NCBI GenBank assembly: GCA_947628005.1
Contig: CANQYI010000003.1
Span: 1-64,000 of the forward strand
Length of the DNA: 64,000 nt
Source of the DNA: an uncultured Clostridia bacterium
GTDB taxonomy: Bacteria; Bacillota; Clostridia; TANB77; CAG-465
Direction: 5' to 3'
The translations under genes and the position numbers were made by a program. Below are positions 1 through 64,000 of this stretch, piece by piece. The notes under the pieces are model-generated. The model did not search any database. It saw only the letters and a list, made by a program, of their open reading frames with translations, and was not told where the DNA came from. Every line of letters starts with the position of its first letter. Position 1 is the stretch's first letter.

Positions 1-540
1 CAATATAGTAGTTGTAGTAACTTTAGTTCCATCTACTGTTCCATAATCATATATTATACCATTTGCAACATTATAAGCTGCTGTAGTGTATTTTAAGTTT
101 GCAAGTGTTAAACTACTATCTGAAAGTCCTGACAATGTTTGAGTACTAGTTGCCGCTACCGGATATTTTCCATCTGTTCCCATCAAATAGTGTTCAACTT
201 TATAATTAACACTATTTGCTGTCCATCTTGCATACAAAGTGGTATTTGCAGCAAATTTTGTAGTTGTAAAGCTTGTTGTTATAAATCCATTTGCATTTAT
301 CAATTGTGTTCCACCAGAAGCTGCATTTGTATCATAAAATCCTGCAAAAGTATATCCAGTTCTTGATGGTTTTGTTATTGCGTTAGCAGTTGTTGACATT
401 GCTGTTGTACATGCTGCTTCTTTATATATTCCAGTTGCATATTTCTCATATATTGCCGTTGTTCCATCTGCTGTTCCACCATTTTTATTTAATGTTATTG
501 TTAACACTTTTGGTGTCTTTGAAGCTGTTGCTGTAAGTGT
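1..540 (-). repeat. Long in-frame repeat, copy B (454-codon offset)
   Basis: Bases 1-540 match 1363-1902 at an offset of 1,362 bp, exactly 454 codons. The segment 181-480 is almost identical to 1543-1842; similarity fades on either side. It encodes a HYL-type module ('YKVEHYLMGTDGKYP...') and the following 'GYTFAGFYDTNAAS' InlB-type unit. The near identity points to a recent internal duplication or gene conversion within the giant gene. More copies may lie beyond the left edge. Confidence 0.85.
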
Positions 541-3500
541 TATAGCTGTGCCCTCTGGCATAGCTGGCCATGTAAATGTTGCAGCCGCATTTTTCTGTGC
601 AGCAAGATAAGTTGCATTACTACTATTCCATGATACGAATGCTAAATTATAACCTGTAACATTATTTGTAACAGTTGCTGTTATCGAAACACTTGCTTGA
701 TAGTAGTATTTTTGCTTAGATAAAGTTGTTATACTAGTAACATTTGCATCTTTTGCCGTTGTAAGATATCCATAACTTCTTCTATAATATAGTTTTATTT
801 CTCTTGTACCATTAGCAAGAATAGTTGTTGTAGTAACTGTTGATCCATCTACTGTTCCATGATCATATATTAATCCATTTGTTACCACATATGTAGATTT
901 TGTAAGTGTAGACAGTGTAAGTTGTGCTGCAGTTGTTCCTGTCTTATCTTCTGATAATGTTGGAGCATTGTCTGCAGGATAAGCTCCATTTGTTCCCATT
1001 ACGTAGTGCTTTACAACATATTTTGTGTCTGTTCTTGGAGATCTTGTTGCACTAGCAGTAAGAGTTATTGTAGTATTATCTGCCATTGCCGGCCATGTAA
1101 ATGCTGGCTTTGGATTTGCTGTCGTAGTTGCTATTATACCAGTATTACTACTTGCCCATGATTTAAATGGTTTTGAGTATCCAGTTTCCCCTGGTATTGT
1201 AGCAGTAAGGGCTGGTACTGTTGCTCCATAATAATATGTTAGTGTTTTATCTTTAACTGAGCCACTTGAATTTGTGATATCAGTTACATAGTCACCTGCT
1301 TTTAATACAAGTTTTCCTGATGTTCTTCTGTAATATAGCTTAATTACTGTTGTTCCCGCTGGTGCTACAGTAGTTGTAGTAACTTGGGTTCCACCTACTG
1401 TTCCGTGAGAATAGATTATACCATTTGCAACATTATAAGCTGTTGTAGTGTATTTTAAGTTTGCAAGTGTTAAAGAACTATCTGAAAGTCCTGATAATGT
1501 TTGAGTACTAGTTGCTGCTGTTGGATATTTTCCATCTGTTCCCATCAAATAGTGTTCAACTTTATAATTAACACTATTTGCTGTCCATCTTGCATATAAA
1601 GTAGTATTTGCAGCAAATTTTGTAGTTGTAAAGCTTGTTGTTATAAATCCATTTGCATTTATCAATTGTGTTCCACCAGAAGCTGCATTTGTATCATAAA
1701 ATCCTGCAAAAGTATATCCAGTTCTTGATGGTTTTGTTATTGCGTTAGCAGTTGTTGACATTGCTGTTGTACATGCTGCTTCTTTATATATTCCAGTTGC
1801 ATACTTTTCATATATTGCTGTTGTTCCGTCTGTTGTTCCACCATTTTTATTTAGTGTTATTGTTAACACTTTTGGTGCTGTAGTAGCACTAGCTGTAAGT
1901 GTTAAAGCAGTATTTTCTGCCATTGCAGGCCATGTAAACGTAGGTTTTGGATTTGCTGTAGTTGTAGGAATTAATGTTGTATTATTACATACCCAACTTG
2001 CAAATGTCGTATTATAACCTGTTACTGAAGCTAAAGTTGCGCTAAGAGATGGCACAGTTGCTCCATAATAATATTTTAAAGCAGTATCTTTTACAGAAGT
2101 TGAGCCATTTTTAATATCAGTTACATTACTTCCTATTTTTGGTGTTAAAGTTCCGTAAGTTCTCTTATAATATAAGTTTATTACTGTTGACTTATCACCT
2201 TTTATTGTTGTAGTTGTTACTACTTTTCCTCCGACTTGGCCGTTTAAATATAAAATTCCATTTGCCACTTTATAATCTGCAGTAGTTTTTGCAAGTGCAG
2301 ATAGTGTAACACTAGAATCAGTTGTACCAGATAAAGTTTCTGTAAGTTTAGCTGTAGCCGGATATTTTCCATCTGTTCCCATTACAAAGTGATTTACTTT
2401 GTATTCTGATTGACCTGCTGTGAATTTAGCTACAAGTTCTACATTTTCAGCACCTAAAGTAAATTTATATGATGCTGCAGTAGAAACTCTTTGATTATTC
2501 TTATACCAACCTTCAAATGAGTATCCAGCAGCTGCAGTAGCAGTTACGGTTACAGAAGAGTTGTAAGCATAAGTATTTGCACCAGTTGTAGTTCCACCTG
2601 CGGCAGGTGAACTAGATGTTTTAACTGTATAATTATTTATAGTCCATTTTGCATAATAAGTAATATTATCAGATGTAGATGTAGGAGTTATTTTTTGTCC
2701 TCCTGTTCCAATTAATGTACCTGATCCATTATTACTTGTTTCTGTACTATACCAACCATTAAATGTGTAACCTGTTTTTGAAGGAGTTGGTAAAGTTATT
2801 TGACTACCAGTATTAGATATAGTAGCTGTAACAGTTGCATCTCCTTCTGCAAATGTAAATACAGTAGGATTTGAAGTATCACTTGATAATGATCCAACAC
2901 CTGAAGATAATGTCCACTTAGTAACTGTTCTATTAGATTTTACATTAGCAATAGTATTTCCTCCATTAGTATCATAAGTTATTGTAAATTGAGGATTTAA
3001 TTCTATTGTTTGAGTAGAATTATAATTTCCTTGGTATTTTAATCCACCAGGATTTACAGTTAACGTGTAAGTGTTAATCTCCCACTTTGCATATAGTGTA
3101 GTATTAGCTGAAGGAGAGAATTTGCCTCCTGCCTGGCCTACTAAGTTTCCTGAACCATTATTATTAGTTTTACCATCATACCAACCCTTAAATGTATAGC
3201 CAACTCTTCTTGCAGTAGGTAATGTTATCTCATTTCCTTTTGCATTGTAGCTTGCTGTAAGAGTTGCATTTCCTGCTCCATATTTAAAGTTAGTAGGATT
3301 GCTTGTAGTACTATCTATGCTACCTTGTCCATCAAGTGACCAACTTACAAAGTTTCTAATTGAATTCATACTTGCAACATTATTTCCACCATTTACATCA
3401 AAAGTAACTACATATTTTTGTTCAGGTGCTTGTACCTGTAATGAAGTATTATAATTTTGAGTGTATTTTTTATCTCCTGGTTTTACTGTAAGGGTGTATC

Positions 3501-6500
3501 CATTTATTTGCCATTTAGCATGTAACGTAATATTACCTTTTGGCTCATAGTTTCCTCCTGCCTGTCCTACTAGATTTCCTGAACCATCGTTATTTGTTTC
3601 ATTATCATACCATCCCTTAAATGTATAACCTGTCTTTAATGGAGTTGGTAAAACTATTGCAGCGCCTGTATCAGAATAATTAGCTGTAAGTGTACCATTA
3701 CCTGCTCCATAAGTATATGTTGTAGGATTTTGTGTATTACTTGATATAGTTCCAAGTCCTGTTAAACTCCAACTTGTAAATGCTCTATTTGAAACTGAAT
3801 CTGAATAACTTGTTCCACCATTAGAATCAAATTTTACAGTATAAGTTTGTACAGGAGCGTCTACAGATTTCTTAGAATTATAATCTTGTTTGTATGTGCT
3901 TCCACCTGGATTTACAGTTAAAGTATATTGATTTACTTTAAAGTTACCAGTTATATTAACATTTCCTGCTGGCATAACAAATGTTGTTGTTGCAGAAGCA
4001 GTAGAAGCAATTTTTATATCAGTATTAGTTGTTGACCAACTACTAAATGAATAACCTGTGTTTGGAGTAGCCTTTATAGTTACTGTTTGTCCATATACAT
4101 ATGAACCACTCTTTTCTACCTTACCTCCTGAAGTTGCAGTAAGAGTTAATGTATAAGACTGTCTCTTATAGTACAATTTTAATATAAGTGATCCATCAGG
4201 TTTAATATTTGCTGATTTAAGAGTTCCATTTACAGTTTCATCAAATACATATCCTGTATAAGTATTTGCTTTAGCTGTAGCCAAGTCATCCGTTCTACCA
4301 TATGCGTCTTGCTTATAAGTAGGCTCTGTAGGATAAGTTCCATCTACATTTTGTAAGTAGTGATAAATTTTATATGGTGTTCCTTCATTTGCACCCCAAC
4401 CTGCGTATAAAGTAACGTTTTTATCTGTTGTAAAGTTATCTCCTGCCACACCTACTTTATTGTCAAGTTGTTCATCACTATACCAACCTTCTAAGTAATA
4501 ACCCTGTTTAGTTGCATTAGTTAATTTTATTGGATTATTTACATATTTAGCTAAAAGTGTACCATTTCCATTACCAAATGTAAATGTCTTATCTGTACTG
4601 TTATAATTTCCTATACCAGATTTTGTCCATCCGTCAAATGATTTTGTAGTATGGTCACCTGGTGTAGTTGGCGTTCCTCCATTAGCATTATAAACTATAT
4701 TGTATCCATCAGGTGGTGTAACTACCCCATCTATTGGATAAGTTTGTTCATACATTCCATATAATTCCTGTACGGTAGGATCATCATTATATGTTCCACC
4801 GTTAGGATTTATACTAACTTTTACTAATTTTCTTGAATAGTACAATTTTAATACTAAAGTTCCTTCTCCATTTACTACACCTTCACTGACTGTTCCTTCC
4901 ATCAAAGGAGCATATTCAAATCCAACGTATGATCTTGGAGTTGCTGTAACTTTTGTATCAGTTATTGCACTTAGTGTTTCTTCATAATCTAATTCAAATG
5001 TATAATCTAATTTTTGCTTGTAATGTTGTACCTTATAATTAGATTTTAAGGCTTCCCATTTTGCAACTAAGACTGTGTCTCCTATACCAAATGTAAATGT
5101 TTGAGTTGTGCTCTTTATTGGAGATACGGATGTAATTTTACCTGCGCCAGTCTTTGTCCAACCTGCAAATTCATAACCTGGTCTTACTGGTACTGGTATA
5201 TCCATTTCAAATCCATGTTGTTTATTTATTACTGTGTTCTTATTTGAATCAGACCATGTACCACCATTTGGATTAACTGTTAAATTATATTTATTTCTTG
5301 TGTAATATAATTTTAAAGTTAAACTTCCATCTTCTAGAACTGTTCCACTTAGCTTTGTTCCTTCAATATTTGGGTCAAATGTAAATCCTGCACTTGAATA
5401 ATCAAGTGGTTCAGTTGAAACTGTATCACCTGTGTTTGCATCTAATACTTTTGCCTCATATTGATCGAATCCATTTAAAGCAAGATTTTGTCTATAATGT
5501 TCTATTCTATAATTTGTCATTTTTGACCATATAGCATAGTACTGAGTATCAGAAGTAATATATTCTGCTTCTCCTGAAATTAAATAATCATTTCCTGGGA
5601 AAGCATCTTTATCTTTACTCCAACCTTTAAATGCATATCCTGGTCTTGTAGGTGGTACTTCTGGTAAGTAAGCAGAATCGTATTTTCTATATGTTAACAA
5701 TTCATAAACTGCTTCTGTACCATCATTTAAATAAGCTACCAAATTATATCTTGGTAATTTATCTGCTATGTATGCAGACTCACCTGAAGAAAGTTTTACA
5801 TTTCCACTCCAAGAGCCTCCCTCAATTTTAACATAGCATTTTTCTGTAGTTTCATAAATACCATTTGTACTTGCTACCACATAATTTCCGTCTATTGTAT
5901 TTGATACTGAAATAACTACATCACTGCTAGATGAAATATCAAATACATAACCTGAATCCGGAGCATAAATGATGTAATATCCATCATCTGATTGTAATGT
6001 TCCAGCCATTGAATCAAAACTTGCATTATGCGTACTAACATCTACTGCATCAACAGTAGCATATTGCCAGTTTGCTATATAAGTTCTATCTCCTATAGAT
6101 CCTTGTCTAATTACAACATTAAGTACTGGGTTTAAATCTTCGGGAGTTGACCAACCTTTAAATGCATAACCTTCTCTTATTGGGTTATTTAAGACTATAT
6201 CTTTAGTAAGTACTGTATAAGAAGTAGGGTTTGGTTCAACTTCTACACCATCATTTAATATATATCTAATTTTGTATCCATTTACACTAAATTTTGCAGT
6301 TATATCTACATCAGAAGCTGGCATAGTAAATGTTGTAGTCCTTGATTTACTATCTGTAAGATTTACTCCATTTGTAGTAGTTATCCAATTTGTGAATGTA
6401 AAACCATCATTTACAGTTGTAGATATTTCAACAGATTGTTCAAACTTATATGAATTTGCTCCACTAAGTTTACCTGCTCCTGCTGGATTTGCAAAAAGTG

Positions 6501-9500
6501 ATAAATTATATGAATTTCTAGTATAGTATAATTTTAATACCAAAATGTTATCAGGATCAGCAGATACTACACCTTCTAACTTAGTTCCATCAATACTACC
6601 ATCAAATGTGAAACCTTCTATTTCCTTTGGTGTAACGTTAACTGTAGAATCAGTATAATTAGATAAAGTTTCAAATTCTCTTAATGAGTATGAATCTCCA
6701 TATATATCTTCAGTATAATATTCTACTCTATATGGAACTTTTTCAGCTGTCCACTTAGCATATGCATTTACATCTGATCTTGGTGTATATGTAGCCCCTG
6801 CATCTCCCATTCTAGTATTAAATGTTTCATCTCTATACCAACCACCAAATGTGTATCCTAAACGTGAAGGTGATGGTAAAGTAATTGATTCATTCTTATA
6901 ATTTGCACTAATAGAAGCATCGCCTATATCAAAAGTAAATATTCCATTTTCAAAAGTTCCTTTTCCAGATCTAGACCAACCAGTAAATGTTTTATGAGCA
7001 TTAGTATTTTCTTCAGTAATTACTGCTGTACCCTTATTTAGTTCATAAGTTACAATAAAATCAGCTGGTGGTGTTGGATCTTCTATATTTTCAGTATGAC
7101 CATGTTTTTTACTTATTAGTGTATTAGAAGTAGACTCTCTAAATGTTCCTCCTTTTGGATCAACAGTTAGTGTATATTCTTTTCTAACATAGTATACTCT
7201 TAAAACTAGAGGATTTTCTTTATCAGCAATTATATTACCGCTAACATAAGCATTATCTACTGTATCATCACGAACATAACCTAAATATGATTTAGATTCT
7301 GCAGTAACTAAACTATTTGTTGTTCCAGTAAGTGTTTCTGTTTCCTTTATAGAATAAGTACCATCAACATTTTCTATATAATGTTCTACTTTATATATTG
7401 TATCATTTGCTTCTATCCATTTTGCATATAAAGTTTTGTTATCTTCTGATACATATTCACCTGAAGCATCTCCTGCTTTTTTATTAAAGTCTTCATCTTC
7501 ATACCAACCTGCAAATACATATCCATAACGTGTTGGTTCTGGAAGTATTACTGGTGCAAAATAGTAATTTGCAACTAAAGATCCTGAACCTATTCCATAT
7601 GTAAATGTACTTGTAGCTTTATCAAATGATCCTACTCCCATTCTTGTCCATTCTGTAAATGTCTTTGTTGAAACTGTATTAGCATCTTCTAGAGTAATAT
7701 CTCCTCCATAAGTTTCATATGTAATTATTGCATCTGCTTTTGGTAGAGGATTTTCTACTAAAAGAGTTTGACCATGTTTTTTATTTATTACTGTGCTTGC
7801 TGTAGTATTACCCCATGTTCCACCATTTGGATTAATTGTTAAACTATATAAATTTCTTATATAATATAATTTTAATTCCAAAGTACCATCTGGTAAAATA
7901 TTTGCACTTGTTAAAGTTCCAGGAATTGAGCTATCAAATGTAAATCCATTATATTCATTTATAGTTGCACTAACTTCAGCACCTGTAGTTCCATAATTTA
8001 CTACTTCTTCTTGTAAATCATAGCCATTTGCATCTACATTTTCTAAATAATATTTTATTTTATATTTTACATCGTCTCTTGGTCTCCATTTTGCATACAA
8101 TGTTTGAGACTCTGCTGGTAAATATGTCTTTCCGGCATCTCCTACTTTTTCTTCGTACTTATCATTTGTATACCAACCATCAAATATATAACCTACTTTT
8201 GTTGCATCTGGTAAAACTATTTCACTGTTTTTATAATTTGCAACAAAGGCTTCATTACCAATACCAAATGTATACAAATGAGTGTCATTATCAAATGTGC
8301 CTATACCAGTTCTTAGCCACTGTGTAAATGTATAAATTGATGTTGTATTTTCCTCTTTTAAATCTGCTTGTCCGTCATATAATTCATAAGATACTATAAT
8401 AGCTGGTGGCACTACTGGATCTTCTATTGGCTCAGTTTGACCATATTTCTTAGTTATAATAGTGCTTGAATTTGAGTCTCTAAATGTTCCACCATTTGGA
8501 TTTACTGTCAAATTATAGCTATTTCTTACATAGTACAATTTTAATTCCAAGCTACCATCTGGAGCAATAGTAGATGTTACTAAATTATTTGTATTCTTAG
8601 AATCAAATTTAAATCCATCATAAGTTCTTTGCTTTGCAGTAACTTTAGCATCTGTTGTACCAGTATAATAATCTGTATCAGCTAAATCATAACCTGTTGA
8701 AGTAACATTTTCTTTATAATGTAATACTTTATATTCTGTATTTGTGTTTGGTTTCCACTTTGCATATAGAGTTATTGAACCACTTGGTACATAACTTTGT
8801 CCTTCAGTACCTGCTTTTTTAGTAAATCTTTCATCTTCATACCAAGCCTCTAGTGTATATCCTACTTTAGTTGCTCCAGGAAGTGTTATGCTTCCTCCCA
8901 ACCATTTTGCATAAATATCATGGTCAGAATCAATTGTAACGTTAGTTGTTTCATTAACTAGAGTACCTGTAGTAAATGTATTAGTAGTATACCATCCACT
9001 AAATGAAAATACTGAATTTGTATTTTCTGTTGTAAGTTCAACTACACCATTATTTGTATTATATTGAACTGAAAATTCTTTTTTTGGAGAAGGTAGTGTA
9101 CCATATGGCTTATCAAAAGTTACTTTTTTAGAAGTATCTTCATTATTTGAAGTAGCATCGTTATATTTGTAAGTTACTTCATATTCATTTGCTTTATACG
9201 TTGCAGTTATCTTTTCGTCAGAATATGTGAAAGTATAATTTGTTCCACTTATATTTCCTTTTCCTTCTGTTAACCAACCATTGAAAGAATAACCTCTCTT
9301 TGTTGGTGTATCTATTTTAATAGTTTCTTCATATTTTCCATGTAAAACTGTATTAGAATTTGTGCCTGCATATATTCCAGTATTTGGATCAATAGTTAAT
9401 GTATAAGAATTTCTTGTGTAATATGATTTTAATACTAGTTCACCACCATACTCTGCTATACCAGATGCTTTAGTGTTATCATTTCCTAAATCATATTCAA

Positions 9501-12500
9501 ATCCATTAATTTCTTTTGGCTCAGCAAATACAGTAGAATCTACTGTTGCAGTTAAAGTTTCAGATAAATATAGTGAATATGAGCCATCTAACATTTCTAT
9601 GTAATGCTGAGAAGTATATGTAGTTTTTCCTGCACTCCAAATAGCATATAAAGTTACTATATCTCCATTTTTTGTAGTTAAATTTAATACTTCTTGTTCA
9701 TCTAAAAATTCCGGTTGTTTTGCATCTTTATTACGATCCCATCCTATGAAAGTGTAACCTGGTCTTTCATAAGTATTTGCTGATAATTTCTTTGGTATGC
9801 TATATTTGTGTGCACTAGGTTGCATTAATGCACCTGTTCCCTTATTTGGATCATATTTTATTGTATAATTTATTCCTTCAAAAGCAGCTGTAATTGATAC
9901 ATCAGAATCTGGCATTTCAAATGTAGTCTCAGAACTTAAGTTATTTTCAAGATTAGTATTATTTGTAGTTACAGTCCATTTAGTAAACATATATCCTGCA
10001 TTAGGAGTAGCTTTTATGCTTACAATCGTACCATAAGGATAATCTTGTGCTTTTTCTACTGTACCTGAATTTACAGGTGTAATTGAAAAGTTTAATGAAT
10101 GAACATTTCTTGTATAGTATAACTCTAATACTAAGCTACCATCAGGCTCTATATTACCTTTTGTAACTGTTCCTTCTATTGAACTATCAAATGTAAATCC
10201 AACATAATTCTTACTTGTAGCTATGGCTTGTGTATCAGTTATTCCTTGTAATTCATCTGTTTCATAAAGTTCATATCCATCTTTTGTAACATTTTCTCTA
10301 TAGTGTAAAACTTTATATGGAGTATCTGATCTTGCAGTCCACTTTGCTGTTAGTGATACTTCTTCATCAGGGATGTATTTTTCTGAAGCTGTTCCAACTC
10401 TTTTTGTACCATTATACCAACCTTCTAAGTCATAACCTTGTCTTGTTGCTTCAGGAAGTATTACTCCATCATTTTTATATCTAGCAGTTAAGACACCATC
10501 TCCATCTAAATATTTAAATTCGCTCTTTTCTGCATCAAATTCACCAATTCCTGTTTTCTTCCATTCAACGAACAAATTATTTGTGTAGTCTTCTTCCTTA
10601 CTGCTCACACCACCATTTCCATTATATGTAACCTTATAGCCAATTGCTGGTACAGGATTATCTATTCTTTCTATAGTCTCATACTTACCAGGAATTACTA
10701 CAGTTGATGTTACATCTTTATAAGATCCGTTTTGTGGATCAACTGTAAGTTTATATGTATTTCTAGTATAGTATACTTTAAGTAATAAAGAATTATCAGG
10801 TAATACTACACCTTCTGACTTTGTTCCATCAATATATTGGTTATATGAAAAACCTACATATTCTTTTAATGGAGCTGTTATAGTTGAATCTGTTGTAGCA
10901 GTATAAGTTTCTGTTTCATATAAATCATAATCTGTAGAATTTAAGTTTTCTCTGTAATATTCTACCTTATAATTTGATTTACCAGGTGCCCATTGAGCAG
11001 TTATAGTTGCATCTGAAGCATCAAATATAAATTTATTTGAGCTCATTGAACCCATTCCGTCAATTTTCCATCCAGTGAAGACATAACCTTGCTTTTTAGG
11101 ATTAACTATAGTAACGGATGTTTCAAATTTTCCTGTTATTGTGCTATTTTCAGTTGTATTTGCAAACGTTCCTCCATTAGGATCAACTGTTAAAGTATAT
11201 ATATTTCTTACATAATAGAATCTTAATGCAAGTGAACCATCACCATTAACATTTCCACTTGTTATATTTTTATCTATATTCTCATCATATGAGAAACCAA
11301 TATATTGTTTTGGTTCAGCACTTACAATTGTATCTGTAGTTGCTGTATAATTTTCAACACTATCTAATATAAATGCTGTAGAATTTAAATTTTCTAAGTA
11401 ATGTTCTACTCTATATTCAGATATTCCAACTTGCCATACTGCATATAAAGTTACTACGTCACCATCTTTTTCTGATAAGTTTTGTACTTCTTGTTCATCA
11501 CCAAAATCTGGCTGTGTTGCTTGACTATCTAAACTCCATCCTGCAAATGTATAACCAGGTTTTGTATAAGTATTTTTAGCTAATTTTTGTGGTACATTAA
11601 ACTGATGAACACTTTCAAATCTACTTCCTGTTCCACCATTAGGATCATATTTTATTTTATATTCAATATTTTTAAAATTAGCTGTTATTGTAACATTTTC
11701 TGCTGGCATCTTAAATGATGTAGTAGGAGAATTTTCATTATTTAATTTAAGTTTTGTACTTGAAGAAGTCCAATTTTTGAAAATATAACCTGTATTTGCA
11801 GTAGCAGATATAGTAACGTTATCCATGAAAATAGCTTTTGTACTTCCTGTTACTTTACCAGAATCTTTAGGGTATGTTACTAGTGTTACTGTAAATTCAT
11901 TAGCAGCAGTTATAACATTACCAGATAATGGTACTTTCTGTCCATGGCCTTCATTTTTAACATCATCTGTTACTGTACCCTCTAGTAAATCATATATAGC
12001 CAATACACCATTATCATCATGTTCAATTGTGTATTCGTATATCATTTCATTTCCAGAGGCAGATACATATGTTGCATTTTTTACTTCTGAATCTCCAAAT
12101 CTAATTGTAAGTTGTGGTTGACTTACTACAGTTATGTTTTCAGTCCATCTTACTGCAAAAGTTACTTTTGTACCCTCTTTATATTTTCCAGTCTCAGGAG
12201 ATATAACTTCTATTTCAGATACACTAGGAGCAATATTATCTAAGCAAATTTCATATTCTTCAGTTACAGTATTTACACCATCAGTAGTTTCAACAATGAT
12301 AGTTGTAGTTCCATCAGTTACTACTAAAGTGTCTGTATTAGTTGGTGCTATAAATTGAGCAGATCCCTCTTTAGATCTATATTTTGTATTATTTTTAGCG
12401 CTATCATCTAATCTGATATATACATTACCTTTTACCTTTTGACCAGGTGTATATGTTGCTCCACTAGCAGAATCTAAGCTAAAATATATTTTTCCAATAT

Positions 12501-14619
12501 TTAATTTCTTTGTTCTAATTAATTTTTCTTCTGAATCAGCGAAGTTTCCTGCTATATCATAAGTTCTAGTTTTTACATAATAATCTGTATCATGATTTAA
12601 ATTAGTAAATCTATTAGTGTATTGGAATTCACCCCAAAGATCGCCCTTCTTTATTGCATATTGTGTTCTTTCTTCATTTATTCCAGAATAGGCGTAATCA
12701 CTGGTTGCTGGTGAATCTTCTTGCTTATTTGTTACAACAATCATGTTAGTTGAAGAAGCTGCTGTAGGAGCTGTTGTAGTTGGATCTATTTTATCTATAT
12801 TTCTTACGTAATATACTGTTGATTCACTCTTTTGATTTGTACTATCTGTAGTTCTAGCATATATATCATAATTTTTTGATATAGGGACTGGAATAGTATA
12901 TGTCTGCCATCCATCATCACGTGGTTCATCACCTATATTAACTACTTGATATTCTGCTGTAATACCTGGAGTATTATCTTTAGAGACAGTAGCTTTTATA
13001 TTTAGATTTGTCCAATTTTCATTATCTATTGAAATACTTGGAACAGGAACTTTATGTACAGTTACTGTCTGTTCAGCAAGTTTTGATCTATTTCCGGCAA
13101 CATCTACTGAAACAACCCCTATTCTATATGATTGCTTTTGAGTTAAATTTTCAAATGTATATTCATTCTTTGTAGTTGTTTCTACTACATTTCCATCTTT
13201 ATAAAAGATATATGTATCTACTCCACTACCATTTTCATCAGTTGCATTTACACTTGCAAATACACTATTTGTAGTAGCAGAAGTAGTAAGTGCTGCTGTA
13301 GGATTTACTGTATCTATTTTTACTATAAATCCATTAGAAGCTGAGCCAACCATATTCATACGATTATATGATCTTGCTATAATAGTTGTTGTACCTTCTG
13401 TATCTATTATTGTAGTTGGATCTTCTTTTTCTACTCTTTGCCATGTAGTACCACTATCTGTACTAAATTCATAGTGATCTATAAACAATTGCTCATCTGG
13501 TGTCTTAGTTGAGAATAATAATTTAATGTGAGATTTATTACTCCATACATCAGATTGTACACCGTCTTCTCTAGATATTACTGGTGCACTTGGTAGTTCT
13601 TTATTTATATTAACTATAAAGTAACTTTCAGGTCCTATTTGACCAGTCGCAGCAATAGCCCTTGCCCTTACTTCATGTGATCCATCAGTAGTAAATACTA
13701 TAGATGTAGAATTTGGTATATATTCAAGCCAGCTCTTACCTCCATCTAAGCTATATTCTAATTCTTCATTTAATGATGGTTCAGCAGAAGCAATAGTTAT
13801 TTCTACATTATCACTAGTCCAAGTTCCACTTACATATCCAGTAGTAGAAGTAATTATTGGTGCTAAGCTACCAGTCTTGTTTATATAAACTTCAAATTCT
13901 GATACATTACTTCTTACTTGTTCCTCATTTATTGTAGCAACTGTTCTTACTTGAACAATTTGTTTTATATAAACTCCGTCAAAATATAAACTAGTTCCGT
14001 TACCTTGTGTAACTTTTGAAAAGCTTAAACCATTATCTAAACTGTACTCATAGTAATGAGGTGTACTCTCATTGCTAACACCGCCACTAAATGTTAGTGT
14101 AACAGCTTGAGTTGATAACATACCACTTTCAACGTTAGCATTTATTTCTGGTGAGAAGACTTTTGGTAACTCTGCACATGAATTTTTACATACTTTTTCA
14201 GCGCCAGCTAAGTTTTCTGCCCATTTATATTCTTCAGAATTTTCATCATCAATTATAAATACAACTTCACCATTACAAATTTCTACTTTTCCTTCTAAAG
14301 GAGAGCCCTTAAGTGATGGTAGCCAATCATAAATTTTATCATCTTTCATTGAGACATTTATGTCTTCATTGGCCTCAAAGTCGTTTATCTTAATGTTTAA
14401 TTTCGAAGAGGTTAATTCATTTTGTAAATTAACAAAATCATTTCTAAAAGCAGCCTGATTTGCATTATCAGTTGGGTTACTATCTTTTAGAGATAATAGT
14501 ATAACTGATAAAAGTATTAAAGCTACTAATATTGTAATGATTAGTGTTATTAAACTTATACCTTTATTCTTTCTATTTTTTTCCATGTTTGTTGATTTAA
14601 AATATACACTTGTTTTCAT
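1..14619 (-). CDS. Giant InlB-repeat surface protein with prepilin-like leader (3' end beyond window)
   Basis: This reading frame runs from an ATG at 14619 to base 1 without a stop, at least 4,873 codons, so the C-terminus is missing. The start follows AGGAGG (14630-14635) with a 10-base gap; an in-frame ATG at 14586 is a second choice. The N-terminus is basic, then G20-ISLITLIITILVALILL, a class III prepilin-type hydrophobic leader, but position +5 is Thr, not Glu. Residues of about 150-870 look like Ig-like/chitobiase-type and bacterial Ig modules (repeated 'YSLDGG', 'VxARA' and 'VDxAGNxS' patterns). From about residue 930 on come repeats: 'GYxFxGWxxD...LYAxW' (InlB B-repeat/Listeria-Bacteroides type) alternating with 'YxVEHYLEN...LYYxRxxYxLTVDPNGG' units. 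It is probably a cell-surface adhesin or structural protein. Its secretion route and ligand are unknown. The repeat family is clear; the function is inference. Confidence 0.9.
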   Translation of the reverse strand, partial: MKTSVYFKSTNMEKNRKNKGISLITLIITILVALILLSVILLSLKDSNPTDNANQAAFRNDFVNLQNELTSSKLNIKINDFEANEDINVSMKDDKIYDWLPSLKGSPLEGKVEICNGEVVFIIDDENSEEYKWAENLAGAEKVCKNSCAELPKVFSPEINANVESGMLSTQAVTLTFSGGVSNESTPHYYEYSLDNGLSFSKVTQGNGTSLYFDGVYIKQIVQVRTVATINEEQVRSNVSEFEVYINKTGSLAPIITSTTGYVSGTWTSDNVEITIASAEPSLNEELEYSLDGGKSWLEYIPNSTSIVFTTDGSHEVRARAIAATGQIGPESYFIVNINKELPSAPVISREDGVQSDVWSNKSHIKLLFSTKTPDEQLFIDHYEFSTDSGTTWQRVEKEDPTTIIDTEGTTTIIARSYNRMNMVGSASNGFIVKIDTVNPTAALTTSATTNSVFASVNATDENGSGVDTYIFYKDGNVVETTTKNEYTFENLTQKQSYRIGVVSVDVAGNRSKLAEQTVTVHKVPVPSISIDNENWTNLNIKATVSKDNTPGITAEYQVVNIGDEPRDDGWQTYTIPVPISKNYDIYARTTDSTNQKSESTVYYVRNIDKIDPTTTAPTAASSTNMIVVTNKQEDSPATSDYAYSGINEERTQYAIKKGDLWGEFQYTNRFTNLNHDTDYYVKTRTYDIAGNFADSEEKLIRTKKLNIGKIYFSLDSASGATYTPGQKVKGNVYIRLDDSAKNNTKYRSKEGSAQFIAPTNTDTLVVTDGTTTIIVETTDGVNTVTEEYEICLDNIAPSVSEIEVISPETGKYKEGTKVTFAVRWTENITVVSQPQLTIRFGDSEVKNATYVSASGNEMIYEYTIEHDDNGVLAIYDLLEGTVTDDVKNEGHGQKVPLSGNVITAANEFTVTLVTYPKDSGKVTGSTKAIFMDNVTISATANTGYIFKNWTSSSTKLKLNNENSPTTSFKMPAENVTITANFKNIEYKIKYDPNGGTGSRFESVHQFNVPQKLAKNTYTKPGYTFAGWSLDSQATQPDFGDEQEVQNLSEKDGDVVTLYAVWQVGISEYRVEHYLENLNSTAFILDSVENYTATTDTIVSAEPKQYIGFSYDENIDKNITSGNVNGDGSLALRFYYVRNIYTLTVDPNGGTFANTTENSTITGKFETSVTIVNPKKQGYVFTGWKIDGMGSMSSNKFIFDASDATITAQWAPGKSNYKVEYYRENLNSTDYDLYETETYTATTDSTITAPLKEYVGFSYNQYIDGTKSEGVVLPDNSLLLKVYYTRNTYKLTVDPQNGSYKDVTSTVVIPGKYETIERIDNPVPAIGYKVTYNGNGGVSSKEEDYTNNLFVEWKKTGIGEFDAEKSEFKYLDGDGVLTARYKNDGVILPEATRQGYDLEGWYNGTKRVGTASEKYIPDEEVSLTAKWTARSDTPYKVLHYRENVTKDGYELYETDELQGITDTQAIATSKNYVGFTFDSSIEGTVTKGNIEPDGSLVLELYYTRNVHSLNFSITPVNSGTVEKAQDYPYGTIVSIKATPNAGYMFTKWTVTTNNTNLENNLSSETTFEMPDSDVSITAAFEGINYTIKYDPNKGTGALMQPSAHKYSIPKKLSANTYERPGYTFIGWDRNKDAKQPEFLDEQEVLNLTTKNGDIVTLYAIWSAGKTTYTSQHYIEMLDGSYSLYLSETLTATVDSTVFAEPKEINGFEYDLGNDNTKASGIAEYGGELVLKSYYTRNSYTLTIDPNTGIYAGTNSNTVLHGKYEETIKIDTPTKRGYSFNGWLTEGKGNISGTNYTFTYSDEKITATYKANEYEVTYKYNDATSNNEDTSKKVTFDKPYGTLPSPKKEFSVQYNTNNGVVELTTENTNSVFSFSGWYTTNTFTTGTLVNETTNVTIDSDHDIYAKWLGGSITLPGATKVGYTLEAWYEDERFTKKAGTEGQSYVPSGSITLYAKWKPNTNTEYKVLHYKENVTSTGYDLADTDYYTGTTDAKVTAKQRTYDGFKFDSKNTNNLVTSTIAPDGSLELKLYYVRNSYNLTVNPNGGTFRDSNSSTIITKKYGQTEPIEDPVVPPAIIVSYELYDGQADLKEENTTSIYTFTQWLRTGIGTFDNDTHLYTFGIGNEAFVANYKNSEIVLPDATKVGYIFDGWYTNDKYEEKVGDAGKTYLPAESQTLYAKWRPRDDVKYKIKYYLENVDANGYDLQEEVVNYGTTGAEVSATINEYNGFTFDSSIPGTLTSANILPDGTLELKLYYIRNLYSLTINPNGGTWGNTTASTVINKKHGQTLLVENPLPKADAIITYETYGGDITLEDANTVSTKTFTEWTRMGVGSFDKATSTFTYGIGSGSLVANYYFAPVILPEPTRYGYVFAGWYEDEDFNKKAGDASGEYVSEDNKTLYAKWIEANDTIYKVEHYIENVDGTYSIKETETLTGTTNSLVTAESKSYLGYVRDDTVDNAYVSGNIIADKENPLVLRVYYVRKEYTLTVDPKGGTFRESTSNTLISKKHGHTENIEDPTPPADFIVTYELNKGTAVITEENTNAHKTFTGWSRSGKGTFENGIFTFDIGDASISANYKNESITLPSPSRLGYTFGGWYRDETFNTRMGDAGATYTPRSDVNAYAKWTAEKVPYRVEYYTEDIYGDSYSLREFETLSNYTDSTVNVTPKEIEGFTFDGSIDGTKLEGVVSADPDNILVLKLYYTRNSYNLSLFANPAGAGKLSGANSYKFEQSVEISTTVNDGFTFTNWITTTNGVNLTDSKSRTTTFTMPASDVDITAKFSVNGYKIRYILNDGVEVEPNPTSYTVLTKDIVLNNPIREGYAFKGWSTPEDLNPVLNVVIRQGSIGDRTYIANWQYATVDAVDVSTHNASFDSMAGTLQSDDGYYIIYAPDSGYVFDISSSSDVVISVSNTIDGNYVVASTNGIYETTEKCYVKIEGGSWSGNVKLSSGESAYIADKLPRYNLVAYLNDGTEAVYELLTYRKYDSAYLPEVPPTRPGYAFKGWSKDKDAFPGNDYLISGEAEYITSDTQYYAIWSKMTNYRIEHYRQNLALNGFDQYEAKVLDANTGDTVSTEPLDYSSAGFTFDPNIEGTKLSGTVLEDGSLTLKLYYTRNKYNLTVNPNGGTWSDSNKNTVINKQHGFEMDIPVPVRPGYEFAGWTKTGAGKITSVSPIKSTTQTFTFGIGDTVLVAKWEALKSNYKVQHYKQKLDYTFELDYEETLSAITDTKVTATPRSYVGFEYAPLMEGTVSEGVVNGEGTLVLKLYYSRKLVKVSINPNGGTYNDDPTVQELYGMYEQTYPIDGVVTPPDGYNIVYNANGGTPTTPGDHTTKSFDGWTKSGIGNYNSTDKTFTFGNGNGTLLAKYVNNPIKLTNATKQGYYLEGWYSDEQLDNKVGVAGDNFTTDKNVTLYAGWGANEGTPYKIYHYLQNVDGTYPTEPTYKQDAYGRTDDLATAKANTYTGYVFDETVNGTLKSANIKPDGSLILKLYYKRQSYTLTLTATSGGKVEKSGSYVYGQTVTIKATPNTGYSFSSWSTTNTDIKIASTASATTTFVMPAGNVNITGNFKVNQYTLTVNPGGSTYKQDYNSKKSVDAPVQTYTVKFDSNGGTSYSDSVSNRAFTSWSLTGLGTISSNTQNPTTYTYGAGNGTLTANYSDTGAAIVLPTPLKTGYTFKGWYDNETNNDGSGNLVGQAGGNYEPKGNITLHAKWQINGYTLTVKPGDKKYTQNYNTSLQVQAPEQKYVVTFDVNGGNNVASMNSIRNFVSWSLDGQGSIDSTTSNPTNFKYGAGNATLTASYNAKGNEITLPTARRVGYTFKGWYDGKTNNNGSGNLVGQAGGKFSPSANTTLYAKWEINTYTLTVNPGGLKYQGNYNSTQTIELNPQFTITYDTNGGNTIANVKSNRTVTKWTLSSGVGSLSSDTSNPTVFTFAEGDATVTATISNTGSQITLPTPSKTGYTFNGWYSTETSNNGSGTLIGTGGQKITPTSTSDNITYYAKWTINNYTVKTSSSPAAGGTTTGANTYAYNSSVTVTATAAAGYSFEGWYKNNQRVSTAASYKFTLGAENVELVAKFTAGQSEYKVNHFVMGTDGKYPATAKLTETLSGTTDSSVTLSALAKTTADYKVANGILYLNGQVGGKVVTTTTIKGDKSTVINLYYKRTYGTLTPKIGSNVTDIKNGSTSVKDTALKYYYGATVPSLSATLASVTGYNTTFASWVCNNTTLIPTTTANPKPTFTWPAMAENTALTLTASATTAPKVLTITLNKNGGTTDGTTAIYEKYATGIYKEAACTTAMSTTANAITKPSRTGYTFAGFYDTNAASGGTQLINANGFITTSFTTTKFAANTTLYARWTANSVNYKVEHYLMGTDGKYPTAATSTQTLSGLSDSSLTLANLKYTTTAYNVANGIIYSHGTVGGTQVTTTTVAPAGTTVIKLYYRRTSGKLVLKAGDYVTDITNSSGSVKDKTLTYYYGATVPALTATIPGETGYSKPFKSWASSNTGIIATTTANPKPAFTWPAMADNTTITLTASATRSPRTDTKYVVKHYVMGTNGAYPADNAPTLSEDKTGTTAAQLTLSTLTKSTYVVTNGLIYDHGTVDGSTVTTTTILANGTREIKLYYRRSYGYLTTAKDANVTSITTLSKQKYYYQASVSITATVTNNVTGYNLAFVSWNSSNATYLAAQKNAAATFTWPAMPEGTAITLTATASKTPKVLTITLNKNGGTADGTTAIYEKYATGIYKEAACTTAMSTTANAITKPSRTGYTFAGFYDTNAASGGTQLINANGFITTSFTTTKFAANTTLYARWTANSVNYKVEHYLMGTDGKYPVAATSTQTLSGLSDSSLTLANLKYTTAAYNVANGIIYDYGTVDGTKVTTTTIL
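1363..1902 (-). repeat. Long in-frame repeat, copy A
   Basis: This is the partner of the repeat at 1-540. The two copies differ mostly by silent or conservative changes in the core 1543-1842. Copy A includes the glycine-rich 'YSHGTVGGTQV' stretch, where copy B has 'YDYGTVDGTKV'. Confidence 0.85.
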
Positions 14620-14658
14620 AAAATGATAACCTCCTAAAACAAACAATAATTCACTTAT

Positions 14659-14687
14659 ATATTACTATAAAACTAAACTTATTTCAA
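14659..14687 (-). promoter_or_regulatory. Probable sigma-A promoter of the giant gene
   Basis: On the minus strand, TTGAAA (14682-14687) and TAATAT (14659-14664) are 17 bp apart. They lie about 40-70 bases upstream of the ATG at 14619. This gives the giant gene its own promoter, separate from the gene to its right. Confidence 0.55.
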
Positions 14688-14725
14688 CAATTTTAATAAA
14701 AAAAATTAGAATATTTATACAAGCA

Positions 14726-14760
14726 AAAATCCTTAGAGCCTCAAGGCTTCTAAGGATTTC
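14726..14760 (-). terminator. Rho-independent terminator after the 168-aa gene
   Basis: The arms AAATCCTTAGA and TCTAAGGATTT flank a second GAGCC/GGCTC-like pairing. On the minus strand a run of Ts follows. It sits directly after the stop at 14765 and closes the operon that ends with the 168-aa protein. Confidence 0.8.
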
Positions 14761-14764
14761 ATTT

Positions 14765-15271
14765 TTATTTAATTTTTATGTTTACATCATAGGCATTAGA
14801 TATATCTTGATCTACTATATATTCTAGTATATATTTTGAATTTGAGGTTATAACTGGAACCTCTTTTTCAAATGAATGAATAACATTGTTATTTTCATCT
14901 AAAAAATCTACTTTTACAGTGAATTTTTTAACTATAGAATTTGAGATATTATTTATATTAGCATGAAAAGCAGTTCTTTTATTACTACACATAAGTTGCA
15001 TTTTATCTACTACAATACTATCTGTAAGTTCTATTTCTTTATTTATATTTGGATTTACATTTACTTTATCTCCAGAATCCGTCAAAATAACATTATCAAG
15101 ATTTGCATTATTACCTTTTACTAAACTTTTTTCTTCTGGGGTAAGTGTATCAATATAGCTTGGCTTTTCAAGTTCATCATCTTTATTTTTTTTATTAAAT
15201 ATTAAAGCTAATACTACTATTACAACTATTATTAAAGCTATTGCAATACAAATCTTTATATTTTTTTTCAT
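14765..15271 (-). CDS. Membrane-anchored extracytoplasmic protein, FxLYD-like
   Basis: 168 aa. Residues of about 5-25 (KICIAIALIIVVIVVLALIF) form one membrane segment after a Lys-rich start, followed by a charged linker and an outer domain. From about residue 80 that domain alternates beta-strand-like stretches ('VVDKMQLMCSNKRTAFHANINN', 'KKFTVKVDFLDENNNVIHSFE'), resembling FxLYD/NEAT-linked beta-sandwich domains seen in Bacillota; this match is by eye only. It starts 12 bases after the stop of the 1.9-kaa repeat protein, has an AGGTG site, and is followed by a terminator, so it is the last gene of that operon. It may be an accessory factor for the neighbouring leader proteins; that is inference from position. 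Confidence 0.8.
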   Translation of the reverse strand: MKKNIKICIAIALIIVVIVVLALIFNKKNKDDELEKPSYIDTLTPEEKSLVKGNNANLDNVILTDSGDKVNVNPNINKEIELTDSIVVDKMQLMCSNKRTAFHANINNISNSIVKKFTVKVDFLDENNNVIHSFEKEVPVITSNSKYILEYIVDQDISNAYDVNIKIK

Positions 15272-15283
15272 TATTCACCTCTA

Positions 15284-18200
15284 TTATAATCCATAAATAT
15301 GAACTTTACTAATTTCAAAATTTTTATTTATTTCACTATTAGATAAAGCTTGGTTATAAATTAATGCAGAATATATATCACCACTCAAATATGAATCTTT
15401 TTCATCTTGAGAATTTAATCTTGCCCCTAAAATTATTGGTGTTTTGTCATCTGGAATAGTAATATTTCCTTCTTGTGATAAAGAATCAACTAACTCGCCA
15501 TTTATATATAGACAAAGAATATTTGAATTATATGTTAAACTAGCTTTTGTTATTTGAGATGTTGTATATAACTCAGGGCTTTCAACAGTTCTAAATGCAC
15601 CATCTATAAATACACTGCCTTTTATTTTACCGTCTGTATCTATAAAAATTCCTGCTCCGCCAGAATTATTAGTTAAATTTCCAATTATATATTCTGGTTC
15701 ACTACGTGATTCTCTATTAGATGAAAATACAACTTCTAAAGTAATATTTTCTGTATTAGTGTCCATTAAATTTGCCCATGAAGATGTTCCATTGAAAGTA
15801 AAGTAGTTGTATCCTCTAATCAAATTATTAGTGTTAGATCTAAATCCAGTTTTTGCTATATTATACCAATCTAAACTTGAATCAAATTCTTTATTTTTAG
15901 TATTGTATCTTCCATCGTAATTTGCAACTAATCCATCACTTACATAGCCATCCATCGTATGTAATAGTGGTACAGTATCTTCATTTACTTTAAATGAAAT
16001 ATTAGAAGAAGAGCCAGTTATACCAACAACCATATTATTTAAAATGTCTATTTTAAAATTATCTAATGTATCAGGTCCTGATTTAGCTAAAGTTAACATA
16101 CTATCATTTAACCAACCATTTGGGCTATAATACTTTAACTGTGCCAAATCGTTTAACATACCAGATATAGAGTAAATACTTTCCTTATTAGTAAATCTAG
16201 TATAAATTTTTGAAGTAACATTTGTATTAATTGTATTATTTAATATTGATATATCTGAGAAATTTGATTCTATATATAAATTATTTATCTCCCAAATTGC
16301 ATATAAGTCAATATCTTGAGTTATGGACATATTCATAGTTCCTACTTTGCTTTCACTATCTACAGACCAACCATTAAATGTATAACCAATTCTTGTAGGA
16401 ACATCTGGCATAATTGATAATATGTCTTGCCATTTAACTGTATTTACAGTTTTGTATAAATTCTCTTTTGTTGGAGAATAAAATCTTACTGTACACTCTG
16501 GCATATTTTCATATATATATGCATTGTCTGAATTAAATAAATTTATATTTATTACTCCTTTTCCAACAAGTTTTACACTACATTTTTGTGTAGTTATGTA
16601 TGGTAAAGTTTCACTTTCTTCAGATACTAAAACGTAATCTTCTTCATCATCATTTTTTACATATACAGTAAAATAGTTATTTTCTGGACTAGGTAACTTA
16701 TTTATCATATAGCCATCTTTAGGGATATCTATATATATTGTATTTTCACTATCACAAGTAAGTGTAGTATTATCTTCAGAAATTAAGTAACCTGGAGCAT
16801 CACTATCTACTATATATACATCAGTAGCCTGAAATCTAGCTGTAAGTTTTAAAGGTGTATCTGGCATATCAAATACATAATTACTATCTGGACTAACTAA
16901 TTCATCATCTTCATACCATCCCATAAAAGCAAATCCTGCCTCTGGAATAGCTGTAATTGATACTTGAGAAGAAGGTGAGTAAATTCCAGCTCCATCAACA
17001 CTTCCTCCTTCTTCAGCTACAAGATTTAATATTACACTTGATTCTTCATAAAGTGTTGCTGTTTGTAATCCAGAATTTGAATCTTTTTCCACAAAAATTG
17101 TATATCCTGCTGGTGTATACTGCATTCCACCATCTATAGCAGTTTCTCCAATGATTGTACCATCAAAGAAATGCAATGTTGATTCTTCATTTTTTATACC
17201 AAAGCTAACACCAGTTATTCTAACTAAATCATTTTCAATTTGAGTATCATCATTACCCAAAGTTAAATTAGAATTATTTATATTTAATATTGCTGCTCCT
17301 CTATTATTTGCATTTATTTCACCTTTAGCTATATTTAAGTTAGCTCCATCTTTATTCAAAATTGTCTCAGAATAGTTTCCATCATCAAATTCATAGCCAT
17401 TTCCAATATTAGAGTCAGTAACCGTTAAATTTGCATTCTCTGATTCATTTATAATTGCATGTGAATTGTTAGAAATAATTTCACAATTTTTTATATTTAA
17501 AGTATTTAGATTGTAAATACATTCTGTATTACCTTCTAAATAAATATTATCTATATCTAAAGTGCCTGTATTTTTTATTATTGCACCTTCTGTTGATTTA
17601 ATATTATTTTTATTATTTCCAATAATTTTTAATGTTCCTGAATTACTGAATACATAATCAGCAGATGAACTAATAGAATAATCAGAAACGTCAAGTATTA
17701 TATCTTTTCCTTCATCAATAATAAAAGTTTCAGTTGGGTTTATATCTACAAGAAGTGTTATAGTTGCAGGTGTATCTTGAACATAATCTATAGCATCTTG
17801 TAATGTATCAAATATAGTCGTTTCTATACTTGCTACTCCCTTATTATATTTAGCATATAATGTTATATCTTCAGTTGGAACATATTTATCATAAGGTTCT
17901 TCTAATTTATTTTCTAATTCTTCATCAAGATACCAGCCATCAAAAGAATAGCCTTCTAATACTGGTGTTGGAAGATTTACTGGTATTATTTCATCAGAAT
18001 AGTTTGCTGTAAGTATTGAATCAGATGCTCCAAACTCAAAAGTCCATCCTTCTTCCTGACTTGATATTTTTCCTTTTCCTGATAAAGTCCAGCTAGTAAA
18101 TTCTTTATTAGCACTTATTGTAGTTTGTTCTAAAGTTCCCTCACCAGGTACTAAAGTTACCGTATAAGCCGTTTCAGTTGGAATTTGAACATTAACACTA

Positions 18201-21052
18201 CTTAAATACTGTCCTTCATACTCTATATCACCTGGTTTTACTGTCAATTTATAATTTTCATAATCCCACTTTGCATAAAGAGTAATATCTGAATTTGGTG
18301 TATATTCATCTAAAGCATCTCCTGCTCTTCTTTGAAAGTTTTCATCTTCATACCAACCAGCAAATATATAACCTTCTTCTCTTTGAGGTTTAGGTAATTG
18401 TACTGATTCATACTCATCTAAAAATTTAGCTTCAAGTATTGCGTCCTGTGTTCCAAAAGTATATTCAACTGGATTAGCTTTATCTGAATTTATACTTCCA
18501 CCACCAGTAAGTTTCCAATGATCAAAAATTTGATATGATTCTCTTGTAGTATACAGTATAGGAATTTCTTCTGATGTGCTACTATCTATATTTACTCCAA
18601 AATTTCCACCATTTGCATCAAATTCTACTGTGTAATAGTTTACACTTGGAACGTCAATACTAATTTTATTATTATACTGTTGTTGGTACTCAGCACCACC
18701 TGGTTCAACTCTTAATGAGTATGCATCATAAGTATAAAGTGCTACCAATGTTATATCTGAAGTAGGAGTATATTGACCTCCATCAGATATTTTTTCCAAT
18801 TTTTGACCTTCATCGTCAGTAATATATGAATACCAACCATTAAAAGTTAAACCTTCTCTATTTACTACTGGTAAATCAATACTTTGACCTATATCACTAT
18901 AATGTGCTGTAAGTACACCGTTTTGACTACCAAAAGTATATTTTGCTGGATTTTTTGTGTAATTTTCTACAGTACCTCCACCAGTTAATGTCCACTCTGT
19001 AAACTGTCTATTAGATTTTAGTGTTTCTACTTTACCATCATATCCATATTCTAGTGTTACTGAGTATGAAGGACCATCTGGTGCAGGTATCTGTTTTACT
19101 TCATTAAATACTCCGTTATATTCACTTCCTCCAGGTTCTACTATAAGTACATAATCTGTACTATCAAAATTTGCTGTTATATTTACATTGCTTCTTGGCA
19201 TTTTAAATGTAGTAGTAGCAGATAAAGTATTTTCTATTACTATATCATCCGTAGTTGACCAATTACTAAAATGTACTCCTACGCCTGGATTTGCAACTAT
19301 TTGTACAGTTTGACCATGCTTATACATTCCTGGAGTATATGCATTTCCTGCTCCACCTAATATTGTAAATGTAAGTGAATATCTTTCTCTTTTATAATAT
19401 AATTTTAGTTTTAAATTTCCATCTGAAGTTACTGCACCAGATTCTACTGTTCCCACAACAGATTTATCTAAAATGTATCCATCAAAAGTTTCTGCCTTAG
19501 CTTCAACTTGCCATCCAATAGTTCCAAAGTATGTTGTTGTTTTTGATAATGTATACTGATCATCATTTGCATTTTCTAAATAGTGTTCTACTTTATACTG
19601 TGCATTTTTAATGTATTGTGCATATAATCTTACATCAGAACCTGCTTTATATGGCTGTCCTGCTTCTCCAACTTTAGTTCCGCCTTCTTTTTCTGTATAC
19701 CAGCCTATGAATGTATAGCCATCTTTTGTTACATCTGGTAAAGTTACTGCTTCAGCATATTCATTATAATAAGCTGTAAGAGTAGCATTTGAATCTGTAA
19801 AAGTATAATCTACAGGATTTGCAGTATCAGAATTAATACTACCGCCACCAGATAATACCCATTTACTAAAGTTTCTATTTGCATGTTCAGTTGCTTTACT
19901 ACAAGTTCCTCCTAAAGCATCATAAACTATCTCATATGAGCTTTGAGGTGCAATTACACTAACAACAGTTCCAAAAATTCCACCATATTCTTCTTGGCCA
20001 GGATTTACAAATAAGCTGTAACCCATTTCTTTCCAATGTGCTATTAACATAGTACTTGGTTTTGTTACTTTATATTGTTCTCCTATTCCTCCAACTCTTT
20101 TTTCTCCATCATACCAAGAATCAAAAACATAGTTACTACGAGTAACGTTAGGAAGTTCTACTGTTGAACTTTCCTTAGTCTTCCACTTAGCATAAAGTGT
20201 GTGATCAGAAGTACTATTTTGAACACTTTCACTTGTAACTTTATTTACAAATAATTCTTCTTTATACCAGCCTTGGAATTCGTAATCTACTCTTGCTTTT
20301 GTATTTTTATCAGTTAAAGTTGCAAGTCTTGCATCAGATGCACCTGCATCATACGAAACTGTATAAACTGTACTATTTCTTACTGGTGTAGTTAAATTAC
20401 CATATTTTGATCCATATCTTATACTTTTTGGCTGTATATCATTTACAGCAGATGGATAATTTTTATCAAATGCGACACTTACAACTACATCAATATCTTC
20501 TTCTTTCGGTAATATTGAATCATTTATAGCATAAATTTTTACTGCTTTAGTACTTATAGAAAAATAAGTATTATCTTTAGTTTCTAGTCCCTTTAAATAA
20601 TAAATTCTTCCTGTAGCAGATGAAGCTAAATATACATCGTTTGGTTCACCTGCTTTAATTGTTCCTCTCTTTGACTGGGAAACTCCTATTTTAGATAAAT
20701 CTATTGCATAGAAATCTATACTACCGTCTTCACTATAATCAGAATTTTCTTCCATTTCTTCTCTAAGATATGCTCTTTTAGCGTCTCCTGCCATTTGAAG
20801 TACTTCTGCTTGTGTATATACTACATCAGTTCCAGATTCTTCATCTTGTAAAGCAGGATATTCACCTTGCTGTATATAATAATTTTTTGTAGCTTCTTCT
20901 ATCTTCTCTAAATCCGATATAAAATCTGTTAAATTAGCATTATCAGTTGAATTTTTTGCACTAAGTACAATTATAGTTGACAATATCATAAAAACTAGAA
21001 TAGTAATCAATAATGCTACTAGGCTCACACCTTTTTTTGAATTAAAATTCAT
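15284..21052 (-). CDS. Prepilin-leader megaprotein: InlB repeats, beta-helix section, LamG-like C-terminus
   Basis: About 1,922 aa from the ATG at 21052, chosen because AGGTG lies 6 bases upstream; the GTG at 21061 falls inside that site. The leader is basic-G-VSLVALLITILVFMILSTII, with Ala at +5 instead of Glu. Residues 30-200 resemble a pilin-like head ('YYIQQGEYPALQDEESG'). About 200-1070 are repeats of the type 'LPxPxRxGYxFxGWYxDE...YTPxSDITLYAKW', 'GGGSINSDxANPVxYTF' and one 'YKVEHYLENAND' unit. About 1075-1310 is Asn/Ile-rich with short repeating turns, like a right-handed beta-helix. About 1700-1922 is a LamG/concanavalin-like jelly roll ('FNGTSSWANL', 'LCLYINGELVDSL'). It is likely a surface adhesin or glycan binder. 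It begins 14 bases after def, so it appears to be co-transcribed with housekeeping genes. Confidence 0.9.
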   Translation of the reverse strand: MNFNSKKGVSLVALLITILVFMILSTIIVLSAKNSTDNANLTDFISDLEKIEEATKNYYIQQGEYPALQDEESGTDVVYTQAEVLQMAGDAKRAYLREEMEENSDYSEDGSIDFYAIDLSKIGVSQSKRGTIKAGEPNDVYLASSATGRIYYLKGLETKDNTYFSISTKAVKIYAINDSILPKEEDIDVVVSVAFDKNYPSAVNDIQPKSIRYGSKYGNLTTPVRNSTVYTVSYDAGASDARLATLTDKNTKARVDYEFQGWYKEELFVNKVTSESVQNSTSDHTLYAKWKTKESSTVELPNVTRSNYVFDSWYDGEKRVGGIGEQYKVTKPSTMLIAHWKEMGYSLFVNPGQEEYGGIFGTVVSVIAPQSSYEIVYDALGGTCSKATEHANRNFSKWVLSGGGSINSDTANPVDYTFTDSNATLTAYYNEYAEAVTLPDVTKDGYTFIGWYTEKEGGTKVGEAGQPYKAGSDVRLYAQYIKNAQYKVEHYLENANDDQYTLSKTTTYFGTIGWQVEAKAETFDGYILDKSVVGTVESGAVTSDGNLKLKLYYKRERYSLTFTILGGAGNAYTPGMYKHGQTVQIVANPGVGVHFSNWSTTDDIVIENTLSATTTFKMPRSNVNITANFDSTDYVLIVEPGGSEYNGVFNEVKQIPAPDGPSYSVTLEYGYDGKVETLKSNRQFTEWTLTGGGTVENYTKNPAKYTFGSQNGVLTAHYSDIGQSIDLPVVNREGLTFNGWYSYITDDEGQKLEKISDGGQYTPTSDITLVALYTYDAYSLRVEPGGAEYQQQYNNKISIDVPSVNYYTVEFDANGGNFGVNIDSSTSEEIPILYTTRESYQIFDHWKLTGGGSINSDKANPVEYTFGTQDAILEAKFLDEYESVQLPKPQREEGYIFAGWYEDENFQRRAGDALDEYTPNSDITLYAKWDYENYKLTVKPGDIEYEGQYLSSVNVQIPTETAYTVTLVPGEGTLEQTTISANKEFTSWTLSGKGKISSQEEGWTFEFGASDSILTANYSDEIIPVNLPTPVLEGYSFDGWYLDEELENKLEEPYDKYVPTEDITLYAKYNKGVASIETTIFDTLQDAIDYVQDTPATITLLVDINPTETFIIDEGKDIILDVSDYSISSSADYVFSNSGTLKIIGNNKNNIKSTEGAIIKNTGTLDIDNIYLEGNTECIYNLNTLNIKNCEIISNNSHAIINESENANLTVTDSNIGNGYEFDDGNYSETILNKDGANLNIAKGEINANNRGAAILNINNSNLTLGNDDTQIENDLVRITGVSFGIKNEESTLHFFDGTIIGETAIDGGMQYTPAGYTIFVEKDSNSGLQTATLYEESSVILNLVAEEGGSVDGAGIYSPSSQVSITAIPEAGFAFMGWYEDDELVSPDSNYVFDMPDTPLKLTARFQATDVYIVDSDAPGYLISEDNTTLTCDSENTIYIDIPKDGYMINKLPSPENNYFTVYVKNDDEEDYVLVSEESETLPYITTQKCSVKLVGKGVININLFNSDNAYIYENMPECTVRFYSPTKENLYKTVNTVKWQDILSIMPDVPTRIGYTFNGWSVDSESKVGTMNMSITQDIDLYAIWEINNLYIESNFSDISILNNTINTNVTSKIYTRFTNKESIYSISGMLNDLAQLKYYSPNGWLNDSMLTLAKSGPDTLDNFKIDILNNMVVGITGSSSNISFKVNEDTVPLLHTMDGYVSDGLVANYDGRYNTKNKEFDSSLDWYNIAKTGFRSNTNNLIRGYNYFTFNGTSSWANLMDTNTENITLEVVFSSNRESRSEPEYIIGNLTNNSGGAGIFIDTDGKIKGSVFIDGAFRTVESPELYTTSQITKASLTYNSNILCLYINGELVDSLSQEGNITIPDDKTPIILGARLNSQDEKDSYLSGDIYSALIYNQALSNSEINKNFEISKVHIYGL

Positions 21053-21066
21053 ATATCTCACCTATA

Positions 21067-21534
21067 TTATTTTTTATCAACTCTATCTAAAAATACTATA
21101 CCATCTAAATGGTCAAGTTCATGTTGAATAACAACAGCCTCTATACCATTAGCGCTTATAATTCTTTTTTTACCATCTAAACCGATATATTCCGTTTTTA
21201 CTTTTTCATATCTAGTTATATTCTTAAATACATCAGGAAAACTTAAACAGCCCTCTTCAACTTCAACTTTACTTTTTGAAGTCCAGACAATTTTGGGATT
21301 AATTAATACTACTGGCTTTTTCTTTGCACCCTCATCAATATAGTTTACATCATATGTAACTACTCTCTTCATAACCCCAATTTGGCATGCAGCAAGTCCA
21401 ATTCCATCATACTTATACATAGTGTCTAACATGTCTTGTGCAAGTTGCTTTATATCTTCATCAACTTTTTCTACTTCACTACATACTTGTTTTAATCGTT
21501 TGTCTCCATCATATACTAAGTCTTTTACTGCCAT
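21067..21534 (-). CDS. def: Peptide deformylase
   Basis: 155 aa, usual length. It removes the formyl group from the N-terminal Met of new proteins in the cytoplasm. All three signature motifs are present: motif 1 GIGLAACQIG (residues 46-55), motif 2 EGCLSFP (about 93-99) with the metal-binding Cys, and motif 3 QHELDHLDG (about 138-146) with two His ligands and the catalytic Glu. It is preceded by ftsK (14-base gap, AGGAG site) and followed 14 bases later by the repeat megaprotein. In most clostridia def pairs with fmt or priA, so the ftsK-def-megaprotein order is not the common one. Confidence 0.97.
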   Translation of the reverse strand: MAVKDLVYDGDKRLKQVCSEVEKVDEDIKQLAQDMLDTMYKYDGIGLAACQIGVMKRVVTYDVNYIDEGAKKKPVVLINPKIVWTSKSKVEVEEGCLSFPDVFKNITRYEKVKTEYIGLDGKKRIISANGIEAVVIQHELDHLDGIVFLDRVDKK

Positions 21535-21548
21535 ATTCTTCTCCTTTT

Positions 21549-24029
21549 TTATTCTTCACTACTTTCACTTTCTATATTACTTGTACCAAGTTTTAATTGT
21601 TGCCATTCTGCCTTAGAAATTAAAACTTTTCTAGGTTTACTTCCTTCATATCCTGATATAAGACCTCTCTCTTCCATTTGGTCAATTATTCTACCAGCCC
21701 TAGAGTATCCAACTTTAAATCTTCTTTGTATCATAGATGCAGATGCTTGACCCATTTCTATTACTAAATCAATTGCATCATCTAAAAGTTCATCATAATC
21801 ACTTTCTAATGCTGAATCTTCTTCAGTATCTTTAGAGCCTTTTGAGCCCTTAGTCTTTATATTAGCTTTTTCAATGCTTTCTATTATTTCATCATTATAA
21901 GTTGCTTCAAAGTTATTTTTTATATTATCTACAATTTTTTCTATTTCTTTTTCTGATATAAAGGCGCCTTGTATTCTTAGTGGTTTAGTTTCACCAACTG
22001 GGAAATAAAGCATATCTCCCTTTCCTAAAAGTTTTTCAGCGCCAGCCATATCTAATATTGTTCTAGAATCAACTTGAGAAGAAACAGTAAATGCTATACG
22101 TGAAGGTACATTTGCCTTAATTATACCAGTAATTACATCTACTGATGGTCTCTGAGTTGCAATAACTAAATGCATTCCAGCAGCCCTTGCCATCTGAGCT
22201 AGACGACAAATAGCATCTTCAACATCATTTGGAGCTACCATCATAAGATCTGCAAGTTCATCAATTATTATAACAATCTGTGGAAGTTTTACCCCTTCTT
22301 CTTTTTCAATTATTTTATTATAGCCCTTTATATCTTTTACTCCCTTTTGAGCAAACAAGCTATATCTGTTGACCATTTCTTGAACAGCCCAGTTTAGAGA
22401 GCCTGCTGCCTTTTTGGGATCAGTTACTACTGGTATTAATAGATGTGGTATTCCATTGTAACATGAAAGTTCTACCATCTTAGGATCTATTAAAATCATT
22501 TTAACTTCACTAGGTTTTGACTTATACAATATAGATACAATTAAAGTATTTATACATACACTTTTTCCAGAGCCAGTTGCTCCTGCAATAAGTACATGGG
22601 GCATTTTAGCTATATCGCCCACAACAATATCTCCTGCTGCATCTTTTCCAAGTGAAAATGCAAGTTTTGATGGATGCTTTTTAAAAGCATCTGATTCAAT
22701 AACTTCTCTTAAATAAACAGATTCTGCTTCTTTATTTGGTATCTCAATACCAACTGCTGCTTTTCCAGGAATTGGTGCCTCTATTCTTATAGTTTTAGCA
22801 GCTAGATTTAAAGCAATATCATCTGATAAATTTACAATTTTACTAACTTTTACACCAACACTTGGAGTAAGTTCATACCTTGTAACTGTTGGACCTTTAG
22901 TTATATTAGTAACCTTTGCTTCTACTCCAAAACTTGCTAAAGTTTTTTGTAATTTTACTGCTGTTGCATGAATTGTCTTTTTATCAAATGCTAAGTTAGA
23001 ATTTGGATTATTAGAAAGCAGAGTAATTGGTGGAAATACATAATTATCTTCTTCTACATGCTTTGTATGGTCAAGTGTTAAAACTTCTTTTAAGCTTTTA
23101 TCTTCTTTTTCCTCTTTTTGCATTTTAAAGAATTCGTCTCTTTTTTGTTTTCCTTCCATTTCTTCCTTGCTAAGTTTGCCACCTAATTTATTAAAATCAA
23201 ATTCTACTTGTTCGGTTTTATCAACAGTTAGATTCTCATCTACATTTTTTCCTGTCTTCTCTCTCATCTTTTCATTTATTTTATTAAGTCTTGCTCTATC
23301 TCTTCTTGATAAGTTTGAATTATTTATTTTCTCTTGTTTTAAATCTTCTTCATCTTCTTCATCTACGAACTCATCTTTTCTAAATAGTATAGAAAATACA
23401 TTATAAATTGCATTTCCAATTATCGCAAAAATGTTTCTAATTCCATATATAAATTGTCTTAATGAAATATTTAATGAACAAAGTACAACTATAAAAGACA
23501 AAGCAAAAAGTATTATTCTTGAGCAAATAATACCTAAAACTTTGATAGAAATAGTAGAAAGTGCACTACCTAAAGCTCCTGCAGCATTTCTTAAATAAAT
23601 TGCATCATTGAATGCAGAAACCAAATGTTTCATTAAATTATTTTCAACATTAATATTAGAACTTACAAAAGTACCAATAAATGCAGATATACAAATCATA
23701 CATAGTATACCCTTTAAAATTTCTTTACCAAGTTTTACTTTGGTGTCTGAAACAATTGCATATATACCAACAATAATTAAAACAACTGGCAATATAAATA
23801 CGGCATATCCAAATAAACCTCTAAGTATCATTTTTATAACATCGGCTATAAATCCAATCTCAGTAAAGGTTAAAAAGACCACAAGTATTAGCCCTAAAAC
23901 GACTAATACTCCGCCAATAAAATCATTTCCAATTGTTTTTCTTGAACTTTTTTTTGTATACGTATTTTTTGATCTAGTTCTAGAAGAACCAGATTTACCT
24001 AAACTAGTTACTTTTTTCTTTCTTGACAA
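21549..24029 (-). CDS. ftsK: DNA translocase FtsK/SpoIIIE
   Basis: 826 aa, a normal size for the SpoIIIE/SftA-type Bacillota protein. It pumps chromosome ends through the closing septum, in division or sporulation. After a Lys/Ser-rich start there are about four membrane segments (residues about 35-200), a charged linker (about 220-350), the RecA-like motor with Walker A GATGSGKS (about 483) and Walker [12 protein letters not shown] (about 586), and a C-terminal winged-helix gamma domain ('[23 protein letters not shown]') that reads oriented DNA motifs. The start is a TTG at 24029 with a weak GGTGTG site; no better ATG lies in frame. Four membrane segments favour SpoIIIE/FtsK over soluble SftA. 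Confidence 0.96.
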
Positions 24030-24071
24030 TTTATCACACCAACCTCATTTTTTGTGTAATAGGAGCAATTA

Positions 24072-24509
24072 TTATTTTAATTCTTTTCTATTGTTATGAA
24101 TTACATCTAAAGTTTCTTTTAATACTTCTTCAACTTTTTCTAAAACTGCGTCAGCATAATCACGTGTTCCAACACTTATTTCTTTAGAAACTTTATTAGC
24201 ATTTTCAATTATTTCTTCTTTTTGAGCTAAAGCTTGTTTAGTAATAACATGCTCGTCCACTAATGTTATAATTTTTTGTTCTGCATCTTTCATTAATCCT
24301 TCTGCTTCTTTTTCAGCATCCTCAATTATTCTTTGTCTTTCCTCTTTAACCCACTTTGCTTGCTTTAATTCATCAGGAAGTTTTAATCTTATATCTTCTA
24401 ATATCTCCCTTAACTCATCAATATCAACCATAACCTTAGAAGAAAATGGTACCTTAGCACCTGATTCTAATAATTCCTCTAAATTTTCTAGTAATGTAAA
24501 AATTTCCAT
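24072..24509 (-). CDS. Coiled-coil protein, V-type ATPase subunit H/E-like
   Basis: 145 aa from the ATG at 24509, which has GGAGGG 7 bases upstream; the in-frame GTG at 24524 lies within that site and is unlikely. It is almost entirely charged helix (residues about 30-140: 'KWVKEERQRIIEDAEKEAEGLMKDAEQKI'), the pattern that gets such clostridial proteins labelled as ATPase subunit H/E or DivIVA-like. There is no membrane segment or catalytic motif. The gene starts 2 bases after the rsmD stop, a place where many clostridia carry a similar short coiled-coil gene. The function is unknown; it may be a scaffold or peripheral stalk-like protein. Confidence 0.8.
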   Translation of the reverse strand: MEIFTLLENLEELLESGAKVPFSSKVMVDIDELREILEDIRLKLPDELKQAKWVKEERQRIIEDAEKEAEGLMKDAEQKIITLVDEHVITKQALAQKEEIIENANKVSKEISVGTRDYADAVLEKVEEVLKETLDVIHNNRKELK

Positions 24510-24511
24510 AC

Positions 24512-25099
24512 TTATTCCCTCCACTTATATAGTTTTAAAATTACTCCTCCGTACGTTCTTTCATCAAAACAGATCAAATTTTCAAATTGATCAAAAGCAT
24601 TCTGATCTTTTTTCAAAATTTTATTAACAAAATTTTTATCAGTCTCGTAAACTATTATTCCATCTTTCTTTAAATATTTTTGTCTTGAATCTGAGATTAT
24701 TTTTAAAGTATTAAGACCATAATTACTGTCATATGGTGGATCTAAAAATATAATATCAAATAAAATATTTTCATTATCTATATTTTTTAAACACTTTATA
24801 TAATCTTTATTTGTTATTTTAACATATTCATTACTTTTAGTCAATGAAATATTAGTTAAAATTGTAGAAATACTTGTCTTTTCTTTGTCATTTAACCAAG
24901 CAAATTTTGCTCCTCGACTAATTGACTCTATACTTAAATTACCTGTCCCTGCAAATAAATCTAAAACATAAGCTTCATTTATGTAATCTCTTATTATACT
25001 AAATAGTGCTTCTTTAACCCTATCAAGCGTAGGACGTGTAGATTTAGTTTTAGGTCCTTCAATTTTTTTTGACTTATATTTTCCCGCTATGATTCTCAT
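24512..25099 (-). CDS. rsmD: 16S rRNA (guanine(966)-N2)-methyltransferase RsmD
   Basis: 195 aa, usual length. It methylates G966 of 16S rRNA using S-adenosylmethionine. The SAM-binding loop is VLDLFAGTGNLSIESISRGA (residues about 44-63), and the catalytic motif is DPPY (about 120), preceded by FDIIFL. The N-terminus MRIIAGKYKSKKIEGP is typical of the family. The start has AAGGAG upstream. It is the first gene of an apparent operon running through the coiled-coil gene, ftsK, def and the 1.9-kaa megaprotein. Confidence 0.96.
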   Translation of the reverse strand: MRIIAGKYKSKKIEGPKTKSTRPTLDRVKEALFSIIRDYINEAYVLDLFAGTGNLSIESISRGAKFAWLNDKEKTSISTILTNISLTKSNEYVKITNKDYIKCLKNIDNENILFDIIFLDPPYDSNYGLNTLKIISDSRQKYLKKDGIIVYETDKNFVNKILKKDQNAFDQFENLICFDERTYGGVILKLYKWRE

Positions 25100-25124
25100 A
25101 GTATAATGCTCCTTATACTTTTAA

Positions 25125-25153
25125 ATTTTACAATAAAATTTATTTTTTTTCAA
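25125..25153 (-). promoter_or_regulatory. Probable sigma-A promoter of rsmD operon
   Basis: On the minus strand, TTGAAA (25148-25153) and TAAAAT (25125-25130) are 17 bp apart, about 25 bases before the rsmD start. Confidence 0.55.
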
Positions 25154-25174
25154 CATATTTTTAGAAAAATAAAT

Positions 25175-25196
25175 GACACTACAAAAATGTAGTGTC
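25175..25196 (-). terminator. Terminator after pyrimidine-nucleoside phosphorylase
   Basis: A perfect stem GACACTACA/TGTAGTGTC with a short A-rich loop lies just after the stop at 25204. The T tract on the minus strand is interrupted (ATTTATTTTT), so termination may be partial. Confidence 0.65.
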
Positions 25197-25203
25197 TAAA
25201 AAT

Positions 25204-26580
25204 TTATATTATATCTAAAATATGTGGTTTATTTGATAGTGCTTCACCTAAAGTATCCTCTAAATTTTCTATAACTATTGCATCTTTTATATATTCAAAT
25301 GCTTCATCAAATTTTTCTTTATCATTATAAAATACTTTCAAAATTGTATCAGACTCATTAACTTTGCTTCCCACTTTATTTATGAACTCAAATCCTACTG
25401 CATGGTCTATACTATCTTGTTTTGTCTTTCTTCCACCACCTAATGATACTAATGCTTCTCCAATTTTTTTACTGTCTATTGATACAATATGCCCTGATTT
25501 TTCAGCACGTATATCTTTTAAATATTTTACTTGATCATTTAGTACAGGCATATCTATACTCATACCTAATAAGTCCATGTATACACTATGTATGTGACCA
25601 CCTTGAGCTTTAATTAGTTCTATAAACTTATTGTATGCTCTCTTAGATGTAATTTCTTCCATTATTTTTACCTTATTTTCTTCTATATCCTCTCCTACAT
25701 TTGCTAGCTTTAGCATCCACGCTGCACATTCAAATACTACATCCTTTAATCCTTTTAAAGACTTTGAATTTAAAGTTGTTTCATCTGAAAGTAAAAATGA
25801 GATTACCTCTTTAATTTCAACTGCATTTCCAACAGATCTTCCAAGTGGTTCATCCATTGATGTAATTATGGCCTTTGTTTCTATATTTGCTATTTTTCCT
25901 ATATTTACCATTGTTTGAGCTAGTCTTCTTGCAGAAGCTATATCTTTCATAAAAGCGCCACTTCCACACGTAACGTCAAGAAGAATTTTGTCAGCACCAG
26001 ATGCAATCTTTTTACTCATAACTGAAGCAGAAATTAAATCAATTGATTCTACTGTTGCAGTAACATCTCTTAATGCATATAATTTTTTATCTGCAATTGC
26101 TATATCACTACTTTGACTAATAAGTGCTACTCCAATATCATTTACTTGTTCTTTTGCTCTTTGTATGTCTATATTAACATCATAGCCCTTTATTGCCTCT
26201 AATTTATCGGCTGTACCACCGGTAAAACCTAGTCCTCTGCCAGACATTTTACATACTTTTGCACCTAAACTTGCCACTATTGGTAGTACAATTAGAGTTA
26301 CCTTATCACCAACGCCACCAGTTGAATGTTTGTCTACTATAAATTTTCCTTCTTCTTTAATTGAATCAAGATTTATCATATTTGATGATTTTGCCATTGC
26401 AAATGTTAGATCAGTAAGCTCTCTAGCATTCATTTTATTTAAATAAATTGCCATTAATAGAGCAGACATTTGATAATCCTCTATGTTAGATAAACTATAC
26501 TCTCTCACAAAATATTCTATTTCCTCTGTAGTAAGTTCTTTATTATCTCTCTTTTTTTCTATTATATCATACATTCTCAT
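25204..26580 (-). CDS. pdp: Pyrimidine-nucleoside phosphorylase
   Basis: 458 aa, slightly longer than the usual 430-440. It splits uridine, deoxyuridine and thymidine with phosphate into base and (deoxy)ribose-1-phosphate, for nucleoside salvage. Residues 82-92 carry the phosphate-binding KHSTGGVGDK, and residues of about 113-130 carry the family signature SGRGLGFTGGTADKLEAI. The C-terminal alpha/beta domain follows ('SLGGGRKTKQDSIDHAVGF'). The start ATG has AGGTG 8 bases upstream, and that site overlaps the stop of the preceding leader protein, so the two are translated from one message. Salvage genes are not usually found behind a pilin-like gene. Confidence 0.95.
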   Translation of the reverse strand: MRMYDIIEKKRDNKELTTEEIEYFVREYSLSNIEDYQMSALLMAIYLNKMNARELTDLTFAMAKSSNMINLDSIKEEGKFIVDKHSTGGVGDKVTLIVLPIVASLGAKVCKMSGRGLGFTGGTADKLEAIKGYDVNIDIQRAKEQVNDIGVALISQSSDIAIADKKLYALRDVTATVESIDLISASVMSKKIASGADKILLDVTCGSGAFMKDIASARRLAQTMVNIGKIANIETKAIITSMDEPLGRSVGNAVEIKEVISFLLSDETTLNSKSLKGLKDVVFECAAWMLKLANVGEDIEENKVKIMEEITSKRAYNKFIELIKAQGGHIHSVYMDLLGMSIDMPVLNDQVKYLKDIRAEKSGHIVSIDSKKIGEALVSLGGGRKTKQDSIDHAVGFEFINKVGSKVNESDTILKVFYNDKEKFDEAFEYIKDAIVIENLEDTLGEALSNKPHILDII

Positions 26581-26591
26581 TACATTTTCAC

Positions 26592-27584
26592 CTAATTTAC
26601 TTTTTCAAATCTTAAAACATCAATATTGGTATTACTATCTCTTACAACATTACTAATTATACCATTATATATTCTTATAGAATAATATTCTTTATTAGAT
26701 GTCTTAGGAATTTCAATTGAAGTTACAGTGTTTAAAGTAACATTTTGTGTTTGTTCACTAGCACCACTTATGTTATAAGTAGTAATTGAATTTTTTGTTG
26801 AATCATACACATATATTGCTTTAAAAATTTTATCTTTGCTCTTTGTTGCTGGTATTTTATCTAGTTTTATCGCACTACTATCTGTATTTATTTGAAGTAA
26901 TTCCGTATTATCTTCATTTATATCTTTATATACAACTTCAATAGTAAATGAGTTATTTACAAAATTTATTGGAAATACAGCGGAAAAATTAGTTAAATCT
27001 GTTTTAAATGTAGTACCAGTCCAACAATCATTTGTATTGTTTTTTATAATTGTAGCATTATTATTGTTTGAAGTTAAATCCTTCCATCCAGTAGCAGTGT
27101 TAGAAAAAGCTCCTCCAACGTTACTACCAGCTTCATAATAGCCTATAAGATTATCACTTTTATAAGATATAAGTCCTGCCTTACAAGCAATATTAAATTC
27201 TTGTTCATCAAAATCATCATCACTTAATGGAGAATATACTAATTTGCCATTATTTATTACAAAAAGTTTAGAATCCTCCTCTGTCATGCTGTTTAAAATT
27301 GAAAAAATATTTCCTTCAATAATTTTATTATCGTACATTATACAGTCCAAATTCGCACTCAACAAATCTTTGTTATATGAAATTCCTTCCTCAAATTCTC
27401 TTTTACTTACATAATCGTCTATATCAATTCTATAAGATTCTATCTTTTCTCTGAAAGTTGCTTCAAACGCTGATTCGGTTAAATTTTGATCTTTCATTGA
27501 AAGCACAACTGTTGTAATAAGTATTGCCATAACTAGAATCGTTATAAGTAAAACTATTAAACTTATTCCTCTATTTTTTTCCAT
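26592..27584 (-). CDS. Small prepilin-leader protein with LamG-like C-terminus
   Basis: About 330 aa from the ATG at 27584; the longer GTG start at 27599 is buried in the AGAAGGTG site. The leader is MEKNR-G-ISLIVLLITILVMAILITTVVLS, with Val at +5 where pilins have Glu. The next stretch is helical and charged ('ESAFEATFREKIESYRIDIDDYVSKREFEEG'), like a pilin stem. About residues 165-330 look like a LamG/concanavalin-like domain: 'LIGYYEAGSNVGG...WKDLTSNNNNATI', then 'NSFTIEVVYKDI', and a final strand 'YYSIRIYNGIIS'. The same layout closes the 1.9-kaa protein. Probably surface-exposed; partner and substrate unknown. Confidence 0.85.
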   Translation of the reverse strand: MEKNRGISLIVLLITILVMAILITTVVLSMKDQNLTESAFEATFREKIESYRIDIDDYVSKREFEEGISYNKDLLSANLDCIMYDNKIIEGNIFSILNSMTEEDSKLFVINNGKLVYSPLSDDDFDEQEFNIACKAGLISYKSDNLIGYYEAGSNVGGAFSNTATGWKDLTSNNNNATIIKNNTNDCWTGTTFKTDLTNFSAVFPINFVNNSFTIEVVYKDINEDNTELLQINTDSSAIKLDKIPATKSKDKIFKAIYVYDSTKNSITTYNISGASEQTQNVTLNTVTSIEIPKTSNKEYYSIRIYNGIISNVVRDSNTNIDVLRFEKVN

Positions 27585-27731
27585 ATATTTTATCTTCACC
27601 TTCTGTATATAATATTAATATATAAAAAAATTTTTTTCAATATTATAATAATTTTTTTTAATATTTATTAAGTAATATTATATGTATAATTTAATATAAT
27701 TTATTATGGAATTTATTGAGGTGATAAATAT

Positions 27732-29582
27732 ATGTGTGGATTTTGTGGCTATGTAAATTATAAAAAAGACATTAAAAGCAAAGATGAAATTGAAAAAATG
27801 AACGATATAATAAAACATAGAGGTCCAAATGAGCAAAATATATACTTTGATAAAAACGTTGCTTTGGGGCACGTAAGATTAAGTATAATAGATGTAAATA
27901 ATGGTTCTCAACCAATGAAAAAGATGTATAATGGTTATGAATATATAATAATATATAACGGAGAAATTTATAATACTAAAGAATTAAAACAAGATTTAAT
28001 TTCAAAGGGATATAGTTTTTCTACCACTTGTGATACTGAAGTTGTTTTACTAACTTATATTGAATATAAAGAAAAATGTGTTGATAAATTAAATGGTATC
28101 TTTTCTTTTTGTGTATATGACACTAAATCAGATACAATTTTTCTAGCTAGAGATCACTTAGGAATAAAGCCCCTTTTTTACACTATAACTAATGATAATA
28201 CGTTAATATTTTCTTCTGAAATTAAAGCAATTCTTAAACATGAAAATGTTGAAGCAATTTTAGATAAAGAAGGATTTCTTGAACTATTTGGACTTGGACC
28301 CGCGCATACTCCTGGTAAAACGTATTTTAAAAATATAAAAGAAATTATGCCAGGGCATTATGCAATATTTAGTAATAATGGTTTTAATATTATGAAATAC
28401 TGGGATTTAGAAACTAAAGAATGTAGTGATACAGAAGATGAAGCTATAGAAAAAATACACTATTTAGTAAGTGATTCTTTAAATAGGCAACTGGTTTCTG
28501 ATGTTGGTATATGTTCAATGTTATCGGGTGGTATTGATTCTAGTATTCTTACCAAACTTGCAAATGATAGCTTAAATTCACTTACAACTTTTTCAATTAA
28601 TTTTGTTGATAATGATAAGAACTTTGTTGCAAATGATTATCAAGGCTCAAAAGATAGTGACTATGTAAAAATAATGTTAGACTATTTAAAAACAAATCAT
28701 AAAGAAATTATAATTGATAATAAATATTTATTTAATTTGTTAGATAAGTCTTGTATTGCAAGAGATATGCCTGGTATGGCTGATATAGATGCTTCAATGT
28801 TTGCTTTTTGCAAGGCAATTAATGAAAATGGATTTAAAGTATGTCTGTCTGGTGAATGTTCTGATGAAATATTTGGAGGTTATCCTTGGTTTTACAAAGA
28901 ACACCTAATAAATCACACTGGTTTTCCATGGGCACTTTCAGAAGATTTGAGAACAAATATAGTTAAATCTGGAATTTTAAAAGATGATGAGTTAACAGCA
29001 TATGTATTAGAGCAAAAAGCAAATACTATTAAAAATGTTACTTTTTTAGATAAAGATGATGAATTTGAAAAAAGATATAGAAGAACTAATTATCTTACTA
29101 TAAAGTGGTTTATGAATACTTTGGTAGAAAGAACTGATAGAACTTCTATGGCTAATTCTTTAGAAGTAAGAGTTCCTTTTGCTGATTTTAGAATATTTGA
29201 ATATGTATATAATTTACCAGCAAGAATGAAATTAGGGCTTAATCATTCAGATGTACCAGTAGAAAAATATTTATTGAGAAAAGCTTTTGAAAATGAAATT
29301 CCAAATGAAGTTTTATATAGAAAAAAATCTCCATTTCCTAAAACATATGATCCAATATACTTAAATTTAGTTGAGAGCAGAATGTCTCAAATTTTAAAAG
29401 ATAAAAATTCAAAACTAAATGAACTTATTAATGTAGATTTTGTTAAAAATATGATTTTTACACATGGAAATTCTATAAAACAGAATTGGTTTGGTCAACT
29501 CATGACATACCCTCAAACATTAGCATATCTTATTCAAGTAAATACTTGGCTAAATACTTATAATATAAAAATTGAATTATAA
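27732..29582 (+). CDS. asnB: Asparagine synthase (glutamine-hydrolysing)
   Basis: 616 aa, usual length. It makes asparagine from aspartate, glutamine and ATP. Met1 is followed by the catalytic Cys2 (MCGFCGYVN) of the class II glutaminase domain, with 'HRGPNEQNIY' and 'YNGEIYN' further on. The synthetase half has the ATP-pyrophosphatase loop LSGGIDSS (about residues 263-270), 'SGECSDEIFGGY' and the C-terminal 'RTDRTSMANSLEVRVPF'. GAGGTG lies about 9 bases upstream. It is the first plus-strand gene after a long minus-strand block and is divergent from the small leader protein. The shared gap 27600-27731 is very AT-rich; I could not pick a convincing promoter in it. Confidence 0.97.
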   Translation: MCGFCGYVNYKKDIKSKDEIEKMNDIIKHRGPNEQNIYFDKNVALGHVRLSIIDVNNGSQPMKKMYNGYEYIIIYNGEIYNTKELKQDLISKGYSFSTTCDTEVVLLTYIEYKEKCVDKLNGIFSFCVYDTKSDTIFLARDHLGIKPLFYTITNDNTLIFSSEIKAILKHENVEAILDKEGFLELFGLGPAHTPGKTYFKNIKEIMPGHYAIFSNNGFNIMKYWDLETKECSDTEDEAIEKIHYLVSDSLNRQLVSDVGICSMLSGGIDSSILTKLANDSLNSLTTFSINFVDNDKNFVANDYQGSKDSDYVKIMLDYLKTNHKEIIIDNKYLFNLLDKSCIARDMPGMADIDASMFAFCKAINENGFKVCLSGECSDEIFGGYPWFYKEHLINHTGFPWALSEDLRTNIVKSGILKDDELTAYVLEQKANTIKNVTFLDKDDEFEKRYRRTNYLTIKWFMNTLVERTDRTSMANSLEVRVPFADFRIFEYVYNLPARMKLGLNHSDVPVEKYLLRKAFENEIPNEVLYRKKSPFPKTYDPIYLNLVESRMSQILKDKNSKLNELINVDFVKNMIFTHGNSIKQNWFGQLMTYPQTLAYLIQVNTWLNTYNIKIEL

Positions 29583-29657
29583 AAAATTAATAAATTATTA
29601 TATGTTTCATTTTTTTACACATAATATTAATGTAATTTTAGTAAAGGAGTTTTTATT

Positions 29658-29975
29658 ATGAGTGAAAATGGTAACAATAACAGAGGCGGTAATACAGCAC
29701 TTACCGTAATACTTATAGTTATAATAGCATTAATAGTAATTTATTTAATTTATGCTATGTTTTTTGCATCTGATAATTCTTTAAATGATCAAAACAATGA
29801 CAATATGTTAAACAACAATGAAATAGACAGAAATGATGTAGATGTATATGATCAAGAAGGCAATAATGACAATATGTTAAATGATATTAAAGATGGTGAA
29901 GAAAAAATGATTGAGGATACAAAAGACGGTATAAATGACGTAAAAGATGCTGTTAAAGATACTGTTAATCAATAA
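29658..29975 (+). CDS. Small single-pass membrane protein with acidic tail
   Basis: 105 aa; AAAGGAG 8 bases upstream. After an Asn/Gly-rich start comes one membrane span (residues about 14-37, 'ALTVILIVIIALIVIYLIYAMFFA'). The rest is acidic, Asn-rich, with 'NDNMLN' twice and an amphipathic end ('DGINDVKDAVKDTVNQ') like late-embryogenesis or YtxH-type helices. No catalytic motif. It lies between asnB and a VanW gene and has its own terminator. Function unknown. Confidence 0.8.
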   Translation: MSENGNNNRGGNTALTVILIVIIALIVIYLIYAMFFASDNSLNDQNNDNMLNNNEIDRNDVDVYDQEGNNDNMLNDIKDGEEKMIEDTKDGINDVKDAVKDTVNQ

Positions 29976-29982
29976 TTTTTTA

Positions 29983-30017
29983 TACTTAAACATTTCAAAA
30001 TGTTTAAGTATTTTTTT
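29983..30017 (+). terminator. Rho-independent terminator after the 105-aa gene
   Basis: A stem of TACTTAAACATTT with its complement AATGTTTAAGTA, followed by seven Ts (30011-30017). Confidence 0.85.
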
Positions 30018-30062
30018 GTTTAAATATAAAAAAATATCACAAAATAATATTGAGGGATTAAA

Positions 30063-30734
30063 ATGAATAAAAATAAAAAAGAAGGTTTACTTGTAATTAT
30101 AGTAGTCTTAATTATTTTATTTGTATTATTTGAAGTTATATATTCTATATTTAACACAAATGAAAATTTAAGAAGTAATAGTTATGAAAATAAAAGCCAA
30201 GATGTTGAAATTTATGATGATTTAAATAATACAGATGAAGAATATGTAGATGAATCTACTTCTAGTCATGAAGAAGAAATTGCGACTTATACTTCTACTC
30301 TCTATGACAGAGATGCAAACAGAGTAGATAATATAACTCTTGCTATTTCACATATAAATAATTATGTACTAAAAGTTGGAGAAGAATTTTCTTTTAATGG
30401 TGTTGTAGGTCCAATGGACGAAGCACATGGATTTAAGAAAGCAGTAGGATTTGATACTTATGGTAATAAGATACAAGTTCCTGGTGGTGGTATGTGTCAA
30501 ATAAGTAGTACAATGTATAATGCAGCATTAATTGCTAATTTAGAAGTAACAGAAAGACATCCTCATAGTAGACGTGTATATTACGTTCCGAAAGATAAAG
30601 ATGCAACAATATTTTATGATACATTAGATTTAAAATTTAAAAATAATACAACAAATGATATAAAAATACAAGCAAGTAATGATAGTCAAAATGTTACGAT
30701 TAAACTTTTAAAAATTGTTAAAGAAAAAAAATAA
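30063..30734 (+). CDS. VanW family protein
   Basis: 223 aa. Residues of about 8-30 are a membrane anchor (LLVIIVVLIILFVLFEVIYSIF), then an acidic linker and, from about residue 80, a VanW domain: 'LKVGEEFSFNGVVGPMDEAHGFKKA', 'VPGGGMCQISSTMYNAALIA' and 'ERHPHSRRVYYV'. VanW occurs in some vancomycin-resistance clusters and widely in Bacillota as an envelope protein of uncertain biochemical role. No van genes are nearby, so a resistance role is not supported. GAGGGA precedes the ATG. Confidence 0.9.
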   Translation: MNKNKKEGLLVIIVVLIILFVLFEVIYSIFNTNENLRSNSYENKSQDVEIYDDLNNTDEEYVDESTSSHEEEIATYTSTLYDRDANRVDNITLAISHINNYVLKVGEEFSFNGVVGPMDEAHGFKKAVGFDTYGNKIQVPGGGMCQISSTMYNAALIANLEVTERHPHSRRVYYVPKDKDATIFYDTLDLKFKNNTTNDIKIQASNDSQNVTIKLLKIVKEKK

Positions 30735-30762
30735 AGTAGTTAAATACTCTACTTTATTTTTT
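30731..30762. terminator. Bidirectional terminator between vanW-type gene and divIC
   Basis: The stem ATAAAGTAG/CTACTTTAT has a T-rich tail on both strands. It serves the convergent genes ending at 30734 and 30761 and overlaps the VanW stop codon. Confidence 0.75.
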
Positions 30763-31069
30763 ATTTATTTGTATCTATAAAAATTTTTTCGTATGGCTTT
30801 ACATAGCCTAAATTTTCTCTTGCTACATCTTCTATATATTCTACAGAATTAATATTTTCTTTTTGGTTTTTATAATACTGTGTTTCAAGCTCTTTGGCTT
30901 CTATTTCATTTGTAAACATCTCTATTTGTGAATTATATTTATTTATTTGAATTTGTTGATCGAATACTGTATAAACGAAATATGAAACAAATAAAATAGA
31001 AAATACAGTGAATAAATTAATTCTTCTTTTATTACTAGATTTATTATTTTTAATTGAAGATTTTCTCAT
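30761..31069 (-). CDS. divIC: Septum formation initiator DivIC/FtsB family
   Basis: 102 aa, usual length. It is a bitopic division protein that works with FtsL and DivIB at the septum. A basic start is followed by a membrane span (about 19-38, 'LFTVFSILFVSYFVYTVF'), a coiled coil (about 42-75) and the end motif 'IEDVARENLGYVKPYEKIFI', typical of the family. The ATG overlaps the yabQ stop by 4 bases (ATGA). The order yabP-yabQ-divIC matches Bacillus subtilis. Confidence 0.93.
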   Translation of the reverse strand: MRKSSIKNNKSSNKRRINLFTVFSILFVSYFVYTVFDQQIQINKYNSQIEMFTNEIEAKELETQYYKNQKENINSVEYIEDVARENLGYVKPYEKIFIDTNK

Positions 31070-31572
31070 ATTTTAACCTCTTTTGTTTTGTGATTTTTCT
31101 TGAATAAATTACAAATTTTTGACTTTATCGCGCTACATAATATTAATATCATATTAGAAAACATTTTGCAACATTTTTTTATATTTTTTTCGAAAAAAGT
31201 ATAAATTTTTTTAATATTTTCTACACTGAGTTTTATTGGTAAAATAATAAACTGTAAAATTCTTTTCATTGTATTAAACATTAGCATATAAGCCTTTATT
31301 ACGTACTTGCTAAAAAATGTAATATATATACCAATTCCAACAAAAATTGCTACGAAAATATAAAGTCTAATACTAGTATTTAATAAAAATATAATACTTA
31401 AAATTAATATTACTGTTATTATTAAAAAATATATTATATCTTGTAAGGCAACTACTACAAATGATACTTTATTTAATTTTCTATATGCCCTAAAAAAATC
31501 AAAAATTACAGAAATTAAAATTCCAATAAATACAAATTGTGAAAATTCAATAATTTGTTCAGATATAAACAT
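31066..31572 (-). CDS. yabQ: Spore cortex biosynthesis protein YabQ
   Basis: 168 aa. In B. subtilis YabQ is a mother-cell membrane protein of the outer forespore membrane needed for cortex formation. Several membrane spans fill residues 8-100, with the family pattern 'FDFFRAYRKLNK...LQDIIYFLI'. The rest is a basic tail. It sits 11 bases after yabP and overlaps divIC. It implies the host makes endospores or recently did. Confidence 0.93.
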   Translation of the reverse strand: MFISEQIIEFSQFVFIGILISVIFDFFRAYRKLNKVSFVVVALQDIIYFLIITVILILSIIFLLNTSIRLYIFVAIFVGIGIYITFFSKYVIKAYMLMFNTMKRILQFIILPIKLSVENIKKIYTFFEKNIKKCCKMFSNMILILCSAIKSKICNLFKKNHKTKEVKI

Positions 31573-31583
31573 AAATATCTTCC

Positions 31584-31871
31584 TTATTTAAATAATTTAT
31601 TCATAAATCCACTTTTCTTTGCACTTGCTACATCACTATATGCTACTGCCACTATCTGTCCTTCCACAATTAATTCATTATTTTCTAGATTAAGTTTATT
31701 CATTTTTAAGTCATCGCCCTTAATTGTAAGTATACCTAAATCTGTCTGAGCTAGTACCAATTCATCATCAAAACTATGTATATCTATTACACCTGTAACA
31801 GATATTTTTTCTCTATTTTCCATTATTATATTCTGATTTGTAGCTACTTTGCTTATCTTTTTATCTTCCAT
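31584..31871 (-). CDS. yabP: Sporulation protein YabP
   Basis: 95 aa from the ATG at 31871. The longer reading from 31895 runs through the AGGAG site, so the inner ATG is preferred, although the gap of 11 bases is long. The beta-rich YabP fold is visible: 'REKISVTGVIDIHSFDDELVLAQTDLGILTIKGDDLKMNKLNLENNELIVEGQI'. In B. subtilis it acts with YabQ in spore cortex assembly in the mother cell. A sigma-E promoter is expected in 31872-31950, but I could not find a convincing match. Confidence 0.93.
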   Translation of the reverse strand: MEDKKISKVATNQNIIMENREKISVTGVIDIHSFDDELVLAQTDLGILTIKGDDLKMNKLNLENNELIVEGQIVAVAYSDVASAKKSGFMNKLFK

Positions 31872-31952
31872 ATAAAATCTCACTCCTATACACAAAACTA
31901 TCTATATAAATTATATATTCAGTTTATATAATTTTTATTACTAAATTTGTCC

Positions 31953-31983
31953 AAAAAAAACAACTGATGATTAACATCAGTTG
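31953..31983 (-). terminator. Terminator after the 211-aa unknown gene
   Basis: The stem CAACTGATG/CATCAGTTG with a 5-base loop is followed on the minus strand by eight Ts. It separates the unknown gene from yabP. Confidence 0.88.
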
Positions 31984-31991
31984 TTTTTTCA

Positions 31992-32627
31992 TTAGAAACT
32001 ACTGTCAATTAGCTCACGCATTTTTCTACGCAATTTAATTAAATTAATAGAAGAAAACAAATCTTTCATTTTTTCATCACTTATATCCAGAATATATAGT
32101 TCTTTTTGAAAAAATAGATTAACCGTTTCATTTCTTTTTTCTTTACTTGTTCTCTTATAAACCCCAACAATATCATTTTTATATCTTACAAATTTATCAA
32201 ACTCATGGTCATTTAAAGTTATACAGAGTTGTTGAAATTCTCTTGACATTTCAAATACATATGTTGGTTTATAGCCTAATTTTTCTTCTATAAGTTCGCG
32301 CTTTCTAAGATATGCTCCATTATAGTTTCTTACAAGTGGTGCAACTACAAATAAAAATCTTCTATAAGTATCTTTATGATAGTTACAATTTCTTATCATC
32401 TGCATAAATAAATCATCTTTAGTAAGTAATATACATGCCTGTGGAATTTTATTTAAGTTATTTAGTCTTAATAGCATTTCTCTTACAGATTTTTTTTGTT
32501 CGATATAGTAAAGTAATTCTAAACTTAGATTAAATTTTTTAGCTATATCAAGCCGCACTTCACCATAATAGCCATACTCATCCAGCTCTTTATCAGTTCT
32601 AGAGATTTCGAATCTATCGTAATCCAT
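31992..32627 (-). CDS. Protein of unknown function, 211 aa
   Basis: The ATG at 32627 is 6 bases after AGGAGG; the ATG at 32633 touches that site. I do not recognise the family. The protein is soluble, mixed helix, rich in Arg/Lys, with 'GEVRLDIAKKFNLSLELLYYIEQKKSVREML' near the start, a form compatible with a small helix-turn-helix-like segment. The end is basic ('INLIKLRRKMRELIDSSF'). It has its own promoter and a strong terminator, so it is a single-gene unit between uvrB and yabP. Confidence 0.75.
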   Translation of the reverse strand: MDYDRFEISRTDKELDEYGYYGEVRLDIAKKFNLSLELLYYIEQKKSVREMLLRLNNLNKIPQACILLTKDDLFMQMIRNCNYHKDTYRRFLFVVAPLVRNYNGAYLRKRELIEEKLGYKPTYVFEMSREFQQLCITLNDHEFDKFVRYKNDIVGVYKRTSKEKRNETVNLFFQKELYILDISDEKMKDLFSSINLIKLRRKMRELIDSSF

Positions 32628-32674
32628 ATTCATCCTCCTTAATTAATTATGATATAAATTTCTATTATGTAAAC

Positions 32675-32703
32675 ATTATATTATAATTTCTTAATTTTGT
32701 CAA
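32675..32703 (-). promoter_or_regulatory. Consensus sigma-A promoter of the 211-aa gene
   Basis: TTGACA (32698-32703) and TATAAT (32675-32680) on the minus strand, exactly 17 bp apart. The -35 lies only 4 bases past the uvrB stop. Confidence 0.8.
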
Positions 32704-32706
32704 TTA

Positions 32707-34683
32707 TTAATTCATATTTTTTAATTGCTCAATGAAATCTCTAATTGTAGCAGCCTTTTCAAATTCATACTTTCTTGCGTACCCCATCATTTCTTCTGTA
32801 AGTCTATCTATTGATTCTTGAAGACTTTCGCCTTTCTTTATATCAACTTGTTCAATTTCTTCTTCAGTAAATGTAGCTTTTATGCTATCTCTAACCTCTT
32901 TTTTTATGGATTTTGGAACTATATTATGAGCTTTATTATATTCCATTTGTATTTTTCTTCTTCTATTAGTTTCACTTATTGCATTTTCCATTGATTCTGT
33001 TAGTTCATCAGCATACATTATTACTTTACCATTTACATTTCTTGCGGCACGACCTATGATTTGAATTAAAGATCTTTGACTTCTCAAAAATCCCTCTTTA
33101 TCTGCATCAAGTATTGCAACAAGTGACACTTCTGGTATATCAAGTCCCTCTCTTAATAAATTTATTCCTACCAAAACATCAAATTTTGATAATCTTAAAT
33201 CTCTTATAATTTCTAATCTATCTAATGCTTCTATATCAGAATGCATGTATCTAACTCGTATTCCTTTACCAGATAAAAAGTTTGATAATTCTTCTGCCAT
33301 CTTTTTAGTCAATGTAGTTACTAGAACTTTTTCATTTCTACTAACAACTTCTTTTATGTTTTCAAGTAAATCATCAATTTGGCCATCAACAGGCTTTACA
33401 ATAACCTGTGGGTCTAAGAGTCCTGTAGGTCTTATTAATTGTTCTACAATATTGTCCGCCTTTTTTATTTCATATTCTGCTGGTGTTGCACTAAGATAAA
33501 CTACATTTTTTGCTTTTTTCTCCCATTCATCAAATTTTAATGGTCTGTTATCAAATGCAGAAGGAAGTCTAAAGCCATTATCTACTAATGACTCTTTTCT
33601 TGCTCTATCACCATTGTACATTCCTCTTATTTGTGGAATTGTAACATGCGATTCATCTACTACCACTAAGAAATCATCCCCAAAATAGTCAAACAATGTA
33701 TATGGTTGTGAACCTGGTTTTCTACCAGCAAATATAGCAGAGTAGTTTTCAATTCCCTGGCAAAATCCAGTTTCTCTTAACATTTCTATATCGAAGTTTG
33801 TCCTTTGCTCTATTCTATATGCTTCAATCATCTTACCTTGGTCTTTGAAATACTTTACTCTCTCATTCATTTCTTTTTCTATCTTCTTTATTGCCTCTTC
33901 TATTTTTTCTTGAGGTATAACATAATGAGATTTTGGGTATATAAATTCATGTTTAGAGGTAGCTTTAGTTTTTCCTGTTATTGGATCAATTAAAGATACC
34001 CTCTCTATTTCATTATCAAAATACTCTAGCCTTACTACTTCATCTGAACTTGCCACAGGAAATATATCTATTATATCTCCTTTTACTCTAAATTTACCAC
34101 GTGTAAATTCTATATCATTTCTTTCATATTGCATTTCAATTAGACGCTCTATTACCTCTTCCCTTGATTTTTCCATGCCAGGTCTTACAGATAATACCAT
34201 ACTAGAATAATCTTCAGGTGAGCCTAATGAATAAATTGCTGAAACTGATGCTATTATTATAACGTCATCTGCTTCAAATAGAGCTGCAGTTGCACTATGT
34301 CTTAATTTATCTATTTCATCATTTATACTACTGTCCTTTTCTATATATGTATCTGTAGAAGCAATATATGCTTCTGGTTGGTAGTAATCATAATATGAAA
34401 TAAAATATTCAACATGGTTTTCTGGAAATAATTCCTTAAATTCTGAATAAAGTTGTCCTGCAAGTGTTTTATTATGCGTCATTATAATTGTTTTCTTATT
34501 TACTTTTTGAATTACATTTGCTATCGTAAAAGTCTTTCCACTTCCAGTAACTCCTAAAAGAATTTGTTTGTTATACCCTTTTTTTATTCCGTCAACTAAT
34601 TTTTCTATCGCCTGTGGTTGGTCTCCTGTTGGCTTATATTTTGAATGTAATTTAAACAATTTTTCTTCTGGTTTTTTCTCCAT
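32707..34683 (-). CDS. uvrB: Excinuclease ABC subunit B
   Basis: 658 aa, usual length. UvrB is the damage-verifying helicase of nucleotide excision repair; it receives DNA from UvrA and recruits UvrC. Walker A is GVTGSGKT (about 44-51); the beta-hairpin that inserts between strands is '[21 protein letters not shown]' (about 96-116); the helicase motifs '[12 protein letters not shown]' and 'IGRAARN' are present. The C-terminal UVR motif that binds UvrC is '[21 protein letters not shown]'. uvrA is 18 kb away; uvrC is not in the window. The usual uvrB-uvrA-uvrC linkage is broken here. Confidence 0.98.
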
Positions 34684-34745
34684 TTTTTCCCTTTCTTTTT
34701 ATAACTAAATGATATTAAATAATACAAAACGTTTTTTCCTATATA

Positions 34746-34774
34746 ATAATACCATTTTTACACTTAAAAAACAA
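34746..34774 (-). promoter_or_regulatory. Probable uvrB promoter, part of a duplicated unit
   Basis: TTGTTT (34769-34774) and TATTAT (34746-34751) on the minus strand, 17 bp apart. The -35 overlaps the T tail of the terminator just upstream. The same terminator-promoter sequence recurs at 36208-36257. Confidence 0.6.
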
Positions 34775-34796
34775 GGCCTTTAAGAAACCTTGTTTT
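34765..34796 (-). terminator. Terminator upstream of uvrB
   Basis: The stem AACAAGG/CCTTGTT (34770-34776 and 34788-34794) is followed by six Ts on the minus strand. It closes the zinc-ribbon gene and its pseudogene neighbour. Confidence 0.75.
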
Positions 34797-34797
34797 G

Positions 34798-34952
34798 TTA
34801 AGGAATTGTTAAATCTTCATCAATTTCGTGATCTTTTTTGATAACACTAAATGTATCTGTATTTGACTTTGTTTTTTTCTACAATTGCGCCACATTTTTC
34901 ACAAAAAAGTTCTCCATCTTTTAAGTGACTACCAAATTTTTTTGCAAACCAT
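34798..34952 (-). pseudogene. Decayed zinc-ribbon paralogue
   Basis: An ATG at 34952 begins MVCKK, the same first five residues as the next gene upstream. Two runs of seven As break the frame. If one A is removed from each, the frame reads on as MVCKKFGSHLKDGELFCEKCGAIVEKK and then TKSNTDTFSVIKKDHEIDEDLTIP, ending at 34798. 'FCEKCG' is a zinc-ribbon CxxC; the first pair is damaged (CKKFG in place of CKKCG). It is about 50 aa against 405 in the intact copy, so most of the paralogue is gone. Errors in the homopolymers are an alternative for the shifts but not for the lost Cys or the length. Confidence 0.7.
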
Positions 34953-34962
34953 TTTTTACTTC

Positions 34963-36180
34963 TTATTTTCCTATTTCTATTGATTGATTATCTTGCAAAT
35001 CATCTATGTTTATGGTTGTACTATACATTTTTACTCCATCTAATTCAATTTCTATTGTCTTTTTTCCATTACCATATATCTCAAACGAATTAGCCCAAGT
35101 ATCTGTAGAAGGCGATTCATAACTATAATATTTCATAGTTCCATCAATATATATTCTTGCACTTACTGCCATTTGATTTGAACTCTGTGAATAATTATTA
35201 TTTTTACAATAATTATCCCATATATTCTTTATTTTTACTGAAAAATAAATTGTCTTATCTTCTACTTTTTCCTCTGGTATATATTCTTCTTCAGTTGTAT
35301 TTGAACTTGAACTTGAATTTGAATTTGAACTTGTAGATTGTTCACTACTTAAACTTCCTTTGTTGCCTGAACTTGAAAGATTTTTATTAATATTATTTTC
35401 TGAATTATATTCTTCCGAATTTTCAAATTGTTCTTCAGTATATTCAGTAGAAGATATATTATTGGTTTCTGGTGCAAGTGGATCATATGTAAGTATTCCT
35501 TGCAAATCTGGTAAAATTTGATATTGTAAAGTTTCTCTATAAGCATTTGACATACATGAATATTTATTTGTTTTTTCTGTGTTAATTTTAAATAATTGAC
35601 TTACTTTTATATTTGAATTAGATTCTTCGTATGTATTCACATATTTCACAGTATAATCAGTTACAGTATAAGATGCTTTATAAGTATAATATGTATAACC
35701 ATCTGTCATTGGTATTTCTTCACTTGTATACAAATAAAAGTTTATTGTATCTCCATTTACAATTTTATAACTAAAAATAAAAAGATAAGTCTTATTTTTA
35801 CTTAAAAATTCTAATTCATTTCTTAATCTCTGTTCTGCAAAAGCAATTATAGCAGGCATTCCATTGCTATCTTTAACTTCTAAAATTTTCATTATTTGTT
35901 CTTTTGAGTATGTTGTTTCATTATTTAATTGATTTTTCATAGTATTATCTATATCATTATTTCTTTTACTAATAGATATTCCTATAAATATTCCTATAAT
36001 AATAAAAATAATTATAATACAAATAATTGCAACGCAAAAAATTTTTTCCTTTTTTGTCAACTCTCTTTTTTTATTTTTTTCTTCTGTCTTGTTTTCTAAT
36101 TTTTCTTCTACTGGTGTACCACATTTTGCACACAAAGCATTTCCTTCATCTATTTCATTACCACATTTTTTACAAACCAT
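34963..36180 (-). CDS. Zinc-ribbon membrane protein of unknown function
   Basis: 405 aa. The start MVCKKCGNEIDEGNALCAKCGTPVEEK is a short zinc ribbon (CxxC-x12-CxxC). A charged segment leads to one membrane span (about 47-71, 'FCVAIICIIIIFIIIGIFIGISI'). The outer part (about 75-230) is a Tyr/Thr-rich domain; about 255-310 is a Ser/Asn/Glu linker; the last 90 residues are another beta-rich domain. Similar zinc-ribbon proteins in Bacillota are poorly described. It has AGAGGTG upstream and its own promoter. The linker is coded by near-perfect hexamers around 35297-35335. Confidence 0.8.
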   Translation of the reverse strand: MVCKKCGNEIDEGNALCAKCGTPVEEKLENKTEEKNKKRELTKKEKIFCVAIICIIIIFIIIGIFIGISISKRNNDIDNTMKNQLNNETTYSKEQIMKILEVKDSNGMPAIIAFAEQRLRNELEFLSKNKTYLFIFSYKIVNGDTINFYLYTSEEIPMTDGYTYYTYKASYTVTDYTVKYVNTYEESNSNIKVSQLFKINTEKTNKYSCMSNAYRETLQYQILPDLQGILTYDPLAPETNNISSTEYTEEQFENSEEYNSENNINKNLSSSGNKGSLSSEQSTSSNSNSSSSSNTTEEEYIPEEKVEDKTIYFSVKIKNIWDNYCKNNNYSQSSNQMAVSARIYIDGTMKYYSYESPSTDTWANSFEIYGNGKKTIEIELDGVKMYSTTINIDDLQDNQSIEIGK

Positions 36181-36207
36181 ATTTTTGCACCTCTTTTTTT
36201 TATTATA

Positions 36208-36236
36208 ATAATATCATTTTTACACTTAAAAAACAA
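36208..36236 (-). promoter_or_regulatory. Promoter of zinc-ribbon gene, copy of the uvrB unit
   Basis: TTGTTT (36231-36236) and TATTAT (36208-36213) on the minus strand, 17 bp apart. The sequence 36203-36238 is nearly the same as 34743-34776. Confidence 0.6.
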
Positions 36237-36257
36237 GGAATTTTAAAATTTCCTTGT
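36226..36257 (-). terminator. Terminator after the 138-aa gene
   Basis: The stem ACAAGGAA/TTCCTTGT around an AT-rich loop is followed by TTTTTT on the minus strand. The T tail merges into the -35 of the next promoter. Confidence 0.75.
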
Positions 36258-36296
36258 CTTTTTTTGAATATAATAATATAAATCTTAAATTTACTT

Positions 36297-36713
36297 TTAA
36301 TTGCGGTGTTTTAATGGCTTTGCGTACAAATACCAACTACTTCCAAAATCATAGTAAAAGCCATGTTTTTTAAAAATATCTCTTATTTTCTTTTGAACAT
36401 CTTGTGCACCTACAAAATCACCGTAATACAGATATTCACATAACTTAGAATCCATAGAAAGTGTTAAAGTGCAAGTATTGTAAAATTCAAAATACTCCTC
36501 CATTTTAACATTTTCTTCAATAGTAATTGGAATATTACTAAGCATAAAATTGCTATTTTTTTCTGAGACGTAGTAAAGTTTATTCATACTATAAATTAAA
36601 ACATCTTTAGATAATCTGTCGCCATTATAATCTTTAGTTTTATATAAGTATTTTATTAAGTCAAAAACTAACCCTTCTAAATTTTCTTTACTATAAATAT
36701 CTTTCAAATTCAT
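36297..36713 (-). CDS. Protein of unknown function, 138 aa
   Basis: Soluble, Tyr-rich (for example 'LCEYLYYGDFVGAQDVQKKIRDIFKKHGFYYDFGSSWYLYAKPL'). I do not recognise it. AAGGA lies very close to the ATG at 36713, so a TTG two codons on is possible. An inverted repeat (36723-36753, arms CTAATAAT/ATTATTAG) lies just upstream and could be an operator or chance in AT-rich DNA. It lies in the accessory patch between the zinc-ribbon gene and the WYL pair. Confidence 0.65.
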   Translation of the reverse strand: MNLKDIYSKENLEGLVFDLIKYLYKTKDYNGDRLSKDVLIYSMNKLYYVSEKNSNFMLSNIPITIEENVKMEEYFEFYNTCTLTLSMDSKLCEYLYYGDFVGAQDVQKKIRDIFKKHGFYYDFGSSWYLYAKPLKHRN

Positions 36714-36780
36714 TCCTTCTTTCTAATAATAGTATAGTATATATTATTATTAGATAAAAGTGGTGTGGTCATGGAATGTA

Positions 36781-37743
36781 TTATTTTATATTGATTTTCT
36801 TTTTTAATACTTTAATCATTTCTCTTCCTCTTTCATATATGCAATATGTTGCATTATTAAAGTATTCTATACATTGGCTTTCATTAACAGGAAGTATGTT
36901 TTTTATCTGCCCATCACTATCTTTATCAAAGTGTCCTTGCCATAGTTCTTTTGGAAAATAATCATGTTTTACAAAAGCTTTTAAATAATTACTCTCTATA
37001 AAATTTTTCCAACCCATTTTACCTTTACCATAATCATTTAACCAACTTATATAAAGTTTTGCATTTGAAGATTCTTGCCATTTATCATTATCTAATTCGT
37101 TTACTATATATCTTATTCCCTCATAATTATCGTTTATATAATAATTATAAATATGAAGCAAAGTTAAATCCCAATAATCTTTTATTTTACTAGACATACC
37201 TCTAGGGCAGTTACAATTAACAGGAACAGGCATAAAGTTTCCTATAGTATGATAACTTCTTACAAATTTTTCAAATTCTTCACTATGTATAATTTTATCT
37301 ATAATTTCCATGTTTTCTGAATTTAAATAATCATACAAAATATAATATATATATCCTGGATGTCTTTTTACACATTTATCGAAATTTCTTTCAATATATT
37401 TATAAAATTTGCCTAGTGTTGTGTTTGCAGAATTTAAAGTCTCTCCACTTATCATTTTATTTTTAATACATTTTTTCATATTAGGATCTTCTACATTCCA
37501 TAATATTTTATATATTTGTTGCATAAGATTACTTTTATTGTCTGGATCAATTAATATATATTCATATTTTTCTAACTGCTTTTTTGCAATTTCATCATCT
37601 TTGAAACTTTCTTTTTTACTTTTTAACATATATGCAAAAAATTTTTCTACACCATTTTTTATATTACAATAAAAATTACTTGCGCCATCATTAGAAAAAT
37701 CATATTTTTCATTTTTATCTTTTAAAAATTCTTCAATTTCCAT
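36781..37743 (-). CDS. Protein of unknown function coupled to WYL regulator
   Basis: 320 aa from the ATG at 37743, which has GAGG 9 bases upstream; the ATG at 37758 precedes that site. Overlaps the WYL gene by 11 bases, so translation is probably coupled. It is soluble and rich in Tyr, Asn and Lys. Notable stretches are 'SYHTIGNFMPVPVNCNCPRG', 'DYWDLTLLHIYNYY' and 'KHDYFPKELWQGHFDKDSDG'. No nuclease, ATPase, toxin or transmembrane motif is visible. Similar proteins occur as single hypothetical genes in Bacillota; I cannot name a family with confidence. The tight link makes it the likely target or partner of the regulator. Confidence 0.75.
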   Translation of the reverse strand: MEIEEFLKDKNEKYDFSNDGASNFYCNIKNGVEKFFAYMLKSKKESFKDDEIAKKQLEKYEYILIDPDNKSNLMQQIYKILWNVEDPNMKKCIKNKMISGETLNSANTTLGKFYKYIERNFDKCVKRHPGYIYYILYDYLNSENMEIIDKIIHSEEFEKFVRSYHTIGNFMPVPVNCNCPRGMSSKIKDYWDLTLLHIYNYYINDNYEGIRYIVNELDNDKWQESSNAKLYISWLNDYGKGKMGWKNFIESNYLKAFVKHDYFPKELWQGHFDKDSDGQIKNILPVNESQCIEYFNNATYCIYERGREMIKVLKKKINIK

Positions 37744-38734
37744 CTCTTTTTTCCTCATTATAACAATTATGCTTTATTACTCTTTTTATATCTTTTATTA
37801 AACTTTCAGGGTATAGTACCTTAACACTTTCTATATTTCTTAAACACCAGTATTTGAATCCTTCAACAGTCGTATAAAATGAAGCGTAAAATTTATCTTT
37901 ACTAATTTTTTCAAACTTAATATCTTTACCATATAATTCAACTACATTATCAAGCATAGACATATCACACTCTATTTTAACTTTCTCAGTATTGCCTGAT
38001 AACATATTAACATTACTTTTTATAAAGAAATCTATTTCATTTTCATCAAATTTTTTTGATACTTTTTCTTTAGAAATTGTTATATTTTTCATTCTATCAA
38101 GTCTGCGACTATATAGCTTATTTTTACCCTCATCTAAGCATATCAAATAAAATTTTTGTAATGCATAAACAAGTTTATATGGTGATGCTTTTATTTTTTC
38201 CTCCAATACATATTCCAATTTTTCATTTAATTCATATCTATAATAATCAAATGAAATTTTTTTCTTATTAAATATTGCTTCATTAATATCTTCAATATTT
38301 TTTATAATTTCTTGATTTTCAGTTCTAGTATTTTTAATAGATGGTCTATAGTCTTTATATTTATCTTTCTCATAAATATTCATCATATTAATACATTTAT
38401 TTATAATAGAATATGCCATCTTTTCGGGTATAAAATTTGAATATGCAAAAGTATTAAGTATAGCAGATAGTTCCCCATCTTCAAATTCATACTCAGGATC
38501 CTGCCTTAAAAAATACCCTCTTTTATTTTCGTCATACTTTTGTATGTCATAGTTAAATTTTTCTATTAACAAATTAATATTTCTTCTTACAGTTCTTGAA
38601 TCAATTGATACATCATATTCCTCTTTTATTAAATCCCTTATTTTATTAGAAGATAATGCATGTTCTTCATTACTATACTTTTTTAAAATATTTAAAATAT
38701 ATAAAATGTTACCATTTTTCTCATAAAGTTCCAT
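37733..38734 (-). CDS. WYL-domain transcriptional regulator
   Basis: 333 aa. The N-terminal winged helix (about 10-60) reads 'ILNILKKYSNEEHALSSNKIRDLIKEEYDVSIDSRTVRRNI'; the WYL domain covers about 150-230 ('ISFDYYRYE...IKASPYKLVYALQKFYLICLDEGKNKLYSRRLDRM'), followed by the C-terminal WCX region. WYL proteins sense ligands, often nucleic acids or nucleotides, and many control phage-defence or DNA-damage genes. AGAGGTG precedes the ATG. It is the first gene of a two-gene unit; its presence next to the unknown 320-aa gene suggests autoregulation of the pair. Confidence 0.92.
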   Translation of the reverse strand: MELYEKNGNILYILNILKKYSNEEHALSSNKIRDLIKEEYDVSIDSRTVRRNINLLIEKFNYDIQKYDENKRGYFLRQDPEYEFEDGELSAILNTFAYSNFIPEKMAYSIINKCINMMNIYEKDKYKDYRPSIKNTRTENQEIIKNIEDINEAIFNKKKISFDYYRYELNEKLEYVLEEKIKASPYKLVYALQKFYLICLDEGKNKLYSRRLDRMKNITISKEKVSKKFDENEIDFFIKSNVNMLSGNTEKVKIECDMSMLDNVVELYGKDIKFEKISKDKFYASFYTTVEGFKYWCLRNIESVKVLYPESLIKDIKRVIKHNCYNEEKRDGN

Positions 38735-38830
38735 ATTACACCTCTACTAGCTTATTTTTTATTTATTAAAAATTATTTACCTACTACATATAATTATAAT
38801 GGTCATATAATGTATTAATTTAATTTGAAA

Positions 38831-39721
38831 TTATACTTTTTTTGATTCTAAAATTTGTTTTAACTTTTCAAGTCCGATCATTACTAATGCTCCAAGTGCA
38901 AAGAAAAGTATGCTAAATGTCTTTATACTCATTGGTGCTTTTGGAATTTCAAGTGTTGTTGGTCCCATTACTATTGCATAAAGTGAACCTAACATAAGTC
39001 CTATAATTAAATAGACAGTTTGACTTCTATACTTGCTCAAAGCAAGTTTAATAAGTTTTATAACTAACAATATACCAGTTATTACCCCTAAGCCAAAAAT
39101 AATTAAAATTGGTAAATGTGAAAAATCCAAATGTATAAGTGATTTTATTGAAGATATTATTGGAATATAAAGTCCAAATATTAAAAGCAAAGTTGAACCA
39201 GATATTCCAGGAAGTACCATAGCAGAAATTGCTATCATTGCTGCAACAAAGACATATACTACAAGCCCTACATTTAAATTAGATATATCAACAACATTTT
39301 CACTTCCAGATATTGGATTAAAATACGTAATTAAAACTACAATTGCTATACCAATTAATGTAAAAATTATATTAAAATACTTGCCTTTTAATATTTCTTT
39401 TTCCTCTTTTATAATAAGTGGTATAGAAAACACAATAAATCCCATAAATACAGAACTTACTCTATAAATCTGATTTTCAAATAAATTAGTAAGTATAAGT
39501 ACTGCTAGAACCATTCCAACTATCCATCCAATTCCAAGTTTTAATAAAAATTTAATTGATTCTTTTCTTTCCTCATTACTACCAAATACTAAATTATTTA
39601 ATGAATTTATGAATTTGTCATAAAATCCTAAAATAAATGCTATTGTGCCACCTGAAACTCCTGGGACACTATCGGCTAAAGCCATACAAAATCCTCTTAT
39701 TATATTAATTAAATAACTCAT
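38831..39721 (-). CDS. DUF368 polytopic membrane protein (undecaprenyl phosphate translocase family)
   Basis: 296 aa from the ATG at 39721, with GAGGAGG 5 bases upstream; the longer reading from 39748 runs through that site. About nine membrane spans. The family motif near the start is 'GFCMALADSVPGVSGGTIAFILGFYD', echoed in the second half by 'ISAMVLPGISGSTLLLIFGLY', an inverted-repeat-like duplication. DUF368 proteins have been shown to flip undecaprenyl phosphate back to the cytoplasmic side for cell-wall synthesis. Divergent from a GT4 glycosyltransferase. A -10-like TATAAT lies upstream, but no good -35. Confidence 0.9.
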   Translation of the reverse strand: MSYLINIIRGFCMALADSVPGVSGGTIAFILGFYDKFINSLNNLVFGSNEERKESIKFLLKLGIGWIVGMVLAVLILTNLFENQIYRVSSVFMGFIVFSIPLIIKEEKEILKGKYFNIIFTLIGIAIVVLITYFNPISGSENVVDISNLNVGLVVYVFVAAMIAISAMVLPGISGSTLLLIFGLYIPIISSIKSLIHLDFSHLPILIIFGLGVITGILLVIKLIKLALSKYRSQTVYLIIGLMLGSLYAIVMGPTTLEIPKAPMSIKTFSILFFALGALVMIGLEKLKQILESKKV

Positions 39722-39834
39722 TTTTTCCTCCTCAATGTTTGGTCTCATATTTTAGTAAAATATTATACGAAAAAATTTTATCATTAAAAGTAAAAAAAAG
39801 CAATATAACTTAAATTTTTCTCTTTTGTACATAT

Positions 39835-39854
39835 ATATTAATATATATTAATAT
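39835..39854. promoter_or_regulatory. 20-bp perfect palindrome upstream of GT4 promoter
   Basis: The sequence is a perfect palindrome built of ATATTAAT arms, ending 12 bases before the -35 of the glycosyltransferase promoter and within the divergent gap with the DUF368 gene. It could be an operator, but it is all A and T, so chance is a real possibility. Confidence 0.3.
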
Positions 39855-39866
39855 GTAAACATATTC

Positions 39867-39895
39867 TTGACAAATACTTATGTTTACTGTATAAT
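39867..39895 (+). promoter_or_regulatory. Consensus sigma-A promoter of the GT4 gene
   Basis: TTGACA (39867-39872) and TATAAT (39890-39895), exactly 17 bp apart, 26 bases before the start codon at 39922. Confidence 0.88.
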
Positions 39896-39921
39896 AATTG
39901 TGTTTATAAGGAGCTGTTTTT

Positions 39922-41202
39922 ATGAAAATCGGTATCTTTACTGATTGTTATACTCCAAATACTAATGGGGTTGTTACATCTATAAGAATGTTGGAACAGG
40001 AAATGAAAAAACGTGGACATGAAGTTTATATTTTTGCTCCATCAAAATCTGTTCCAAATGAAAATCAAAATTTATATATGTTAAAAAGTATGCCACTTAT
40101 TGTTGCAAAACAATATAAAAATAGAATCGCAACTTTTTATTCTAGAGAGATTGCAAAAAAAATAAAAGATATAGGACTTGATATAATACATACACAATCT
40201 GAATTTTCTCTTGGAGCATTTGGTAAAATAATATCTAGAAAATATGATATTCCATTTATACATACATATCACACAATGTGGGAAGATTATATTCATTATA
40301 TTATTCCTATAAAGGGAACTAGAAATATATACCCTAAACGTTTTGCTAGAACATTTTCCAAAAGATTTGTAAGAAAAGCTGAATGTATTATTACACCATC
40401 AAAAAGAACTGAAAAATATTTAAAGTACAAATGTAAAATAAAAAACAAACCTATATATATAATTCCTACTGGAATTGATATAGAGCCTTTTTCTAAAAAT
40501 AATCATACTGTTGAAGAAAAAAATAAATTAAAAGAATCTCTAGGAATAGATATTAATGATAAAGTTATACTATTTTTGGGTAGAATTGCTGAAGAAAAAA
40601 GTATAGATCTAATAATGAATAATATGCCTGCTGTTTTTAGAGCTTTGCCGAACGCAAAATTTTTAATTTGTGGAGTTGGACCTGCTGAAGAGTCTTTAAA
40701 AGAGCAAGCTAAAAAATTAAATATTGAAGATAAAGTTATTTTTACAGGAAAAATCCCTTGGACTGATGTTCCAAAATACTATAATTTAGGAGATGTATTT
40801 GTTAATGCCTCTATAACAGAAACTCAAGGGCTTACTTTTATAGAAGCAATGGCATCTAGCCTTCCTATAGTAGCTAGATATGCACCAAATTTATCAGAAT
40901 TTATAAAAAATGGTGAGAATGGTATATTAGTAAAACATGATAATGATTTTTCAAAAAGTATAATTAATGCAATTACTAACGAAAAGCTAAGAAATAAATT
41001 AACAACTAATGCTTTAAAGACTGCAAAAAAATATTCTATTGAAGAATTTGGTGATAAACTAGAACTTTTATATACAGAGATTATTGAAAGTTATAAAATT
41101 AAAAAGAATTTTGAAAACTCAATTGAAAAGAAAAATAAATTACAAAAGATATATAAAAAGATATCAGATAAGTTAAAATCATTAACTAGAATTATAAAGT
41201 AA
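39922..41202 (+). CDS. GT4-family glycosyltransferase, diacylglycerol glucosyltransferase-like
   Basis: 426 aa. The start 'MKIGIFTDCYTPNTNGVVTSIRMLEQEMKKRGHEVYIFAPS' and 'HTQSEFSLGAFGKIISRKYDIPFIHTYHTMWEDY' are close to alpha-monoglucosyldiacylglycerol synthases, enzymes that put glucose on diacylglycerol for membrane glycolipid and teichoic acid anchors. The C-terminal Rossmann domain has the EX7E-type nucleotide-sugar motif at 'ITETQGLTFIEAMASSLPIVA'. A basic, probably amphipathic tail (about 385-426) would hold it on the membrane. AAGGAG precedes the ATG. It is followed 11 bases later by a small membrane protein in the same unit. Lipid acceptor is inferred. Confidence 0.88.
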   Translation: MKIGIFTDCYTPNTNGVVTSIRMLEQEMKKRGHEVYIFAPSKSVPNENQNLYMLKSMPLIVAKQYKNRIATFYSREIAKKIKDIGLDIIHTQSEFSLGAFGKIISRKYDIPFIHTYHTMWEDYIHYIIPIKGTRNIYPKRFARTFSKRFVRKAECIITPSKRTEKYLKYKCKIKNKPIYIIPTGIDIEPFSKNNHTVEEKNKLKESLGIDINDKVILFLGRIAEEKSIDLIMNNMPAVFRALPNAKFLICGVGPAEESLKEQAKKLNIEDKVIFTGKIPWTDVPKYYNLGDVFVNASITETQGLTFIEAMASSLPIVARYAPNLSEFIKNGENGILVKHDNDFSKSIINAITNEKLRNKLTTNALKTAKKYSIEEFGDKLELLYTEIIESYKIKKNFENSIEKKNKLQKIYKKISDKLKSLTRIIK

Positions 41203-41213
41203 GGTGTAATTTT

Positions 41214-41801
41214 ATGTTTATTTTTTATTTTTTATTAATATTTTTAGCCTTTTTGTTGGTAATTACAATATTATCATCAGTTATAAAATTTTCTCTACTT
41301 TTAACTACAAGGCATAAATATGAAACTTCACTATTAATAGTACCATCAATCTTGAATTTAATATCGTGGAGTATAATTTTATATCTTTGGTCCATTACAA
41401 TAAATCACGTAATTGGTAAAGATATATTTACTATAATATTTGATAAAATATTAAATTTATTGTCTTTAAGAGAAATAATTGTATCCTTACTTCCTACCAC
41501 AATTATATATTTACTTATAGGATTAATTTTGCAGGCTCTATCTTTCTTTTCTGTAAATATACCATATAGAAAGATAAAAAATAAGATTAAATTATTTATT
41601 AATAAGATTTTTAAAATACAACTTAAAATAAATGAAGATGTTAAAGCAATAGTAATTAGTGATGATGAAGAAAAATTAAATTTATTAAATTCATTTATAG
41701 CAAGTATTTTTACATTTTCATTAGTATTCTTTATAATAACTATGTGCTTTTCAGTAGGTCATATAATTAGTGATAAAGTAATGACATTATTAAAAACTTA
41801 A
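41214..41801 (+). CDS. Four-span membrane protein of unknown function
   Basis: 195 aa. Membrane spans at about 3-27, 42-65, 90-112 and 160-185, with a basic cytoplasmic loop ('IPYRKIKNKIKLFINKIFKIQLK'). No known motif. AAGGTG precedes the ATG and the gene starts 11 bases after the glycosyltransferase stop, so the two are probably one operon; a role in glycolipid synthesis is inferred only from that. Confidence 0.78.
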   Translation: MFIFYFLLIFLAFLLVITILSSVIKFSLLLTTRHKYETSLLIVPSILNLISWSIILYLWSITINHVIGKDIFTIIFDKILNLLSLREIIVSLLPTTIIYLLIGLILQALSFFSVNIPYRKIKNKIKLFINKIFKIQLKINEDVKAIVISDDEEKLNLLNSFIASIFTFSLVFFIITMCFSVGHIISDKVMTLLKT

Positions 41802-41832
41802 AAAATTTATATTTTTTAAGTTTTTATTTTTT
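41794..41832 (+). terminator. Terminator after the GT4 operon
   Basis: The stem AAACTTAAAAAAT/ATTTTTTAAGTTT overlaps the stop codon and is followed by T-rich sequence. Confidence 0.65.
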
Positions 41833-41873
41833 TAACTTTTTTAACTATTTTTTAACTATTTTATGTAATATTA

Positions 41874-41902
41874 TTTACTTTTTCAGCATAATATGTTATA
41901 AT
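41874..41902 (+). promoter_or_regulatory. Promoter of the 67-aa gene
   Basis: TTTACT (41874-41879) and TATAAT (41897-41902), 17 bp apart; the -10 is perfect, the -35 weak. Upstream (41830-41860) the motif TTTTTTAACTA is repeated in tandem. Confidence 0.5.
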
Positions 41903-41958
41903 TATTATTTATAACACACTTGTTTTTAAAATATAATTATTGAAAGGATGAAATTATT

Positions 41959-42162
41959 ATGGCACAAATTCGGTTTAGGTATATCAAATCAAAAAATGAG
42001 ACATACGCTTTTGAACGATATATTCCTGAAACTATACCTCAAAATATCTTAGAACAAATAATGAGTTTAGCTTCTACTGCTCATAGGAATTTATTCATAT
42101 TTGTAGATAAAACTAATTTTGAGAAGTCAATATCGTTAATTAATAAATTAGCACCAATGTAG
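41959..42162 (+). CDS. Small protein of unknown function, 67 aa
   Basis: GAAAGGATG lies 8 bases upstream of the ATG. The protein is basic in its first half ('MAQIRFRYIKSKNETYAFERYIP') and helical in the second. No membrane span or Cys. It has a promoter and a terminator of its own, which supports it as a real gene. Function unknown. Confidence 0.7.
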   Translation: MAQIRFRYIKSKNETYAFERYIPETIPQNILEQIMSLASTAHRNLFIFVDKTNFEKSISLINKLAPM

Positions 42163-42189
42163 TTAAAACTGCATTGGTGTTAATTTTTA
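42152..42189. terminator. Terminator between the 67-aa gene and recG
   Basis: The stem CACCAATG/CATTGGTG with a 12-base loop that holds the stop codon of the small gene, followed by TTAATTTTTA. It may also end recG transcription from the other side, but the tract there is poorer. Confidence 0.65.
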
Positions 42190-44253
42190 TGTTCCTATAT
42201 TTTTTAATTGTTCACTATATTTCTTATATATTATCATTTTAATATATTTGTTTTCTTCTTTTTGAAGTTTAGGATCATCTTTAATTAAAATACTAGCTGC
42301 TTCTTGTGCCTTTTTTAATATTTTTATATCTTTTAATAGATTTGCAATTTTAAATTCAGGAAGTCCAGACTGTCTTATTCCAAAGAAATCACCAGGTCCT
42401 CTTAATTCTAAATCTTTTTGTGCTACCTCAAATCCATCATTGCTCTTTTCCATTATTTTAAGTCTTTCTCTACTATTTACTGACCTATTATTACTCTTTA
42501 ATATACAATATGATTCATTACTTCCTCTACCTACTCTTCCACGTAATTGATGAAGTGCTGCAAGTCCAAATCTATCAGCATTTTCTATTACCATAATTGT
42601 AGCATTACTAACACTTATTCCTACCTCAATTACTGTAGTTGAAACCAATATATTAATTTTATTATCTTTGAAATCTTTCATTATTTCATCTTTTTTACTC
42701 TGTTTCATTTTACCATGTATACATTCTACATTAAAATCTTTAAATACATTGTTTTTATAGTTTTCGTATATTTTTTCAACAGACTTCAAATCACTCTCTT
42801 CTGATTCTTCAACTAGAGGGCAAACAATATAGACTTGTCTTCCAGAATTTACATTTTTTTTAATAAATTCATTTACTCTAGTTTCAAAATTATCATTTAC
42901 TACAAATGTCTTTACTGGTTTTCTACCTGGAGGAAGTTCATCTATAATTGATATATCTAAGTCGCCATATAGCATTATTGCTAGCGTTCTTGGAATTGGA
43001 GTTGCAGTCATAACAAGTGTGTCTACTGCATCAGATTTATTTGAAAGTTTCATTCTCTGTTTTACTCCAAATCTATGTTGTTCATCTGTTACTACAAGCG
43101 ATAAATTCTTAAATTCTATATTATCTTCAATTATTGAATGTGTTCCAACTAAAATGTTAATTTTGCCCTCTTTTAAATCTTTAATAATAATATCTTTTTT
43201 CTTCTTTGTAGTACTAGAAGTCAAAATTTCTACATTATAACCCAGTTGTTCAAAATAAGGTTTTAACTCAACAAAATGTTGATTTGCAAGTATTGTTGTT
43301 GGAACCATTATTGCAGCTTGATAACCATTTTTTAGCGCAATATACATAGCAAGTGCAGCTACCATTGTTTTTCCACAACCAACATCACCCTGAATTAGTC
43401 TATTCATTATCTTTTTACTATCGCTTAAATCTGATATTATTTCATTTACTACTTTCATTTGAGCATTCGTTAGCTTAAATGGTAGTAAATTTAAGAATTC
43501 ATCAATTGAAGTGTCCTTATATAAATTACATTCTTCAGTTCTTACTGATTGATTTTTAACAGACATTAATGCAACTTGAAGTAAAAAGAGTTCATCAAAT
43601 ATTAATCTATTTCTTGCTATATTAATACTTTTATAATTATCAGGAAAATGTACATTCCTAAATGCATAATTTATATCACATAGCTCATACTTCTTTTTAA
43701 ACTTTTCGTCATATATATCTTTAAAAATAATTGATTCATTATAATTTGTTTTTAAAAGTTTAAATATATAATTTTGACTAAGTCCTTTAGTTAATGAATA
43801 AATTGGGTAGATGCCTTGAATTCTAGAAAGGTCAGACAAATTATATATTTCAGGACTATCAACTGTATATATTCCTAATTCATATACTGGCTTACCAAAA
43901 AATAAATATTTATTTCCCACAACTAGTCTTGTCTTAATATATGTTTGATTAAACCAAGTAAGTTTTAACCTAGTATTTTCATCATCAATTGCAACAGCTG
44001 TGTATATAACTAAATTTCTTCTAATTCTTTTTACCTTAATTTTTTCACATAATTTAGCGATAAAAAGACATGGTGTTCCAGATTCAAATTGACTAACATA
44101 ATTTACTTTTGTTCTATCTTCGTAATTTCTTGGAAAATATTCTATTAAATCTTTGAATGTATAAACACCTATTTTATTTAAAAGATATGCTCTTTTTTCT
44201 CCTACTCCCTTTAAATTAGCTATACTGTCATTTAAACCTAGTTTTCCTTGCAT
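42187..44253 (-). CDS. recG: ATP-dependent DNA helicase RecG
   Basis: 688 aa, usual length. RecG remodels stalled replication forks and branch-migrates recombination intermediates. The N-terminal wedge/OB part has 'LKGVGEKRAYLLNKIGVYTFKDLIEYFPRNYEDR'; the helicase core has Walker A GDVGCGKT (about 291-298), motif II TDEQH (about 393) and 'QLRGRVGRG', with the TRG element further on ('DGFEVAQKDLELRGPGDFFGIRQSG'). GGTG lies before the ATG. Divergent from the S1-domain gene. Its promoter spacer contains a LexA-like palindrome. Confidence 0.98.
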   Translation of the reverse strand: MQGKLGLNDSIANLKGVGEKRAYLLNKIGVYTFKDLIEYFPRNYEDRTKVNYVSQFESGTPCLFIAKLCEKIKVKRIRRNLVIYTAVAIDDENTRLKLTWFNQTYIKTRLVVGNKYLFFGKPVYELGIYTVDSPEIYNLSDLSRIQGIYPIYSLTKGLSQNYIFKLLKTNYNESIIFKDIYDEKFKKKYELCDINYAFRNVHFPDNYKSINIARNRLIFDELFLLQVALMSVKNQSVRTEECNLYKDTSIDEFLNLLPFKLTNAQMKVVNEIISDLSDSKKIMNRLIQGDVGCGKTMVAALAMYIALKNGYQAAIMVPTTILANQHFVELKPYFEQLGYNVEILTSSTTKKKKDIIIKDLKEGKINILVGTHSIIEDNIEFKNLSLVVTDEQHRFGVKQRMKLSNKSDAVDTLVMTATPIPRTLAIMLYGDLDISIIDELPPGRKPVKTFVVNDNFETRVNEFIKKNVNSGRQVYIVCPLVEESEESDLKSVEKIYENYKNNVFKDFNVECIHGKMKQSKKDEIMKDFKDNKINILVSTTVIEVGISVSNATIMVIENADRFGLAALHQLRGRVGRGSNESYCILKSNNRSVNSRERLKIMEKSNDGFEVAQKDLELRGPGDFFGIRQSGLPEFKIANLLKDIKILKKAQEAASILIKDDPKLQKEENKYIKMIIYKKYSEQLKNIGT

Positions 44254-44271
44254 TAAAATATCACCGTTTAA

Positions 44272-44300
44272 ATTATATCAAAAAACAAATGTTTATTCAA
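44272..44300 (-). promoter_or_regulatory. recG promoter
   Basis: TTGAAT (44295-44300) and TATAAT (44272-44277) on the minus strand, 17 bp apart. Confidence 0.65.
44283..44294. promoter_or_regulatory. LexA-box-like palindrome in recG promoter
   Basis: AAACAAATGTTT has the arms AAACA/TGTTT around two bases, close to the Bacillota SOS box GAACA-N2-TGTTC. It lies entirely in the spacer between -35 and -10, where a bound repressor would block RNA polymerase. A matching site lies at the uvrA promoter. Confidence 0.45.
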
Positions 44301-44339
44301 TACTATGTCAACAAATTATTAAATTTTTCTTAATAAATC

Positions 44340-44368
44340 TTGATTTTTATGTCAATAAGTGATATAAT
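44340..44368 (+). promoter_or_regulatory. Promoter of the S1-domain gene
   Basis: TTGATT (44340-44345) and TATAAT (44363-44368), 17 bp apart, with GTGA directly before the -10. The same pattern precedes the gene at 59623. Confidence 0.75.
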
Positions 44369-44414
44369 ATTTAAAAATTTTTATTGTTACACAATAATTT
44401 GGAGGAGGATTAAG

Positions 44415-45245
44415 ATGTTACTTTTGGAAAAAGAACTAAGTATTTTTTCAGATGGTACGAAAAAATACTTTTTAGACCGAGTCGGAACAGGAGAACGGGT
44501 CACTGCACTTGCACTACGCTATGACTCAAAGAAAAAAGTTGTTTACTGCAAATTAAGTGACAGAGTAAATGGTATCTTACCTATTTCTATGGTTATACCA
44601 GGTCAGTTAAAAGAAGTGTATGAGAATTTTTCAAATTCTCTTTACTACCCACAAGTTGCCTCAATTATCGGAACTACGATAGGAGTTTGTATTGTTTCCT
44701 ATAATTATGGCGATGAATTATTTGTACTTTCAAGAAAAGATAGTATTGCTATGGCCTATGAAGAATTAAAAAAATGTGAATATATTTATGCCCAAGTTAA
44801 ATCTTTTTCAACAGTTGCCATGTATCTTGACTGCTCTTATGGAGTAGCTGGACGAGTTTACATTAACGAATCAAGCCTCTGCAAGATAAGAAAGGTTTCT
44901 GATTCTTTTAATATAGGTGACGTAATTAAATGCAAAATTATAGAATATGATGATGAAAATAAAAGAGTTACTTTAAGTAGAAGACTAGCCGTAGAGGAAG
45001 AAAACAAAATATTTACTGAAGGCGATATAGTTTACGGTAAAATAAGAGAAGAATTCAGCGATGTTAATGATTCGGAAGGTCAAAAAAGTTACTTTTTCGA
45101 AATACTTCCATATAATGTATCTGCTATGATTAATACATTTAATTCTGACGAAAAGTTGGAATATAACGATAGAGTAGTATGTTCAATCACAAAAATTAAA
45201 GAAGGAAATAAATATAAAGCTCGGATAATAAAGAGATTAATTTAA
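44415..45245 (+). CDS. S1 RNA-binding domain protein
   Basis: 276 aa from the ATG at 44415, 4 bases after GGAGGAGGA; the frame upstream to 44340 contains the promoter and is not coding. The first 140 residues are an unrecognised beta-rich domain. About 140-200 is an S1/OB domain: 'EYIYAQVKSFSTVAMYLDCSYGVAGRVYINE...FNIGDVIKCKIIEYDDENKRVTLSRR'. The last 70 residues have strands of another OB-like fold. S1 domains bind RNA, often at the ribosome or in RNA decay. The stretch 44481-44530 uses CGG, CGC and GTC codons that are rare in neighbouring genes. Confidence 0.82.
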   Translation: MLLLEKELSIFSDGTKKYFLDRVGTGERVTALALRYDSKKKVVYCKLSDRVNGILPISMVIPGQLKEVYENFSNSLYYPQVASIIGTTIGVCIVSYNYGDELFVLSRKDSIAMAYEELKKCEYIYAQVKSFSTVAMYLDCSYGVAGRVYINESSLCKIRKVSDSFNIGDVIKCKIIEYDDENKRVTLSRRLAVEEENKIFTEGDIVYGKIREEFSDVNDSEGQKSYFFEILPYNVSAMINTFNSDEKLEYNDRVVCSITKIKEGNKYKARIIKRLI

Positions 45246-45255
45246 TTATTATATA

Positions 45256-45290
45256 AAAACACCCTTGTAAAAATACAAGGGTGTTTTAAT
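45256..45290. terminator. Bidirectional terminator between S1-domain gene and gatB
   Basis: A perfect stem AAAACACCCTTGTA/TACAAGGGTGTTTT, 14 bp, with a T-rich tail on both strands, between two convergent stops. Confidence 0.92.
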
Positions 45291-45291
45291 T

Positions 45292-46728
45292 TTATTTATT
45301 TAAAATTTCAAGTAATAATTTATTTACGATTTGTGGGTTTGCTTTACCTTTAGTTTCTCTCATTATTTGTCCAACTAAAAATCCAATTGCCTTATCTTTA
45401 CCAGCTTTATAATCTTGAACAGACTGAGGATTTAAATCAATAATTTTTAATACTATTTGTTTAATTTCATTTTCATCAGTAACTTGTACAAGTCCCTCTT
45501 CTTCAACTATTTGTTTTGCAGACTTACCTGTCTCAAACATCTTTTTAAATACTTTTTTTGCAATCGCACTACTTATTGTTCCTTTGTCTATAAGTAATAT
45601 AAGTTCTGCTAAGTTTTCTGCAGTAATTTTTGACTCACTAATTGTAATCTCTGCTTCATTTAATAACTTTGTAAAATCTGTCATTATCCAATTTGCAACA
45701 GCTTTTGGATTATTGCAAATACTATTTACTTTTTCAAAGTAATTTGCTGTTTCCTTTGAAATAGTAAGTTGTTCTGCATCATATTCTGAAAGTGAAAAAT
45801 CATTTATATATCTTTGTTTTCTTACATGTGGTAATTCAGGTAAAGAAGCCTTTAAATTAGCTATATATTCTTCACTAAGTACTATAGGAGCAAGATCTGG
45901 TTCTGGGAAATATCTATAATCGTGTGCATCTTCCTTAGAACGCATTGCATAGCCTATACCTCTTGCATCATCAAATCTTCTAGTTTCTTGATATATAGTT
46001 CCACCATTTTCTAATTCTTCTATTTGACGATTTGTTTCAAATTCTATAGCTCTTGCAATTGATCTAAAAGAATTTAAGTTTTTAGTTTCTGTTCTAGTTC
46101 CAAATTTTGTATCGCCTTTTTTTCTTACTGATAAGTTTACATCACAACGAAGTGAACCTTCTTGCATTTTACAATCACATATCTCTAAATATTCAAGTAT
46201 TGATTTTAGAGTTTGCATATATGTTACAGCTTCATCTGCACTTCTAATATCTGGTTCAGATACTATTTCTATTAGTGGAACTGCACAACGGTTCATGTCT
46301 ACTAGAGTATCACCTGTATATGCATCATGTATTAATTTTCCAGCATCTTCTTCAATATGAATTCTAGTAATTCCAACTGTTTTATCTTGTCCATTTACTT
46401 TAAAATCTAAATGGCCATGTTCACACAAAGGTAAATCATATTGTGAAGTTTGAAAAGCCTTTGGAAGATCAGGATAAAAATAATTTTTTCTATCTTGTTT
46501 AGAAAATCTAGCAATTTCACAATTTGTAGCAAGTCCCATTTTAACAGCATACTCAACTACTTTTTCATTTAATACAGGAAGTACACCTGGCATACCTGTA
46601 CATATTGGACAGCAGTGTGTATTTGGATCTGCTCCAAATTTTGTTGTACAACCACAATATATTTTTGTATTTGTTGAAAGTTCAGCATGAACCTCTAGAC
46701 CAATTATAACTTCATAGTCTTCTCTCAT
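45292..46728 (-). CDS. gatB: Asp/Glu-tRNA amidotransferase subunit B
   Basis: 478 aa from the ATG at 46728, which overlaps the proS stop as TAATG; the ATG at 46740 inside proS is less likely. GatB with GatA and GatC converts Glu-tRNA(Gln) to Gln-tRNA(Gln) and Asp-tRNA(Asn) to Asn-tRNA(Asn). The family start 'YEVIIGLEVHAEL' and the zinc ligands 'CGC...CCPICTGMPG' are present, followed by 'DRKNYFYPDLPKAFQTSQYDLPL' and the C-terminal tail domain ending 'KGKANPQIVNKLLLEIL'. Last gene of the gatC-gatA-proS-gatB operon. Confidence 0.97.
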   Translation of the reverse strand: MREDYEVIIGLEVHAELSTNTKIYCGCTTKFGADPNTHCCPICTGMPGVLPVLNEKVVEYAVKMGLATNCEIARFSKQDRKNYFYPDLPKAFQTSQYDLPLCEHGHLDFKVNGQDKTVGITRIHIEEDAGKLIHDAYTGDTLVDMNRCAVPLIEIVSEPDIRSADEAVTYMQTLKSILEYLEICDCKMQEGSLRCDVNLSVRKKGDTKFGTRTETKNLNSFRSIARAIEFETNRQIEELENGGTIYQETRRFDDARGIGYAMRSKEDAHDYRYFPEPDLAPIVLSEEYIANLKASLPELPHVRKQRYINDFSLSEYDAEQLTISKETANYFEKVNSICNNPKAVANWIMTDFTKLLNEAEITISESKITAENLAELILLIDKGTISSAIAKKVFKKMFETGKSAKQIVEEEGLVQVTDENEIKQIVLKIIDLNPQSVQDYKAGKDKAIGFLVGQIMRETKGKANPQIVNKLLLEILNK

Positions 46729-48455
46729 TATTTTTTCCATCCTTTCATCTTCTCTTGTACAAATTTAATTACATCATTTACATCTATCATTTGATTTTGC
46801 TCATCATCGATAGTCTTTATTTCTAATAAATTATCTGCTATATTTCTTTTGCTTACAACTATTCTAATTGGAGCGCCTATAAGATCTGAATCTGCAAATT
46901 TTACTCCTGCGCTCTTTTGTCTGTCATCTAGCAATACATCGTATCCTAAACTTTCAAAATCACTATATAATTTATCAGATATATTTTTGATTTGCTCATT
47001 TTTATCATAATCAAGTGGACAAATGTGTATATCAAAAGGAGCTATTGAAGCAGGCCAATTAACACATTTTTCAGTTGCCCTAGCTTCTAGAACTGAGGCC
47101 ATAAGTCTTCCTATTCCTATACCATAACATCCCATTATTGGATTTTTAATATTTCCATTTTCATCCACATAAGTCATTGACATAGCTTTAGTATATTTAT
47201 CTCCAAGTTTAAATATATTACCTACTTCTATTCCATTTGATATATCTAAAGATTTTTTATGGCACTTTGGACAATAATCATCTTTTGTTACTTTAGATAC
47301 ATCATGATATTCTACATTTCCAACATCTCTTGATATATTAACGCCAGTATAATGATAATCTTTTTCATTAGCTCCAGCTATTAAAGATTTTTCATTCTCT
47401 AATGAAGAATCGTAAATTACAATAGAGTTTTCTATATTTAAATTTATTGGACCTACAAAACCATATAAAATTTTATCATCTTCTCTTTCAGTTTTTGGCA
47501 CTAATTTTTCATCATCTACTCTTAATAAATTACGAAGTTTTGTCTCATTTACTTCTCTATCTGCACGTATAAATACAATCACAGTTTGATTTGTATCTAG
47601 TCTATCATAAATAACTGCTTTTAAAATATTTGTATTTTCTTTACCAGTAAATTTAACTAAATCTTCTATAGTTTTGATATTTGGTGTAGATATTTTTTCT
47701 AACTTTTCTTCAACTAAATTAAATGTATCATATTTTGCTGTATAGGCAACTTCCATATTAGCAGAATAATCACAATTTTTGCATTTTACTATTTTATCTT
47801 CTCCTGCATCACAAAGTAGCATATATTCATGAGCACCACTTCCACCCATCATTCCTGTATCTGAAGCTACAGCAATAACTTCAGGTATTCCAACTCTGTC
47901 ATAAATTCTATTATATGCTTCAAAAAATTTATCATATTCTTTATCTAAACTTTCAGTAGATGTGTGAAATGAATATGCATCTTTCATAGTAAATTCTCTA
48001 ACTCTTATTAGTCCACCTCTACTTCTTGCTTCATCTCTGAATTTAGTCTGTATTTGATATACTGAAAATGGATATTTTTGATAAGAAGTTGCATCATTTG
48101 TCATAGAAAAAACTGTAGCTTCTTCATGAGTCATAGAAAGTACCATGTCTGCTTTTGTTCTATCTTTAAATCTTAATAGTTCAGAGCCAACACTATCATA
48201 CCTTCCAGACATATCCCAAAGTTTTTTTGTAGCAACAAGTGGCATAAGAATCTCTTGTGATCCTATTTTATTCATTTCTTCTCTTATTATATTTTCTATT
48301 TTAGCTATTACTTTTTTACCAAGTGGCATTAGTGTAAAAATTCCACTTGCCATTTGTTTTATATATCCACCCTTCAAAAGTAATCCGTGACTTTTTAAGC
48401 TAGCCTCACTTGGCCATTCTTTTTTTGTGTCACCTATAAGTTTTGATTGTAACAT
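46728..48455 (-). CDS. proS: Prolyl-tRNA synthetase (bacterial type)
   Basis: 575 aa, the bacterial type with an editing domain. It charges tRNA(Pro) with proline. Motif 2 is 'RDEARSRGGLIRVREFTMKDAYSFH' (about 140-164); the inserted editing (INS) domain lies about 230-385; motif 3 is 'MGCYGIGIGRLMASVLE'; the anticodon domain follows to the end. GGGGAG lies 6 bases upstream. It stands between gatA and gatB, 13 bases after gatA and overlapping gatB, so all four are made from one message. This is not the usual place for proS. Confidence 0.97.
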   Translation of the reverse strand: MLQSKLIGDTKKEWPSEASLKSHGLLLKGGYIKQMASGIFTLMPLGKKVIAKIENIIREEMNKIGSQEILMPLVATKKLWDMSGRYDSVGSELLRFKDRTKADMVLSMTHEEATVFSMTNDATSYQKYPFSVYQIQTKFRDEARSRGGLIRVREFTMKDAYSFHTSTESLDKEYDKFFEAYNRIYDRVGIPEVIAVASDTGMMGGSGAHEYMLLCDAGEDKIVKCKNCDYSANMEVAYTAKYDTFNLVEEKLEKISTPNIKTIEDLVKFTGKENTNILKAVIYDRLDTNQTVIVFIRADREVNETKLRNLLRVDDEKLVPKTEREDDKILYGFVGPINLNIENSIVIYDSSLENEKSLIAGANEKDYHYTGVNISRDVGNVEYHDVSKVTKDDYCPKCHKKSLDISNGIEVGNIFKLGDKYTKAMSMTYVDENGNIKNPIMGCYGIGIGRLMASVLEARATEKCVNWPASIAPFDIHICPLDYDKNEQIKNISDKLYSDFESLGYDVLLDDRQKSAGVKFADSDLIGAPIRIVVSKRNIADNLLEIKTIDDEQNQMIDVNDVIKFVQEKMKGWKK

Positions 48456-48468
48456 TTAATTCTCCCCT

Positions 48469-49932
48469 TTATTTTATTTCAGGTTTTTTAGAATGAAAAT
48501 CTGTGTTTTGTTCAAATGTATAAGCAACTTGTAACATTTTTTGTTCATCAAAAGCGTTAGCAATTATTTGAAGCCCTATTGGCATAGCATCTTTATCAAA
48601 TCCAGCTGGAATAGATATACCTGGTAAACCTGCAATATTTACAGGAACTGTGTATATATCTTCCAAGTACATCTCTAATGGATTTTCTGCCTTAGCTCCA
48701 AATTTAAAAGCAGTATTTGGAGCAGTTGGAATCAAGATTACATCACAATTATCAAAAGCTTTTTTAAATTCGTTAATGATTAATGTTCTAACTTGCTGAG
48801 CTCTTTTATAATAAGCATCATAATACCCAGAAGATAAAACGTAAGTACCAAGCATTATTCTTCTTTTTACTTCATCTCCGAATCCTTCTGTTCTAGATTT
48901 TTTGTATAAATCTATTAAATCAGAGAACTCTTTTGCCCTATGCCCATAACGAATACCGTCATATCTTCCAAGGTTAGATGAAGCTTCAGCAGTAGCTATT
49001 ATATAATAAGTTGCAAGGGAGTATTTAGCATAAGATAAATCTACCTCTACAATATTTGCTCCAAGTTTTTGTAATAGTTCTAAAGAATTGTTATAAGCAT
49101 TCTTAACATCTTCTGCTACACCATCTTTAGTAAAGTTCTTATCTATTCCTATTCTTATTTTATCTACACTATTTACTAAAGCTTTTGTATAATCTTCATA
49201 ATCAATATCTAGTGATGTTGTATCCATGTTATCATGTCCAGTTATAACATTTAACATAATTGCCGCATCTTCTACTGTTTTAGTAAATGGTCCTATTTGA
49301 TCTAGTGATGAAGCAAAAGCTACAAGACCATATCTTGATACTAATCCATAAGTAGGCTTTAGGCCTATAACTGAGCAATAAGAAGCTGGTTGTCTTATTG
49401 ATCCACCTGTATCACTTCCTAAAGCTGCAAATGCCATATCTGAAGCAACACATGCTGCACTACCGCCACTTGAGCCACCAGGAACTTTTTCTAAATCCCA
49501 TGGGTTTTTAGTCTTTTTAAAATATGAAGTTTCAGTTGAAGATCCCATTGCAAATTCATCCATATTTGTTTTTCCAATAATTATTGCACCATTTTCTTCT
49601 AATTTTTTTATTACAGTAGCATCATATGGTGGAATAAAATTTTCAAGCATTCTTGAAGCGCAAGTAGTCTTTATATCTTTTGTGCATATATTATCTTTTA
49701 TTGCTATTGGTACACCTCCAAGTACACCTATATTCTCGCCATTATCTAATTTTTCTTGAAGTTCTTGAGCTCTTTTATAAGCATATTCTTTTGTTAGTGT
49801 AATATATGCATCTACTTTAGGCTCAACTTCATCTATTCTTGCATATACACTATCTAAAACTTCCTTTATCAAAACTTCTTTTAATTTTATTTTTTTAGCT
49901 ATATCGCTAAGTGATAAACTATATAAATTCAT
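48469..49932 (-). CDS. gatA: Asp/Glu-tRNA amidotransferase subunit A
   Basis: 487 aa from the ATG at 49932, which has AGAGGTG upstream; the longer frame to 49995 overlaps gatC and is rejected. GatA is the glutaminase, delivering ammonia to GatB. The amidase catalytic Lys is in '[10 protein letters not shown]', and the Ser-cisSer pair is in '[33 protein letters not shown]' (about 149-181). Starts 10 bases after the gatC stop. Confidence 0.97.
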
Positions 49933-49942
49933 ATTTACACCT

Positions 49943-50230
49943 CTACTCCACAACTTTTGGTACGCTAATACATCCTGCTTGTTTATCAGGAGCATTTTTT
50001 AATATTTCCTCTCTATCATAAGAGTTTTTTACTTCATCTTTTCTAAACACATTTTTTATATCTAATATATGATTTGTAGGATCTACACCACTTACATCTA
50101 TATTAGATAATGTTGTTGCATAATCAACAATATTAGATAAATCTTCAGTATATTTATCTAATTCTTTCTCTGATATTTCAAGTCTTGCAAGATTTGCTAT
50201 ATGTTTTACATCTTCTTTTGAAACACTCAT
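49943..50230 (-). CDS. gatC: Asp/Glu-tRNA amidotransferase subunit C
   Basis: 95 aa from the ATG at 50230, 7 bases after GGAGG. It is a small helper that wraps around GatA and GatB. The family pattern is '[30 protein letters not shown]...[12 protein letters not shown]' and the end '...[22 protein letters not shown]'. First gene of the operon, under a perfect sigma-A promoter. Confidence 0.96.
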
Positions 50231-50270
50231 ATCATTTCCTCCAAACAATTTTTTAATAATCACACGTACA

Positions 50271-50299
50271 ATTATACTCCAAAAGCCTTACTGTGTCAA
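50271..50299 (-). promoter_or_regulatory. Perfect sigma-A promoter of gatC-gatA-proS-gatB
   Basis: TTGACA (50294-50299) and TATAAT (50271-50276) on the minus strand, 17 bp apart. One of the closest matches to consensus in the window. Confidence 0.9.
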
Positions 50300-50369
50300 C
50301 AAAAATAATGGCAAAAATTATTGGTATTTTAAGACTTTTAAGCATAATATTTTATAAATTATTTAAAAG

Positions 50370-51728
50370 TTAACGTAAATTTAATGCACATACACATTCT
50401 ACAGCACTTGTATGTGGAAACATATCAACTGGAGTTATAGAAGATATATCATATTTTTCAGATAACTTCTTTAAATCCCTTGCCATTGTTGCCGGATTAC
50501 AACTTACATACCCTATTTTTTTAGGATTAAATTCTAATATGTAATCAATACTTTTATCATCTAGACCCTTTCTTGGAGGATCTAATACAATAACATCTGG
50601 TTTAATATTTCTTTTCTTAAATTCCTCTATTTTATCTTCAACACTTCCAGCAATATATTCTAAATTATCAAGATTATTTTCTTTAATATTTAAATTAGCC
50701 ATATCTACAGCAGTTTTTTCTATCTCAATTCCATAAACCTTCTTTACATTTTTACTCAAAAATATTCCTATTGAACCCACTCCACTATATAAGTCAAATA
50801 AAATTTCATTGCCATTTAAATTTAATTCTTTCTTTAAAGTATAATAAAGTACTTCTGCTTGTAACGTATTTACTTGAAAAAAAGATTTAGGGCTAATATA
50901 ATATTTAAAATCTCCAATATAATCTTGTATATAATCATCGCCTATTATTTTTATGGTTTCATCTGAAAATATTTCATTTGTTTTTGAATTATTAACATTA
51001 ATAAAAATGCCTTTTATACTATCAGTAAGTTTATATATATCTTGAATTAATTTTACAAATCTCTTATCATTTATACATTCTTTGTTATTAACCACAAAAA
51101 TAATCATTATTTGTCCTGTATGATAGCCCCTACGAATAACTAAATGTCTTAGTTCTCCTGTGTTTGAGACTTCATCATATCCAACAATTTTTTGTTCTAA
51201 TATAAGTTCATATATTTTTTTGGCAAGCATATCTATAACACGTTCTTGTATGTAACAACAATTATTTTCTACTACGTCATGACTCCTTTTTGAATAAAAT
51301 CCCATTACTGTATTTTTATTTTTATTTACTCTTACAGGATATTGCACTTTATTTCTATAGTAATATGGAAGACCCATACCAATTGTAGAATTAATAACTT
51401 TAGCTTTAACATTTTGTTTTGCAAGGCAAGATTTTACCATATTATTTTTTATTATAAGTTGCATATTGTAGTCAATGTGCTGGGCACTACATCCACCACA
51501 CCTCTTATATACACTACAAAATGGCTCTACTCTAGAGGCACTTGGCTTTATTATTTGCTCTAATTTTGCAATACTAAAATTTTTATTATCTTTTAATACC
51601 TTTACACTTACCTTTTCTTTCAAAATTGCATTTGGCACAAATACAACTTTATCTTGATATCTAGAAATGCCTTCAAAGTTTAATCCATTATCTAAAATTT
51701 CTAATTCCAATATATCATCTTTTTTCAA
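50370..51728 (-). CDS. rlmD: 23S rRNA (uracil-5-)-methyltransferase, RlmD/RumA type
   Basis: 452 aa. Adds a methyl group to C5 of a uracil in 23S rRNA (U1939 or U747 in related enzymes) using SAM. An N-terminal TRAM domain (about 1-60) is followed by the 4Fe-4S ligands C-x5-C-x2-C ('CSVYKRCGGC') with a fourth Cys further on, the SAM site 'LFDLYSGVGSIGIFLS' and 'DPPRKGLD', and the catalytic Cys in 'YVSCNPATMARDL'. Start is TTG at 51728, 6 bases after AGGAGG. Which uracil is modified cannot be told here; TrmA-type on tRNA is less likely given TRAM and Fe-S. Confidence 0.92.
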   Translation of the reverse strand: MKKDDILELEILDNGLNFEGISRYQDKVVFVPNAILKEKVSVKVLKDNKNFSIAKLEQIIKPSASRVEPFCSVYKRCGGCSAQHIDYNMQLIIKNNMVKSCLAKQNVKAKVINSTIGMGLPYYYRNKVQYPVRVNKNKNTVMGFYSKRSHDVVENNCCYIQERVIDMLAKKIYELILEQKIVGYDEVSNTGELRHLVIRRGYHTGQIMIIFVVNNKECINDKRFVKLIQDIYKLTDSIKGIFINVNNSKTNEIFSDETIKIIGDDYIQDYIGDFKYYISPKSFFQVNTLQAEVLYYTLKKELNLNGNEILFDLYSGVGSIGIFLSKNVKKVYGIEIEKTAVDMANLNIKENNLDNLEYIAGSVEDKIEEFKKRNIKPDVIVLDPPRKGLDDKSIDYILEFNPKKIGYVSCNPATMARDLKKLSEKYDISSITPVDMFPHTSAVECVCALNLR

Positions 51729-51904
51729 GATTAACCTCCTAAAATTAAAGTACTAATACAATAAGTATATTATAACATAAATTTATATACTAGTAAATGA
51801 AGAAAACTTATAAATTTTAAGTAACAATTTTTTTAAGCAAGAATATAGTATACTAAGATTAGGAAATAAAACTTAATCTTTAAACTAAAGGAGTGTTATA
51901 TAAT

Positions 51905-52018
51905 ATGTGCAGAGATAATTGCTTTTTATGGTTTGCTATTATAGTATTAATTTTCTTTATATTTAGTCAAGATAGATCTTCTACACCAGTGAACTTTGAT
52001 ACTTTTTTTGAGGTCTAA
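51905..52018 (+). CDS. 37-aa single-span membrane peptide
   Basis: AAAGGAG precedes the ATG by about 10 bases. Sequence outline: MCRDNCFLWF, then a membrane span (about 8-23, 'LWFAIIVLIFFIFS') and a short polar tail ending FDTFFEV. Two Cys near the start. Too short for database-type support by eye, but the site, start and composition favour a real gene. It lies just upstream of a Cys-rich peptide gene and may share its transcript. Confidence 0.6.
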   Translation: MCRDNCFLWFAIIVLIFFIFSQDRSSTPVNFDTFFEV

Positions 52019-52025
52019 GTTCATC

Positions 52026-52044
52026 ACCATTAATTATTAATGGT
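52026..52044. repeat. Perfect inverted repeat between two small genes
   Basis: The arms ACCATTAAT/ATTAATGGT around one base lie between the two small-peptide genes. No T run follows, so it is not a normal terminator. It could be an RNA processing or stability stem, or an operator. Confidence 0.4.
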
Positions 52045-52073
52045 AAAAATTACTTAACGAAAGGGTGAGCAAT

Positions 52074-52217
52074 ATGATGGATGAAAGATGCGGATGCGGA
52101 TGTGGATGTTCTAACAACAACTGTGGATGTTCAAACGGATGCGGTTTTTTCGGTGGAAACTGCTGCTGTATATGGATTATATTAATAATCATCGTTCTTT
52201 GTTGTTGCTGTAACTAA
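52074..52217 (+). CDS. 47-aa Cys-rich membrane peptide
   Basis: AAAGGGTG lies 7 bases upstream of the ATG at 52074 (a second ATG follows at once). 14 of 47 residues are Cys: four in a C-G-C-G run near the start, 'CGCSNGCG', 'NCCC', then a membrane span (about 33-42, 'IWIILIIIVL') and a final CCCC before Asn. The layout resembles small YjcZ/spore-coat-type or metal-binding membrane peptides, but I cannot assign it. The terminator follows at once. A chance frame with this Cys pattern plus site and terminator is unlikely. Confidence 0.7.
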   Translation: MMDERCGCGCGCSNNNCGCSNGCGFFGGNCCCIWIILIIIVLCCCCN

Positions 52218-52236
52218 TATATAACAAAACATACAT

Positions 52237-52270
52237 AAAAAGTCAGGAAAAAATCCTGACTTTATTTTTT
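52237..52270. terminator. Bidirectional terminator between Cys-rich gene and uvrA
   Basis: A stem AAAGTCAGGA/TCCTGACTTT with a 5-base loop is followed on the plus strand by ATTTTTTT. The arm overlaps the uvrA stop. Confidence 0.88.
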
Positions 52271-55096
52271 TAATAATGGTTTTAAAAATCTACCAGTATA
52301 ACTTGATTCATTTTCACATATTTCTTCTGGTGTACCAGTCGCAATAACAGTTCCACCATTATCGCCACCTTCAGGTCCTAAATCAATAATATAATCTGCA
52401 GATTTTATTACATCTAAATTATGTTCAATAACAACTAAAGTATTATTTGAATCAGTTAATCTTTGAAGTATTTTTATCAACCTATTTACATCATCCATGT
52501 GTAGTCCAGTTGTTGGCTCATCCAAGATATATAAAGTTTTTCCAGTAGATTTTTTACATAGTTCTGTTGCAAGTTTAATTCTTTGTGCCTCTCCTCCTGA
52601 TAAAGTAGTAGAAGGTTGTCCTAGTTTTATATATCCGAGTCCAACATCATATAAAGTTTGCAATTTTGATTTTATTGATGTAATGTTTTCAAAAAACTTT
52701 AATGCCTCTTCGACTGTCATATTTAACACATCATTTATATTTTTTCCCTTATATTTTACCTCTAAAGTTTCTCTAGAATAACGTTTACCCTTACATACTT
52801 CACATGGGACATAAACATCTGGCAAAAAGTGCATTTCAATTTTTATTATTCCATCGCCTGAACATGCTTCACATCTACCTCCTGGAACATTAAAACTAAA
52901 TCTTCCTTTATTATACCCTCTAGACTTTGCGTCCATAGTAGATGCAAATAAATCTCTTATTGGATCAAACATACCTGTATATGTTGCTGGATTTGACCTT
53001 GGAGTTCTACCAATTGGAGATTGATCAATATTGATTATTTTATCAATCTTATCAATTCCCAAAATTTTATCATGTTTTCCTGGCACAACATTACTTCTAT
53101 TTATCTTTCTTGCAAGTGCTTTATATAAAATCTCATTTACTAGAGTAGATTTTCCACTTCCTGATACACCTGTAACGCAATTAAATGTACCTATAGGAAA
53201 TTTTACATCAATATTTTTTAAATTATGCTCCTTTGCTCCCTTAATTTGTATATAGCCATTATCAGCTTTTCGTCTAACTTTTGGGACTTCTATTTTAAGT
53301 CTTCCACTCAGATAATTTCCTGTAATTGATTCTTTACAATCTGTAATTTTATCTGGAGTACCAGCAAAAATTATTTGACCTCCATGTACACCTGCTCCAG
53401 GTCCAATATCTACTATGTAATCAGATTCTTTCATTGTTTCTTCATCATGTTCTACTACAATCAACGTATTCCCTAGATCTCTCATCTTTTTAAGTGAAGC
53501 TAACAATTTTTCATTATCTCTTTGATGTAGGCCTATACTTGGTTCATCTAATATGTACAATACACCTGTTAATCCTGAGCCAATTTGAGTAGCAAGTCTT
53601 ATTCTTTGTGCTTCTCCTCCTGATAAAGTTCCAGCACTACGTGAAAGTGTTAAATATTCAAGTCCAACATCAATTAAAAATTGTAATCTACTATTTAATT
53701 CTTTTACAATTTGACTTGCTATCATACGTTCTTTTTTGTTTAATTTATTTTCATATATATCATTTATATATTTCTTTATTGAAATGATATCTTTTTTACA
53801 TAGTTGATATATATTTAAATTTCCTACAGTTACTGCTAAAGACTCTTTCTTTAATCTAGCTCCATCACATAAACTACAGTGACTAGATGACATGTAACTT
53901 TCATAGTAAGCTTTCATACCTGGGGATTTAGTCTCAGCAAACCTTCTTTGTAAAGCATTTACTATTCCTTCAAATTCAGATTCAAAATCTCTTACCATAG
54001 TTCTTGTTACGTGTTGAAATTTTATCTTTTCACCATTTGAGCCATATAAAAGTACATTCATAAATTTCTTTGGTAAATCTTTAAGTTTAGTATCAGGATT
54101 TACTTTATAGTGCTTACACAATCCATTAATATACATGGAACTTACACTATCTATTGTACTTCCTGCCCAACATTTTATCGCACTAAGATCACTTAATAAT
54201 TTTTCTTTATCTGGCATTATCTTTTCTGGATCAATTCTTAATAATTCTCCAAGTCCTGTACAGTCTGGGCATGCACCAAATGGGCTATTAAAAGAAAACA
54301 TTCTAGGAGTAAGTTCTTCTATATTTATATTACAATCAGGACATGCATAATTTGCACTAAATAACGTTTCATCTTTATCAATATTTTTTACTATAACTAG
54401 ATTATTTGCTGTATTTAATGCAAGTTCAATTGAATCAGCAAGTCTTTTTCTTATACCATCTCTTATTACTATTCTATCAATAATTATATCAATATTGTCT
54501 TTTTTTTGTTTGTCTAGAGCTGGTATTGATTCACTTAAATCATACATTTCGCCATTTATTCTAACTCTAATATAACCATCTTTTAAAGCCTGCTCTAATA
54601 TTTTTACATGTTCGCCTTTTTTAGCTCTTACAACAGGCGCCATAATCATAATTTTAGTACCTTCCTCATATTCAAGTACTTTATCAACAATCTCGTCAAC
54701 AGTTTGCTTTCTAATTCTTTTTCCACAATTAGGACAATGAGGTATTCCTATTCTTGCATATAGTAGTCTTAAGTAATCATATATTTCTGTCACAGTGCCA
54801 ACTGTAGATCTTGGATTTTTAGAAGTAGTTTTTTGATCTATTGATATAGCAGGAGATAATCCTTCTATATAATCAACTTCTGGCTTTTCCATTAATCCTA
54901 AAAATTGTCTTGCATATGACGATAAAGATTCGACATATCTTCTTTGCCCTTCAGCATATATCGTATCAAATGCTAAAGATGATTTTCCTGAACCAGAAAG
55001 GCCAGTAAAAACAACTAATTTATCTCTTGGAATTTCTATATCAACATTTTTTAAATTATGTTCTTTTGCACCTTTTATAACTATTTTATCGTTCAT
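52262..55096 (-). CDS. uvrA: Excinuclease ABC subunit A
   Basis: 944 aa from the ATG at 55096, with GGAGTG about 6 bases upstream; the GTG at 55105 lies in that site. UvrA finds DNA damage and loads UvrB. It has two ABC ATPase halves: Walker A GLSGSGKS (about 31) and GVSGSGKS (about 638), each with an LSGGEAQR signature. Zinc-binding pairs CPNCG, CPDC...CPDC and CEAC...CEVC are intact. A LexA-like palindrome overlaps the promoter. Confidence 0.98.
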
Positions 55097-55115
55097 CTTA
55101 ATCACTCCGTATGTA

Positions 55116-55144
55116 ATTATATCACTAATTTCAAATCAAAACAA
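55116..55144 (-). promoter_or_regulatory. uvrA promoter
   Basis: TTGTTT (55139-55144) and TATAAT (55116-55121) on the minus strand, 17 bp apart, with GTGA before the -10. Confidence 0.7.
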
Positions 55145-55150
55145 GTGTTT
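55139..55150. promoter_or_regulatory. LexA-box-like palindrome at uvrA -35
   Basis: AAACAAGTGTTT has the same AAACA-N2-TGTTT form as the site at recG (44283-44294) and overlaps the -35. uvrA is a standard SOS gene in Bacillota. The outer bases are A/T instead of the usual G/C, so binding is inferred. Confidence 0.45.
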
Positions 55151-55164
55151 GCTAAATTTTACCA

Positions 55165-55197
55165 AAAAATTTTGGGTAGCAATTAACTACCCAAAAA
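55165..55197 (-). terminator. Terminator after the 191-aa membrane protein
   Basis: The stem TTTTGGGTAG/CTACCCAAAA with a loop of about 8 bases is followed on the minus strand by TTTTTT. Confidence 0.88.
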
Positions 55198-55198
55198 A

Positions 55199-55774
55199 CT
55201 ATTGACCATAAATTTCAGTTCTTTCATTAAAGAAAATACTAGCTATCTTAGAGAATATTGAACTTTGTTCCTGTTTTAATACTGCTCTTACACTTAATTC
55301 TTGCTTTTTAACTTCTTCATCATTAGTTACTAAAAATACATAATCTCCTGTTTTTATTTCGCCTAAAGTAAGTTTTTCTTCGATTGCTTTATTATTGTAC
55401 ATTACTTTAGTAGTTGCACTCATAATACCATAAACTTCCCCTGTTCCACCTTTTTTAATATTTGATCTAATTACATTAACTTTTATTTCTAAATTTGCAG
55501 TATCTACATAAACAACTTTACCATAAACATAGTTCATATCATCTTCTAAGTAAACTTGACCTGCGCCCTCAAAATATGCTAGTATGTATAGTACTATAGC
55601 AAAAATTATAATACATACTGTTATTACACTTACTACAAGTCTTACACTATTTCTTTTAAATATTTTTCTATATATAAATCTAATTATTATAAATGCTACA
55701 ACAGCACCAATAACTACTGTTATCATGGGATTACTAAATATATCTTTTACTTTTCCAAAAATTTCATTAAACAT
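55199..55774 (-). CDS. Two-span membrane protein with outer beta domain
   Basis: 191 aa from the ATG at 55774, 9 bases after AGGTG; the GTG at 55786 lies in that site. Membrane spans at about 18-38 and 46-68. The rest (about 75-191) looks like a beta-barrel or OB-like domain: '[24 protein letters not shown]...[18 protein letters not shown]'. No known family. It starts about 14 bases after the tex stop, so is probably co-transcribed with it. Confidence 0.78.
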
Positions 55775-55788
55775 ATTTACATTCACCT

Positions 55789-57942
55789 CTAATTTAAACC
55801 TTTCATAGTAAGGCTTACCTTACCTTTTTTTGTATCAATATTTATTATTTTTACTTTAACTATATCTGAAACAGATACTTCTTCCATTGGATCTCTTACA
55901 AATTTATCACTAAGTTCTGATATATGCACCAGTCCATCAGATTTTATTCCAATATCAACAAAAGCTCCAAAATCAGTAACATTTCTTACAGTTCCAGTAA
56001 GTACCATACCAACTTGAAGATCCTCAATTTTTAATATATCTTCTTTTAGTATTACTTTTGGCATATCTTCTCTTGGATCTCTTCCTGGTTTTGATAATTC
56101 TTTTACAATATCTTTAAGTGTCAAATCTCCAACATTTAATTTTTTAGATTCTAAATCAATATCTAACATATCTAATTTTTTAACAAAATTTTGATAGTCT
56201 TGTTTACTCATCTTTTTTATATCATATCCTAAATCCTTTATTAAATTTTCAGCAATACTATATGATTCAGGATGTACCATTGTATTATCTAGTATATTTT
56301 TAGATTCAGGCACTTTTAAAAATCCAGCACATTGAACAAAAGCAGTGTTGCCAAGTTTTGGCACCTTAAGTAACTCTTTTCTAGAAGAAAATTTACCTAC
56401 CTCATCTCTATATTTTACTATATTTGTAGAAACCGTTGAGTTAATACCTGAAACATATGATAGAAGTGAAGGTGTTGCAGTATTTACATCTACTCCAACT
56501 GTATTTACTACGCTTTCAACTACCCCAGTTAAAGATTCATCAAGTCTTTTTTGATTTACATCATGTTGATACTGTCCAACTCCTATTGATTTTGGATCAA
56601 TTTTAACTAATTCTGCAAGTGGATCCTGTAATCTTCTAGCTATAGATATTGCACCTCTTATCGATACATTTATATCAGGATATTCTTTAGTAGCAAGTTT
56701 AGAAGCAGAGTATACACTTGCTCCCGCTTCACTAACAATTGTATAATACACCTTATGTTTTGCCTTTTTTATTAAATCTGCAACAAATTTTTCAGATTCT
56801 CTTGATGCTGTTCCATTTCCTATTGAAATCATATTTACTTTATATTTTTCAATTAATTTTAATAGTTCTTTAGATGCACCTTCTATATCATTTTGTGGCT
56901 CAGTAGGATATACAGTAGTATAATCTAAAAGTTTTCCAGTTTCATCTATAATTGCTATTTTACAACCAGTCCTATATGCTGGATCAAATCCCATAACTAC
57001 CATATCTTTTATAGGAGATTGCATAAGAAGATTTTTAACATTTACTCCAAATACTTTTATTGCTTTTTCATCTGCTTTTTCTTTTAAATCACTTCGGATT
57101 TCTCTTTCTATAGATGGCTTTATTGTTTTTTTATACGATTCTGAAATTGTCTGCTTTAATAGTTCAACATATATATTATCAGAATGTATTATTTTTGATT
57201 CTAAGAAATTTATTATTTGGGCTTCATCAACTGAAATTTTAACTTTTAACTTTTCTTCTTTTTCTCCTCTATTTATTGCAAGTATTCTATGAGATGGTAT
57301 TTTACTTATATTTTCACTAAAATTATTATACATATTATATACTAAATCTTCATCATCTGTTGCTGAGGTTTCAATTTTTCCAGTCCTATATGAAATTTGT
57401 CTAATTTTTTTCCTATAATATGGATCATCAGATATTATTTCAGATATTATATCAGTTGCGCCTAAAATAGCATCTTGAACTGTATTAACTCCTTTTTTCT
57501 CATCTACATATAATTTAGCTAAATCCTCTAATTTAGTATATTTATTAGTTTGCTTTAAAATCTCTATAGCAAGTTTTTCTAATCCTTTTTCTTTTGCTAT
57601 AGTTGCCTTAGTTCTCTTTTTTGGCTTGAAAGGTCTATAAATATCTTCTATTTCACTAAGTATTTTTGCATTTAAAACTTGATTTTTTATCTCTTCAGTC
57701 AAATTACCAGTTTCTTCTATAAGTCTTATAACTTCTTGTTTTCTTTGCTCTAAGTTTCTCAAATAATTAAGTCTATCATTAAGATTTCTTAAAGTTTCAT
57801 CATCCAAATTTGATGTAGCTTCTTTTCTATACCTTGCTATAAATGGTATTGTATTTCCTTCATCAATTAATTCTACAGCATTTTTTACCTGTTTTTTTGT
57901 TATACCAAGTTCTAAACTTAAACTTTCTATTATATTTTCCAT
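55789..57942 (-). CDS. tex: Tex-family S1 RNA-binding transcription accessory protein
   Basis: 717 aa, usual length. Tex binds nucleic acids and influences transcription; it is conserved but its job is not settled. The start 'IPFIARYRKEATSNLDDETLRNLNDRL' and the YqgF-like core ('MVVMGFDPAYRTGCKIAIID') are typical, then a helix-hairpin-helix part ('VVNTVGVDVNTATPSLLSYVSGIN'), and the C-terminal S1 domain (about 645-717, 'GMVLTGTVRNVTDFGAFVDIGIKSDGLVHISELSD'). Confidence 0.96.
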   Translation of the reverse strand: MENIIESLSLELGITKKQVKNAVELIDEGNTIPFIARYRKEATSNLDDETLRNLNDRLNYLRNLEQRKQEVIRLIEETGNLTEEIKNQVLNAKILSEIEDIYRPFKPKKRTKATIAKEKGLEKLAIEILKQTNKYTKLEDLAKLYVDEKKGVNTVQDAILGATDIISEIISDDPYYRKKIRQISYRTGKIETSATDDEDLVYNMYNNFSENISKIPSHRILAINRGEKEEKLKVKISVDEAQIINFLESKIIHSDNIYVELLKQTISESYKKTIKPSIEREIRSDLKEKADEKAIKVFGVNVKNLLMQSPIKDMVVMGFDPAYRTGCKIAIIDETGKLLDYTTVYPTEPQNDIEGASKELLKLIEKYKVNMISIGNGTASRESEKFVADLIKKAKHKVYYTIVSEAGASVYSASKLATKEYPDINVSIRGAISIARRLQDPLAELVKIDPKSIGVGQYQHDVNQKRLDESLTGVVESVVNTVGVDVNTATPSLLSYVSGINSTVSTNIVKYRDEVGKFSSRKELLKVPKLGNTAFVQCAGFLKVPESKNILDNTMVHPESYSIAENLIKDLGYDIKKMSKQDYQNFVKKLDMLDIDLESKKLNVGDLTLKDIVKELSKPGRDPREDMPKVILKEDILKIEDLQVGMVLTGTVRNVTDFGAFVDIGIKSDGLVHISELSDKFVRDPMEEVSVSDIVKVKIINIDTKKGKVSLTMKGLN

Positions 57943-57965
57943 TGTAAAACTCCATTCTACCCATG

Positions 57966-57994
57966 ATTATATGATAAAAAAAAACTTATTTCAA
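57966..57994 (-). promoter_or_regulatory. tex promoter
   Basis: TTGAAA (57989-57994) and TATAAT (57966-57971) on the minus strand, 17 bp apart. Confidence 0.7.
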
Positions 57995-58025
57995 GTACTA
58001 TATAATTTTATAAATAAAGTTTAAA

Positions 58026-58052
58026 ACTGCACCTAAATAATTTAGGTGCAGT
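58026..58052 (-). terminator. Terminator after the phosphohexomutase gene
   Basis: A perfect 12-bp stem ACTGCACCTAAA/TTTAGGTGCAGT with a 3-base loop; on the minus strand TTTT follows. Confidence 0.85.
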
Positions 58053-58062
58053 CTATAAATTA

Positions 58063-59442
58063 CTAATTTAATAAATCCATAAATTCTTTTTCAATTTTCT
58101 TCATGTCTTCTTCAGTTGTTCCCTCAAATCTTGCAGTTATATCAGGACCTGTATTAGATGCTCTTACTAAAGCCCAACCATTATCAAATTCTGTTCTCAT
58201 TCCATCTATATCATTTACTTCGTATCCTTGTTTTCTGCAATATTCTTTTACTTTTTCTATAACTTTAAACTTTTCATCGTCAGTTGATTTTATCTTTATC
58301 TCTGGAGTTGAATAGTATTTATTCACTCCTTCCAAAAGTTGACTTACTGTTTTTCCAGTTCTAGAAAGTATTTCTATTAGTCTTAATCCAGCATATATTC
58401 CATCATCTATGTTAGGCCATTTATCTCTAAAGAATACGTGTCCTGATAATTCACATCCGAATGCAAAGTCTCCTTCTCTCATCTTAGCTTTCATATATGA
58501 ATTACCTGTTCTATAACATACAGGCTCTCCTCCAAGTTTTATTATTTCATCTTGAAGTGCTTTTGTGCATTTTACATCAAATAGAGCTTTTTTATTGCTA
58601 ACTTTATTCATAATATCACGCCAGATAATTATTGCATAAAAATCCATAAATACCATTTTACCGTTTTCATCAATAATACCAACTCTATCCCCATCTCCAT
58701 CAAGTCCAATTCCAACATCGGCATGATTTTCAATAACTGCTTTTTTTAGCATTTCATTATTTTTTTCAACACTTGGATCTGGATGATGATTTGGAAATGT
58801 TGGATCAGACTCCATACATATAGGAATTACTTCAACGCCCATCATTTCAAAAGCTTGTTTAGCAACTATTGTTGTAGTTCCATTACCAGCATCTACAACT
58901 GCTTTTATTTTCTTATCTCCCAATTTTATTGATGATTTTATAAGTTCTAGATATTCATCATAAATATTATATGTTGATAATGTTCCTTTACCTGATTTAA
59001 ATTCACATTTTTCTGTAAAGACTCTAAAATCTTGAATCATTTGACCACATGCATTACCAAAATCATTTAATGACATTTTAAATCCATTATACTCTTTTGG
59101 ATTATGACTTGCAGTAATCATAATACCAGGCATCATATTGACACCATCATTTAATTTTATTTGAGCGTAATAGTACATAGGAGTAGTAACAAGTCCTAAA
59201 GATATAACATCTGCTCCTGTACTAAGTATTCCAGTAATTAATGCTTCATTTAGAGATACAGATGAAGTTCTATTATCGTAACCAATAACACATTTCTTAT
59301 ATCCAGAATTTTGAATATGTGTACCAAATGATAATCCTATTGTGTATGCCACATTTTCATCTAAATCCTCTCCATATATTGCTCTGATATCATATCCTCT
59401 AAAAATATTTGGATTAATATCTTTTCTTATTTCATATTTCAT
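58063..59442 (-). CDS. Phosphomannomutase/phosphoglucomutase
   Basis: 459 aa from the ATG at 59442, 5 bases after AGGTG; the frame upstream to 59487 covers the promoter. It moves phosphate between C1 and C6 of glucose or mannose for envelope sugar synthesis. Active-site Ser loop 'TASHNPKEYNGFKM' (about 105-118), metal-binding loop 'GLDGDGDRVG' (about 240-249), sugar-binding 'CELSGHVFF' (about 325) and the C-terminal phosphate site 'RFEGTTEED' are present. GlmM is less likely; the pattern fits the PgcA/ManB (AlgC) group. Exact sugar not resolved. Confidence 0.93.
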   Translation of the reverse strand: MKYEIRKDINPNIFRGYDIRAIYGEDLDENVAYTIGLSFGTHIQNSGYKKCVIGYDNRTSSVSLNEALITGILSTGADVISLGLVTTPMYYYAQIKLNDGVNMMPGIMITASHNPKEYNGFKMSLNDFGNACGQMIQDFRVFTEKCEFKSGKGTLSTYNIYDEYLELIKSSIKLGDKKIKAVVDAGNGTTTIVAKQAFEMMGVEVIPICMESDPTFPNHHPDPSVEKNNEMLKKAVIENHADVGIGLDGDGDRVGIIDENGKMVFMDFYAIIIWRDIMNKVSNKKALFDVKCTKALQDEIIKLGGEPVCYRTGNSYMKAKMREGDFAFGCELSGHVFFRDKWPNIDDGIYAGLRLIEILSRTGKTVSQLLEGVNKYYSTPEIKIKSTDDEKFKVIEKVKEYCRKQGYEVNDIDGMRTEFDNGWALVRASNTGPDITARFEGTTEEDMKKIEKEFMDLLN

Positions 59443-59458
59443 AACATCACCTACGACA

Positions 59459-59487
59459 ATTATATAATAATAGTAAACCATTGTCAA
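59459..59487 (-). promoter_or_regulatory. Perfect sigma-A promoter of the phosphohexomutase gene
   Basis: TTGACA (59482-59487) and TATAAT (59459-59464) on the minus strand, 17 bp apart. Confidence 0.88.
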
Positions 59488-59539
59488 CTTAAATATAAAT
59501 TACTAATTCGACATTTTTCATTTCTTTTTTTACTTTATA

Positions 59540-59568
59540 TTGATTTTAACATAAATGTGTGATATAAT
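59540..59568 (+). promoter_or_regulatory. Promoter of the 146-aa gene
   Basis: TTGATT (59540-59545) and TATAAT (59563-59568), 17 bp apart, with GTGTGA before the -10, very like the promoter at 44340-44368. Confidence 0.75.
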
Positions 59569-59622
59569 TAACATAAATTTGCGGTCTTTAAAATTAAAAT
59601 TTTAATTTAGGAGGAATATATA

Positions 59623-60063
59623 ATGGAAAACAATGATATTTTGTTAATGACAACTGCTAGAAATTTGTCTAGTTTAAAGAGAAAGCATCAAGAAAAAGCA
59701 AGAAAATTAGGCTTTTCTATAAATAAGTATTATAATCCAATATTTTTTCAAGATTTTAGGCGGATAGATGATATTTTTACTTTTACATCTAAATCTTTAA
59801 TTTCTTACAAAGCTTTAAAGGAAAAAGAAAATTTTAGTCTATCACCTAATCAAAAGGCTACCATACTTTCCACTCTATTAAAAATATACAATAGCGGAAT
59901 TTTTCCAATGGAACTTAAAAGTGATTATATATTTATCACAAGTGATTACATACCAGTTTTGTTTATACCCCATGGTTTTGTATCACGCACACGCCGATTA
60001 GACAAATTATACAAAAAAGAAATGTTAATAAAAAGAATCGAGAAATTCGTAAATTCTTTATAA
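59623..60063 (+). CDS. Basic protein of unknown function, 146 aa
   Basis: AGGAGG lies 8 bases upstream. The protein is soluble and basic, with a Lys/Arg-rich helix near the start ('SLKRKHQEKARKLGF') and another at the end ('SRTRRLDKLYKKEMLIKRIEKF'). Such composition would fit nucleic-acid binding, but no known motif is visible. It has its own promoter and terminator. Confidence 0.72.
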   Translation: MENNDILLMTTARNLSSLKRKHQEKARKLGFSINKYYNPIFFQDFRRIDDIFTFTSKSLISYKALKEKENFSLSPNQKATILSTLLKIYNSGIFPMELKSDYIFITSDYIPVLFIPHGFVSRTRRLDKLYKKEMLIKRIEKFVNSL

Positions 60064-60066
60064 AAT

Positions 60067-60096
60067 AAAACAGCCCAAAATGGGCTGTTTTATTTT
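60067..60096. terminator. Bidirectional terminator between 146-aa gene and thrS
   Basis: A perfect stem AAAACAGCCCA/TGGGCTGTTTT with a 3-base loop and T/A tails on both sides, between convergent stops. Confidence 0.92.
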
Positions 60097-61886
60097 TACT
60101 TAAGTACATCTTCAATTTCTTGTTTCAATTTATTCTTAAAGCTATCTAAACTAATATTATCTTGTTTTTCACCACTTCTAGATCTAACAGATATTGTAGA
60201 GTTATTTACTTCATCTTTTCCAAGTATTATCATATATGGTACCTTTTCAAGTTGAGCATTTCTTATTTTGTACCCAATCTTTTCGTCACTACTATCTACC
60301 TCTACTCTATATTTATTATTTAATAATTCTGTTTCTATTTTTTTTGCGTACTCTATCTCATTTTCAGAAATTGGAAGTATTTTTACTTGTACTGGACTAA
60401 TCCACAATGGAAATGCTCCCGCATATTTTTCAATTAACATTGCAAGTGTTCTTTCATAAGAGCCAATAGCACTTCTATGAATAACAACAGGTCTTTTCTT
60501 TTTTCCATCTTTATCTACATAACTCATATCTAAAGATTCTGGTAAAAAGAAATCAAGTTGTATAGTAATTATTGTATCTTCTTTGCCATACACATTTTTT
60601 CCTTGAATATCAAGTTTTGGTCCATAAAATGCTGCTTCTCCTTCTGCTTCTACATAGTCTATTCCTAAATTGTCTAGTATAATTTTCATTTTAGCTTGTG
60701 CATTTTCCCAAGCCTCTTTGTTATCTATATATTTTCCTGTTTTATCATTTGGATCATATTTAGAAAATCTATATGTTAATTCATCTTCTATATTTAAAAC
60801 TCTCATAAAATATTTTATTAAATCTAGTACACCTTTAAATTCTTCTTCTACTTGATCAGGTCTTACAACCAAATGTCCCTCAGATAAAGTAAATTGTCTT
60901 ACACGAGTAAGTCCATGCATTTCTCCTGATGCTTCATTTCTAAATAGTGTAGAAGTTTCATTATATCTAAATGGTAATTCCTTGTAACTATGCAAACTAT
61001 TTTTATATATCATAAATTGAAATGGGCAAGTCATTGGACGAAGTGCAAAAACTTCTTTATCATTTTTCTCATCACCAAGTATAAACATTCCATCCTTATA
61101 ATGATCCCAATGTCCTGATAATTTATACAAATCACTTTTAGCCATGAATGGAGTTTTAGTTAATAAATAGCCTCTTTTTTCTTCTTCATCTTCAACTAGT
61201 CTTTGAAGTATTTGCATCATTCTTGCACCTTTTGGCATAAGCAATGGAAGTCCTTGACCTACTTCTTCAACAGTTGTAAATAATTCTAATTCTCTTCCTA
61301 TTTTGTTATGATCTCTATTTATTGCTTCTTCTCTTTCTTTTAAATATTCATCAAGTTTTTCCTTATTTTCAAAAGTAGTTCCGTAAATTCTTTGAAGCAT
61401 CTTATTATTTTCATTTCCTCTCCAATATGCACCTGTAATAGAAAGTAATTTAAATGCTTTAACTCCTTTTGTATATAACATGTGTGGTCCAACACACAAA
61501 TCAACAAATTCACCTTGTTTAAAAAATGATATGTCTTCGCCATCTGGTATATCATTTATAAGTTCTACTTTATATGGCTCATTTCTTTCTTCCATTAATT
61601 TTATTGCTTCTTCTCGTGGTAGTTTAAAAGCTTCGATTTTTAAATTTTCTTTTACAATATTTTTCATTTCTGCTTCTATTTTTTCCAAATCTTCTTGCTT
61701 AATTGATAAATTATCAAAATCATAATAAAATCCATTATCTATTGCAGGACCTATAGCAAGTTTTGCGTCGGGATATAATCTTTTTATAGCTTGTGCAAGT
61801 ATATGTGATGTAGTATGTCTTGCAATTTTTAAATCATACTCCCCTTCGTATACCTCTCCATTTTTACTAACATATTTTACTGACAT
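60096..61886 (-). CDS. thrS: Threonyl-tRNA synthetase lacking the TGS domain
   Basis: 596 aa against about 635-645 for common ThrS. It charges tRNA(Thr). The protein enters the editing domain almost at once: 'ARHTTSHILAQAIKRLYPDAKLAIGPAIDNGFYYDF' begins near residue 22, so the usual N-terminal TGS domain is absent. The editing His/Cys sites (HTTSH; 'CVGPH') and class II motifs 'FRYNETSTLFRNEASGEMHGLTRVRQFTLSEGH' and 'RPVVIHRSAIGSYERTLAMLIE' are intact; the anticodon domain ends the protein. AAAGGAGG precedes the ATG, and the gene is controlled by a T-box leader. Confidence 0.97.
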   Translation of the reverse strand: MSVKYVSKNGEVYEGEYDLKIARHTTSHILAQAIKRLYPDAKLAIGPAIDNGFYYDFDNLSIKQEDLEKIEAEMKNIVKENLKIEAFKLPREEAIKLMEERNEPYKVELINDIPDGEDISFFKQGEFVDLCVGPHMLYTKGVKAFKLLSITGAYWRGNENNKMLQRIYGTTFENKEKLDEYLKEREEAINRDHNKIGRELELFTTVEEVGQGLPLLMPKGARMMQILQRLVEDEEEKRGYLLTKTPFMAKSDLYKLSGHWDHYKDGMFILGDEKNDKEVFALRPMTCPFQFMIYKNSLHSYKELPFRYNETSTLFRNEASGEMHGLTRVRQFTLSEGHLVVRPDQVEEEFKGVLDLIKYFMRVLNIEDELTYRFSKYDPNDKTGKYIDNKEAWENAQAKMKIILDNLGIDYVEAEGEAAFYGPKLDIQGKNVYGKEDTIITIQLDFFLPESLDMSYVDKDGKKKRPVVIHRSAIGSYERTLAMLIEKYAGAFPLWISPVQVKILPISENEIEYAKKIETELLNNKYRVEVDSSDEKIGYKIRNAQLEKVPYMIILGKDEVNNSTISVRSRSGEKQDNISLDSFKNKLKQEIEDVLK

Positions 61887-61894
61887 AAAAATTC

Positions 61895-62140
61895 CTCCTT
61901 TTTATATTAAAAATGTACCTCTATAGAAAGAGACTACACTCTTGCTATAGGGGTACAATATATTTATTGCACGGTTCCACCCTAAATTTTTACTCAATTT
62001 ATGATTGTACGAAATCAACGGTAGCTTTCACTACTGACTCCGGGGTAGTCTTCAAAATAATCTTACTAAAATTAGCTTACAGCCCACGACTAATTCTCTC
62101 TTGTAGCAGTGTTTATTTTTACTCGTCCCATCAACATCAA
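61895..62140 (-). promoter_or_regulatory. T-box leader of thrS
   Basis: On the minus strand the leader carries the conserved T-box bulge AGGGTGGAACCGTGC (61969-61983) which pairs with the uncharged tRNA end, and the 'AAGAGAG' and GTG-type elements of stem I near 62090. The specifier region is GAAGACTACC, with the Thr codons ACT or ACC at 62044-62049. Downstream, GTACCCCTATAG/CTATAGAGGTAC (61915-61926 and 61945-61956) form a terminator followed by ATTTTT. Uncharged tRNA(Thr) would favour the antiterminator and switch thrS on. Confidence 0.9.
61906..61956 (-). terminator. Regulated terminator of the thrS T-box
   Basis: A 12-bp stem with one mismatch, loop of 18 bases, then ATTTTTAAT on the minus strand. 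It overlaps the antiterminator half. Confidence 0.82.
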
Positions 62141-62144
62141 ATAT

Positions 62145-62173
62145 ATTATATTATATATTATATTAAAAATCAA
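62145..62173 (-). promoter_or_regulatory. thrS promoter
   Basis: TTGATT (62168-62173) and TATAAT (62145-62150) on the minus strand, 17 bp apart, just before the T-box leader and beginning 4 bases past the next gene's stop. Confidence 0.65.
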
Positions 62174-62176
62174 GTT

Positions 62177-63046
62177 TTATTTTACAACTGCAGATAAAAC
62201 TTCTACAAATTTACCATTTCTATATTCTAATATGTCATATTTTGCTTCAAATTCTTTTGTCTCTATTAAAACTAATTCCTTTGATGAATCGTTATTTAAA
62301 TCTGCAATGAATGCTACAGAATAAATAGGCCAATCAGATGATTTCTTTAAATTTCTAATATAATTATATTTTATTATTGAAGAATGATTACTGTTGTCAA
62401 CAAATATTACAGCAGTATATGCCCCTGAAGATTCACCAGCTTCATTACTTGCAACAATTACTTTTCCATATACAGCATCTGAAATCATTACTTCATATAC
62501 ATTTTCTATTTTAACACTAGTATTTAATAATCTATAAATTCCTAGTGCCTTTTTTACTGCTTTATAATCTTCATCAGTTGCCTCTTTAGAACTAATGCTT
62601 GGTATACTATTTATGGTATTTTTTGAAACAGCAAAATATTCGTCAACAAGATTTGCCCTTGTAGTTGTAGTGTATACAGAAGTTGTTCCTGCTTTCTGTG
62701 TTACTTCATTTAATTCATATGTTCCTAACTTTCCATTTTTACTAAATAGGTCTATTTCCAATCCATTTTTATTTACACTCTTCAAATAATATCTTTCTGC
62801 AGACACCCAATTACCATTATATGTAGCACCTACTACAAGATTATTTACTACAATCGGAGTAGAATTTTTAGCTATATCATCACTAGCACTTGTAGCATCA
62901 AAATTAACTTTTTCTTTTACTATATTATTATTTGCTAGTATAAGTATTGCAAGAGCAATAATTATAACTAATATAATTGCTAAAATAATAATTAGTGATT
63001 TTTCTCCTCTTTTTCTTACTAATTTACTTTTTGAATAATTTTCCAT
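62177..63046 (-). CDS. Membrane-anchored protein with VCBS/FG-GAP-like end
   Basis: 289 aa from the ATG at 63046, which overlaps the queH stop as TAATG; a GTG at 63058 is also in frame. A basic N-terminus (KSKLVRKRGEK) leads to one membrane span (about 18-40, 'LIIILAIILVIIIALAILILA'). The outer part has no known motif except 'AFIADLNNDSSKELVLIE' near the end, which looks like a single FG-GAP/VCBS-type calcium-loop repeat. Function unknown; coupled to queH in reading, with no obvious link in role. Confidence 0.8.
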   Translation of the reverse strand: MENYSKSKLVRKRGEKSLIIILAIILVIIIALAILILANNNIVKEKVNFDATSASDDIAKNSTPIVVNNLVVGATYNGNWVSAERYYLKSVNKNGLEIDLFSKNGKLGTYELNEVTQKAGTTSVYTTTTRANLVDEYFAVSKNTINSIPSISSKEATDEDYKAVKKALGIYRLLNTSVKIENVYEVMISDAVYGKVIVASNEAGESSGAYTAVIFVDNSNHSSIIKYNYIRNLKKSSDWPIYSVAFIADLNNDSSKELVLIETKEFEAKYDILEYRNGKFVEVLSAVVK

Positions 63047-63636
63047 TAATATACCCACTTTCCACTATCAAAAGAAAATACACAGCCACAATACTTTTGC
63101 ATATAGATACCTTTTTCCCTTGCCATCTTTTGCCCTTGCCTAAAGTACTGTCTATAATCAACGTATATAAATTTTATTTTATATTTATCTTCTAATAATT
63201 TTCCTACCTTCTTTATTATATCATGCTTCTGATATGGACTAATTGAAAGTGTCGTAGTCACAGCATCATATCCATTTTCAAGTGCATATAAGAACACTTT
63301 ATTAAGTCTTAAATAATAACAGTATTCACATCTAGATTCAAATTCCTTTTTATTTAATACCTTATCTACAACATCCTTTATGTAGCCATCTAGACTATAT
63401 TCATCTAATATAACATAATCTGTATCTTCCATTTTACAAAGTGTTTCAAAAGCTTCTTTTCTTCTTTCATATTCAACTTTTGGATGAATATTTGGATTAT
63501 AAAAGCATGCTGTAAAATCTACTTTTTGTCTAGTATTATCTTCAGTTAAGAGTCCATTGTTTTTCAAATCGTAATTAATATAAGTAAAACACGGACCACA
63601 ACAAGCATGAACTAATAATTTATTTATCTTATTCAT
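63046..63636 (-). CDS. queH: Epoxyqueuosine reductase QueH
   Basis: 196 aa, usual length. QueH does the last step of queuosine synthesis on tRNA, reducing epoxyqueuosine; it is the non-cobalamin alternative to QueG. The start 'LLVHACCGPCFTY' holds the paired Cys (about 11-12) and a third; 'YNPNIHPKVEYERRKEAF' and 'CEYCYYLRL' give the other metal-binding Cys; 'TTTLSISPYQKHD' is a family motif. AGGAG lies about 13 bases upstream. It begins 10 bases after the ruvB stop. Confidence 0.93.
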   Translation of the reverse strand: MNKINKLLVHACCGPCFTYINYDLKNNGLLTEDNTRQKVDFTACFYNPNIHPKVEYERRKEAFETLCKMEDTDYVILDEYSLDGYIKDVVDKVLNKKEFESRCEYCYYLRLNKVFLYALENGYDAVTTTLSISPYQKHDIIKKVGKLLEDKYKIKFIYVDYRQYFRQGQKMAREKGIYMQKYCGCVFSFDSGKWVY

Positions 63637-63646
63637 AATATAAAAG

Positions 63647-64000
63647 CTACTCCTCTTTGTTTTTAATATTTAAATGTTCATAGGCCAGTTTAGTAACAAC
63701 TCTACCTCTTTGTGTTCTAGTTAAAAATCCTATTTGCATTAAGTATGGTTCATATACATCTTCTATTGTGTCTTTATCTTCTCCTATTGTTGCTGCTAAA
63801 GTATCTAGTCCCACAGGTCCACCATTAAAGTTTAATATTACAGTCTCTAACATTTCTCTATCTATTTGATCAAGTCCTAATTCATCTATTTCTAATTTTT
63901 CTAGAGCCATTTTTGAAAGTTCATAAGTTATAATTTTACTATTTTCAAATTCAGCAAAATCTCTTACTCTTTTTAATAGCCTGTTAGCAATTCTTGGAGT
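63647..64000 (-). CDS. ruvB: Holliday junction helicase RuvB (C-terminal part, cut by window edge)
   Basis: 117 codons before the stop, open at the right edge. The visible part is the end of the RuvB motor: '[18 protein letters not shown]' and the winged-helix DNA-binding domain ('[61 protein letters not shown]'). The internal ATG at 63910 is not the true start, because the family sequence runs on upstream of it. RuvB drives branch migration with RuvA. ruvA is expected just to the right. Confidence 0.95.

Follow-up and report, generated by a model that had tools for sequence, protein, structure and literature searches.

Genes and features at the locus

The window, i.e. the whole 64,000-nt stretch of DNA that was analysed, opens with a giant gene on the minus strand, whose features and neighbours are collected in Table 1. 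Translation of its frame gave 4,873 residues with 0 stops, and the five other frames over the same gene contain 206-616 stops each, with open runs all of at most 112 codons. The longest open frame in shuffled sequence of the gene had a mean of 88 codons and a maximum of 170 codons (200 shuffles). GC content by codon position is 40/44/11%, the pattern of genuine coding DNA. The stop-free frame, the coding composition and the ribosome-binding site upstream of the start codon together bear out a single giant open reading frame, as an earlier note made from the sequence alone had proposed.

Table 1. Coordinates of the features in the window and of the retroelements in related genomes
Feature	Position	Strand	Remarks
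Giant open reading frame	1..14619	-	At least 4,873 aa; from ATG at 14619 to base 1, open at the contig end; stop and C-terminus outside the assembly
200-nt exact repeat, copy 2	242..441	-	Next to the contig end; exact-repeat search
200-nt exact repeat, copy 1	1604..1803	-	Exact-repeat search
Repeat region, residues ~906-4873	1..11904	-	PF09479 List_Bact/InlB-B, PF18998 and Mub-like modules
Ig/FN3/OmpL47-like beta-sandwich region, residues ~150-905	11905..14172	-	Weak family matches only
Pilin-like module, residues 12-149	14173..14586	-	Alignment; AlphaFold2 pLDDT 80.6
Hydrophobic alpha1N segment ISLITLIITILVALILLSVILLS, residues 21-43	14491..14559	-	Hydropathy 3.24
Leader peptide, residues 1-20 (...NRKNKG)	14560..14619	-	Predicted cleavage between G20 and I21
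AGGAGG ribosome-binding site	14630..14635	-	10 nt before ATG 14619; read directly
Promoter-like TTGAAA-N17-TAATAT	14659..14687	-	9/12, weak; found by scan upstream of the giant gene and set aside, the frequency of such matches being near chance here
Imperfect hairpin (one bulged A), then T-run	14731..14755	-	By eye; not reported by scan
168-aa membrane-anchored protein	14765..15271	-	12 nt downstream of the 1,925-aa gene
Complete paralogue, 1,925 aa	15284..21061	-	Same leader (weak GspG match), PF09479/PF18998, C-terminal Laminin_G_3
335-aa leader protein, the third in the window	26592..27599	-	Leader profile match
Retroelement, G023	L211 2356-4499		Template/variable mismatches at template adenines 12/12
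Retroelement, G009	L213 205-3178		Template/variable mismatches at template adenines 8/8
Retroelement, G034	L216 8486-9715		Template on minus strand; mismatches at template adenines 27/27
Retroelement, G083	L219 942-4695		Template/variable mismatches at template adenines 11/11

The hairpin and T-run, a possible terminator, sit between the giant gene and the gene of the 168-aa protein. The latter protein had no family above cut-off in profile searches, and its gene is probably co-transcribed with that of the 1,925-aa pilin-like paralogue. LPXTG is absent from this paralogue, and its C-terminal Laminin_G_3 domain is lectin-like. The 335-aa leader protein contains the motif-like string IPKTS without a hydrophobic tail.

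Leader and pilin-like module

The giant protein begins with MKTSVYFKSTNMEKNRKNKG followed by ISLITLIITILVALILLSVILLS, i.e. with a hydrophilic leader ending in Gly and then a hydrophobic tract, which is the class III pattern and upholds the earlier claim of a prepilin-type leader at the N-terminus. The leader region shows the conserved [KR]-G-I-S-L as well as the tract, and TM-like character in the protein as seen is confined to residues 21-43. Over 58 aa the leader region shares 38% identity with the major-pilin-like subunit of the type IV pilus operon of the same genome. Among 119 sampled leaders of the lineage the pattern is near-invariant even at positions which the search motif fixed only loosely or not at all (L6 in 115/119, T9 in 111/119).

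Residue 5 of the mature giant is Thr and not the Glu usual in filament-forming pilins, and Glu5 is absent from 118 of the 119 leaders. The subunit capping the tip complex also lacks Glu5 (PMC10191384), so that Glu5 is not taken here as strictly defining for pilins. Its absence fits a tip subunit, but a lineage-wide filament variant is more likely, because nearly every leader sampled lacks it.

Many proteins of related genomes have N-termini that can be aligned with residues 12-149 of the giant. For this module AlphaFold2 predicted a long kinked helix (~57 residues) followed by a short beta-hairpin and a helix, a model with the outline of a small pilin. Foldseek and VIA-align gave no significant match of this model to a solved pilin. 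When a profile of the module was run against the PDB, the only matches were marginal ones to Geobacter pilins (E 0.027-0.046), the best being the short type IV pilin ('Geopilin domain 1', 9egp and 7tgg, E 0.027 and 0.046, respectively), which, unlike the giant, is a ~60-residue helical subunit without an adhesive module. The curated prepilin models PF07963 and TIGR02532 did not match the giant protein; the 1,925-aa paralogue matches TIGR01710 (GspG) at 1.3e-4, below the model's cut-off.

Repeat architecture

From residue ~906 onward, PF09479 and PF18998 repeats alternate with Mub-like modules of the type 'YKVEHY..LKLYY', and the middle of the region is built of ~223-residue super-repeats. PF09479 was matched in 18 stretches at 1.5e-99 (326.5 bits against a cut-off of 27) and PF18998 at 7.9e-81, which confirms the repeat architecture foreseen earlier, including the InlB B-repeat profile. 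The super-repeat is predicted to be all-beta, with about three small domains each (pLDDT 89), and the ~3,970 residues of the region, at ~75 residues each, give an estimate of ~50 small beta-domains. LPXTG was likewise absent, as previously stated, from the 4,873 residues that can be seen.

Proteins with InlB B-repeats (List_Bact_rpt, PF09479) have their repeat family in common with the giant by both sequence (2y5p, 7.5e-6) and fold. Internalins are exported by a Sec signal, are attached at the C-terminus through GW, LPXTG or other elements, and have no pilin leader. The closest structures to the predicted super-repeat are the Lactobacillus Mub repeats (3i57, 4mt5) and YwfG, with an identity of ~14%; the model matched the L. 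reuteri Mub repeat 3i57 in Foldseek at 2.7e-4. Both Mub and YwfG are surface stalks that bind mucus or mannose, and Mub is LPXTG-anchored with a Sec signal. In the literature available, a search combining InlB B-repeat with prepilin found nothing relevant.

Contig end and length of the protein

The window starts at the first base of contig C3, which is 201,308 nt long and belongs to a genome of 1.2 Mb, 16 contigs and 98.4% completeness, whose contigs we sampled region by region; the giant gene is therefore truncated by the assembly and not by the choice of window. The C-terminus is out of view, as had been recognised, but the end of the contig is the cause. No overlap partner for the start of C3 was found among the 32 contig ends compared, and the last 170 aa of the giant protein had no match in their own genome other than on C3. 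Six other pairs of contig ends share overlaps of exactly 77 nt, the signature of an assembler working with k=77.

Exact repeats of at least 25 nt in the giant gene are limited to 200, 74, 31, 28 and 25 nt, all within its last ~2.4 kb. The only one above 77 nt is the 200-nt repeat beside the contig end, which is probably the reason for the break in C3. As no repeat above 77 nt occurs in 1804-14619, 4,272 codons are safe from misassembly at k=77; the last ~600 codons, which hold the 200-nt repeat, are less certain. The frameshift, stop or repeat-inflated length against which the earlier note had cautioned did not appear in the assembled sequence, the frame being unbroken and at least 4,272 codons repeat-safe. 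It is highly improbable that misjoined repeats inflate the length or that two neighbouring genes have been fused, for although the assembly is of the short-read type with k=77 joins and has a 200-nt exact repeat near the contig end, no other exact repeat exceeds 74 nt in 14.6 kb, the aligned super-repeats are 33-46% alike, so that k=77 joins are unambiguous, and frame and coding composition run on unbroken.

The leucine-rich-repeat open end of contig C5 was considered as the continuation of the giant and rejected, as it fits a broken gene on C10 instead. Contig C10 ends inside this other leader-protein gene (L064 3-800), whose continuation, judged by sequence, may be the leucine-rich repeats with which C5 ends. 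Contigs C8 and C13 are joined by a 77-nt overlap inside one further leader-protein gene (L063 2-817 on C8; L065 9066-9533 on C13).

Pilus machinery and leader proteins of the genome

A type IV pilus operon on C1 encodes the ATPases PilB and a PilT-like protein, PilC, a PilN-like protein, minor pilins, an A24_N domain and the major-pilin-like subunit, which has Val5 and a leader similar in type to that of the giant (KQGISLIVLVITIVVVIIL). A catalytic A24 prepilin peptidase is encoded on C2, apart from the operon. The leader profile gave 19 matches in this genome at E <= 0.1, and a broader leader profile gave 13 at E <= 1e-5.

The prepilin peptidase looks split. In the pilus operon, the A24 N-terminal domain, which is of the methylase type, forms a fusion with a minor pilin that has Glu5 (L058 10582-11403, C1), and the catalytic A24 domain has an ORF to itself (L059 5235-5981, C2). 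Similar ORFs were seen in G018, G017 and G002; in G011 the two are separate overlapping ORFs.

Comparison across the order

A leader that acts by way of the pilus machinery would be expected to disappear from genomes that have lost this machinery. This expectation was tested in 114 genomes of the order, with PilC as the marker of the pilus motor and the presence of at least two leader proteins as the score. Such presence was recorded in 85/88 genomes with PilC as against 6/26 without it (Fisher 3.5e-14), and within the genus in 12/12 as against 1/15. PilB was also absent from 16/16 PilC-negative genomes tested. On an RpoB tree built from 25 genomes of the genus, two changes suffice to explain the co-occurrence there, so that the genus represents about two independent events, not 27, and the P value overstates the independent support. 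The genera g19 and g25 and the genome G051, which are off the tree, may add about three more such events.

Six exceptions (G022, G033, G076, G104, G113 and G082) have 3-31 leader proteins without detectable PilB or PilC. Their completeness is 88% for G022 and 97-99% for the other five, and a missing operon-bearing contig could explain some of them. Conversely, PilC occurs without any leader protein in three genomes of the family f2; PilC there scores far above the rest and may belong to a different type.

The longest complete leader proteins of relatives among the matches listed have 2,574, 2,361, 2,313 and 2,221 aa. The same leader heads complete proteins of 1,500-2,574 aa in relatives, and these have lectin-like, SH3-like or Ig-like ends and no wall anchor. 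A C-terminal TM helix or a convincing sortase signal was absent from all 103 complete leader proteins, the one motif-like string among them being the IPKTS noted above; LPXTG-type motifs and TM tails were searched directly, and SLH and WxL through Pfam scans only. The C-terminal LPXTG, SLH or WxL anchor for which the earlier note had suggested looking is thus unlikely, though the giant's own end is out of view and a sortase gene is present (C2, L059 9380-10147, PF04203 3.8e-12). That note had also regarded a prepilin-type leader in place of a Sec signal and LPXTG anchor as unusual in so long a protein. The leader type is not odd in itself, since modular pilins have been described (PMC8179133), the genome holds about 19 profile matches and complete relatives attain the lengths given above. 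The size is indeed unusual: the cut giant is about twice the largest complete relative among the matches listed, though larger ones may exist.

A probable modular pilin-like adhesin

Modular pilins have been recognised recently, and only a small number have been investigated. A 2021 survey described pilins onto which adhesive domains are grafted, the most extreme one that it named having 860 residues; one from Streptococcus sanguinis with a vWA module is adhesive by experiment, and another has a ConA-like lectin module (PMC8179133). The S. sanguinis proteins PilB and PilC (PMC8179133, PMC9934059) resemble the giant in their class III leader, pilin module and grafted adhesive module, and their host, like the present genome, is a monoderm with a type IV pilus operon. 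The lectin module of S. sanguinis PilC is of the same type as the lectin-like domain of the window paralogue. Domains that are not pilus-specific lie C-terminal to the pilin module in both window proteins, namely PF09479/PF18998 in the giant and Laminin_G_3 in the paralogue. The mature S. sanguinis PilB, however, has 454 aa and Glu5, whereas in the giant at least 4,850 residues follow the leader, with tens of repeat domains and no Glu5.

The giant is probably an adhesin of the modular type IV pilin kind that the pilus machinery displays. The leader pattern, the weak matches of the paralogue to GspG and of the pilin-like module to Geobacter pilins, the predicted helix and hairpin, the pilus operon with an A24 peptidase, the order-wide co-occurrence, the anchor-free relatives, the adhesin-like repeats and the adhesive modular pilins of S. 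sanguinis all argue for this reading; it is weakened by Thr5, by the lack of a match to curated prepilin models or in Foldseek, by the six exceptions, by the small number of independent events and by the size, no solved filament with so large a subunit being known to us. The giant is then a known kind of protein, that of the modular pilins S. sanguinis PilB and PilC, much enlarged and without Glu5.

In the proposed mechanism, Sec would insert the giant protein into the membrane and the A24 prepilin peptidase would cut its leader after G20. The hydrophobic helix would be held in the membrane until the PilB/PilC machine feeds it into a type IV filament or a short pseudopilus, with the giant most likely at the filament tip or as a rare subunit. 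The ~50 beta-domains, carried outward, would form a flexible and probably multivalent stalk binding mucus, glycans or matrix.

The main competitor is a membrane-anchored stalk adhesin, in which the helix, cleaved or not, serves as a signal anchor only and the protein crosses the wall without entering a filament. A single TM-like segment at the N-terminus, the absence of Glu5, the genomes that keep leader proteins without detectable PilB or PilC, and a size hard to pack into a filament body are all consistent with it. The near-invariant pattern of the 119 leaders, however, exceeds what a signal anchor needs, and leader proteins are nearly gone where PilB/PilC are absent in most lineages, which makes this explanation rather unlikely, though it deserves more weight than any other rival. 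Repeats of the giant's type occur in LPXTG proteins and the genome has a sortase gene, but a sortase-anchored MSCRAMM-like adhesin, with LPXTG in the missing C-terminus and the helix as an unusual Sec signal, is very improbable given that 0/103 complete leader proteins, the 1,925-aa neighbour included, have a convincing anchor signal.

Retroelements in relatives and a possible display platform

Four relatives have shorter proteins that carry the giant's leader and whose lectin-like tips are hypermutated by diversity-generating retroelements (Table 1). In each, the variable repeat of the retroelement is the FGE/C-type-lectin-like C-terminus of a leader protein, and a reverse transcriptase of ~340 aa (318 aa in L216) and a ~120-aa accessory-like gene are found nearby. 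A retroelement in the genome of the window itself was ruled out, as no reverse transcriptase was found there. The literature on retroelements and type IV pilins, represented mostly by titles and abstracts, yielded no retroelement-targeted type IV pilin, which speaks only weakly for novelty; a survey of retroelement targets does not mention pilins, and a search of the available literature combining retroelements with prepilin found nothing relevant.

A wider proposal, which we put forward tentatively and hold somewhat less probable than its opposite, is that in this order of small-genome Clostridia the main role of the pilus machinery is to act as a platform for display. Modular pilins without Glu5, up to dozens per genome and some of them thousands of residues long, would replace sortase- or S-layer-anchored adhesins; in some genomes retroelements would hypermutate their lectin-like tips, and the giant would be the extreme stalk of the system. 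If true, this suggests how these small-genome Clostridia hold to surfaces or mucus, and provides a clean case of retroelement hypermutation aimed at pilus-type subunits. At about ten times the size of characterised modular pilins, the giant tests both the load that a filament can bear and the assembly of a Glu5-less subunit, and the lineage offers a natural test, with leader proteins and pilus motor missing together in several branches.

Genome G018 has giant leader paralogues of 2,574, 2,221 and 1,852 aa (L191 8583-16307, L192 2509-9174 and L193 2943-8501, respectively), with near-identical N-termini and C-terminal ...LLRGG...FRAV ends that differ. Their sequences suggest that the giant pilins of G018 may also be hypermutated; the search for a template repeat covered one reverse-transcriptase contig of that genome. 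In the genome of the window, an 808-aa leader protein (L062 6721-9147, C6) ends in an FGE-sulfatase-like domain, the kind of end that is diversified by retroelements in the relatives.
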